Below, piece by piece: positions 1 to 47,085 of a stretch of DNA of 47,085 nt. The DNA comes from an uncultured beta proteobacterium (GTDB taxonomy: Bacteria; Pseudomonadota; Gammaproteobacteria; Burkholderiales; Burkholderiaceae_B): contig CAITPF010000444.1 of NCBI GenBank assembly GCA_903894155.1, forward strand, positions 1 to 47,085, written 5' to 3'. The position numbers were made by a program, and so were the translations under genes. The number at the start of each line of letters is the position of its first letter. Position 1 is the first letter of the stretch. The notes beneath the pieces were generated by a model. The model was not told the origin of the DNA. It saw only the letters and a program-made list of their open reading frames with translations, and made no database searches.

Positions 1-364
1 AGCCGTTGACCTTGTCGACCTTGACCAGAGCAAAGTAGCGCTCGCCATCCTTGGGCGTACGCACTTCGCCTTCGATCGAATCGCCGGTGTGCAGGTTGAA
101 GCGCCGGATCTGCGATGGCGAGATGTAGATGTCGTCGGTGCTTGCAAGGTAGCTGGTTTCCGGAGACCGCAGGAAACCGAAGCCGTCAGGGAGCACTTCG
201 AGCACGCCGTCGCCGAAAATCTGTTCGCCCTGCTTGGCGCGGCGCTTCATGATCGCGAACATGAGCTCCTGCTTGCGCAGGCGGTTCGCGTTTTCGATTT
301 CGAGGCCTGCGGCCATTTCGAGCAGCTGCGAGACGTGCAGCGCCTTCAGTTCATTAAGGTGCAT
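1..364 (-). CDS. rho: Transcription termination factor Rho, N-terminal part (runs off the left edge)
   Basis: Rho is the hexameric RNA-dependent ATPase that terminates transcription of untranslated RNA. Only the first 121 codons lie in the window, reading leftwards from the ATG at 364. The translation starts [18 protein letters not shown], the usual Rho N-terminal helical domain. It continues into the cold-shock-like RNA-binding domain with the stretches GFGFLRSP and [15 protein letters not shown], which contact RNA in the family. The Walker motifs lie outside the window. It is downstream of trxA on the same strand with a 111-bp gap, the familiar trxA-rho order. Identity is very secure; the gene is partial only because the window begins here. 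Confidence 0.96.
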
Positions 365-441
365 TGATATTGGCGAGAAGAGTTGACTTCAGAGGGATTG
401 ACCGGGCTTCGGAGGAAGGGGAACAACAAGGGGTGGAAATG

Positions 442-462
442 GCGGGCCTCGATCGGGCCCGC
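442..462 (-). terminator. GC-rich hairpin between trxA and rho (weak terminator or attenuator)
   Basis: A perfect 7-bp inverted repeat (442-448 with 456-462, 7-base loop) lies 13 bases past the trxA stop. On the minus strand it has no strong T tract after it, so it may only be a partial terminator, an attenuator or an mRNA-stabilising hairpin ahead of rho. Confidence 0.35.
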
Positions 463-475
463 GCGTGGGAATCAA

Positions 476-802
476 TCAGATTGCAGCGTCCAGGAACGCG
501 GTGAGCTGCGACTTTGACAGCGCGCCGACCTTTGTCTGGGCAACCTGACCGTCCTTGAACAACATCAAGGTCGGAATCCCACGAATGCCGAATTTTGCCG
601 CTGTCTCGGGGTTTTCGTCAACATTGAGTTTTGCGATCGTGATCCTGTCGCCGTATTCCTTGGCGACTTCCTCGAGGATCGGTGCAATCATCTTGCAAGG
701 GCCGCACCAGGCGGCCCAATAATCGACCAGCACTGGTTTGGAGGACTTGAGGACATCCGCTTCAAAGGCGGCATCGCTCACGTTCTTGATGTTATCGCTC
801 AT
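476..802 (-). CDS. trxA: Thioredoxin 1
   Basis: Cytoplasmic dithiol-disulfide oxidoreductase of 108 residues, the standard thioredoxin length. The active site WCGPC is at residues 32-36 (Cys33, Cys36), followed by the typical KMIAPILEE helix; the cis-proline loop appears as [14 protein letters not shown]. An in-frame start at 895 would add 31 residues with no family counterpart, so the ATG at 802, giving [10 protein letters not shown], is preferred. The gene is transcribed toward rho and diverges from parE across a 250-bp intergenic region. Nothing in the sequence is unusual. Confidence 0.97.
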
Positions 803-1052
803 GGTGTTCTCGTGAATTGGGATGAATTGGCGGCCGGATTCGGGGCCAACGTCAGGTCGTGCGTTCCCGCTCAGGGCGGGTGTGCGGGTAGGCATGCCTC
901 CCGCTGTATTTGATTACAGCATAACATCCTTCACCCGGATTGTATTCCCTTGTGCAACGTATGCTCATATTGTGACCAATCCACCTCGCGCCGCAGCATT
1001 GCGAGCATTTTTCGTAAAATGACGCGTCTTTTCCACAGCAGTTGGGGATAAC
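803..1052. promoter_or_regulatory. Divergent trxA/parE intergenic region with an 18-bp palindrome
   Basis: This 250-bp region must hold the promoters of trxA (leftward) and parE (rightward). It contains an inverted repeat at 903-920 (six-base arms GCTGTA/TACAGC, six-base centre) that could be an operator. An A/T-rich stretch at 1009-1020 ending in TAAAAT is a possible -10 for parE, but no well-spaced -35 is visible. No small gene was recognised in it. Function is inferred from position only. Confidence 0.4.
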
Positions 1053-3014
<1,962 letters not shown>

Positions 3015-3048
3015 TCGCAGCTGCAACGTATTCACCGAATGGAATTTC

Positions 3049-5358
3049 ATGACTGACAGTACACAGCCTGGCCTGTTCGACCCGGCCGAATCACCCGAAC
3101 AACTCACGCTGGCGCGCTACGCCGAGCAGGCCTATCTCGATTACGCCGTATCCGTAGTGCGCGGACGGGCGCTGCCCGACGTGGGCGACGGCCAAAAACC
3201 GGTCCAGCGACGCATCCTCTATGCGATGCAGGCCATGGGGCTCGCCTCGGGCGCCAAGCCCGTCAAGTCCGCGCGCGTCGTGGGCGATGTCCTGGGTAAA
3301 TACCATCCCCATGGCGACCAGGCCGCCTACGATGCGCTGGTTCGCATGGCGCAGAGCTTTTCATTGCGCTATCCGTTGATTGACGGGCAGGGCAATTTCG
3401 GTTCGCGCGATGGCGATAACGCCGCCGCGATGCGCTACACCGAGGCGCGCCTGACGCCTTTTGCCCGGTTGCTGCTCGATGAGCTCGACGAAGGCACGGT
3501 CGATTTCGTGCCCAACTATGACGGCAGCCACGAGGAGCCCAGCATGTTGCCGGCGCGCTTGCCGGTCGTCCTTCTCAACGGCGCCTCAGGCATCGCGGTC
3601 GGCATGGCAACCGAGATCCCCGCACACAATCTGCGCGAGATCGCCGCGGCGTGTGTCGCGCTGATCCGCCAGCCTAATCTCCCGGATGATGAACTCGCGG
3701 CGCTCGTGCCGGGCCCGGATTTTGCGGGCGGGGGGCAGATCATCAGTGACCCGGCCGAGATCGCGCAGATTTACAAGACCGGTCGCGGCACGATCAAGGC
3801 CCGGGCCCGCTGGCAATTCGAGGAAATGGCGCGCGGGCAGTGGCAGCTGGTCGTCCATGAATTGCCGCCTGGAACTTCCGGGCAGCGTGTGCTCGAGGAA
3901 ATCGAGGACATCACCAACCCCAAGGTCAAGGCGGGCAAAAAGACGCTGACCCCGGATCAGCAGCAGGTCAAGTCCCAGATGCTCGCGCTGCTCGACGCGG
4001 TGCGTGATGAGTCGGGCAAGGATGCGGCGGTTCGCCTGGTGTTCGAGCCCAAGACCGCGCGCATCGATCGCGACGAGTTCGTCAATACGCTCCTTGCCCA
4101 GACCAGCATGGAAACGAGTGTTCCGATCAACCTGGTGTGCATCGGCACCGACAGCCGCCCGCGGCAAAAGGGTTTGCGCGATATCCTGACCGAATGGGTC
4201 GGGTTTCGCGCCGATACGGTCCTGCGGCGCACCCGCCACCGGCTGGACAAGGTCAACGACCGCATCCACGTTCTCGAAGGGCGGATGGTTGTCTACCTCA
4301 ACGTCGATGAGGTCATCAAGACCATCCGCGAGTCGGATGAACCGCGCCCGGCGCTCATGTCCCGGTTCAAGCTGACCGAACGCCAGGCCGACGACATTCT
4401 TGATATGCGCCTGCGCCAGCTGGCAAGGCTGGAAGGTTTTCGCATCGAGCAAGAACTCGGGGATCGCAAGGCAGAGCGTGAAAAGCTCCAGGAGCTCGCC
4501 GATCAGCCGTCCGCGCTGCGCAGACTCGTGATCCGGGAGATCGAGGCCGATTCCAAGCAATACGGCGATGATCGCCGAACCCTGATCGAGGTCGCAGACC
4601 GCGCTGTCCTTGAGGTGCGTGTCACCGATGAGCCTGTGACCGTGATCGTCTCCAGACAAGGTTGGCTGCGCTCCCGTCAGGGACACGGCCACGATGCGAC
4701 CCAGTTCGGCTTCAAGGCGGGCGACGCCTGCTACGGCGTCTTCGAGTGTCGCAGCACCGATACGCTCGTCGCCGTGGGCAGCAACGGTCGCGTGTACTCC
4801 GTGGCCGTATCGGTGTTGCCTTCGGCCCGTGGCGATGGCGCACCCGTGACCTCGATGATCGATCTGGAGCCCGGCTCGCGCGTCGATCACATGTTTGCGG
4901 CGGCCTTGCAGACGCGCTGGCTTCTGTCGACGCGCATGGGGTTCGGTTTTTCGGCGCGCGTGTCAGACATGGCAGGCCAGAAGCGCGGCGGCAAACAGTT
5001 CGTGACGCTGGAGCAGGGCGACGCGCTACTTCGCCCGGTTCCGCTATTCGAACAGGCCAGACATGTGGCGTTCCTTTCGCACAAGCTTCGCTTGCTGGTG
5101 ATCGAGGCCGTTGAGATCAAGAGCCTTGCGGCCGGCGGTCGCGGCACCACACTGATGGGCATCGATCCACCTGATGTGCTCGAGCAGGTCGTGCCGATCA
5201 CGGTGGCCGGCCTGCGCGCCTCCGGCATTTATCGCAACAAACAGGCTGAAGACATTCTCGCAGGCGTTTCCCTCGCGCCTTACCTTTCGAAACGTGCGCG
5301 CAAAGGCAGACAACTTGCCGTGCGGGTCAAGGAGCCTGTCTTGTCGCCCGTACTTTGA
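3049..5358 (+). CDS. parC: DNA topoisomerase IV subunit A
   Basis: DNA cleavage and religation subunit of topoisomerase IV, 769 residues. The ATG at 3049 is chosen because the frame upstream overlaps parE and lacks family residues. The winged-helix cleavage domain shows [15 protein letters not shown], the quinolone-region stretch [13 protein letters not shown] (residues 83-95), and [10 protein letters not shown] with the catalytic tyrosine at residue 130. A coiled region and a shortened C-terminal beta-pinwheel follow, as expected for ParC rather than GyrA. In the quinolone-resistance region the position equal to E. coli Ser80 is Gln91, and the Glu84 position is Asp95. This may be normal for the lineage. 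Confidence 0.96.
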
Positions 5359-5433
5359 CGATAAAATCTCCAGTCGAAGATTCAGCAAACCCCGATTTCG
5401 CAGTTAACACGCGTTTACCGAAGCACCGCCGCC

Positions 5434-6480
5434 ATGTCCTATCAGGTCACCCTTCAACCGAGCCAGCATCAGTTCAGCGCCGAGCCAGATCAGTCCGTGC
5501 TGGATGCCGCGCTGGCCGCCGGCATCCTGCTGCCCTACAGTTGCCGCAGTGGCGCGTGCTCGACCTGCAAGGCACGGGTGGTGTCCGGTACGTGCGATGC
5601 CGGGCCGACCGTTGCCCAGGTGCTTGCACCCCAGGAAATCGCAGAAGGGTATACGCTGCTGTGCCAGGCTCGGGCGACCTCCGACCTCGTCGTAGAATCC
5701 CGGGAGGTCAGGCTCGCCAGCGACATCCAGGTGCGTAAACTGCCGGCGCGCGTGACCGAGATGCGGCGGGCAGCGCCCGACGTCACCCTGCTCACTCTGC
5801 AGTTGCCCGCGGCCGAGCCTTTCAACTTCAACGCGGGGCAATACGTCGAGGTCATCCTCAAGAACGGCAAGCGACGCAGCTATTCGATGGCCAACGCGCC
5901 GCATCACGCTGGCAAGCTTGAACTGCATATCCGGCACCTGCCGGGCGGGTTGTTCACGGATCACGTTTTTGGCGCCGGGGATACGGCCATGAAGGAGCGC
6001 GAGATCCTCCGGCTGGAGGGGCCGCATGGCTCGTTCTTCCTGCGCGAAGACAGCAAGAAGCCGATCATCCTGCTGGCGAGCGGTACCGGTTTCGCCCCCA
6101 TCAAGGCGATCGTCGAGCATATCCAGCACCTGCAGATCGTCCGCCAGGTCACGCTGTACTGGGGCGGACGCCGGCCGGTCGACCTCTATATGGACGGGCT
6201 TGCCCATGAATGGGTCGCCAGCTTGCCTGATTTCGCCTACGTGCCTGTCGTGTCCGACGCACTGCCCGAGGATGCCTGGTCTGGCCGTACCGGCTTCGTC
6301 CACCAAGCGGTCATGCAGGATTTCCCCGATTTGAGCGCGCACCAGGTCTATGCCTGCGGTGTGCCGATCATGGTCGAGTCGGCGCGGCGCGATTTTGTGA
6401 CGAAATCCGGTCTCCCGGCAGACTCGTTTTTCGCCGATTCCTTCACCTCCGAGGCCGACACCAATGTGGCCCCGGGATGA
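5434..6480 (+). CDS. Ferredoxin-type 2Fe-2S / FAD / NAD(P)H oxidoreductase (CDP-6-deoxy-glucoseen reductase-like)
   Basis: A 348-residue electron-transfer flavoprotein with three modules in order. The N-terminal 2Fe-2S domain has cluster cysteines at residues 37, 42, 45 and 77 (CRSGACSTC, then LLCQA). The FAD-binding beta-barrel shows RSYSMAN. The NAD(P)H domain shows LLASGTGFAPIKAI and ends in the FADSF-like tail. This layout matches the AscD/RfbI group (CDP-6-deoxy-3,4-glucoseen reductases) and related oxygenase reductases. No dideoxysugar genes are nearby, so the annotated sugar reaction is doubtful; it may serve another oxygenase or reductase. It lies 75 bp after parC and may be its last co-transcribed gene. 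Confidence 0.85.
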   Translation: MSYQVTLQPSQHQFSAEPDQSVLDAALAAGILLPYSCRSGACSTCKARVVSGTCDAGPTVAQVLAPQEIAEGYTLLCQARATSDLVVESREVRLASDIQVRKLPARVTEMRRAAPDVTLLTLQLPAAEPFNFNAGQYVEVILKNGKRRSYSMANAPHHAGKLELHIRHLPGGLFTDHVFGAGDTAMKEREILRLEGPHGSFFLREDSKKPIILLASGTGFAPIKAIVEHIQHLQIVRQVTLYWGGRRPVDLYMDGLAHEWVASLPDFAYVPVVSDALPEDAWSGRTGFVHQAVMQDFPDLSAHQVYACGVPIMVESARRDFVTKSGLPADSFFADSFTSEADTNVAPG

Positions 6481-6498
6481 TCGCGGCGTGCCTGACCC

Positions 6499-6529
6499 GT
6501 ACCGGCATGCCCCGGATCGGGCATGGTAC
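6499..6529 (+). terminator. Imperfect inverted repeat between the reductase gene and the ugpB-like gene
   Basis: A 7-bp perfect stem (6506-6512 with 6519-6525, six-base loop) is extended by a GTAC/GTAC pairing outside a small bulge. It lies 25 bp after the upstream stop codon. There is no immediate T tract, so termination is only a possibility; it could also sit in the leader of the next gene. Confidence 0.35.
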
Positions 6530-6585
6530 GCTTCGCCTACGTTACGTTTTGCCAACTGCAACGCCAATTCCAAGAGGATTCCAGA

Positions 6586-7920
6586 TTGAGTCATTCAGCC
6601 CGTTATTCGGCCGTCTTCGCGGCCAGCCTGCTTTGCGCCGGTGTCGCCTGCGCCGATCCTGTAGAAGTCCTGGTTTGGCATACCCTGAACCCCCACAATG
6701 CAGCCGAGTTCCAAAAGCTTGCGCAGCAATTCAACAAAGAGCAGGGCGACGTCAAGGTCGTTTTGCGCGGGTTTCCCAATCAGGCGGCCATGCTGAGCCC
6801 CGCATCCCGCCAGGAAGCCGAAAAGCGCAAGCCAGACCTCGTCCAGCTTGATGACAGGCACTCGCCGGAGGTCACCGCGCAGAACAAGGAAATCGTTCCG
6901 CTCTATCAGTTGCTCAAGCAGTATCCGATATCTGATCTCGGCTGGTACTTGCCGCAGACGACCGGGTTCGTGCGCGATAGCAAGAACCAGTTGCTCGCGT
7001 TTCCGTTCATGGCCGAAATTCCCGTCATGTTCTACAACCTCGACGCCTATCGCAAGGCCGGCCTGAATCCCGCGCAGCCTGCGGCAACCTGGACCGATTT
7101 GCAGGGCCATCTGATCGCCCTGCGCGACAAGGCCGATATCGATTGTCCTTACGCGACGAGCGAGGAGGTGCTTGTTCACCTCGAAAGCCTGGCGCCGATC
7201 AATAACAGTCTCTACGCGACGCCCAACAACGGGCTGGACAACGCCAAGGGCCTGGAGCTCAATTTCGATACCGTGTATATGCGCCATATGGCCATCATGG
7301 TGAGCTGGAAGAAGTCGCTGCTGTTCACGACCTACAGCAATGGCAATGAGCCCGATAAGCTCTTCGCGGATGGCAAGTGCGCCGTATTGACCGCCGGATC
7401 CGGCTCGCTGGGTCAGTTTCAGGATGCCAAGGGCCTGAAGACGGGCGTGGCGCCGATTCCGTATCATCCGCTTGCGACCAGCAAGCCCGGCGCCCCCTTC
7501 GTGACGGGTTCGGCGCTTTGGGCGACCTCGGGTCAGCCCAAGGAGCAGAACAAGGCAACGATGGGCTTCCTGGCGTTCCTGTCCAAACCGGTTCTTGCGG
7601 CGCAGTGGCATCAGCGCACGGGATTCCTGCCGCTCACCGATGCGGCCTTCCGCTCCGCCGATGTCGCGTTCTACGACAGTATGCCCGGCGTGCGCCAGGT
7701 CATCGAGATCATGAAACGCAACCCCGAGAAGAACCAGCGCGGCTTCCGTCTGCCGAACTACGCCAAGATCGAGCCGATCCTGGTTCGTGAGTTCGAGGCA
7801 GCCATGGCTGACAAGACGCCACCGGTCCTGGCGCTCAACAACGCGATGGACCAGGCCAAGCCGCTACTGCAGGAGGGCGAGAAGCCCGCCAAACCTGCTC
7901 CGGCGGCACGCAAGAAGTAA
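6586..7920 (+). CDS. ugpB: UgpB-like extracellular solute-binding protein (family 1, sn-glycerol-3-phosphate type)
   Basis: Periplasmic binding component of an ABC importer. From the TTG at 6586, with AGAGG at 6573-6577 as ribosome site, the protein has 444 residues. Residues 1-23 form a signal peptide ending ACA before DPVEVLVWHTLN, the first beta strand of family 1 binding proteins. FNKEQGDVKVVLRG and the later TGSALWATS and AFLSKPVLAAQWHQRTGF stretches match UgpB-type proteins. The C-terminus is Lys/Pro/Ala-rich. No permease or ATPase genes are adjacent: it is preceded by an unrelated reductase and followed at once by a terminator. Substrate (glycerol-3-phosphate or its diesters) is inferred from family resemblance. 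Confidence 0.82.
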   Translation: MSHSARYSAVFAASLLCAGVACADPVEVLVWHTLNPHNAAEFQKLAQQFNKEQGDVKVVLRGFPNQAAMLSPASRQEAEKRKPDLVQLDDRHSPEVTAQNKEIVPLYQLLKQYPISDLGWYLPQTTGFVRDSKNQLLAFPFMAEIPVMFYNLDAYRKAGLNPAQPAATWTDLQGHLIALRDKADIDCPYATSEEVLVHLESLAPINNSLYATPNNGLDNAKGLELNFDTVYMRHMAIMVSWKKSLLFTTYSNGNEPDKLFADGKCAVLTAGSGSLGQFQDAKGLKTGVAPIPYHPLATSKPGAPFVTGSALWATSGQPKEQNKATMGFLAFLSKPVLAAQWHQRTGFLPLTDAAFRSADVAFYDSMPGVRQVIEIMKRNPEKNQRGFRLPNYAKIEPILVREFEAAMADKTPPVLALNNAMDQAKPLLQEGEKPAKPAPAARKK

Positions 7921-7944
7921 GCCGCTTCCTGCGGTAATCCCAAG

Positions 7945-7974
7945 ACGGAGCCCTCGGGCTCCGTTTTGCTTTTG
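7945..7974 (+). terminator. Rho-independent terminator of the ugpB-like gene
   Basis: A 9-bp perfect stem (7945-7953 with 7956-7964, very tight loop, probably opening to four bases) is followed directly by a T-rich stretch. It begins 25 bp after the ugpB-like stop, and isolates that gene from the pil operon. Confidence 0.88.
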
Positions 7975-8122
7975 AGCGGGTGCGCGGCAAGCCCTGTCGT
8001 TCAGGGCGCGAATGCGGTCAACTCGGGCACCCTGCGATTTCGGTCCATGCGTGGGATTCGCAATTGTTCGGGGGGCCCGTTCGCGGCACCATCCTGCCTC
8101 GGTTGTTGCAGGCTGGTGCTCG

Positions 8123-8938
8123 ATGGTCGCGGTCAGATTTTGTTGTCAGGTTGTGTTGTTGTCCCATTTGGTGGCCTGCGCGGGCGATTCGGGCGGGCCC
8201 GCGCGCGCGGGTTCATCGCACGATACGGCGGCGCCCGTTGGGCCGCTGGATTTCGGCTGGCGCCTGTCCGGCGATCGCGGCGTCGCGCCGCTTCAAGTGT
8301 TTTCGGACTCCCGCCAGACCTGGCTTCAGTGGACGCCAGGGCAATCCCTGCCGGCAATCCTCGCATCCGGACCGGGCGGTGAACACGTTCTGGCGTACAC
8401 GCGCCAGGAGCCATACACAGTCATTGATGGCCACTGGCCGGAGCTGGTGTTTCGGGCCGGGTCACGCCAGGCGATGGCGCGCAAGCGCGGGCTCGCCGCA
8501 CAGCATCAGTCCGCCGTGCCCGGGCATCCGCAAGCTGCGTCCGTGGCAACCGAAGCGGCAGCGTCTCACGCTCGCGGCCTTGAGACGCCGCGCGCGGCGC
8601 AGGCCGTTGCCGCCGCGCCGGCCGAGCCGACGATGCCTGCGCGCAACGTGTATTCCGTGACGCCTGACGATGGCCATCTGCGCCAGGCGCTATCGCGCTG
8701 GACAGGTCTGAGCGGTTGGCGATTCCAGACTGAGCATTGGGCCGTGGATGTCGACGTGCCCATCTCGGCAGGCGCTGCCTTTGGCGATGATTTTGTGGAG
8801 GCGGTACAACAGCTTGTGGCCACCACCGAACTGTCGGATCGCCCCCTGCAACCCTGCTTCTATTCAAATCAGGTACTGCGCGTCGTGGCGGCGAACGAGC
8901 CCTGCGATCGCACCACCGCTCCCGGGGGGCCCGCATGA
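8123..8938 (+). CDS. pilL: PilL-like lipoprotein with VirB9/TrbG-like and TcpQ-type domains (type IVb pilus)
   Basis: Outer-membrane-associated assembly protein, 271 residues from the ATG at 8123. The start is chosen because it gives a lipoprotein signal ending LVAC with the lipidated Cys at residue 19. Residues about 40-110 (VFSDSRQTWLQWTPGQSLPAI and following) resemble the VirB9/TrbG/CagX fold of conjugation channels. A low-complexity Ala-rich linker follows, then a TcpQ C-terminal-like domain (YSVTPDDGHLRQALSRWTG onward). Such proteins pair with the PilN secretin, and pilN overlaps this gene by 4 bp (ATGA). The ribosome site is weak and an upstream start is possible. First gene of the pil operon. 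Confidence 0.72.
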   Translation: MVAVRFCCQVVLLSHLVACAGDSGGPARAGSSHDTAAPVGPLDFGWRLSGDRGVAPLQVFSDSRQTWLQWTPGQSLPAILASGPGGEHVLAYTRQEPYTVIDGHWPELVFRAGSRQAMARKRGLAAQHQSAVPGHPQAASVATEAAASHARGLETPRAAQAVAAAPAEPTMPARNVYSVTPDDGHLRQALSRWTGLSGWRFQTEHWAVDVDVPISAGAAFGDDFVEAVQQLVATTELSDRPLQPCFYSNQVLRVVAANEPCDRTTAPGGPA

Positions 8939-10533
8939 CCGGCGCTCGTTGCATCGTCAAGGGCGCCATTGCGCTGGTATTGGCTGGTTGTGCGCTGGGT
9001 GAGCGCACGGCACAAAATGCGCGCGACGCTACGGGTGCGGATGATGCAATGCGTCGGCAGCGCGAACACTTTCGCCAGTCGACCGAAGGCGTCGCCGCGC
9101 GCCGCGATGCGCAACGGGTCAACAAGCCCTGGCTCGTCGGCCGCGCGGTGCCGCTATCGCGCGATGCGCTGCTGCCGCCCGCGCTGCGGGCCAACGTCGA
9201 TACCACCTTGATGTTTGGCGCAGGCAAGGTGGGGTTGACCGTCATTGCAGAGCGAATCACGCATGCGACCGGCATACCGGTGCGCGTGCGTCCGGATGCG
9301 CTCCTGCCTGGCGAGCATTTCCTGCCAAGGCTCGCGCTAGCGAGCCAGGCGAATTCGGTTGCCATGCCCGACAAGGCAACGTTCGGGCGCGGCCCGCAAC
9401 CGCTGCCCAGGGCGCTGGACGCACTGGCGCGAACGCTTGGAATCAGCTGGCGGTTTCAGGATGGCGCGATCGAGTTTTTCCGCACCGAAACGCGGGTCTT
9501 CGACATACGGGCACTCACGCTGTCGGCGCAGGCCGATGCGCGTCTTGGGCGCTCGGCCAGTAACAAGGCTGGTGGTTTCGACAACACCTCTCGCACCTCG
9601 CTTTCGATGACCGAACAGCAGGTGATGGACTCGATCCGCGTGCGCATTGAGCCGTTGCTCACGCGCGCGGGGGTGGTCGTTGCCCAGCCGGGCGCGGTGA
9701 CTTCCGTGGTCGTCACCGATATCCCTGACGCGCTTGACGCGGTCGCACGTCTGCTCGAGCGCGAAAATCGCGCGCTCACCCGGCGGGTGAGGCTCGTCTT
9801 CGAGGAGATCACCCTCGCGCGTCACGAGAACCTTGAACTCGGTGTCGACTGGGATATCGCGGTGCGGGGCGGCGCCGTCGCCGCGGCGCTTTCAACGCCT
9901 GCGCTTGCGGCATCCACTGGTGCTGCCAGTGCGGCGACGGAATTCGGTCAGGCAAGTCTGGGGGCGAGCAAACTGGTATTGCAGGCGCTGTCGCGCTACG
10001 GAACAGTCCTGCGGCACACCACGGTTCCCGTGCTGACATTGAACCGTCGCCCGGTCACCCACGCCGTGCGAACGACCTTTTCGTATATCGACCGCGTGCA
10101 GACATCGGCGCCGTCCGTCTCAGTAACCCCGGGCATCGCTTCTGCCGCCTCGGTGTCGGTGAGCCAGAAGGAAGAGACCGTTGGCGCCATCCTCACGCTC
10201 GTACCGGATGCCCAGGAGGATGGGCAGATCCTGTTGTCCGTTGCTTACGACAACACCGTCGCCCAACCAATCAAGACAGTCACCTTCGGAGATCAGAGCC
10301 AGCGCGCGCAGGTCCAGCAAATCACGATCGATGGCAACGGGACAGTCCAGCAGGTCGCACTCAAGGCGGGCCAACCCATGCTGATCTCGGGGTTCGAGCG
10401 TCGCGAACAGGATTCCACGCACGCACGCCTGGCGCCTGATGCGCCCATGCTGCTCGGCGGTCACGATCGCACCGGTCACACGAGCAGCGCCACGCTCATC
10501 ATCGTGACCGCACAGGTCGAAGAAGGATTCTGA
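8935..10533 (+). CDS. pilN: PilN, type IVb pilus secretin (outer-membrane lipoprotein)
   Basis: Secretin forming the outer-membrane pore for the thin pilus, 532 residues. A lipoprotein signal ends LAGC with Cys19. The middle contains secretin N-type repeats (GKVGLTVIAERITHATGIPV and the paired FRTETRVFDIRALTL region). The C-terminal third is the secretin barrel, visible in VTHAVRTTFSYIDR, GAILTLVPDAQEDGQILLSV and QPMLISGFERREQD. Length and the R64 PilN/TcpC-like layout fit the type IVb family rather than type IVa PilQ. ATGA overlap with pilL and a G-rich ribosome site indicate translational coupling. The next gene starts 4 bp after its stop. Confidence 0.88.
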   Translation: MTGARCIVKGAIALVLAGCALGERTAQNARDATGADDAMRRQREHFRQSTEGVAARRDAQRVNKPWLVGRAVPLSRDALLPPALRANVDTTLMFGAGKVGLTVIAERITHATGIPVRVRPDALLPGEHFLPRLALASQANSVAMPDKATFGRGPQPLPRALDALARTLGISWRFQDGAIEFFRTETRVFDIRALTLSAQADARLGRSASNKAGGFDNTSRTSLSMTEQQVMDSIRVRIEPLLTRAGVVVAQPGAVTSVVVTDIPDALDAVARLLERENRALTRRVRLVFEEITLARHENLELGVDWDIAVRGGAVAAALSTPALAASTGAASAATEFGQASLGASKLVLQALSRYGTVLRHTTVPVLTLNRRPVTHAVRTTFSYIDRVQTSAPSVSVTPGIASAASVSVSQKEETVGAILTLVPDAQEDGQILLSVAYDNTVAQPIKTVTFGDQSQRAQVQQITIDGNGTVQQVALKAGQPMLISGFERREQDSTHARLAPDAPMLLGGHDRTGHTSSATLIIVTAQVEEGF

Positions 10534-10537
10534 GGCC

Positions 10538-11857
10538 ATGGAGGGTCTCCAGGAATCCCGTGCGCCGCGGTCGCTGCAAGCCGACGGCGCAAGAGTGCTT
10601 GCGAATGGCGCCGGCCACCAGATCGCTTTTGGGCTGGATTGGGTGCCGATGGTTGGCGGCAATCCCCATCGCCTGGCCGTGGGCCGGGCCCGCGCGCTCG
10701 GCGCCACACATTTTGTGCTGGCTGGAAGTCAGGCGGTGTCACTCGGGTTTGTCCGTCTTGCACGCAAGGCGCAATGTGCCGGCCGGCGCTTGCATTCCGC
10801 CGCTGCGTTGTTCGCCGCACGCAATCCAGAGGGCGCCGCGGGCTGTCTGGCTTGCATCGAGCCTCACGGGTTCTGGGTTGTTGCAACTCACGCCGGTACT
10901 GTGCTGGCCGGGACAGATCGCTGGTTTCAGGATGTCGAATCGGCGCATGAAGCACTCGGTACCGTGCGCAAGCGTTTTCCGGCGTTGCGTCTGCAGGTTG
11001 AGCCCGGTTGCGTCGAAGGATCGCTGCCGCAGTGGCTGGCGGGGATCCCCGCGGATCCCTCGCGCTTGCAACGTGTCCCAGCGTCGCTGTTTGGCATCCC
11101 TGCGGGTGCGCGCTGGGTTGCCGGCTTCGCGCTGGCCGGTATTGCCGCGTATCTGGTAACCGACGGGTCGCGCGGATTGAATGCCGAGCGCGATGTGGAT
11201 GCCGACATGCAATGGCGCGAGGTTGTCGAAGGCGTTGCGCGCAATCACCCCATCGACTCGTTCGCAGGTTTGTCGGCCGTGATCGCGAACTGGCGCAGCC
11301 TGCCGGTGAACCCGTCGGGCTGGAAGCTGCGCCAGGTCCACTGCGAAGCGGGGCCCGCGCAGTGGCGCTGCGCTGCGCACTATGCGCGCCTGCACCGATT
11401 GGCGCTCAATGCCCATCTGGAGAATTTCCGGCCTCATGGGTGGTCGCTGCAGTTCACTCCGCTCAACGACGCGACCTTCAGCTGGCGCGTCGATCGCCGA
11501 GCCAGCGTGCTGGATTGGTTCACGCAGGCCGCGAGGCCCGACTGGATGAGTCAGCTGCAACGCATCAATCCTGCGTTCGAGCACATTCAGCTCGGTGCGG
11601 GTGGCGCCATAGCCCTGACGCCGCCGGCCGATGCCGGCGGACAGCCACTTGTCCGCCCGTCGGCCCTCGCGGACTGGGCTCAGCGATCACTCGTGCTCAA
11701 GGGGCCGCTGCGCTCGGTTCCTGCACTCCGGGAGCTGGCGGCGCCAGTGCGATGGCGCAGGGTCACCCTCGACGTCGAACGTGCCGTTCCCGCGGCGATC
11801 GCGCAAAGCATCCTGAGCGTACACATCGTAGGAGACCTCTATGAACCGCGCCCCTGA
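10538..11857 (+). CDS. pilO: PilO2-type pilus assembly protein (type IVb)
   Basis: Inner-membrane assembly protein of 439 residues, matching the PilO2 family of R64-like thin pili. The N-terminal cytoplasmic part has IAFGLDWVPMVGG and QAVSLGFVRLARK, typical of the family. One membrane segment lies near residues 193-208 (VAGFALAGIAAYLVT). The remaining periplasmic part probably contacts the secretin. It starts 4 bp after pilN and overlaps pilP by 17 bp. The name follows the R64 nomenclature and does not mean homology to type IVa PilO. Function beyond 'required for assembly' cannot be read from the sequence. Confidence 0.82.
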   Translation: MEGLQESRAPRSLQADGARVLANGAGHQIAFGLDWVPMVGGNPHRLAVGRARALGATHFVLAGSQAVSLGFVRLARKAQCAGRRLHSAAALFAARNPEGAAGCLACIEPHGFWVVATHAGTVLAGTDRWFQDVESAHEALGTVRKRFPALRLQVEPGCVEGSLPQWLAGIPADPSRLQRVPASLFGIPAGARWVAGFALAGIAAYLVTDGSRGLNAERDVDADMQWREVVEGVARNHPIDSFAGLSAVIANWRSLPVNPSGWKLRQVHCEAGPAQWRCAAHYARLHRLALNAHLENFRPHGWSLQFTPLNDATFSWRVDRRASVLDWFTQAARPDWMSQLQRINPAFEHIQLGAGGAIALTPPADAGGQPLVRPSALADWAQRSLVLKGPLRSVPALRELAAPVRWRRVTLDVERAVPAAIAQSILSVHIVGDLYEPRP

Positions 11858-12353
11858 GCCCTGGCGAATTCGACTGCCGGCTTCGCAAACGAAGTCCGTG
11901 CGCATCACGCGCCGGAGTGCTTCCTGCCTGCTTGCCGGTTTAGCCGCGCTCGGTCCCGACCCGCTCGCACTGGGCAGTGAGGTCCAAACGCCGCCCTCAG
12001 CTTTCACCGAGCCTGCATTCCCGGAGTACGCGACCGTCGAGGAGTTGCTGCGCCTTGATGCACAGGCAGCCTTGCAGGCGGCAAGGCGCGCCGTCACCAA
12101 CCCGCTCGACGCGCAGCGACCCATGCGGTCCGCGCCCCAGGGCAATGCACTTCTGGCAATTTTTGGCACCGATCGCGCCTTGAATGCGGAAGTGCAAATC
12201 GGTTCGCGTGTCTACACGTACCGAAGCGCCATGCGTCGCGCGGTCGCAGGCGGCGCGAGTCCGTACTTGCTCGACAAAATTGATCCGCCCTGCGTGCATT
12301 TGTCTCAGGGACAACAAAAGGAGGTGCTATGTCTGTCGCGGGCTCAACCCTGA
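11841..12353 (+). CDS. pilP: PilP-like type IVb pilus biogenesis protein
   Basis: A small exported protein of 170 residues. A basic N-terminus (RRSASC) leads into a hydrophobic segment near residues 28-45, consistent with a signal peptide or anchor. The mature part includes EYATVEELLRLDAQAALQAARRA and a terminal domain with DKIDPPCVHL, in keeping with R64-type PilP. The start at 11841 has AGGAG at 11830-11834. It overlaps pilO by 17 bp and pilQ by 25 bp. The gene name rests mainly on position between pilO and pilQ plus general resemblance, so the exact role is uncertain. Confidence 0.7.
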   Translation: MNRAPEPWRIRLPASQTKSVRITRRSASCLLAGLAALGPDPLALGSEVQTPPSAFTEPAFPEYATVEELLRLDAQAALQAARRAVTNPLDAQRPMRSAPQGNALLAIFGTDRALNAEVQIGSRVYTYRSAMRRAVAGGASPYLLDKIDPPCVHLSQGQQKEVLCLSRAQP

Positions 12354-14095
12354 AGCGTGTACTGCGCGAACGCACGGGCCGGGCGCCGCGCCGGGCCTGG
12401 GCGCCGCGCCGATACGCCATGATCCAGACGCGAGACGACCTGGCCAGTTTGGTCCCGGCGCTCGCGCGCACACTGGGGCGTGATCTGGATGTCATGTCGC
12501 TCAACGATCGGTTGTGTCCGGTCTCATTTGAAGATGGCTCGGCGGGGGTCTTTGTCCTCGCGGATTATTGCCACGACGACCAGACGCTCGCCGTGCTGGA
12601 TTTGCTCGAGTCGCACGGGTGGAAACTCAATGACCCGTCACTCTTTATCCTGCCGCCGGCTTTGCTGCTTGCCGTTGATCGCCTGCGGCCGACGGAGCCT
12701 GCGGGTGGCGCATACCGGTCTGGCTCAGTCAAGGTCGAGCGTTCGGCGCTGGTCAGCGCCTTTGACGAAATCGTCCAGTGGGGGCTGGCAAACCACGCGA
12801 GCGATATCCATCTCAATGTATGCACAGCCCAACCCGAGTCGAGGGTGCGTTTCACCATCGCGGGGCGGTACGTGTCGCCAGAGCGCTATCGCAATATTCC
12901 AACCGCGGCCATGCTGGACATGCTCTCTGTGGCCTGGATGGATGTTCAGGGCGGCAATGGCGCGGTCTTCGATCCGCTCGTCGAGCAGCAGGGGCGGCTG
13001 ACGCGCCGCATCGATGGGCGAAACATCCTGCTGCGCTGGGCTTCGCTGGCAACCGACGCGGGCCCGTCGGTCTGCCTGCGCCTGTTGGTCATGGACCAGG
13101 CCAGTCTGACGCCCGATCTGGCAACGCTCGGCTATCTTCCGTCCCAGGTCGCATTGTTCGAGCGAGCCCGACTGGTGGAGGGGGGCGCCATCGTGCTGGC
13201 GGGCGTGGTCGGCTCGGGAAAATCCACCACGATTGCCACGCTGATTCGCGATGTTGCGCCTGATCGCAAAGTCATTACGCTGGAAGACCCTGCGGAATAC
13301 CTGATCCCGAATGCGCTGCAAAACACCGTGTCGCGCACGCTCGATGAACACGACGGCAATGCGTTCGATGCCAAACTCAAGACGATCAAGCGTTCGGCGA
13401 TGACGGATCTGCTGATCGGCGAGATCCGGGATTTGACCAGCGGGCGCGCCTTCATGGATCTTGCCGGCTGCGGAACCAACTTGTACACGACCGTTCACGC
13501 CGGGTCGGCGTTGCTGATCTGCGAGCGGCTGACGTCGGATTTCATCGGCGTATCAAGAGATCTGCTGGCAACGCCCGGCATCCTCAAACTCCTGGTGTTC
13601 CAGTGCCTGCTGCCCACGGTCTGCGAACACTGCGCACTGAATTCAGGCCAGATGTCCGATCTCCCGGTCTGGCGCTGCGCTGCCGGTGTCGCGCGAAGCC
13701 CGCGCTGGCGCGCCGATTGGCTCGACGGTCTAGAGCGTAGCCATGCGCTATCGCGCGTGCTGCTGCGATTCCGGTCGCCACGGGGTTGCGTGCACTGCGG
13801 CCCGGCGCGCGATGAGGCCCTGTGCGGAAACGCCGGGCGCACGGTGGTGGCCGAGATGATTGAGCCGGGACGCTCGCCCCGGTTTCTGGCAGGCGTCAAG
13901 AACAGGGATTCGCTCGGATTGCACGAATGGTTTGGCGCGCGCCGGCGCTCGTCGCTGGACGACCCCTGCATGGACGGCAAGACTGTTCTGCAGGCCGCGC
14001 TCTACAAAATGGCGATCGGCCGGATCGACCCGAGGGATATCGAGGCGCGCTTTGGGCCCCTCGGCTGCGAGTTGCCCGCCGGATCGGGTCAATGA
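12329..14095 (+). CDS. pilQ: PilQ, type IVb pilus assembly ATPase (GspE/VirB11 superfamily)
   Basis: Cytoplasmic hexameric ATPase that powers pilin polymerisation, 588 residues. The start is fixed by the strong ribosome site AAGGAGGTG at 12318-12326. The C-terminal motor domain has Walker A GVVGSGKSTT near residues 292-301, the Asp box (ITLEDPAEYLI), Walker B region with GEIRD, and the His box TTVHAGSALL. Two CxxC pairs (residues 432-435 and 487-490) probably bind zinc, as in GspE, but about 51 residues separate them, more than in many relatives. The stop overlaps the pilR start in ATGA. Confidence 0.9.
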   Translation: MSVAGSTLKRVLRERTGRAPRRAWAPRRYAMIQTRDDLASLVPALARTLGRDLDVMSLNDRLCPVSFEDGSAGVFVLADYCHDDQTLAVLDLLESHGWKLNDPSLFILPPALLLAVDRLRPTEPAGGAYRSGSVKVERSALVSAFDEIVQWGLANHASDIHLNVCTAQPESRVRFTIAGRYVSPERYRNIPTAAMLDMLSVAWMDVQGGNGAVFDPLVEQQGRLTRRIDGRNILLRWASLATDAGPSVCLRLLVMDQASLTPDLATLGYLPSQVALFERARLVEGGAIVLAGVVGSGKSTTIATLIRDVAPDRKVITLEDPAEYLIPNALQNTVSRTLDEHDGNAFDAKLKTIKRSAMTDLLIGEIRDLTSGRAFMDLAGCGTNLYTTVHAGSALLICERLTSDFIGVSRDLLATPGILKLLVFQCLLPTVCEHCALNSGQMSDLPVWRCAAGVARSPRWRADWLDGLERSHALSRVLLRFRSPRGCVHCGPARDEALCGNAGRTVVAEMIEPGRSPRFLAGVKNRDSLGLHEWFGARRRSSLDDPCMDGKTVLQAALYKMAIGRIDPRDIEARFGPLGCELPAGSGQ

Positions 14096-15231
14096 CGGGC
14101 TGGCCGGTCGTACGGATGCGTTTGCCCGCGACCCGATTCCTGAGCCAGGCGGGGACTATGGTCGCCGCATGGCGGTTTCGCGGGCATCGCGCGGATTACT
14201 ACGAATACCTCGCGGATCTGATCGGATCGACTGCTGGCGCGAAAACGCTGCTCAGCGTGTTTCAGGACGACGCCTGGCGCCATGCGGGGCGGGGCGCGCG
14301 GGGAACGCTTTCGGCTTGCTGGGCCGAGCGGTTTCCGCAGACTGGCGGGGATTTGTTCGCGACCTGGTACGGCACCCTCCCGACAGAGGACCTGGTGGCA
14401 ATCCAGGCGGCACAGTATGCAGGCGCCGGCGCCTTGACTCTCACGTTGCGCCAGCTTGCCGCCGTGGTTCGCGTCACCGACGCCGCGCGGCGGGAATTCA
14501 TGCAGACCTCGCTGGTCGGGTTTCTGGGCGCTGTCGTGGCGTTCGCCTCCCTGCTTTCCATTCCCCTGTTCACGGCCGATCGGCTGGCTGCCGCGTTTTC
14601 CTCCGTGCCAGCCGAATATCACGGAGTCGCCACCCAGCGGCTATTCAGCCTGGCGCAATGGTTGCGCCGCGGATGGCTCCTGCTGCTTGTCGCGATCGGC
14701 GGTTCGGCGGTGATGGCAGTCTGGTCGTTGCCGAACGCCACCGGCCCGGTGCGCGCGGTGTTCGACCGATGGGGCATCTGGAAGCTCTACCGCACGGTAC
14801 AGGCCGTGCGGCTTCTTTCTCTGCTCGCTGTATTGCTCCGGCCCCGGGGTAATGTGGGTGCACGTCTGCGCGAGGCGCTTGCCGTGCAGCGGCGCGGCGC
14901 GACGCCCTGGCTGGATCACCATATCAGCGGCATGCTGGCGCGCATCGATGCGGGCATGAATGGCACCGATGCACTGGATACCGGATTGATCGACTCCGAC
15001 ACATGGTGGTATCTCAGCGACATGGTCAGCACGGCGGGTCTTGACGAGGGGTTGCAGCGCACGCGCATCCGCCTTGAACAGCACACGGTGCGCAAGCTCT
15101 CCGTCCAGGCACAGGTGTTGCGTTGGGGACTGCTGCTGTGCTCGCTGGCCGTCGTGGCCGCCATCGCGCTCTGGCACTACCGCGTCATTGAGGAGCTGCG
15201 TCAGGGCCTGGCCCTGTTCTACGCGCGGTGA
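14092..15231 (+). CDS. pilR: PilR, type IVb pilus inner-membrane platform protein (GspF family)
   Basis: Polytopic inner-membrane protein on which the assembly ATPase acts, 379 residues from the ATG at 14092 (ATGA overlap with pilQ). Three hydrophobic segments are visible near residues 143-165 (FLGAVVAFASLLSIPLF), 194-212 (WLLLLVAIGGSAVMAVW) and 345-362 (WGLLLCSLAVVAAIALW). This is the usual GspF/TadC-like topology with two cytoplasmic helical domains. The position directly after the ATPase gene agrees with R64 pilQ-pilR. An earlier in-frame start exists inside pilQ but would add residues outside the family. Confidence 0.86.
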   Translation: MTGWPVVRMRLPATRFLSQAGTMVAAWRFRGHRADYYEYLADLIGSTAGAKTLLSVFQDDAWRHAGRGARGTLSACWAERFPQTGGDLFATWYGTLPTEDLVAIQAAQYAGAGALTLTLRQLAAVVRVTDAARREFMQTSLVGFLGAVVAFASLLSIPLFTADRLAAAFSSVPAEYHGVATQRLFSLAQWLRRGWLLLLVAIGGSAVMAVWSLPNATGPVRAVFDRWGIWKLYRTVQAVRLLSLLAVLLRPRGNVGARLREALAVQRRGATPWLDHHISGMLARIDAGMNGTDALDTGLIDSDTWWYLSDMVSTAGLDEGLQRTRIRLEQHTVRKLSVQAQVLRWGLLLCSLAVVAAIALWHYRVIEELRQGLALFYAR

Positions 15232-15272
15232 GCTGTTTTCATGCTTTTTTTTCACACCAAGGAGTCCGATCC

Positions 15273-15908
15273 ATGTCCCATTGTTACCGGGTCCCTGTCC
15301 CGTGTTGCCCGGCTGCGGCAAGCCGTGCGCAGGGCGGATTTTCACTGATCGAGATTTCGATCGTCACGGCGATCATCATGCTGATTGCCATTGTCGGCAT
15401 TCCTGCCGTGCAATCCTACGTGATTGAAAACAAGGTGCCCCGGGTTGCCGAGGAGATTCAGCGCTTTGTCGCACGGGTCAAGGCAAACACACACGGCTTT
15501 GGCGCGGCGCCCTACGCCAATATTGATGCCGGCACCCTGGCCAATGCGTTGCGCACGTCGAGCGTGGTGGCCGTCACCGGCCAGGGCTCGGCGGCGACCA
15601 TCGCGCACGGTTTGGGCGGGTCGGGCCACTCGGGCAAGGGCGTCATTCTGGTGGCCCCGCATTCCCTGGCAGGCGGCGCGGGCGGATCGGCGTTCAAGGT
15701 GACGTTCACCGACGTCAACCAGGCGGCGTGCCCCGCACTGGCGTCGATCCTGCAGCGTATCGCGGAGGTTGTCTCTATCGCGGGGCAGGCCGGGCCCATG
15801 GTGGTCAAGGACACATCTTCTGAACCAGGAACGCCCTACAACGCGATGCTGGCCGACGCGCAGTGCGCGTCGGGCGATCGCAATACGTTCAATTTCACGG
15901 TGCGCTAG
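15273..15908 (+). CDS. pilS: PilS, type IVb major prepilin
   Basis: Major pilin precursor, 211 residues. The ATG at 15273 is chosen over an upstream GTG overlapping pilR because AAGGAGT at 15259-15265 is a good ribosome site. A 22-residue leader ends QGG before FSLIEIS: cleavage after Gly with Phe at +1 and Glu at +5 is the type IV prepilin signal, and the long leader is typical of type IVb. The hydrophobic N-terminal helix follows (IVTAIIMLIAIVGIPAV). Two cysteines in the distal half (in NQAACPA and ADAQCAS) could form the pilin disulfide loop. No prepilin peptidase gene is in the operon. Confidence 0.9.
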   Translation: MSHCYRVPVPCCPAAASRAQGGFSLIEISIVTAIIMLIAIVGIPAVQSYVIENKVPRVAEEIQRFVARVKANTHGFGAAPYANIDAGTLANALRTSSVVAVTGQGSAATIAHGLGGSGHSGKGVILVAPHSLAGGAGGSAFKVTFTDVNQAACPALASILQRIAEVVSIAGQAGPMVVKDTSSEPGTPYNAMLADAQCASGDRNTFNFTVR

Positions 15909-15909
15909 G

Positions 15910-16989
15910 GTGGCCGCGCGAGGCCAGGGCGGCTTTACGCTGATCGAGCTCACGCTGGTCATCACGATGGCGACGATGGCGGCAGCGTGGGGGGCGACAG
16001 CCTGGATGCGGCAGGCCGACGATGCCGCAGCGCAGGCGACAGGCCGATGGCTGCTGACAGTCAGGATCGCGGTCGACCAGATGCTGATCCGGCAGGCGGA
16101 CGTCATCGCGGGCATTTCGGCACCCCGGCCAGGTGCCTTCGCCTATTCCAACATCATGAATCCGAGCCTGTCAGAGCTTGGCGAGGCGGGTCATTTGCCG
16201 ACGGGCTTTCCTGCCGCGCCGTCTCTGCCCTACACCGTCAGCGTGCATGTGCTCGCGCCCGTTGGGGATTGCGACAAGACCGGTTGCCGCATTGAAGCCC
16301 TGACGCTGGCGCGACCGACAGGCCAGACAGCGGGCCAGACAACGGGCCAGGCGGCCGACGTCACCCGGCTGGCCGCCATCCTGACAGGGCTCGAGGGCTA
16401 TGGATTGAGTGTTCATCCATTCTTTCCCGCAAAACTGCGCGGCGCGCTGGCCGAGTTCGACAATTCGCCGATCCCGCTCGTGCCGAACCTGCCGGTCGGT
16501 ACGGTTGCCGCGTTCAGTGTCTTCGATACCACGCAGCACGCACAGTTCGTGCGGCACGACGATGTGCGCGATACGGCACTGCGCGGCGGATTGAAGGTGC
16601 GCAGGGAGATATCGACGCCGGCGGGCTTGCGCGCCGGAGCGCACGTGCAGGCGGCAGGGCGCATTTCGGCCGGTGAATATCTTCAGGTGCAGGGGTTGGG
16701 GACCGAAGGGCAGGCGTGTGAAGCCGACGGTCTGGTCGGCCGCTCGTCCGATGGGCAACTGCTGATGTGCCATGGCGGCGCGTGGCGCGGTTCGGGCAGC
16801 GGGTTTGGAGGGGCCTTCGCACTTGACGGCGTCATGGGCTGCGATTTCCCGGTCTACCGCGACATCATGGTCAATCCCAAGACAGGGTCCTGCTCGTGCC
16901 CGGCCGGGTTCACGCCGTTTGAGGTCAGCCGCGGCGAGCTTAGCGACCATCCCCGCCATACGTTCCGCAGCTTCGTTTGCATACGATGA
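15910..16989 (+). CDS. pilV: PilV-like minor pilin / tip adhesin, no shufflon visible
   Basis: Predicted tip adhesin of the thin pilus, 359 residues. The GTG at 15910, one base after the pilS stop, gives a very short leader (MAARGQGG) before FTLIELTLV, a second type IV prepilin cleavage site with Glu at +5. The N-terminal hydrophobic helix is followed by a pilin-like body and a distal Cys-containing domain (MGCDFPVYRD, CSCPAGFTPF) ending at 16989. In R64 the distal part is switched by the Rci shufflon; here no recombinase and no shufflon repeats follow, so the C-terminus looks fixed. A start further upstream inside pilS would break the leader logic. Confidence 0.8.
   Translation: MAARGQGGFTLIELTLVITMATMAAAWGATAWMRQADDAAAQATGRWLLTVRIAVDQMLIRQADVIAGISAPRPGAFAYSNIMNPSLSELGEAGHLPTGFPAAPSLPYTVSVHVLAPVGDCDKTGCRIEALTLARPTGQTAGQTTGQAADVTRLAAILTGLEGYGLSVHPFFPAKLRGALAEFDNSPIPLVPNLPVGTVAAFSVFDTTQHAQFVRHDDVRDTALRGGLKVRREISTPAGLRAGAHVQAAGRISAGEYLQVQGLGTEGQACEADGLVGRSSDGQLLMCHGGAWRGSGSGFGGAFALDGVMGCDFPVYRDIMVNPKTGSCSCPAGFTPFEVSRGELSDHPRHTFRSFVCIR
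16319..16354 (+). repeat. Three 12-bp in-frame tandem repeats inside pilV
   Basis: Three degenerate 12-bp units encode TGQT/AGQT/TGQA in the body of the PilV-like protein. The period equals four codons, so unit gain or loss would keep frame and change linker length. Confidence 0.7.
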
Positions 16990-17019
16990 CCGGCTCCAGG
17001 CGCGCTTCGTTTCAACCTC

Positions 17020-17025
17020 TATAAT
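17020..17025 (+). promoter_or_regulatory. alaS: Perfect -10 hexamer (TATAAT) upstream of alaS
   Basis: A consensus TATAAT lies 66 bp before the alaS start, in the 102-bp gap after pilV. No convincing -35 is seen at 16-18 bp. A six-base-pair hairpin (17038-17052) lies in the presumed leader. No terminator is visible for the pil operon here, so read-through into alaS is possible. Confidence 0.45.
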
Positions 17026-17091
17026 CGGGGGTTTGTCCGCCGATTGTCGGCGCCTGCGCCCGTTGCCCTTTTCAAGATTTGTAGCCAAGCG

Positions 17092-19725
17092 ATGAAAACG
17101 TCCGAGATCCGCGAAAAATTCCTGCAGTACTTCAAGTCCCAGGGTCACACGATTGTTGCGTCCTCGTCGCTTGTCCCGGCGAACGACCCGACGCTGCTCT
17201 TTACCAATTCGGGCATGGTGCAGTTCAAGGACGTATTCACGGGCAAGGACACTCGCCCCTACACGCGCGCGACATCCTCGCAGCGCAGCGTGCGCGCGGG
17301 CGGAAAGCACAACGATCTGGAAAACGTCGGCTATACCGCGCGTCACCATACGTTCTTCGAAATGCTCGGCAATTTCAGTTTCGGCGATTATTTCAAGCAT
17401 GATGCGATCCGGTTCGCCTGGACGTTGCTGACTGACGTCTACGCGCTGCCCAAGGACAAACTCTGGGTCACCGTTTATCTTGAGGATGACGAGGCCTACG
17501 ATATCTGGAAGAGCGAAATCGGCGTTCCTCCCGAGCGGATCATCCGGATCGGCGACAACAAGGGCGCGCGGTACGCCTCCGACAATTTCTGGCAGATGGC
17601 CGACACGGGCCCCTGTGGCCCCTGTACCGAAATCTTCTACGACCACGGTGCCGATATCTGGGGCGGCCCCCCGGGCTCACCTGAGGAAGACGGCGATCGC
17701 TATATCGAAATCTGGAATCTCGTCTTCATGCAGTTCGAGCGGGATTCGGCTGGCAACATGACGCCATTGCCCAAGCCCTGCGTGGATACCGGGATGGGGC
17801 TCGAGCGAATCGCGGCAGTGCTCCAGCACGTGCATTCTAATTACGAAATCGACCTGTTTGTCGCGCTGATCGCGGCCGCTGGTCGCGAGACGGGCTGCAA
17901 GGATCTTGCCAACAACTCGCTGAAGGTCATCGCCGATCATATCCGCGCCTGCAGTTTCCTGATCGTCGACGGGGTGATCCCGAGCAACGAGGGCAGGGGG
18001 TACGTGCTTCGCCGGATCATCCGGCGTGCGTTGCGCCATGGATACAAGCTCGGGCAGACACGGCCTTTCTTCCATCGCCTGGTCGGGGATCTTGTCCGCG
18101 AAATGGGCGAAGCCTACCCGGAGCTTGCAAAAAATGCCGCGCGGGTAGAACAGGTCCTGCGTCAGGAAGAGGAGCGCTTTGGCGAAACGCTGGAGCACGG
18201 CATGAAGATCCTGGATGTCGCGCTCGCCGCATTGCCGGTTGCCAGCGACAAGCCCGCGACGCTCGATGGCAATACACTGTTTACGCTCTACGACACCTAT
18301 GGGTTCCCGGTCGATCTGACGGCGGATATCTGTCGCGAGCGCAATGTCGAAGTCGACCTCGACGGTTTTGAGTCTGCCATGGATCGGCAGCGCGTCCAGG
18401 CGCGTGCCGCAGGCAAGTTCAAAATGGCCGAAGGGCTCACGTACAGCGGCGAGCAGACCGTATTCCAGGGGTACGAGCACTTGCAGGCCGACGCCAAAGT
18501 CGTCGCCTTGTACGTGGGTGGCGCGTCAGCCGATCGCGTTATGTCGGGCCAGGACGCCATCGTGGTTCTGGACAACACGCCTTTTTATGCGGAATCGGGC
18601 GGTCAGGTCGGCGACACGGGTGTCCTGGAAGCATCGGGCGCGCGCTTTGCCGTCAACGATACCCAAAAGATTCAGGCTGGCGTCTTTGGCCACCACGGGC
18701 GCCTGGAATCGGGTGCGCTTGCGGTAGGCGATGCGGTTCACGCCAACGTCGATGTCGAGCAGCGTGCACGCACGATTCGCAACCACTCGGCCACCCACCT
18801 GATGCACAAGGCGCTGCGCCAGGTCCTTGGCGGCCATGTGCAGCAGCGCGGCTCGCTGGTTGACGCCGAAAAGACCCGCTTCGATTTCGCGCACGACGCG
18901 CCTGTCTCCGATGCCGACATCATGCAAGTCGAGACGATCGTCAACGCGGAAGTGCTCGCGAACCAGGCAACCAGGGCGCAGGTCATGTCCTATGACGATG
19001 CCGTCAAGGGCGGCGCGATGGCGCTTTTCGGGGAAAAGTACGGCGATACGGTCCGGGTGCTGGATATCGGTTCGTCACGCGAGCTTTGCGGCGGCACCCA
19101 TGTATCGCGTACCGGCGATATCGGGCTATTCAAGATTTTGTCGGAAGGCGGTGTGGCTGCCGGTGTGCGGCGCATCGAAGCGGTCACTGGCACCAACGCG
19201 CTGGCGTGGGTGCAGGGGCTGAACGCGACTGCGCAACGGGCCGCGGCCGTGCTCAAGACCCAGCCGGCCGATTTGCCTGATCGCATTGTCCTGCTGCAGG
19301 ATCAGTTGAAGTCGCTCGAAAAGGATCTGGAGCAGGCCAAGGCCAAGATGGCGTCGAGCGCCGGCCATGCGCTGGCGGATAAGGCCGTCGTGGTCGGTGC
19401 CGGGGTCAAACTGCTGGTGACGGAAGTGCAGGGCGTCGAAGCCCGCGATTTGCGCACCATGGTTGACCAGCTCAAGGATAAACTCAAGCCAGCGATCGTA
19501 TTGCTGGCCGCGCGCGGCGCGGATGGCAAGATCAGCGTCGTGGGCGGTGTCACGCAGGACCTGACCGGCAAGGCGAAGGCCGGTGAACTCGTCGGGTTCG
19601 TCGCGAGCCAGATCGGTGGAAAGGGCGGCGGGCGTCCCGACATGGCCATGGGCGGGGGCACAGACGCCGCCGCGCTCGCCGGAGCGCTCGATAGCGTCAA
19701 GGCCTGGGTCGAGGGTAGGGTTTGA
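17092..19725 (+). CDS. alaS: Alanine-tRNA ligase
   Basis: Class II aminoacyl-tRNA synthetase of 877 residues, full length. The ATG at 17092 gives [19 protein letters not shown], the conserved start; an upstream start would add 16 non-family residues. Motifs include [30 protein letters not shown] and GMGLERIA in the catalytic part. The editing domain has the zinc ligands His565, His569 (NHSATH), Cys666 and His670 (CGGTH). The C-terminal C-Ala domain contains [15 protein letters not shown]. It carries its own candidate promoter and is followed by a tusA-like gene after 7 bp. Confidence 0.98.
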
Positions 19726-19732
19726 GGCTGAC

Positions 19733-19984
19733 ATGAGCGAAGCCACGCAGTCTCACGTCGAATTCCAGCAGTCGGTCGATGCAACCGGGCTTGCCTGCCC
19801 GTTGCCCATCCTGCGCGCAAAAAAGGCGCTGGCGACGCTCGTGAGCGGCGACGTGCTCCAGGTCATTACCACGGACAAAGGCGCGGTGCGGGATTTTCAG
19901 GCGTTTTGCCGGCAAACCGGAAACGAACTGGTCGCGCAGGTGCTTGAGACCGAACGCGCGGTGCATTACCTGCGCCGCCGGTAA
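19733..19984 (+). CDS. tusA: TusA/SirA-family sulfurtransferase-like protein
   Basis: An 83-residue protein of the TusA/SirA/YedF family, small sulfur carriers used in tRNA thiolation, molybdopterin or general sulfur trafficking. The hallmark ACPLPILRAKKAL includes the persulfide-forming Cys22 in the CPxP motif. The rest (DVLQVITTDKGAVRDFQAFCRQTG) fits the two-layer fold. It begins 7 bp after alaS and is closed by a terminator, so it is probably co-transcribed with alaS. Whether it is TusA itself (2-thiouridine) or a YedF-like paralogue cannot be decided here. Confidence 0.85.
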   Translation: MSEATQSHVEFQQSVDATGLACPLPILRAKKALATLVSGDVLQVITTDKGAVRDFQAFCRQTGNELVAQVLETERAVHYLRRR

Positions 19985-19991
19985 GCTTTTT

Positions 19992-20010
19992 CGCACTTTG
20001 AGTGCGTTTA
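19992..20010 (+). terminator. Terminator after the tusA-like gene
   Basis: A six-base-pair stem (19992-19997 with 20001-20006, loop TTG) begins 8 bp after the stop codon and is followed by TTTATGG and a further T-rich stretch. Confidence 0.65.
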
Positions 20011-20072
20011 TGGTTGTTTTGCCGATTTTCTCGCCATCTTGCAGTCACAAAGATGGATTTCTCCGACAATAG

Positions 20073-20081
20073 TGCTATACT
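20073..20081 (+). promoter_or_regulatory. rpsP: Extended -10 promoter of rpsP-rimM-trmD
   Basis: TGCTATACT is an extended -10 (TGn plus TATACT at 20076-20081), 38 bp before the rpsP start. No good -35 is seen, which extended -10 promoters tolerate. The rpsU promoter (41163-41171) has the same architecture. Confidence 0.6.
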
Positions 20082-20119
20082 AGTCGGCTTTGTTGAACCT
20101 TTTCAAGGGATTACCTACC

Positions 20120-20380
20120 ATGGTGGTGATTCGTCTGGCCCGCGGTGGCTCAAAAAAACGTCCTTTCTATAACCTCGTTGCGACCGATTCCCGTGATCGC
20201 CGCGATGGTCGCTTCATTGAGCGCATCGGGTTTTACAACCCGGTTGCCAACTCAGGTGAAGAAAACATTCGCATCGCCCTCGATCGCGTCCAGCACTGGA
20301 CCGGCGTTGGCGCGCAACTCTCGCCTGCGGTTGCCCGCCTGGTCAAAGAGTACTCGGCCAAAGTCGCTGCAGCGGCCTGA
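20120..20380 (+). CDS. rpsP: 30S ribosomal protein S16
   Basis: Small-subunit ribosomal protein, 86 residues. The ATG at 20120 gives [20 protein letters not shown], the conserved start, with AAGGGA at 20105-20110 as ribosome site. Further conserved blocks are [14 protein letters not shown] and [11 protein letters not shown]. It begins the rpsP-rimM-trmD operon, which couples ribosome assembly with tRNA methylation in many proteobacteria. Confidence 0.97.
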
Positions 20381-20399
20381 TTGATTTCGGGCTGCCGCC

Positions 20400-21065
20400 A
20401 TGGCTGGCACCGTGGCTGACACGATGGCTGACACAGGCGCTCCCAATGCGCCAGATGACCTGATCGAACTAGGTCGGATCGTATCTGCCTATGGCGTGCG
20501 GGGCTGGATTAAAGTCCAGCCTCACTCTTCGCAATCAGAGGTTCTTCGCGCGGCTCCGGTCTGGTGGCTGGCGTCGGCTGTCGCCCCTGCGGCGGCGGCG
20601 CTCAGCGGTTCCGATTATCGTCAGGATACCCTGCGTTCGTTTGCCGTCCGGCAATCGCGCCGCCAGGGTTCAACCGTCGTGGCCGAGCTCGAAGGCATCG
20701 ACGATCGCGATATTGCCGAAGCGCTTCGTTCCCAGGTTGTGCTTGTTTCCCGGCAGTATTTCCCGGCTGCAAAACGTGATGAGTACTACTGGGTCGATCT
20801 GATCGGCTGCTCGGTATTCGGTCTGGATCGCGATGCGCAGGATCAACGGTCCCTGATCGGGGTCGTTGACGAAGTCCTCGACAACGGCGCACATGCTCTG
20901 CTGCGGGTCAACCGCTATCAGGCTGTCGCCGGCGGCGATCCCGTGCCCGTCCTGGATGCCAAGGGGCGGCCTGTCGATATTCTCGTTCCGTTTGTCGAGG
21001 TACACGTGCCCAAGGTCGATATCGTCGCAAGGCGTATCGAGACCGATTGGCCGGTCGATTTTTAG
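20400..21065 (+). CDS. rimM: Ribosome maturation factor RimM
   Basis: Assembly factor for the 30S head that binds S19, 221 residues. The RimM N-terminal barrel shows [22 protein letters not shown] and the PRC-barrel end shows [12 protein letters not shown] with [13 protein letters not shown]. It sits 19 bp after rpsP and 22 bp before trmD, in the usual operon. The start is ambiguous: ATG at 20400, GTG at 20412 and ATG at 20424 are in frame, spaced exactly 12 bp apart within a small tandem repeat, and all precede the conserved domain. Confidence 0.93.
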
Positions 21066-21087
21066 CAAATCGTTCCTTCGGATCGTC

Positions 21088-21843
21088 ATGCGCATTGACG
21101 CAATCACCTTGTTTCCCGATATGTTTGGTGTCGTTCGCGACGCCGGCGTGACGGGGCGCGCCCACGCGCAGGGCCTGTGGTCATTGCATACCTGGAACCC
21201 GCGGGACTTCACACACGATGTGCATCGCACGGTGGACGACCGGCCCTACGGCGGTGGCCCCGGCATGGTGATGATGGCCGAACCCCTGGCACAGGCGGTC
21301 GCTGAAATCCGGCGCGCGCGAGCCGCGCAGCCTCTTCCTGGTGCGCCGGTCGTGCTGCTGTCGCCCACGGGCGAGCAGTTCACGCAGCGTCGCGCAAGCG
21401 CGCTGGCAAAATCCTCGGGTGCGATATTCGTTTGTGGGCGTTACGAGGGCGTCGACCAGCGTTTCATCGACAACCAGGTCGATGAACAATGGTCCATTGG
21501 CGATTTCGTACTGTCCGGCGGTGAGCTCGCGGCGCTTGCCGTGATTGACGCCGCGGTGCGCCTTTTGCCGGGTGCGCTCAACCACGGCGAATCCTCACTA
21601 CAGGATTCCTTTCAGGACACACTTTCGGGCTTGCTCGATAGCCCCCATTTCACGCGTCCCGAAACCTACAACGGGGAGCGCGTGCCTGCAGTGCTGATGT
21701 CTGGAAACCACGCACAGATCGCCCGCTGGCGCCGGGAGCAATCACTGCGCCTTACGTCGAAGAATCGCCCCGACCTGATCGAACAGGCCAGGGCCCAGGG
21801 GCTGCTGGGCCCACTTGACGAGAAATTCCTCGCCTCGCTGTAG
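21088..21843 (+). CDS. trmD: tRNA (guanine-N1)-methyltransferase
   Basis: SAM-dependent SPOUT enzyme that makes m1G37 next to the anticodon of tRNAs reading CNN codons, preventing +1 frameshifts. The protein has 251 residues. [13 protein letters not shown] is the conserved start; [27 protein letters not shown] and [13 protein letters not shown] form the trefoil-knot SAM site, and the C-terminal DNA-like binding part ends normally. A longer upstream frame overlaps rimM and has no family residues. The last base of its TAG stop is also the first base of a 14-bp tandem repeat. Confidence 0.97.
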
Positions 21844-21912
21844 AGAAGCACCTCACGAGAAGCACCATACGAGAGGCACATCTCGGGAAGCACCTCACGA
21901 GAAGCACCTCAC
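21843..21912. repeat. Five 14-bp tandem repeats between trmD and valS
   Basis: Five contiguous 14-bp units (consensus GAGAAGCACCTCAC) start at the final base of the trmD stop codon. Units 1 and 5 are identical, unit 4 differs by one base, and units 2 and 3 are more diverged. The surrounding convergent intergenic space (21844-21973) shows no gene. The purine-pyrimidine arrangement allows imperfect pairing between units, so it could form terminator-like structure, but no T tract follows. Confidence 0.85.
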
Positions 21913-21973
21913 CTCGTTCCAGGAAGCGCCTCGCCGCATTCAAAAAAAGACGTGCAGGCGACTGCACACCTGG

Positions 21974-24847
21974 TCATCCAAGTCTGGCGCGCTGCGCCTT
22001 GACTTGCCCCAACGTTTCTTCAAAAGTGCCGAGCCGCTGCTTTTCCTGATCGACGACAGCGGCGGGCGCGCGTGCGACAAAGGACTCGTTGGCGAGTTTG
22101 CCGCGTGCCTTGCCGATCTCGCCGTCGAGTCGGGCGATTTCCTTGTCCAGGCGTGCGCATTCGGCCGCGACGTCGATTTCAACTTTCAGCATCAGGCGCG
22201 TGTCGCCGACCACCTGAACCGGTGCGCCGGCATCCGGAAGCGTTTGCACGACATCGACATCTGAAAGCCGGGCCAGGCCGGCCAGGTAGGGTGCATTCAG
22301 GCGCAACGCAGCTTGCGGGCCCTCGGCCACGAGCGGCACGCGCGCAGAGGGTGCGAGGCCCATCTCGCTGCGCAATGCCCGAACGGCATCGATCTGGGCG
22401 CGAAGCTGTTCGAACAGGGCACTGGCCTGGTCGTCGATGGCCGCCGGGTTGCTGCGCGGAAATGGCTGGATCGACACGCTTGTGATTTCGTCCGCGCCCC
22501 GCTTCCCGGCAACGACCGACACCTTCTGCCAGAGCTCTTCCGTGATGAAAGGCGTGATCGGGTGAAGCAGGCGCAGGACAGCTTCAAGGACGCGAATGAG
22601 TGTGCGCCGCGTCGCGCGCTGCTGTTCCGGCGTCCCGGACTGGATCTGGACTTTTGCAAGCTCAAGGTACCAATCGCAGTACTCATCCCAAACGAAATGG
22701 TAGAGCGCGTTGGCCACGTTGTCGAAGCGGTAATCGGCGAATCCGCGGGCGACGTCCGCCTCCAGGCGTTGCAACTGGCTGATGATCCAGCAATCGACGA
22801 AACTCTGCGCGCTGGCATCGACCTCGGACAGGTCGTGGCCTTCCGTGTTCATCAGGACGAAGCGGGAGGCGTTCCAGAGCTTGTTGCAGAAATTTCGGTA
22901 GCCTTCGCAGCGCTTGAGGTCGAAGTTGATGTTGCGCCCCAGCGTTGCATAGGCGGCCATCGTGAAGCGCAGCGCATCGGCACCGAACGCCGGGATGCCC
23001 TCCGGAAACTGTTTGCGGGTGGACTTTTCGATGCTGGTTGCCTGCTTCGGGTTCATGAGCCCGAAGGTGCGCTTCTGCACGAGCGTCTCAAGGTCGACGC
23101 CGTCGATCAGGTCGACCGGGTCGAGCGTGTTCCCCTTCGATTTGCTCATCTTCTGGCCTTCCGCATCACGGATCAGTCCGTGCACGTACACGTGGCGGAA
23201 AGGCACCTGGCCCGTCAGGTGCGTGGTCATCATCACCATGCGGGCGACCCAGAAGAAAATGATGTCGAACCCGGTCACGAGGACGGACGACGGCATGTAG
23301 CGCGCGAAGTCCGGCGTCTCGCGCGGCCACCCCATGGTCGTGAATGGCACCAGGGCCGACGAGAACCAGGTATCGAGCACGTCGTCGTCGCGCCGCAGCG
23401 GCCCGCAAACCCCGGCCGCGCTTGCCTGCTCAAGTGCGCCTTCCTCAGTGCGCGCGACAAAAACCTGGCCGTCCGCGCTGTACCAGGCCGGGATCTGGTG
23501 GCCCCACCACAACTGGCGGGATATGCACCAATCCTGGATGTTTTCGAGCCACTGGTTGTATGTGGTCGTCCAGTTCTGCGGAAAGAACTGGATATCGCCG
23601 CGCGCGACGACGTCCAGGGCGACCTCGGTGATGCTCTTGCCGGGATGGAGGGTACCGTCCGGCGCGGGCTTGCGCATCGCGACGAACCACTGGTCCGTGA
23701 GCATGGGCTCGAGGACTTCGCCGGTGCGATCGCCCCGCGGTTGCATCATTTTGTGCGGTTCGACCTTGACCAGGTACCCGAGCGGATCAAGCGCCGCCAC
23801 GACGGCGTTGCGCGCGGTGACGCGGTCCATGCCGCGAAACTGCTCCGGCGCGTTGTCGTTGATGTGCGCATCGAGCGTGAGAATTTCGATCAGGGGCAAA
23901 TTGTGGCGGGTTGCGCACGCATAGTCGTTGAAATCGTGCGCGCCAGTGATCTTGACGCAACCCGTGCCGAATGCGCGGTCGACGAAGTCGTCGGCGATGA
24001 TGGGGATGCGACGGTTGCACAAGGGCAGCTCGACCATCTTGCCGATCAGGTGGGCGTAGCGGACATCGTCCGGATGCACGGCAATCGCGTTGTCGCCCAG
24101 CATGGTTTCGGGGCGGGTCGTTGCAACAGTCATACCGTCGATCGTTGTCGTCACGCCCTGGTCGTCGGTGATGGTTTGCGGGCCGTCGGCGAAGGGATAG
24201 CGGATATGCCACAGGTGCCCGTCGGTTTCGACCGACTGCACTTCGAGATCCGAGACCGCGGTCATCAGTTTGGGATCCCAGTTGACCAGGCGCTTGCCGC
24301 GGTAGATCAACCCCTGCTCGAAGAGGCGCACGAATGTCTCGACCACGCCGGCCGACATTTGCGCATCCATCGTGAAGTATTCACGCGGCCAGTCGGCCGA
24401 CGCACCCAGGCGCCGCACCTGGCTGGTGATGGTATTGCCGGAGAGTTCCTTCCAATCCCAGACTTTGCTGACGAAAGCCTCGCGCCCGAGGTCATGGCGG
24501 GAGAGCTTCTGCGCATCCAGTTGCCGCTCGACGACGATCTGGGTTGCGATGCCCGCGTGGTCGGTGCCAGGCACGAATACGGTGTCGTCGCCCAGCATCC
24601 GGTGGTAGCGAACAAGGCCGTCCATGATCGTCTGGTTGAACGCGTGACCCATGTGCAGGGTGCCGGTGACGTTGGGCGGGGGGAACTGGATCACATAGGG
24701 TTCGCCCGTCGCGCCTGGCGCGCTGACGTGCTGGCCTGCCGTGAAATAGCCCCGCTGCTCCCAGGCCTGGTACCAGCGGGCTTCAAGATCGGCCGGTTCG
24801 AAGCTCTTGGAAAGTTCGCCCTCGGGGGCGCTGGTCGGTTGGTTCAT
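21974..24847 (-). CDS. valS: Valine-tRNA ligase
   Basis: Class I synthetase, 957 residues from the ATG at 24847. A TTG nine codons upstream could extend it, but the ATG gives [20 protein letters not shown], which fits better. The HIGH-type motif is HMGH at residues 65-68 within [13 protein letters not shown]; the KMSKS loop is at residues 566-570. The CP1 editing domain is present ([10 protein letters not shown]), as are the anticodon-binding region and the C-terminal coiled-coil arm ([20 protein letters not shown]). It is convergent with trmD and divergent from ndk. Confidence 0.97.
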
Positions 24848-24906
24848 CGATGCATCCGTGAATGGGTCGGGCAAGCTGCGCGGAGCAGACCCGTCAAAAC
24901 CCTCTA

Positions 24907-24943
24907 TTCTAGGATGTTGTGGCGCCCAGCGGCATGGTAGAAT
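24907..24943. promoter_or_regulatory. Divergent -10 elements for valS and ndk
   Basis: Within the 168-bp valS/ndk gap, TAGAAT occurs on the minus strand at 24905-24910 and on the plus strand at 24938-24943. The plus-strand copy is an extended -10 (TGG before it), with TTGTGG at 24917-24922 as a possible, slightly close -35. The two hexamers form a symmetrical pair, consistent with divergent promoters. Confidence 0.5.
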
Positions 24944-25015
24944 GCCGGGTTACGGTGGGCAAGACCAAAGTCCATGTTTTTATTGAGATTTTACTGAGTT
25001 TATTGGAGTTTTTTC

Positions 25016-25441
25016 ATGTCAGTCGAACGTACCCTCTCGATCATCAAGCCTGATGCGGTCGCCAAGAACGTCATTGGTCAGATCATTGCCCGTTTTGAGG
25101 CCGCCGGCCTGAAAATCATCGCCGGCCGCATGATGCAGCTTTCACGCACCGATGCCGAGCGTTTCTACGCCGTTCACGCCGCCCGTCCGTTCTTCAAGGA
25201 CCTGGTGGACTTCATGATCTCCGGCCCCGTCTTTGTTCAAGCGCTGGAAGGCGAGGGCGCCATCCTCAAGAACCGTGAACTCATGGGCGCAACCGACCCG
25301 AAGAAAGCCGAAAAGGGCACCATCCGCGGCGATTTCGCCGACAGCATCGATGCCAACGCCGTGCACGGTTCGGATGCTCCCGAGACGGCCGCCGTCGAAA
25401 TCGCGTTCTTCTTCCCCGAGATGAACATTCACAGCCGTTAA
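25016..25441 (+). CDS. ndk: Nucleoside diphosphate kinase
   Basis: Transfers the terminal phosphate between nucleoside tri- and diphosphates through a phosphohistidine. The protein has 141 residues, standard length. [18 protein letters not shown] is the nucleotide-binding start, and the catalytic histidine is His117 in NAVHGSD. GGAG at 25005-25008 serves as ribosome site. Its leader is T-rich with three similar 10-11-base segments. It is the first gene of a long rightward series (ndk-rlmN-HTH-ispG). Confidence 0.98.
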
Positions 25442-25470
25442 TTTGGCTGCCAGACTGTGGCAAACCCTGC

Positions 25471-26631
25471 ATGCACCCCGAAAAAATCAATTTGCTTGGG
25501 CTTGATGCCCCTGCGCTGACCCACCTGGTGGGACTGTGGGGGGGCAAGCCGTTTCGCGCCAAGCAACTTGAGCGGTGGGTCCATCAGCGGGGGGTCGCAG
25601 CGTTTGACGACATGACCGATCTTGCGCGCGAATTTCGTGCGCAACTCGCCGAGCGTTGCGTTGTGCTTGCGCCTCCAGTCCTGACTTGCCAGAACTCCAC
25701 CGATGGCACGCGCAAATGGCTGTTTGACGTCGGCCTGGGCAACGCAATCGAGTCCGTCTTCATCCCTGAAGACGACCGCGGCACGCTTTGCATTTCCAGC
25801 CAGGCCGGTTGCACGCTGGGGTGTCGCTTCTGTTCCACCGGACACCAGGGATTCAATCGCAACCTGACTGCGGCGGAAATCATCGGCCAGCTCTGGTGGG
25901 CACGTCACGAACTGATGCAGGAGGCCGGCTCGGCCAGGCTCTCGGCAAGCGGCAAACCCGATGCGGGCGCCGAGGATGGCCGGGTGATCAGCAATGTCGT
26001 CATGATGGGCATGGGCGAGCCCCTGCTCAACTACGATCAGGTCCTGGTGGCGCTGCAGTTGATGCTTGATGACAATGCGTACGGGCTGTCGCGCCGGCGC
26101 GTCACCGTGTCCACCTCGGGCATCGTGCCGATGATGGATCGCCTTGCCCGGGATTGCCCGGTCGCGCTCGCGGTGTCGCTGCATGCTCCAAACGATGCGT
26201 TGCGCGACGAACTCGTGCCTATTAATAAAAAGTACCCGCTTGCCGTGCTGCTCGAGGCTTGCAATCGCTACCTCGAATTCGCGCCCCGTGATTTCATTAC
26301 GTTCGAGTATGTGATGCTCGACGGCGTGAACGACACCGATCAGCATGCGCGCGAGCTGATTGGCATTGCACGACGTGTGCGCTGCAAGATCAACCTGATT
26401 CCATTCAATCCGTTCCCGGGCCCGAAACTTTCCAGGTCTCCCGCGGCCCGTATCCGAATTTTCGCGCAACACCTGATGGATGCCGGCATCGTCACGACCG
26501 TGCGCAAGACGCGCGGCGAGGATATTGATGCAGCCTGCGGTCAGTTGGCCGGCGAGGTTCTCGATCGTGCCAGGCTGCGCGAAAAAATGGCCAAAAAGAC
26601 ATCCATTCCGATCAAGGAGATCCGCGTATGA
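25471..26631 (+). CDS. rlmN: Dual-specificity 23S rRNA/tRNA adenine-C2 methyltransferase
   Basis: Radical-SAM enzyme that methylates A2503 of 23S rRNA and A37 of some tRNAs, 386 residues. The 4Fe-4S cysteines are Cys114, Cys118 and Cys121 ([12 protein letters not shown]). [12 protein letters not shown] is the conserved glycine-rich SAM contact, and the late catalytic cysteine appears in [18 protein letters not shown]. It lies 29 bp after ndk and ends in an ATGA overlap with the next gene. An Ala/Gly/Asp-rich insert near residues 150-170 is the only slightly unusual stretch. Confidence 0.97.
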
Positions 26632-27116
26632 CCGAGAGCGAAACCGTCAATCCGCTTTTCCGGGAATCCCCGCCATCCCCTACGGAGCCCGTCGTGGCGA
26701 CCAGTTCGCTGCGTGCGTTGCGGCTTGCCCGCAACTGGAAGGTCGAGGATATCGCTGCCCGAGTCAAGTACACCCCACGTCAGATCGATGCGCTTGAGGC
26801 AGGACGCTTCGAGGATCTCCCTCGTGGCCTTGCCTTGCGCGGCATGGTGCGTAGCTATGCGCGCCTGATGGGCGTGGATCACGCTGCGCTTGAAGCCTCC
26901 CTGCAGCAATACATCGGCCCAATGCAAGGCGGTATCGCCAACCATACCTCGATTCGCGCGCTGTCCGCGACCCATGACGTGGATCGCCGTCCGGGCTCGG
27001 TCGGATGGCTCGTGTTGATCCTGGCCGTTGTTGTGGTGGCCTGCGCCGTCGCAGTATGGCAGGGGCTCGTGCCTGCCAGCCTGGTTCCCGAATGGCTAAG
27101 GTCCGCGCTTCGATGA
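26628..27116 (+). CDS. RodZ-like helix-turn-helix membrane protein
   Basis: A 162-residue protein with a cytoplasmic HTH domain of the HTH_25/RodZ type near residues 25-90 ([21 protein letters not shown], then [14 protein letters not shown] and [12 protein letters not shown]). A single membrane segment lies near residues 124-146 ([20 protein letters not shown]). Full RodZ has a periplasmic domain of about 200 residues; here only about 16 residues follow the membrane segment, so this is a short form. It overlaps rlmN and ispG by ATGA at both ends, a position in which RodZ-like genes are common in proteobacteria. A role in cell shape is inference. Confidence 0.78.
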
Positions 27117-28399
27117 GCACCCATCAACAGGCCGTCGCCGGCGCGACGAACGTGCCGGTGGGGGCCGCGAAGCGCCACGCTACCCGGCAGGTCGCGATCC
27201 GTTGGGGGGCGCGCGAAGTGCTGGTCGGCGGCGATGCGCCGGTACTGGTGCAGTCCATGACCAATACCGATACCGCCGACGCCGTCGCGACGGCGATCCA
27301 GGTCAAGGAGCTTGCCCAGGCGGGATCCGAGATCGTGCGCATCACCGTCAATACGCCCGAAGCGGCGCGCGAGGTGCCAGCGATCCGTGAGCAACTCGAC
27401 CGCATGGGCGTCACGGTGCCGTTGTGCGGCGATTTCCACTACAACGGGCACAAGCTGCTGACACAATTTCCTGACTGCGCCCAGGCGCTGTCGAAGTACC
27501 GCATCAATCCAGGCAATATGGGCGGGGGCAAACGGCGCGACGACAATTTCGCCCAGATGATCGAAGTCGCGGCCCGGTACGGCAAGGCCGTGCGGATCGG
27601 TGTCAACTGGGGCAGTCTGGATCACGAACTGCTCGCCCGGATGATGGACGACAACAGCAAGGCGGCCAGCCCGCGGGATGGCCAGGCCGTGATGCGTGAT
27701 GCGCTTGTGGTTTCGGCGATCAGCAACGCCCGTCGAGCCGAAGATCTGGGGCTGCCGGGCGATGCGATCGTGCTGTCATGCAAGGTGAGCCACGTTCAGG
27801 ACCTGATTGCCGTCTACCGTGACCTCGCCGCTCGCTGCGACTACGCCTTGCACCTGGGGCTCACCGAGGCCGGCATGGGCAGCAAGGGTATCGTTGCGTC
27901 CACGGCGGCAATGGCGGTGCTGCTTCAGGAGGGCATCGGCGATACGATCCGCGTATCGCTCACCCCGGAGCCTGGCGGCGATCGCACCCGCGAGGTCGTC
28001 GTGGCCCAGGAAATCCTCCAGACGATGGGGTTGCGCGCCTTTACGCCCATGGTGATTGCCTGCCCGGGTTGTGGCCGCACCAGCAGCACCGTCTTTCAGG
28101 AACTCGCGGACCAGATCCAGACCTATCTGCGCGATCAGATGCCGGTGTGGCGCCAGCGCTATCCTGGTGTCGAATCCATGAATGTCGCGGTCATGGGTTG
28201 CGTGGTCAACGGTCCGGGCGAGAGCCGGCATGCCGACATCGGGATCAGCCTTCCCGGTACGGGCGAGGTGCCGGCGGCTCCCGTGTTTGTCGATGGCGAG
28301 CGCACCGTGACGCTCAAGGGCGATCACATCGCACGTGAATTCCAGATCATCGTGCAAGATTACGTCGAGCGCCGCTACGGAGCGGCCCGGGTTGATTAA
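27113..28399 (+). CDS. ispG: 4-hydroxy-3-methylbut-2-enyl diphosphate synthase
   Basis: Iron-sulfur enzyme of the non-mevalonate isoprenoid pathway, converting MEcPP to HMBPP. The 428-residue protein starts at the ATG at 27113, overlapping the HTH gene. Conserved blocks include [30 protein letters not shown] and [16 protein letters not shown]. Cluster cysteines appear in [10 protein letters not shown] and [13 protein letters not shown]. In-frame starts further upstream lie inside the HTH gene and are unlikely. hisS follows after 50 bp, the common ispG-hisS order. Confidence 0.97.
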
Positions 28400-28449
28400 T
28401 TGTGGGTAACGACCGCTGCGGCGGTGCGCCGAAACTTCAGTCTTCTTAA

Positions 28450-29742
28450 ATGACAAACGCTTTTACCAAGGTCACCGCCATCCGCGGCATGAACGATGCA
28501 CTGCCGGGCCAAAGCGCACGGTGGGAGCAGCTCGAATCGCTGGTCCGCGACTGGTTGCGCGCCTACGGGTACCGCAACATGCGTACCCCGATCCTCGAAC
28601 ACACGCGGCTGTTTACTCGCGGCATCGGCGAAGTCACCGATATCGTCGAAAAGGAAATGTATTCGTTTACCGATTCGCTCAACAGCGAATCCCTAACCAT
28701 GCGCCCCGAGTTCACCGCAGGCATCGTGCGATCCTGTATCGAGAACAATTTGCTTTACGACCGTGCGCAACGCGTCTATGCGGTGGGGCCGGTGTTCCGC
28801 CACGAGCGCCCGCAGCGCGGCCGGTATCGCCAGTTTCACCAGATCGACGTCGAGGCGCTCGGCATGGCCGGGCCGGACATCGATGCCGAAATGATCGTGA
28901 TGGTCGCGCGTCTCTGGAAGCTATTGGGCATCACCGATGTTCGACTGGAATTGAACTCCCTTGGCCAGGCGAACGAGCGTGCCGCCCACCGCGCTGCGCT
29001 GATCAATCACCTCGAGCGTCACGGCGATGTCCTTGATGACGAAGCAAAGCGGCGCATGTACACCAACCCCTTGCGCGTGCTCGACACGAAGAATCCTGCC
29101 ATGCAGGAGATGGCCGACGCGGCCCCCCGTCTGTTCGACTATCTGGGCGAGGAGTCTCGCGCCCATTTCGACGCGGTGTGCGCGCGCCTGGACGATGCGG
29201 GAATCGCCTACCGGCTCAATCCCCGCATGGTCCGGGGGCTGGACTATTACAATCTCACGGTGTTCGAGTGGATTACCGACAAACTCGGTGCCCAGGCAAC
29301 CGTGTGCGGTGGCGGGCGCTATGACGGGCTGTTCGAACTGCTGGGCGGCAAGCCTGCGGCAGCCGTCGGGTTTGCCATCGGCATGGAGCGCCTGATCGAT
29401 CTCTGGGAGCAATATGCGCCGGCGCTGATCGTTCCGGAATGCGATGTGTATATCGTTCACCAGGGCGAAGATGCGCATCGGCGCTCTGCGATGATCGCAG
29501 AATCCCTGCGTGACGCAGGTGTTTCGGTGGTCGTCCACGCGGGCGGCGGCAGTTTCAAGTCGCAGTTCAAGCGGGCTGACGCAAGCGCGGCGTCGATTGC
29601 GGTTATTCTTGCAGGCGACGAACTGGCGGCCGGCTCGGCCTCGGTCAAGATGTTGCGCGTGGCCGATTCCTCGGCCCAGGCGAACCAGCAGATGCAGGTG
29701 CCACTGGACAATCTGGTGGCTTTCCTGAAGGATAGGATTTGA
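28450..29742 (+). CDS. hisS: Histidine-tRNA ligase
   Basis: Class II synthetase of 430 residues. [15 protein letters not shown] is the usual start, with motif 2 in [19 protein letters not shown]. The histidine-specific stretches [15 protein letters not shown] and [14 protein letters not shown] and motif 3 ([11 protein letters not shown]) are all present. The C-terminal anticodon-binding domain is complete, so this is the true synthetase, distinct from the HisZ paralogue at 38058-39221. It ends 5 bp before a YfgM-like gene. Confidence 0.97.
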
Positions 29743-29747
29743 GGTAT

Positions 29748-30380
29748 ATGGCTTACGACTTAGAAGAACAGGAAAAGATCGACCAGCTCAAGGCATGGTG
29801 GGGGAGCTACGGCACCGCTGCGCTGACCTTCCTGGTCGTGCTGCTGGTGCTCGTGGCCGGCTGGCGCGGATGGCAGTGGTACCAGGGCCATCAGGCGAAC
29901 CAGGCGCGTGGCTACTTTGAAGCGCTTGAAGATGCGTCCCGCCAGACTGGCGACGAATCTGTGGCGCGCATCAATGCCGCCGTGACGACGCTGCGCTCGG
30001 AGTTCGGCGCAACGGACTATGCGGTCCGGGGTGCGCTCGTGGCCGCCGCCGCGCTGCAGGCCCGCGGCGATCTGGCCGCAGCCCAATCCCAGCTCGAATG
30101 GATCGCCCGCTCAGGGCATCCCGCGCTTGTGCCGGTGGCCAGGCTGCGCCTGGCCGGGCTCTTCTACGACAAGAAGGATTACGACGCGGCACTGGCACAA
30201 TTGCAGGATGCGCCGACGGCCTTCGCCGGGCTCTTCGCGGATCGCCGCGGCGATATCCTCTTTGCGCAAGGTAAGCCGACAGAAGCGCGCGCCGCATGGC
30301 AACAGGCCATTTCGGCGCTAGGTGTCACAAGCCAGCTCGCCCCGGCGATCAAACTCAAACTTGATGCTCTTGGATCCTGA
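29748..30380 (+). CDS. YfgM-like membrane protein with TPR domain
   Basis: A 210-residue protein between hisS and bamB, the position of yfgM, an ancillary chaperone of the SecYEG translocon. The ATG at 29748 gives MAYDLEEQEKIDQLKAWWGSY, the family start. One membrane segment follows near residues 22-42 (AALTFLVVLLVLVAGW). The periplasmic part is helical with TPR-like pairs (AVRGALVAAAALQARGDLAAA; VARLRLAGLFYDKKDYDAAL; FAQGKPTEARAAW). A TTG three codons earlier is possible but overlaps hisS. bamB starts one base after its stop. Confidence 0.86.
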   Translation: MAYDLEEQEKIDQLKAWWGSYGTAALTFLVVLLVLVAGWRGWQWYQGHQANQARGYFEALEDASRQTGDESVARINAAVTTLRSEFGATDYAVRGALVAAAALQARGDLAAAQSQLEWIARSGHPALVPVARLRLAGLFYDKKDYDAALAQLQDAPTAFAGLFADRRGDILFAQGKPTEARAAWQQAISALGVTSQLAPAIKLKLDALGS

Positions 30381-30381
30381 C

Positions 30382-31539
30382 ATGCTGAGATTCACGCCTG
30401 CTCGACAAGTATTTTTGGGTGTTTGCGCTGCTGCGCTGACGGTATTGGCGGGATGTTCGGCCATTTCCGGCGACGACGGTCGCAACAATCCTACGGAACT
30501 CAAGTCCTTTGAGCCGGCACTCACGGTGCAGGCGGCCTGGCGTGCGCCGGTCGGCAGCGGAACGGGCGTGGGCTTCGCACCCATCGTCGGTCGCGACACG
30601 GCCTATGCCGCGGCGGCAGACGGTGCGGTCGGAAAGTTTGATTTGACGACCGGCGCGGCTATCTGGCGCGTCCAGCTCGACACCAAGCTTTCGGCGGGCG
30701 TCGGCAGCGATGGCGTGACGACCGCGGTCGTTGCGCGTGACGGTACGGTCATCGCTCTGGATGACACGGGCGAAGTCAAGTGGCGCACGAAGGCGACCAG
30801 CGAAGTCTCGATCCCGCCGATCGTCGGCTTTGGCGTGGTCGTCGTACGCAGTGGCGATTACCGTATCCAGGCGTTTAATGTCCAGAACGGCGAGCGGGTC
30901 TGGAGCGTGCAGCGCCCGGGTCCGGCGCTTGCATTGCGCGCGCCGTCACGCATGATCCTGGCTGAAGGCCTGGTCATCACGGCCATTCCGGGTGGCAAAC
31001 TCATCGCGATCAACGCGGCCTCGGGCGATATTGCCTGGGAAGGCGTGGTGGGATCCCCCAAGGGAACCACCGATCTTGAGCGCGTCAACGACGTTGTCGG
31101 CGCGCCGGTCATCCTGGGGCCGCTCCTGTGCGCGGCGTCATACCAGAGCAAGATCACGTGTTTTGATGTTTCCCAGGGAGGCCGCCCGGCCTGGAGCAAG
31201 GATTTCTCAAGCACCTCGGGCCTCGCGATCGATGGGAAGCACGTCTATTCGCCTTCGCAGCAGGATATCGTCACGGCCTTCAATATACAGAACGGGGCGC
31301 TTGTATGGCGTCAGGACGCCTTGCGCAATCGTCGCCTTTCAGGGCCCGCGGCCAATGGCCAGGCCGTTGTGGTCGGCGACCTTGAAGGGTATGCGCATTT
31401 TCTTTCGCCCGATGACGGCCGCCTGGTTGCGAGACTCGCGCTTGGCGGCGGCCCGATCCAGGCTCCGCTCCAGACAACCTTGCACGGCGTGCTCGTCCAG
31501 TTGGGCGATAGCTCGCTGGTCATGCTCACGACGAACTGA
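30382..31539 (+). CDS. bamB: Outer-membrane protein assembly factor BamB
   Basis: Lipoprotein of the BAM complex that inserts beta-barrel proteins into the outer membrane, 385 residues. The signal ends LAGC followed by SAI, a clear lipobox. The mature part is a PQQ-like eight-bladed propeller: repeated segments such as AVGKFDLTTGAAIWRV, GTVIALDDTGEVKW, IQAFNVQNGERVWSV and ITCFDVSQGG are visible. The hisS-yfgM-bamB-der order agrees with function assignments in E. coli. It ends 3 bp before der. Confidence 0.95.
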   Translation: MLRFTPARQVFLGVCAAALTVLAGCSAISGDDGRNNPTELKSFEPALTVQAAWRAPVGSGTGVGFAPIVGRDTAYAAAADGAVGKFDLTTGAAIWRVQLDTKLSAGVGSDGVTTAVVARDGTVIALDDTGEVKWRTKATSEVSIPPIVGFGVVVVRSGDYRIQAFNVQNGERVWSVQRPGPALALRAPSRMILAEGLVITAIPGGKLIAINAASGDIAWEGVVGSPKGTTDLERVNDVVGAPVILGPLLCAASYQSKITCFDVSQGGRPAWSKDFSSTSGLAIDGKHVYSPSQQDIVTAFNIQNGALVWRQDALRNRRLSGPAANGQAVVVGDLEGYAHFLSPDDGRLVARLALGGGPIQAPLQTTLHGVLVQLGDSSLVMLTTN

Positions 31540-31542
31540 TCC

Positions 31543-32946
31543 GTGTCATTCAAACCTGTTATCGCGCTGGTCGGTCGTCCCAACGTTGGCAAGTCAACCC
31601 TGTTCAACCGGCTGACGCGCTCGCGATCGGCGCTCGTGGCGGACTTCTCCGGCCTGACCCGCGATCGCCACTACGGCGAGGGCAGGGTGGGCGATAAGCC
31701 CTTTATCGCCGTCGATACAGGGGGATTCGAACCGGTCGCCAAATCCGGCATCCTGCACGAGATGGCGCGCCAGACGCGACAGGCCATTGCGGAATCCGAT
31801 GTCGTTCTGTTTTTGGTCGACGCGCGCGCGGGGCTCAATGCGCACGATCACGATATTGCCAGCCTGTTGCGCAAGTCGGCGCAGCGCGTGCTTCTGTGCG
31901 TGAACAAAGCCGAGGGCATGGCCCACAGCGGCGCAATTTCCGAGTTTCATGAACTTGGCCTGGGTGAACCCCACGCCATTTCGGCCGCGCACGGCGATGG
32001 CATCAATGATTTGGTCGAGATGGCGCTCGAGGGTCTTGGCGACGAGGCGACGAATGCTGAATTCGATGTGGATGACCAGGAGCCGGATCCCGGCGCGCTT
32101 GCGGACGACGCGGTTGCGCACGATCCCGGGCCTGATCCGAATCACCGCATCAAACTGGCGATCGTGGGGCGACCCAACGTCGGCAAGTCGACGCTCATCA
32201 ATACGTTGCTGGGCGAGGAGCGCGTGATCGCGTTCGACCTGCCGGGCACGACGCGCGATGCGATCGAGATCGAGTTCGATCGTGGGGGTAAAAAATACAC
32301 GCTGATCGATACGGCAGGCCTTCGCAAGCGCGGAAAGGTGTTCGAGGCGGTCGAAAAATTCTCGGTGATCAAGACGCTTCAGGCTATTGAGGCCTGTAAC
32401 GTTGTCGTGCTGATGATCGACGCGCAAAATGAGGTCTCAGAGCAGGATGCCCATATTGCCGGCTTCATCCTCGAGACTGGTCGCGCGCTGGTTGTCGCCA
32501 TCAACAAGTGGGACGGCCTCGATAGCGAGCACCGGGAGCGTATTCAGCGTGAATTCGACCGCAAGTTGCGCTTCCTTTCCTTCGCACGGGTGCACACCAT
32601 CTCTGCGCTGCAGGGCCAGGGCGTTAATGCGCTGCTGCGATCGGTCAACGCGGCGCACGCCGCGGCGTTCGCCAAGCTGTCGACGCCGCGGCTTACCCGT
32701 GTGCTGCTGGCAGCCGTCGAGCAGCAGCCGCCCCCGCGCAAAGGCATCTTCCGTCCCAAGATGCGCTACGCGCACCAGGGTGGCCAGAACCCGCCGCTCG
32801 TGATCATCCACGGCAATGCCCTGGATGCCATTGCGGATCCCTACCGCCGCTACCTGGAAGGCAGGTTCCGCGACGCCTTCGAACTGGCGGGCACGCCCCT
32901 GCGCATCGAGTTCAAGTCGTCCTTCAATCCCTACGCAGACAAGTAG
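31543..32946 (+). CDS. der: Ribosome-associated GTPase Der (EngA)
   Basis: Double-domain GTPase needed for 50S assembly, 467 residues. Two G domains each begin with GRPNVGKST (near residues 9-17 and again near 208-216), with the NKWDG and DTAGLR motifs following in the second. The KH-like C-terminal domain ends the protein (GNPYAD-like tail SSFNPYADK). The start is GTG at 31543, three bases after bamB, giving [16 protein letters not shown]. An acidic linker ([14 protein letters not shown]) joins the two domains, as usual. Confidence 0.97.
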
Positions 32947-32957
32947 TCCCGGACACC

Positions 32958-34019
32958 ATGAGCCGTTTCTGGAGCCGCCTGGTTTCAACCCTGGATCCGT
33001 ATGTGCCCGGCGAACAGCCTCGCATCCAGAATCTGGTCAAACTCAATACCAACGAACATCCCTACGGTCCGTCGCCCCGTGTGGTTGCCGCGATTGCCCA
33101 GGCAAACAGCGATGACTTGCGCCTGTACCCTGATCCGACTTCGCTGGTGCTGCGGCAGGCGATCGCAAGGCGTGAGTCGCTTGTCCCCGAGCAAGTCTTC
33201 GTCGGAAACGGGTCGGACGAGGTGCTCGCCCACGCGTTTCAGGCGCTGCTCAAACAAGAGCGCCCGCTGCTGTTTCCGGACATCACCTACAGTTTCTACC
33301 CGGTGTACTGCGGGCTTTACCAGATTTTTCATCGCACCGTCGCGCTTGACGATGCGCTTGTCATCCGTCCCGAGGATTACCTGCAGGGCGACGCCGGGGG
33401 AATCATCTTTCCGAACCCCAATGCCCCGACGGGCAGGGGCCTGGGCCTCGATGCACTCGAGCGTATCGTTGCCGGGAATCCGGACGTCGTGGTGGTCATC
33501 GATGAGGCCTACGTCGATTTTGGTGGCGTCAGCGCGACGCCACTGATTGCCCGTTATCCTAATTTGCTGGTGGTCCAGACGATGTCGAAGTCCCGCTCAC
33601 TGGCGGGGCTACGGGTCGGCTACGCAATGGGGCATCCTGACCTTATCCAGGGGCTCGATCGGGTGAAAAACAGCTTTAACTCCTATCCGCTCGATCGTCT
33701 GGCCCAGGCCGGCGGCGTTGCCGCAATTGAGGACGAAGACTATTTTCAGCGTACGCGTGGCGCGGTCATACAGTCGCGCGAAGCGCTTTCAAAGGGTCTT
33801 TGCGCGCTCGGCTTTGACGTATTGCCCTCGCTGGCCAATTTCGTCTTTGCCAGCCATCCGAAGCGTCCGGCCGAAGAACTCGCCGCGGCGCTGCGCGAGC
33901 GGGGGATCATTGTCCGGCACTTCCGGCATCCACGCATCGCGAATTTCCTGAGGATTACTGTCGGAACCGACGCGCAATGCGGTCAACTCGTTGCGGCGTG
34001 CAACGAAATCCTGGGCTGA
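32958..34019 (+). CDS. hisC: Histidinol-phosphate aminotransferase
   Basis: PLP-dependent class I/II aminotransferase of the seventh step of histidine synthesis, 353 residues. Family blocks seen are [56 protein letters not shown], and the PLP-lysine segment [18 protein letters not shown]. It lies 11 bp after der and before hfq, outside a his operon. With hisS and hisZ it makes three histidine-related genes in this window. Paralogue preference (for example a second copy in a his operon) cannot be judged here. Confidence 0.93.
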
Positions 34020-34038
34020 ACCGGCGCTGCGTAAACAT

Positions 34039-34100
34039 CGTCCTTCGGGACGGCGAAGGTGGCAGAGAAGCCCCGGGGGGCGGGAACTTTTTCGCCTTTT
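34039..34100 (+). terminator. Hairpins and T tract after hisC
   Basis: A five-base-pair stem capped by TTCG (34039-34052) lies 19 bp after the hisC stop. A larger pairing, GGCGAA at 34052-34057 with TTCGCC at 34091-34096, is followed by a T tract. Together they probably end the upstream transcript. The remainder of the 250-bp gap to hfq holds no recognised gene; it should contain the hfq promoter, of which I see only weak candidates. Confidence 0.5.
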
Positions 34101-34269
34101 TCGCCACCAACTCCCTAGCCAGGCTTGATCGCACTCGTCAGCAGCGGTATTGGTAACCATTCGTAGTTCGGTATGGCGCGGTTCGGGAAAACCCTGTAAA
34201 GTTCTAGCCTTGGCCTGTGAATCCTTCACGCAGTGCCGGTCGTCAACAACAACATAACGGAGCCTGCCA

Positions 34270-34509
34270 ATGAGCAATAAAGGGCAAACTTTGCAAGATC
34301 CCTTCTTGAACGCTTTGCGTAAAGAGCACATCCCAGTGTCTATTTATCTGGTGAATGGGATCAAACTCCAGGGCCAGGTCGAATCCTTCGACCAGTACGT
34401 GGTTCTCCTGCGAAACACAGTGACGCAGATGGTCTACAAGCACGCGATTTCAACGGTCGTGCCAGCTCGTGCCGTCTCATTGCCGACTGAAACGCCGGCT
34501 GACGAGTAA
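34270..34509 (+). CDS. hfq: RNA chaperone Hfq
   Basis: Hexameric Sm-like protein that pairs small RNAs with mRNAs, 79 residues, the compact betaproteobacterial length. [20 protein letters not shown] begins the Sm1 motif, and [12 protein letters not shown] is Sm2. GGAG at 34259-34262 is the ribosome site. The C-terminal tail is very short (LPTETPADE). It is followed by hflX after 79 bp and by hflK and hflC, the classic hfq-hflX-hflK-hflC arrangement. Confidence 0.98.
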
Positions 34510-34541
34510 TCATATTCTTCAGCATTCAAGAATTTCTTGCA

Positions 34542-34566
34542 CCCGCAAGGCAGATGCCTTTGCGGG
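34542..34566 (+). other. Stable hairpin between hfq and hflX
   Basis: A nine-to-ten-base-pair stem with one bulge (34542-34550 with 34557-34566, loop CAGATG) lies 32 bp after hfq. There is no T tract, so it is more likely an mRNA 3'-end stabiliser or partial attenuator than a full terminator. Confidence 0.5.
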
Positions 34567-34588
34567 ATGCTTCGCAGCGTTCTGACGA

Positions 34589-35695
34589 ATGCGATCGCTA
34601 ATCATCAGTGTCGATCTCGGTTCGCCTGACTACCAGGCGCACGCCGACGAGTTTGTCATGCTGGCGCGTGGCGCGGGCGCCGTGATTGTCGCAACGGTCA
34701 CTGCACGTCGCTCACGCCCCGATGCCGCCTACTTCATCGGATCGGGTAAGGCTGACGAGGCCGTCCTGCTCGCCCAGGAGCACGACGCCGAAGTCGTCCT
34801 GTTCGACCAGCCGCTAAGCCCCGCCCAGCAGCGCAACCTTGAGCGCAAGTTCAGCTTGCGCGTGGTCGATCGCGTTGCGCTGATCCTCGATATTTTCGCC
34901 TTGCGCGCCCAAAGCCACGAGGGCAAGCTCCAGGTTGAGCTCGCCCAGCTGCAGCACCTGGCCACCCGCCTGACCCGTATGTGGAGTCACCTCGAACGCC
35001 AGCGCGGGGGGATCGGCATGCGCGGCCCGGGCGAATCGCAGCTCGAAATGGATCGCCGCATGATCGGCGGCAAGGTACGTGTGCTGCGCGAGCGCCTTGA
35101 GCGCGTCCAGCGCCAGCGCATGACGCAGCGACGCTCGCGCGCGCGCGGCGCGACGCTATCGGTTTCGCTGGTCGGCTATACCAACGCCGGCAAATCGACA
35201 CTGTTCAATGCCATGACCCGCGCCGATGCCTATACGGCTGATCAGTTGTTCGCAACCCTCGATACCACCACGCGTCGTGTCTGGGTCGAGGGCGCAGGGC
35301 AGATCACCCTGTCCGATACCGTCGGATTTATCCGCGATCTGCCCCACGCGCTGATTGCGGCGTTTCGCGCGACCCTCGAGGAGGCGATCCATGCGGATCT
35401 CCTTCTTCATGTCGTCGATGCCGCAAGCCCCCAGCGCGACGAACAGATCGCCGAAGTCGATAAAGTGCTGGCCGAGATCGGCGCAGCTGACGTTCCCCGC
35501 GTTCTTGTCTACAACAAGATCGATGCGGTCGGCCTTGAACCTCGCGTCGAGTGCGACGCGCATGGTACGATTTGCCGTGTATTTCTAAGCGCCCGGCAGC
35601 GCTCCGGGCTGGAGGGATTGCGTGAGGCAATCCGCCAGTTCGCCAATCGTTCGGATGACAATGCAACGCCTTTCCAAAATCTTCAATCTGAATGA
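34589..35695 (+). CDS. hflX: GTPase HflX
   Basis: Ribosome-splitting GTPase used in stress recovery, 368 residues. The HflX N-terminal domain (DAAYFIGSGKADE) and the linker with GGIGMRGPGESQLEMDRR come first. The G domain follows with GYTNAGKSTLFN, DTVGFIRDLPH and YNKIDAVG. The protein ends soon after the G domain, the shorter of the two known layouts. Its 3' end overlaps hflK by 35 bp or more, depending on the hflK start. Confidence 0.96.
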   Translation: MRSLIISVDLGSPDYQAHADEFVMLARGAGAVIVATVTARRSRPDAAYFIGSGKADEAVLLAQEHDAEVVLFDQPLSPAQQRNLERKFSLRVVDRVALILDIFALRAQSHEGKLQVELAQLQHLATRLTRMWSHLERQRGGIGMRGPGESQLEMDRRMIGGKVRVLRERLERVQRQRMTQRRSRARGATLSVSLVGYTNAGKSTLFNAMTRADAYTADQLFATLDTTTRRVWVEGAGQITLSDTVGFIRDLPHALIAAFRATLEEAIHADLLLHVVDAASPQRDEQIAEVDKVLAEIGAADVPRVLVYNKIDAVGLEPRVECDAHGTICRVFLSARQRSGLEGLREAIRQFANRSDDNATPFQNLQSE

Positions 35696-36953
35696 CCCCG
35701 GCTGGGGTCGCGGTCAGGGTAACAATAGCTCTGAGCCGCCCAAGCGGCCCACCGGAAACGGCGGCCCGCCCGATCTCGACCAGGTCTGGCGCGATTTCAA
35801 CAACCGCCTGGGTGCGTTGTTCGGTCGCCGCAAGGGTGGTCCCGGCGCGCCACGCCCGGCGTCCACCGGGCCTTCGGGCCCGACGCCCCGTCAGTCGAAA
35901 ATCGGCCTTGGGGTCCTGGTCGTTGCGGCCATCCTCTTCTGGCTGGGCAGCGGGTTTTTCATCGTCCAGGAAGGCCAGGTCGCGGTGCTCACCCAGTTCG
36001 GCAAGTACGTCGGCACGGCCCAACCGGGCTTCCAGTGGCGCATTCCCTACCCGATCCAGTCGCACGATATCGTCAACATATCCCAGCTGCGCACCTTCGA
36101 GGTCGGGTTTCGGGGCAATGCCCGCAACCGGGTGCTGCCCGAGGCGCTGATGCTCACCGATGACGAGAACATCGTTGACGTCCAGTTCGTCGTCCAATAC
36201 CGCCTGCGTGCCGACGGCGCGCCCGATTACCTCTTCAAGAACAAGGAGCCTGACGAAGCGGCCCGCCAGGCGGCGCAAACCGCGATGCGGGAAGTGGTCG
36301 GCGGGCGCCGCATGGATTTTGTTCTCTACGAGGGCCGCACGGCCGTCGCGATTGATGTCCAGAAGCTCATGCAGCAGATTCTGGATCGCTATCAGACCGG
36401 GATTCAGGTCAACAGCGTCGCAATCCAGAACGTGCAGCCGCCTGAGCAGGTGCAGGCTGCGTTTGACGACGCTGTCAAGGCCGGTCAGGATCGCGAGCGC
36501 CAGATCAACGAAGGCCAGGCCTACCGTAACCAGATCGTGCCGCTCGCGGCTGGCCAGGCTTCCCGCATGTCGGAACAGGCCGAGGGCTATCGCGCCAAGG
36601 TGACTGGCGACGCGACGGGCGACGCAGCCCGATTTACCAGCGTGCTGACCGAATATCGCAAAGCCCCGGAGGTCATCCGCCAGCGGATGTATCTGGAAAC
36701 GATGCAGCAGATGTTTAACCATGCCAGCAAGGTGCTGGTCGATACCCAGGGCACCAACATGCTGTATCTCCCCCTGGACAAGATCGTGCAACAGGCAGCG
36801 CGCGAGGCCTCGTCGTCAAGCCCTAATGCCGCCTCGTCAACGCCGACCATGCCGGTCGTGCCTCCTCCGGCCACGCCATCGGTCAGGCCCGCTGCGGGCG
36901 CGGCTGCTGCCGGGTCGGCCAACACCCTGTCGCGTGACCGCGGCGGACGTTGA
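35661..36953 (+). CDS. hflK: FtsH protease regulator HflK
   Basis: SPFH/prohibitin-family subunit of the HflKC cage around FtsH, 430 residues from the ATG at 35661. ATG at 35655 and GTG at 35622 are alternative in-frame starts; MQRLSKIFNLNDPGWGRG fits the family best. A Gly/Pro-rich cytoplasmic start is followed by a membrane segment near residues 82-103 (GVLVVAAILFWLGSGFFIV). The SPFH domain (VLTQFGKYVGTAQPGFQWRIPYP) and a coiled region follow. The tail is Pro/Ala/Ser-rich. hflC starts 13 bp later. Confidence 0.95.
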   Translation: MQRLSKIFNLNDPGWGRGQGNNSSEPPKRPTGNGGPPDLDQVWRDFNNRLGALFGRRKGGPGAPRPASTGPSGPTPRQSKIGLGVLVVAAILFWLGSGFFIVQEGQVAVLTQFGKYVGTAQPGFQWRIPYPIQSHDIVNISQLRTFEVGFRGNARNRVLPEALMLTDDENIVDVQFVVQYRLRADGAPDYLFKNKEPDEAARQAAQTAMREVVGGRRMDFVLYEGRTAVAIDVQKLMQQILDRYQTGIQVNSVAIQNVQPPEQVQAAFDDAVKAGQDRERQINEGQAYRNQIVPLAAGQASRMSEQAEGYRAKVTGDATGDAARFTSVLTEYRKAPEVIRQRMYLETMQQMFNHASKVLVDTQGTNMLYLPLDKIVQQAAREASSSSPNAASSTPTMPVVPPPATPSVRPAAGAAAAGSANTLSRDRGGR

Positions 36954-36966
36954 GGAGGAGCCACCC

Positions 36967-37839
36967 ATGAAACGACTTTTGCCCATTTCCATCTCCCTGC
37001 TGGTCATTGCCGGGATCTTTTCCTCGACCGTATTCATCGTGCGCGAGATCGATTACGCGCTCGTTTTTGCGCTGGGCGAGGTGAAAAAAATCGTCTCCGA
37101 GCCGGGACTGTATTTCAAGCTTCCACCGCCTTTCCAGAATGTGGTGCTGCTGGATAAACGGCTTCTGACCATCGACGTCCAGGAGGCCGAGCGCATCCAG
37201 ACGTCTGAAAAGAAGAACCTGGTCATCGATTCCTATGTGAAGTGGCGCATCGTCGATCCGCGCCTGTTCTACATCACGTTCGGGGGCAACGAGCGTGCCG
37301 CGCGCGATCGTCTGCAAGCGCTGATCCGCGATGCGCTGAACGCGTCGGTCAACGTTCGCACGGTCAAGGACGTCGTCTCGCTCGAACGCGACGTCATCAT
37401 GAACGAGGTGCTCAACAACGTGGTCAAGCGCGCCGAGCCCCTCGGCGTCAAGATCGTCGATGTTCGCCTCAAGCGGATCGAATTCGCGCCTGAAATCTCC
37501 GAATCCGTCTACCGCAGGATGGAATCCGAGCGCCTGCGCGTGGCCAATGAGTTGCGATCGATCGGGGCTGCAGAAAGCGAGAAGATTCGCGCCGAGGCGG
37601 ATCGCCAGCGCGACCAGATCATGGCCGAGGCCTATTCGAAGGCCCAGGCGGTGATGGGCGAGGGCGATGCAGTGGCTGCGGGGATTTATGCCAAGGCCTA
37701 CGGCGCCGATCTTTCGTTCTACAGCTTTTACAAGAGCCTGGAGGGATACCGAAGCGCCTTTGGAAAACCCAGCGACGTTCTGGTCGTTGATCCGAGCTCC
37801 GAGTTCTTCAAATACATGAAATCGCCTACCGGCAAGTAA
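36967..37839 (+). CDS. hflC: FtsH protease regulator HflC
   Basis: Partner of HflK, 290 residues. It has a single N-terminal signal-anchor (LLPISISLLVIAGIFSSTVFIV) and an SPFH domain with the periplasmic face outward. Conserved stretches include EPGLYFKLPPPFQNVVLLDKR, DSYVKWRIVDPRLFY and DVRLKRIEFAPEIS. GAGGAGG at 36952-36958 is a strong ribosome site. The helical C-terminal part (EADRQRDQIMAEAYSKAQAV) precedes DLSFYSFYKSLEGYR, also typical. It ends the hfq-hflX-hflK-hflC unit before terminator-like hairpins. Confidence 0.96.
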   Translation: MKRLLPISISLLVIAGIFSSTVFIVREIDYALVFALGEVKKIVSEPGLYFKLPPPFQNVVLLDKRLLTIDVQEAERIQTSEKKNLVIDSYVKWRIVDPRLFYITFGGNERAARDRLQALIRDALNASVNVRTVKDVVSLERDVIMNEVLNNVVKRAEPLGVKIVDVRLKRIEFAPEISESVYRRMESERLRVANELRSIGAAESEKIRAEADRQRDQIMAEAYSKAQAVMGEGDAVAAGIYAKAYGADLSFYSFYKSLEGYRSAFGKPSDVLVVDPSSEFFKYMKSPTGK

Positions 37840-37889
37840 CAGGTATAATGCCGTGTAAGCTTCAGGGTCGATCCGGGTCGGCGCAATCG

Positions 37890-37913
37890 GGCTGCCTTTT
37901 CAACAGGGCAGCC
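37890..37913 (+). other. Hairpin downstream of hflC
   Basis: A perfect seven-base-pair stem (37890-37896 with 37907-37913) with a ten-base loop lies 50 bp after hflC. There is no T tract after it. Confidence 0.45.
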
Positions 37914-37947
37914 GGCGTTCCCGGGTGTCGACTCTGACGTTGTGCTG

Positions 37948-37986
37948 GCGGCTTGCCGGGCTTACGCCCCAAGCCGCTTTTTGTTT
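37948..37986 (+). terminator. Rho-independent terminator between hflC and hisZ
   Basis: An eight-base-pair stem (37948-37955 with 37970-37977) is followed directly by TTTTTGTTT. A second inverted repeat, GGGCGG with CCGCCC, follows at 37987-38005. This separates the hfq-hfl unit from hisZ-purA. Confidence 0.75.
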
Positions 37987-38057
37987 GGGCGGCGTTTTGC
38001 CCGCCCAGCGCAATACCCAATGATTTATTAACCATTTCATCGTCTGATCTCGCAATC

Positions 38058-39221
38058 ATGAAGGGTAATTGGCTGCTGCCTGAAAGTCTCGCGGATGTTC
38101 TTCCCGCGGAGGCTCGGCGCATCGAAGAGCTGCGTCGCAGCCTGCTGGATCTGTTTCGAACCTACGGTTTCGAGCTCGTTGCGCCCCCGTTGGTCGAATA
38201 TATTGATTCGCTGCTGTGCGGCACCGGCGGCGATCTCAGCCTGCGCACAAGCAAACTGGTCGACCAACTGTCGGGCAAGACGCTTGGCATCCGGGCCGAC
38301 ATGACTCCGCAGGTCACCCGCATCGATGCGCACCTGCTCAACCGGGCAGGCGTGACACGCCTGTGCTATTGCGGTCCGGTACTCCACGCGCGGCCAGCCG
38401 GGCTGCTGTCGAGTCGCGAGCTTCTGCAGATCGGCGCCGAAATCTACGGCCACGCCGGAGTCGAAGCCGATCTTGAGATCATCCGCCTCGCCCTCGAAAG
38501 TACCCGACTGGCTGGCGTGCGTGAAGTGCGCCTTGATCTTTGCCACGCCGGGCTGGTTCGCAGCATCATCGAGTCGGATCCTGCAGCGCGCTTGCGTGCG
38601 GACGAGATCATGGTGCTGCTGCGCGACAAGGATCGGCCTGGTATTGCGCTGCTTGGCGCCGGGCCCGATGCGCTGATGCCAATCACGGTCGGTGCACTCG
38701 CGCAATTGCCGCTGCTCTACGGCAGCGCTTCGGTGATCGATCGGGCCAGAAAGCAGTTGCCGGCATTGCCCGGCGTTGCCGGCGCACTGGATACACTTGA
38801 ATCGCTGCTCGCTGATCTTGACGATGTGTCGGTCGGCGTTGACCTTGCGGACGTCGGCAGTTACGGGTATCACTCTGGTGTGACATTCTCGATGTACGCC
38901 GAAGGCTGGCACGATGCGCTGGTGCAGGGTGGTCGATACGACGATGTGGGTCGCGGCTTTGGTCGCGCACGTCCCGCGACCGGATTTAGCCTCGATCTTC
39001 GCAAACTGGCAGGCGGGCTCGCGCCTGCTGCAGCCGTCCCGGCGATTCGTTCACCTGCCGGGCATGACCCGGCTCTGCGCGATGCGGTCCAGTCGCTGCG
39101 CCGCGAGGGCCATATTGTCGTTCAAGTGTTTCCCGGCGAAACCGCCACGCATGACGAGTTCGTTTTCGACCGTGAACTCGTTCTCGAAGTGGGTTGTTGG
39201 GTTGTTCGAACCGTTGCATAG
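38058..39221 (+). CDS. hisZ: ATP phosphoribosyltransferase regulatory subunit HisZ
   Basis: Catalytically inactive histidyl-tRNA-synthetase paralogue that pairs with short-form HisG in the first step of histidine synthesis, 387 residues. The start [21 protein letters not shown] is conserved, as are [33 protein letters not shown] and [21 protein letters not shown]. It lacks the anticodon-binding domain of true HisRS. This implies a short HisG elsewhere in the genome. hflC-hisZ-purA is a common betaproteobacterial order. Confidence 0.94.
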
Positions 39222-40595
<1,374 letters not shown>

Positions 40596-40599
40596 GGCA

Positions 40600-41139
40600 A
40601 TGCCGCAACCCGAGAGCACGGACCGCGACCTCTGGGTCGAGTGGGACGAATACAACCAACTGATCGAAAGGCTGGCGGTCGCTGTGCACCGGTCCGGCTG
40701 GGCTTTCGACACGGTCATTTGCCTTGCCCGGGGCGGGATGCGCGTGGGCGACGTGATTTCACGCGTTTTCGAGAGGCCCCTGGGCATTCTGGCGACCAGC
40801 AGCTACCGTCAGGCAGCCGGCACCCTGCAGGGCGAGTTGGATATCGCAACGCATATCACGCTAACCCGCGGCACGATCGCCGGGCGCATTCTGCTTGTGG
40901 ACGACCTCGTCGACAGTGGGCACACCTTTGGCGGCGTGCGGGATCATCTCCTGGCGCAGTTCCCCGAAATCGTGGAGCTGCGAACCGCCGTGCTTTGGTT
41001 CAAGGCGCACTCGGTCGTCACCCCGGATTTCTATGTCCATCGTCTGGAGACGAACCCCTGGATCCACCAGCCCTTTGAACAGTACGACGAGATGCGCCCC
41101 GGTGAGCTTGCCGAGCGACTTGCGCGAAAAAGTCAATAA
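40600..41139 (+). CDS. Phosphoribosyltransferase (xanthine/guanine or hypoxanthine type)
   Basis: A type I phosphoribosyltransferase of 179 residues. The PRPP-binding loop is at residues 97-109 (ILLVDDLVDSGHT), preceded by CLARGGMRVGDVISR, the usual first loop. TPDFYVHRLETNPWIHQPFEQYD at the end resembles Gpt-like and archaeal hypoxanthine/guanine enzymes (the final segment is quoted in part only: NPWIHQPFEQYD). Adjacency to purA suggests purine salvage. The specific base is not readable from sequence, so no symbol is given. Confidence 0.85.
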   Translation: MPQPESTDRDLWVEWDEYNQLIERLAVAVHRSGWAFDTVICLARGGMRVGDVISRVFERPLGILATSSYRQAAGTLQGELDIATHITLTRGTIAGRILLVDDLVDSGHTFGGVRDHLLAQFPEIVELRTAVLWFKAHSVVTPDFYVHRLETNPWIHQPFEQYDEMRPGELAERLARKSQ

Positions 41140-41162
41140 GTGCTTCTCGCATAGCCGTTATA

Positions 41163-41171
41163 TGCTATGAT
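41163..41171 (+). promoter_or_regulatory. rpsU: Extended -10 promoter of rpsU-dnaG-rpoD
   Basis: TGCTATGAT is an extended -10 (TATGAT at 41166-41171). Transcription would start near 41178, giving a leader of about 190 bases that contains the 12-bp repeats. The -35 region is poor. Confidence 0.6.
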
Positions 41172-41225
41172 TTAGGGCTAACTTTGCATTCTCAGCTTGA
41201 AGGCTGGTTCAGTCGCAGCGAATCG

Positions 41226-41297
41226 GCCACCGCTTTAGTCACCGTTTTAGTCACCGCTTCAGCCACCGCTTCGGCGACCGCTTCAGCGGCTGTTTTA
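41226..41297 (+). repeat. Six 12-bp tandem repeats in the rpsU leader
   Basis: Six contiguous degenerate 12-bp units (consensus close to GTCACCGCTTCA) lie between the rpsU promoter and start codon. Units 1-5 are closely alike; unit 6 is diverged. The period equals four codons, and one frame is open from a TTG at 41184 to a TAA at 41304-41306, but no ribosome site supports translation. Confidence 0.85.
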
Positions 41298-41371
41298 ACC
41301 GTTTAATTTTAACTTTTGACCGAGCGGGGTTTTATCCTGCCAGGTCGCTCAACCATAGAGCCCACCGCCCC

Positions 41372-41584
41372 ATGCCTATCGTTCGTCTCAAAGAAAACGA
41401 GCCCTTCGAAGCTGCTCTGCGCCGCTTCAAACGCACCATTGAAAAGACCGGTCTGCTGACCGAGCTGCGCGCTCGCGAGTTTTACGAAAAGCCCACCGCC
41501 GAGCGCAAGCGCAAGCAAGCGGCTGCCGTGAAGCGTCATTACAAGCGCATCCGCAGCCAGCAACTGCCCCCGCGCATGTACTAA
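41372..41584 (+). CDS. rpsU: 30S ribosomal protein S21
   Basis: Small-subunit protein of 70 residues near the mRNA entry and anti-Shine-Dalgarno region. [21 protein letters not shown] is the conserved start, and the basic tail [17 protein letters not shown] is normal. It is the first gene of the macromolecular synthesis operon rpsU-dnaG-rpoD, which joins initiation of translation, DNA replication and transcription. dnaG starts 41 bp later. Confidence 0.98.
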
Positions 41585-41625
41585 TCGCCGGCGCCTCGCG
41601 GCGCCTGCCACGTACGGTCTGAGCG

Positions 41626-43680
41626 TTGATCCCTGATTCCTTTATCCAGGATCTCCTTGCCCGCGTTGATGTCGCGGATGTCGTCGGACGGTATGTGCAG
41701 TTGAAGAAAGGGGGCATCAACCTGCTCGGGTTGTGCCCCTTTCACAACGAAAAATCCCCGTCGTTTACTGTCAGTCCCACGAAGCAGTTCTATCACTGCT
41801 TTGGATGCGGGGCGCATGGCAGCGCACTCACTTTCCTTATAGAGCATACCGGGGCAAGCTTCCCGGAGGCAGTACGCACGCTGGCGAGTACTGTCGGCGT
41901 CGCCGTGCCCGAGGAAACCCGATCCCCGCGCCAGAAAGCTGAATCCGCCCGACGACGCGAGGAAGTATCGAGCCACACGCGCGTGTTGCAGGCGTCGCAA
42001 GCCCACTACGTGGCGCAGTTGCGTGAAAGCCCCGCTGCCATTCGCTACCTGAAGGAAAGAGGCCTCACGGGCGAAATCGCCCGGGATTTCGGGATTGGCT
42101 GGTCGGGTACCGATCGGCAAGGGCTTGGCAAAGTTTTTGGCCATTATGACGATCCGGTGCTTGTCGAGGCGGGGCTGGTGATCGAATCCGAGGACGGCAG
42201 GCGTTACGATCGCTTTCGAGAGCGGGTGATGTTTCCGATCCGAAACGTCAAGGGCGAGATTGTGGGCTTTGGCGGGCGCATCATCGGCAAGGGCGAGCCC
42301 AAGTACCTGAACTCCCCCGAAACACCCGTCTTCTCCAAGGGCAATGAGCTCTACGGTTTGTTCGAGGCGCGCAGCGCCATCCGCGCCGAGGGCTGTGTCA
42401 TCGTCGTCGAAGGCTATATGGACGTCGTGGGCCTGGCCCAGCTCGGTGTGCGCAATGCCGTGGCGACGCTTGGCACCGCCACCACACCGCAGCATGTTCA
42501 GAAGCTGCTGCGTTCGAGCGATCGCATCATCTTCAGCTTCGATGGCGACAAAGCGGGTCGCCGGGCAGCATGGAGAGCACTGACGGCCTGTTTGCCCCTG
42601 TTGCGCGATGATATTTCCATCCGGTTTTTGTTTTTGCCGGCCGAGCACGATCCCGACAGCTATATTCGACAGTTCGGCTCCGAGGCGTTTCGCGCTTGCA
42701 TGGCCGAATCCGATGCATTGTCGACATTTTTCCTCAATGAGCTGGCAGAGCGGCATCCTGTGCGCGAGGCAGAGGGGCGAGCCGCCCTTGTGCACGAAGC
42801 GCGCCCGTTGCTGGCGCTGATCCCCGATATTGCGCTGAAAGTCCAGTTGCAGAACGAGTTGGCACGCCTGGTTCAGTTCACCCCCGAGGAGCTGGCCCGC
42901 ATGCTTGCGCAGGATGTCGGCCCCGCCCTGGGGGGATTGCCGCCCGCGAGGACTGCGACGGCCAGCGGGCAGGGCGGCGGGCGCCCCGACCGGGGCAATG
43001 TGGGCGCCGGTGCAGGCACCGGTGGGGCGCTGCGGCGCGGGGTGAGCCCTCCTGCTGGAGCAAACCCCTTTGCGGCGGTGCCGCCTGACGGTTTTGCCGG
43101 CGATCCCACGGGCGATTTTCCCGGCGAACCGTATATGCCCTGGGCCGATGACGAGAATCCTGGCGGGGGTGGAACTGGCGCGCCTTCCGGGCAGGGCGGG
43201 CGCGGTCGCGCGAGACGCCCCATCGAACGCACTTCCCGGCGATCGGTGACGCCATTGGCCAGACGGCTGCTTCGGTTGCTATTGACCCATCCCGAACTGG
43301 TCGACGATATGGGAGATCAGCAGGTTGAACTTTTGGAGCGCAGCCCCCATCTGGAAATGGTCAGGGATCTTATCGTGCTGGCGCAGCATAGCGGCGCGCG
43401 GCATGTGGGCGCTCTCATCCAGGCCGCGGATCCGGGATCTGATCTTGGCGCGTTGCTGGCTTCCGTGGCAGCCGATCTGATGGCTCAGGAATCCTTGCCA
43501 GAACCCAGGGCCGAGTGGGAGGACGCGGTTCGACGCATCGAACTCGAGAGCCTGAGACATGAGCAGGAGCTGCTGATCCGGGGGGGGTTAAATAATTTCG
43601 AACTTCAGCAAAATTATCGGGAACTTTCTCAGCGCATTAGCCGTCTAATAAAGGCAATCGAGTCAGGCAACACGCGCTAA
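41626..43680 (+). CDS. dnaG: DNA primase
   Basis: Makes RNA primers for replication, 684 residues. The TTG at 41626 gives MIPDSFIQDLLARVDVADVV, the conserved start. The N-terminal zinc-binding domain has Cys37, His40, Cys58 and Cys61 (LCPFH, HCFGCG). The RNA polymerase core follows, with the Toprim segment VEGYMDVVGL and the acidic FSFDGDKAGRRAA. The C-terminal DnaB-interacting domain is reached through an unusually long Gly/Pro/Ala-rich linker near residues 435-535. This explains why the protein is about 100 residues longer than E. coli DnaG. rpoD follows after 79 bp. Confidence 0.96.
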   Translation: MIPDSFIQDLLARVDVADVVGRYVQLKKGGINLLGLCPFHNEKSPSFTVSPTKQFYHCFGCGAHGSALTFLIEHTGASFPEAVRTLASTVGVAVPEETRSPRQKAESARRREEVSSHTRVLQASQAHYVAQLRESPAAIRYLKERGLTGEIARDFGIGWSGTDRQGLGKVFGHYDDPVLVEAGLVIESEDGRRYDRFRERVMFPIRNVKGEIVGFGGRIIGKGEPKYLNSPETPVFSKGNELYGLFEARSAIRAEGCVIVVEGYMDVVGLAQLGVRNAVATLGTATTPQHVQKLLRSSDRIIFSFDGDKAGRRAAWRALTACLPLLRDDISIRFLFLPAEHDPDSYIRQFGSEAFRACMAESDALSTFFLNELAERHPVREAEGRAALVHEARPLLALIPDIALKVQLQNELARLVQFTPEELARMLAQDVGPALGGLPPARTATASGQGGGRPDRGNVGAGAGTGGALRRGVSPPAGANPFAAVPPDGFAGDPTGDFPGEPYMPWADDENPGGGGTGAPSGQGGRGRARRPIERTSRRSVTPLARRLLRLLLTHPELVDDMGDQQVELLERSPHLEMVRDLIVLAQHSGARHVGALIQAADPGSDLGALLASVAADLMAQESLPEPRAEWEDAVRRIELESLRHEQELLIRGGLNNFELQQNYRELSQRISRLIKAIESGNTR

Positions 43681-43759
43681 TTCGGTTAAAATCGAGGGTT
43701 GCGCTGCCATGGTTGTCGGTGGTCGGGGCGCACGTTTATTTCAATAATCACGAGCGATC

Positions 43760-46603
43760 ATGACCCAAACGACTGGCAAGCAAAACAAGGCAGGTCAAAC
43801 CATCTCCGGCAACAAGGCAACCGATGCCACCAAGCGCAAGCCATCCATGGCTGCCGCTAAACCCACCCCAAAAGCATCGGTCAAAGTGTCATCCCCTCGC
43901 GGGGCCACGCGCGCCTTACCTGTGTCGAAGCCACCTGCCAAGCCTGCTGCGAAACCCACGGCCAAGCCTGCGTCCAAGGCGCCGGCTAAAGCCGCGGCAA
44001 AGCCCGCCGCAAAAGTCGCGGTGAAGGCCAAGGCTGCCCCGGCCGTCGCCGCCAAGTCAGCGAAACCCTCTTCAATCCACCCACCCAAACCTTCCACCAA
44101 GGGAGCCAGTGTGTCAGGCGCAAAATCGAATGGCCGCAGCGCCTCGCCGGCAACCAAGCTCCCAGTTGGTGGCAAGGGTGTTACCCAATCTGCAGCGAAG
44201 CCAGCCCACAAGGTCAGCGCCAAGCCCGCCGTCAAGTCAGTCAAGGAAGCAATGAAGCCGGTATCACAGGCAAGTAAACCCGCCAAGCCCGCAGCCACAC
44301 CTGCGGTCAAGGTAGCAGTCAAATCCTCAGCCAAACCCGCAGCAGCCAAGCCGGTTGCCAAGCCCATCGCCGCGAAGGCCGCGCCTAAGCCTGCCGCCAA
44401 GCCCGCAGCCAAGCCTGCTGTCAAGCCGGCCGTGAAGCCGGCAGAACAACCTGTCGCCTCCAAGCCGGCTGTGAAGCCGGCCGCCAAGGCCGCACCCGCG
44501 AAAGAATCCAAGGATGCCGCAAAGGCGGTAAAAAAAGCGGTGGCTTCCCAGCCCGGCGAAGCTAAGCCGGCCAAGCCAGAGCCCAAGCCCCGTCCGTTGG
44601 TCGGCACAGGCCGTCGCCCCGGGCGTCCCTCGAAGAACCCCAATGGCAATGACTCCGATTTCGACGATGCCGCAGGCGTCGAGGGCGAAGGCGAAGTCTT
44701 GCCCGACCTCAAGCCGCCCAAGCGCGGCAAGCGTGGAAAAGGCGATGCCAAGGACCTGATCGCACGTGGCCCCGTCTCGCCCGAAGAATACGAAGCGCGC
44801 CGCAACCGCCTGAAGCTCCTGATCAAGCTGGGCAAGGATCGCGGTTATCTCACCTACGGCGAGATCAACGACCACCTGCCCGATGATCTCGTCGACGCAG
44901 AGGCGATTGACGGCATCATCAGCACCTTCGGCGATATGGGCATTGCGGTCTACGACCAGGCGCCCGACGCAGAAACCTTGCTTCTGGGCGAAAACGCGCC
45001 GGTTGCCGCAAGCGACGATGATGTCGAGGATGAAGCGGAAGCCGCGCTGACGACGGTGGATTCCGATTTCGGTCGCACGACCGATCCCGTGCGGATGTAC
45101 ATGCGGGAAATGGGCACGGTTGAACTCCTCACGCGCGAAGGCGAAATCGAGATCGCCAAGCGCATCGAGGATGGCCTGAAGCACATGGTGATGGCGATTT
45201 CGGCTTGCCCGACGACCATCAACGAAATTCTCAATCACGTGCAGCGTGTTCGCGATGCCCAGGCCCAGATCGACGAGGTTGTCGACGGGTTGGTCGATCC
45301 GGACGACGGCGCGGAATACGCCGGTGCGGGCGTTGCCGACGATACCGACGAAGATGGTCCGGCGGGCGGGATGAGCAGCAAGCAGCTCGAGGATCTGCGC
45401 GTCAAGGGCCTGGCCAAGTTTGACATCGTCGCTGCACACTTTGCGAAAATGCGTGCGGCCTACGAGAACGACGGTTATCGCTCCGGCCCCTATATGTCGG
45501 CTCAGGAGACGATTCAGAACGAACTCATGGGCATCCGCTTCACGGCCAAGATGGTCGAGCGGCTTGCCGATACACTGCGCCGTCAGGTCGAGGAAGTTCG
45601 CCAGCTCGAGCGCGCCGTGCTACACACGTGCGTCGATCGCGCCGGGATGGCGCGCAGCCACTTTATCAAGGTGTTCCCCGGCAACGAAACCAACCTCGAC
45701 TGGGTCATTGCGGAAGTCGAGGGTAATCACGCTTACTCGATCACGCTGCGCCGTCATATTCCGGCCGTGCAGGAGCTTCAGCAAAAGCTGATCGACCTGC
45801 AATCGCGCGTCGTGCTGCCGCTGAAGGATCTGAAGGAAGTCAACAAGCGCATGGCCACCGGCGAAGCGAAGGCCCGCAAAGCCAAGCGCGAGATGACCGA
45901 AGCCAACCTGCGCCTGGTGATCTCGATTGCGAAGAAGTACACCAACCGCGGCCTACAGTTCCTCGACCTCATCCAGGAAGGCAACATTGGCCTGATGAAG
46001 GCGGTGGACAAGTTCGAATACCGTCGCGGCTACAAGTTCTCGACCTATGCCACGTGGTGGATCCGCCAGGCGATCACCCGGTCCATCGCGGATCAGGCAC
46101 GCACGATCCGGATCCCGGTCCACATGATCGAAACCATCAACAAGATGAATCGCATCAGCCGTCAGATCCTGCAGGAAACCGGCGCCGAGCCGGATCCCGC
46201 GACGCTGGCGTCCAAGATGGACATGCCCGAGGACAAGATCCGCAAGATCCTGAAGATCGCGAAAGAGCCGATTTCGATGGAAACCCCCATCGGCGACGAC
46301 GACGATTCGCACCTTGGCGATTTCATCGAAGATACGCATACGCTGGCGCCCGCGGACGCTGCGCTGCACAGCTCCATGCACAACGTCGTCAAAGAGGTGC
46401 TCGATTCCCTGACCCCGCGCGAAGCCAAAGTGCTGCGCATGCGGTTCGGCATCGAAATGAGTACGGATCAGACGCTCGAGGAAGTCGGCAAACAGTTTGA
46501 CGTCACGCGTGAGCGCATTCGTCAGATCGAGGCGAAGGCATTGCGCAAACTGCGCCACCCGAGCCGTGCCGATAAGCTCAAGAGCTTCCTGGAAGGGCAG
46601 TAA
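43760..46603 (+). CDS. rpoD: Primary sigma factor RpoD with a long Lys/Ala/Pro-rich extension
   Basis: Housekeeping sigma factor, 947 residues against about 613 in E. coli. Residues 1-280 are almost wholly KPAA-type repeats. They end in GRRPGRPSK (residues 284-292), which resembles an AT-hook, and an acidic stretch ([15 protein letters not shown]). Region 1.1 begins near residue 345 ([17 protein letters not shown]). Region 1.2 has [11 protein letters not shown]; region 2.3-2.4 has [17 protein letters not shown]; region 3 precedes region 4.2 ([21 protein letters not shown]). The core is intact, so it should be functional; the extension is added ahead of it. Last gene of the rpsU operon. Confidence 0.96.
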
Positions 46604-46614
46604 TCGCGGTCTTA

Positions 46615-46654
46615 TATAATCCGTGCGACCCGACGGGCCTCTGCGCCTGTCGGG
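46615..46654 (+). promoter_or_regulatory. TATAAT hexamer and strong hairpin downstream of rpoD
   Basis: A consensus -10 hexamer (46615-46620) lies 11 bp after rpoD, without a matching -35. A ten-base-pair stem with one G-T pair and a six-base loop (46629-46654) follows. With no T tract it may end rpoD mRNA by another route or fold in the leader of a transcript toward the tRNA region. The rest of the gap to 46693 includes a possible second -10 (TATAGT, 46675-46680) placed 14 bp before the first tRNA half. Confidence 0.45.
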
Positions 46655-46694
46655 CAAGCGTCCGCTCATTGCAATATAGTTTGCGAACGACTTT

Positions 46695-46739
46695 GCCCCT
46701 CTAGCTCATGCTTGGTTAGAGCAGCGGACTCATAATCCA
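46695..46739 (+). pseudogene. Truncated tRNA-Ile(CAU) 5' half (intron-less duplicate)
   Basis: This copy reads as tRNA from the acceptor 5' strand (46695-46701) through D arm (GCTC/GAGC stem) to the anticodon loop CTCATAA, then AATCC as in an uninterrupted tRNA. After 46739 the expected 27-43 and 28-42 base pairs fail, and no T arm or acceptor 3' strand follows. It belongs to a 43-bp exact direct repeat (46693-46735 and 46892-46934). It cannot form a mature tRNA, but might be transcribed. Confidence 0.75.
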
Positions 46740-46891
46740 GCAGCTCAAATCTTCAATGTGCTGCAGAGCAAGTAAATTAGCGGTTCTACGTGTTTTTTGA
46801 TGTGCAAAAAGTGCTTACACACCGCTTGCACACTTTGTTGAGATATTGTTTGGTTTTTGCAATTGCAGAAATTAAGTAATATTTAGTTTTA
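46736..46891. other. AT-rich spacer between the two tRNA halves
   Basis: A 156-bp stretch that is clearly richer in A and T than the rest of the window. It has a perfect seven-base inverted repeat (46801-46807 with 46826-46832, 18-base centre) and a short hairpin near its left edge (CAGCA with TGCTG). No gene, no insertion-sequence end and none of the conserved group I intron blocks were recognised in it. Confidence 0.6.
46857..46885 (+). promoter_or_regulatory. Possible promoter of the intron-containing tRNA-Ile
   Basis: TTGCAA (46857-46862) and TATTTA (46880-46885) are spaced by 17 bp, with transcription predicted within a few bases of the tRNA 5' end at 46894. Both hexamers are only moderate matches. 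Confidence 0.4.
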
Positions 46892-46893
46892 TT

Positions 46894-46932
46894 GCCCCTC
46901 TAGCTCATGCTTGGTTAGAGCAGCGGACTCAT
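46894..46932 (+). tRNA. tRNA-Ile(CAU) 5' exon, interrupted by a group I intron
   Basis: Thirty-nine bases that fit a tRNA 5' half exactly: acceptor strand 46894-46900, TA, four-base D stem with an eleven-base loop containing GG, base 26 A, anticodon stem GCGGA, then CT and anticodon CAT at 46930-46932. The CAU anticodon together with the GCCCC acceptor start and GGACTCAT loop fits tRNA-Ile2, whose C34 becomes lysidine, rather than elongator tRNA-Met. The 3' exon must lie beyond the window, after the intron. Position 36 is the last exon base, so the intron sits between positions 36 and 37. Confidence 0.85.
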
Positions 46933-47085
46933 AAATTTTTGTGCACCATGTTCGGAAACGGCGTGTGTGAATGGTGTCAAATTCGGTGAAACCTAAGTGC
47001 AGCAATGCATAGGGCAATGCCGAGCCAAGCCAAGGTGCGAAAGCATCTTGGAAGGTGTAGAGACTTGACGGCACCCACCTAAAGC
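46933..47085 (+). ncRNA. Group I self-splicing intron (Azoarcus tRNA-Ile type, probably IC3), cut by the window end
   Basis: The sequence closely resembles, from memory, the compact Azoarcus tRNA-Ile group I intron. The internal guide GTG (46941-46943) pairs with the exon end CAT, giving the U-G pair at the splice site (P1). A P2-like stem is capped by GAAA (46955-46958), TGCA-GCAA-TGCA forms a stem (46998-47009), and a nine-base-pair stem is capped by GAAA (47030-47051). Conserved core blocks include GTGTCAAATTCGG (46974-46986), GAAACCTAAG (46988-46997), GCCGAGCCAAG (47019-47029) and the GAC..GACGGCACCCACC run (47062-47079). About 50 further bases are expected beyond the window. Confidence 0.9.

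Follow-up and report, generated by a model that had tools for sequence, protein, structure and literature searches.

Why should the 5' half of a tRNA-Ile(CAU) gene stand twice behind rpoD, once cut short in its anticodon loop and once continued into an intron? The window we analysed is an entire contig of 47,085 bp, which stops inside that intron, and all of its features discussed here lie on the plus strand. The sigma-70 gene rpoD (43760–46603, from the list of open reading frames; aligned parts 94–97% identical in loci L010 and L028) is found upstream of tRNA-Ile(CAU) in genomes of the same genus. In the window it is followed by a truncated native tRNA-Ile(CAU) 5' half (46695–46735), by the presumed left arm of an island (46736–46893), by a second 5' half that forms the 5' exon of a replacement tRNA-Ile(CAU) and ends in the anticodon CAT (46894–46932), and by the intron (46933–47085), the 3' part of which lies beyond the contig end. 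A sequence search for the 3' end of the intron and for a tRNA-Ile 3' half found neither elsewhere in the source assembly.

The first-pass annotation had described a group I intron at this place, and several kinds of evidence uphold that description. Read from the sequence, the anticodon CAT (46930–46932) stands opposite a guide GTG (46941–46943), with U opposite G at its end, as a P1 pairing. The Rfam group I search that had been proposed as a check did return a match to RF00028 at 46848–47085 (E = 1.2e-5, with the 3' end cut off), but its 33.2 bits do not reach the gathering score of 50 bits, and a scan of the whole window at the gathering score gave no Rfam match. Two full-length relatives, L003 (64.5 bits) and L056 (51.4 bits), exceed the RF00028 gathering score. 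By BLAST, positions 5–193 of a 193-nt query are 81% identical to an intron-bearing tRNA in the genome of another family (E = 3.5e-45), and other introns are 84% identical to the part of the intron visible in the window. In a consensus fold of 27 introns, that of the window included, 25 of the 47 pairs show at least one compensatory double change, in agreement with the earlier remark that P2- and P6-like stems vary in sequence and keep their pairing, while P3 and P7 are nearly invariant. Past the contig end would lie the 3' strand of P7, P9, the terminal G and the 3' exon, all of which relatives possess; a terminal G precedes AATC in 88 of 89 distinct introns of relatives. Judged from these comparisons, it is confirmed that the tRNA 5' half in the window enters a predicted Azoarcus-type group I intron, with its GTG guide, directly after CAT, as had been annotated. 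Introns of relatives measure 198–255 nt, which leaves no room for a homing endonuclease gene.

The intron resembles that of the Azoarcus sp. BH72 pre-tRNA-Ile(CAU) in its insertion right after CAT, its GTG guide, its core blocks and its length of about 200 nt; we take the Azoarcus intron to belong to subgroup IC3. The CAU tRNA is provisionally assigned to the isoleucine class, as in the first-pass annotation and after E. coli tRNA-Ile2. ARAGORN, which does not separate the Ile and Met classes of CAU tRNA, labels the tRNA of the relatives Met(cat) and made no tRNA call in the window at all, an intron-bearing tRNA being overlooked here, which matters for annotation. The Azoarcus case also differs from ours: the accessible part of PMC3984707 describes an intron in a tRNA gene and mentions no island, integrase or replacement copy.

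The claim that the intron interrupts tRNA-Ile(CAU) stands as far as a tRNA with a CAU anticodon is concerned, but what it interrupts is not simply the host's gene: the intron sits in a second copy, downstream of a native gene, cut at the anticodon loop, whose remaining 5' half the first-pass annotation missed. The two halves are identical over 41 nt and lie 199 bp apart. The upstream one ends in CTCATAA (46729–46735), which makes up the anticodon loop and the putative recombination core, and diverges soon after; positions 46694–46738 match an intact gene of the same genus at 100%. The same-genus genomes G014 and G022 each have one intact intronless tRNA-Ile(CAU) downstream of rpoD (aligned parts 94.5 and 96.9% identical). 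Following the cut, the 158-nt arm has a GC content of 35%, compared with 59–62% in segments upstream, and carries a paired direct repeat, GCTTACACAC / GCTTGCACAC (46812–46833), presumably integrase arm-binding sites, that agrees with the arm repeat of an island in genome G150 in all but one of its 22 letters. The pattern for this repeat was drawn up with the window and a Polynucleobacter sequence in view, so that its expected value of 0.01 does not represent a blind test. A consensus scan of the arm detected no promoter or terminator. A tRNA cut at a defined core, beside 35% GC DNA with an arm repeat, is what would be seen at a left attachment site (attL), and on this reading of the sequence the host's own tRNA-Ile(CAU) gene is cut at its 7-nt anticodon loop.

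We propose, and as a whole hold to be likely, that the intron rides on an island that replaces the tRNA. Such an island would recombine into the loop CTCATAA of the host tRNA-Ile(CAU) behind rpoD, parting the two halves of the gene, and would bring along, some 200 bp in from its left end, a tRNA-Ile(CAU) gene that is complete. In this branch the supplied gene would be interrupted directly behind the anticodon by a self-splicing group I intron of the Azoarcus type. The host would rely on the island copy for its AUA-reading tRNA, and on the ribozyme to produce it, and the intron, too short for a homing endonuclease gene, would spread as a passenger of the island. In the window, this account is supported by the identical halves with the first cut at CTCATAA, by the single intact gene of the two same-genus genomes, and by the arm repeat common with the G150 island together with the drop in GC content; it is weakened by the lack of a promoter-like site in the arm and by the fact that the island, which would continue downstream of 47085, its integrase and its right end all lie off this contig. 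The displaced native 3' half was not found in the source assembly either, which also counts against it.

A survey of loci with this intron puts the window in context. With a strict pattern, 102 stretches were found among named genomes; a viral collection added one locus, and 15 of 399 genomes drawn evenly from the order had a match, so that the earlier statement that such introns are known in a few bacteria set their number too low. In 11 of the 15, the match extends over 155 or more of the 216 query positions; a truncated half is present in five of these 11, one of them the window. Among all 103 loci, 52 have a truncated half upstream, with an arm in the same position as in the window; the distance between the two tRNA halves is 162–347 nt (median 208, window included), and rpoD lies upstream within the fetched stretch in 43 of the 52. 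Twelve loci stand behind the end of another element with CTCATAA (checked by eye), 26 are in native position without a half (13 directly behind rpoD and 13 behind hrcA), and the remaining 13 have ambiguous surroundings or too little sequence; L168 and L173, with less than 60 nt upstream, were classed as short, and L174 and L182 were placed behind hrcA by eye. The 52 loci with a truncated half and the 12 behind another element's end support the island account. Several of the native halves are decaying. At three of 53 loci (L087, L103 and L157) the native half is of another D-arm type than the second copy, as expected if that copy came from another host; three further loci, which had brought the count to 6 of 53, proved on reading to have decayed halves of the same type.

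Some loci have unusual structures. On contig C4 of G161 (L053/L054, about 101900–102700), three tRNA-Ile 5' halves are stacked about 200 bp apart, the last of them complete and intron-bearing, and 13 kb from the stack lies an intron-bearing copy whose intron is interrupted by an apparent insertion sequence. The viral-collection contig (L188, 418–633, minus strand) has an intron-bearing copy without a truncated half upstream. On a same-genus contig (G026:C205, L050, about 1243, minus strand), a tRNA-Ile 5' half is followed by a related intron. At its 3' end this intron no longer resembles the family, and it continues into the apparent 3' part of another tRNA.

To see both ends of such islands we turned to relatives. 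When 34 genomes were searched for the intronless tRNA 3' half, 33 places came up, 30 of which were read: the half was displaced, without a 5' half, in 23, belonged to an intact gene in four, and was otherwise placed in three. We also read 12 regions, most of them chosen for having the intron and the displaced half on one contig, and could map both ends of nine islands, with the native 5' half on the left, the native 3' half on the right and CTCATAA at both. Each of the nine contains a complete intron-bearing tRNA near its left end. Their sizes are 32.6 kb (G150), 28.8 kb (G521), 26.6 kb (G520), 24.0 kb (G508), 21.0 kb (G517), 14.3 kb (G513), 10.1 kb (G523), 8.6 kb (G510) and 2.4 kb (G527). Genome G047 has the same island arrangement without an intron, in 8.2 kb. 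In G531 the native gene is intact and is followed by several element ends or remnants, which weakens the island account, and in G519 (Ca. Methylopumilus) the half and the intron copy are followed by chromosomal-looking genes only. We considered whether the G519 locus is the tRNA-Met island described in the accessible part of PMC10872708, and found this unsupported: about 35 kb read downstream contained no integrase-family match and no glmS start motif. The region of the G513 island (L252, about 2909 and 16399) has an extra intron 3' end, followed by its 3' exon, and also a third stretch resembling a 3' exon; these may be left over from earlier insertions. At L045 (13348–16530), within the G150 island, are genes for a cytosine methylase, an Eco47II-type nuclease and an AspBHI-like nuclease; the G150 island, at least, carries restriction-modification cargo.

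What might integrate these islands? In G150, a 450-aa protein starts about 1.1 kb past the tRNA, beside the cytosine methylase, the Eco47II-type nuclease and the second nuclease. It had no Pfam match even at an E-value of 10, an NCBIfam search gave a weak recombinase match (E = 5.6e-4) far below the cut-off, and a search of PDB sequences returned no recombinase. With no usable sequence-family match to go by, we predicted its fold (mean pLDDT 80, pTM 0.56). Among solved structures the model came closest to XerH (E = 9.7e-8) and to lambda integrase (E = 3.8e-7), but TM-scores over the query reached no more than 0.37–0.41, and R235, K285, R373 and Y406, which we take to be the catalytic residues, are common to 14 aligned members of the family. 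By its predicted fold, the island protein family is a divergent tyrosine integrase. Of the 399 genomes sampled from the order, 29 have a match to it, many of these matches being short or weak, and in 8 of the 30 integrase loci read a tRNA-Ile(CAU), a tRNA-Lys(TTT) or a CTT-anticodon half lies close by. The family may target several anticodon loops.

The distribution of the integrase cuts both ways. Members are present in five of the nine mapped islands, and within 3 kb in 6 of 21 half-bearing loci with enough downstream sequence versus 0 of 8 native rpoD loci, figures that, like the nine two-ended islands themselves and the predicted likeness to XerH and lambda integrase, support the island account. 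Members are missing from the other four islands, and from within 3 kb in 15 of the 21 half-bearing loci, which weakens it. The source genome has an integrase fragment, 67% identical over 73 residues, which lends some support; its position at the edge of another contig, behind a stop codon, counts against the account. At L059, L065 and L066, relatives of the integrase adjoin tRNA-Lys(TTT) genes or a CTT-anticodon half.

As for the movement of the intron, a tree of 89 introns (the chimeric intron of L120 was excluded from it and included in alignment A1) shows element-borne and native copies intermixed, and its starred branches require the native label to change at least 10 times, in support of the island account. 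At the same time, the native and element labels are more clustered on this tree than shuffled labels, which weakens it. We found no intact tRNA-Ile(CAU) in the source assembly, where the two next matches are tRNA-Lys, making it plausible that the cell would depend on splicing for this tRNA. AUA is a rare codon, with two instances among the 2434 codons of four open reading frames, so that the demand for an AUA-reading tRNA would be small, and the dependence itself is one that we infer.

We know of no clear route by which short tRNA group I introns without a homing endonuclease gene pass between bacteria. Islands that swap the host's intronless tRNA-Ile for an intron-bearing gene would provide a vehicle that can be read from sequence, and would make the host ribozyme-dependent in one step; where the island decays, as in G519, the intron gene would remain. 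Our literature search, with most subscription papers outside its reach, found no paper linking bacterial tRNA islands to group I introns. Like the anticodon-centred, tRNA-targeting islands found by Islander, as described in the accessible part of PMC4383910, the islands mapped here in relatives have a core in the anticodon loop and a displaced tRNA fragment and, in five of nine, a tyrosine integrase. In the Islander cases the fragment restores the cut gene, whereas our islands leave the two native halves orphaned and supply an entire gene, here with an intron.

The intron could also be more than a passenger, in that, by interrupting the attachment site, it would protect the one functional gene from being cut by the island's integrase or by competing islands. 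The accessible part of PMC3293823 proposes something similar for the archaeon Caldiarchaeum, in which a mobile element would have carried an intron into a tRNA gene and would profit by blocking later invaders; that intron is archaeal, at other positions, and gained by recombination with attP, whereas ours is a bacterial intron, presumably self-splicing, in a complete extra gene. Consistent with a shield, the full core CTCATAA is kept in 3 of 54 element-borne versus 10 of 24 native introns (Fisher p = 2.4e-4, kinship ignored), and element copies also include, at 3 of 18 loci, introns of a second type placed before the anticodon. The window's own intron, however, keeps CTCATAA. Since the strict pattern, with its leading A, misses split copies that have the common element end, we used a P7 pattern to look for such copies in 36 genomes chosen for introns or islands; it gave 45 intron places, 44 after removal of a chance match (L302). 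Five of the 44 have no tRNA 5' half, and in two of these, L290 and L298, the intron is joined to the canonical right end of an element. At least two intron-bearing copies have thus been split, and an absolute shield is ruled out. The accessible part of PMC8371274, in which the anticodon loop is the overlap region, likewise reports integration into intron-containing tRNA genes, archaeal ones serving as integration sites. We favour the passenger reading over a shield, which we regard as improbable; in particular, it seems doubtful that islands have more than once armed their replacement tRNA with a self-splicing intron, of two types flanking the anticodon, as a partial shield. Were this true, own and rival integrases would cut the only working gene less often, to the benefit of element and host. 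The evidence at present is mixed, and the idea of tRNA introns as a guard against integration becomes testable in bacteria.

Quite unlikely, in our judgement, is a tandem duplication of an intron-bearing host gene followed by a deletion that removed the 3' part of the upstream copy, all without a mobile element. The identity of the two halves in the window would fit such an event, as would the absence in G519 of an island between the intron copy and the chromosomal genes, but the native 3' half is displaced by 2.4–32.6 kb in nine islands, the break falls on CTCATAA in every half listed, the halves can differ in D-arm type (the 3 of 53 loci above), and the arm repeat and the integrase are present. 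That the window has an ordinary native tRNA-Ile with an Azoarcus-type intron and an irrelevant half upstream is hardly credible: intron-bearing native genes are real (the 26 loci behind rpoD or hrcA without a half), but over 41 nt the upstream half does not differ at all from the second copy, and it lies at the site of the single gene in same-genus genomes.

Setting these alternatives beside the favoured reading, of an intron carried by a tRNA-replacing island, we also note the second type of intron, which interrupts tRNA-Ile(CAU) between U33 and C34 (GGACT^...G^CATAATCC; L067, 2391–2721, minus strand, and L269–L286). It occurs in 18 of the 399 sampled genomes, mostly without a half upstream, and three of its copies are element-borne. 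No Rfam match was obtained for it at the gathering score; sub-gathering matches to the group I model (34.0 bits for L067 and 25.1 bits, partial, for L273) suggest that it is group I-like. The intron of L120 (189–405, plus strand) appears to be a chimera of the two types, with an Azoarcus-type 5' part after CAT and a 3' part like that of the before-anticodon type, ending before CATAATCC.
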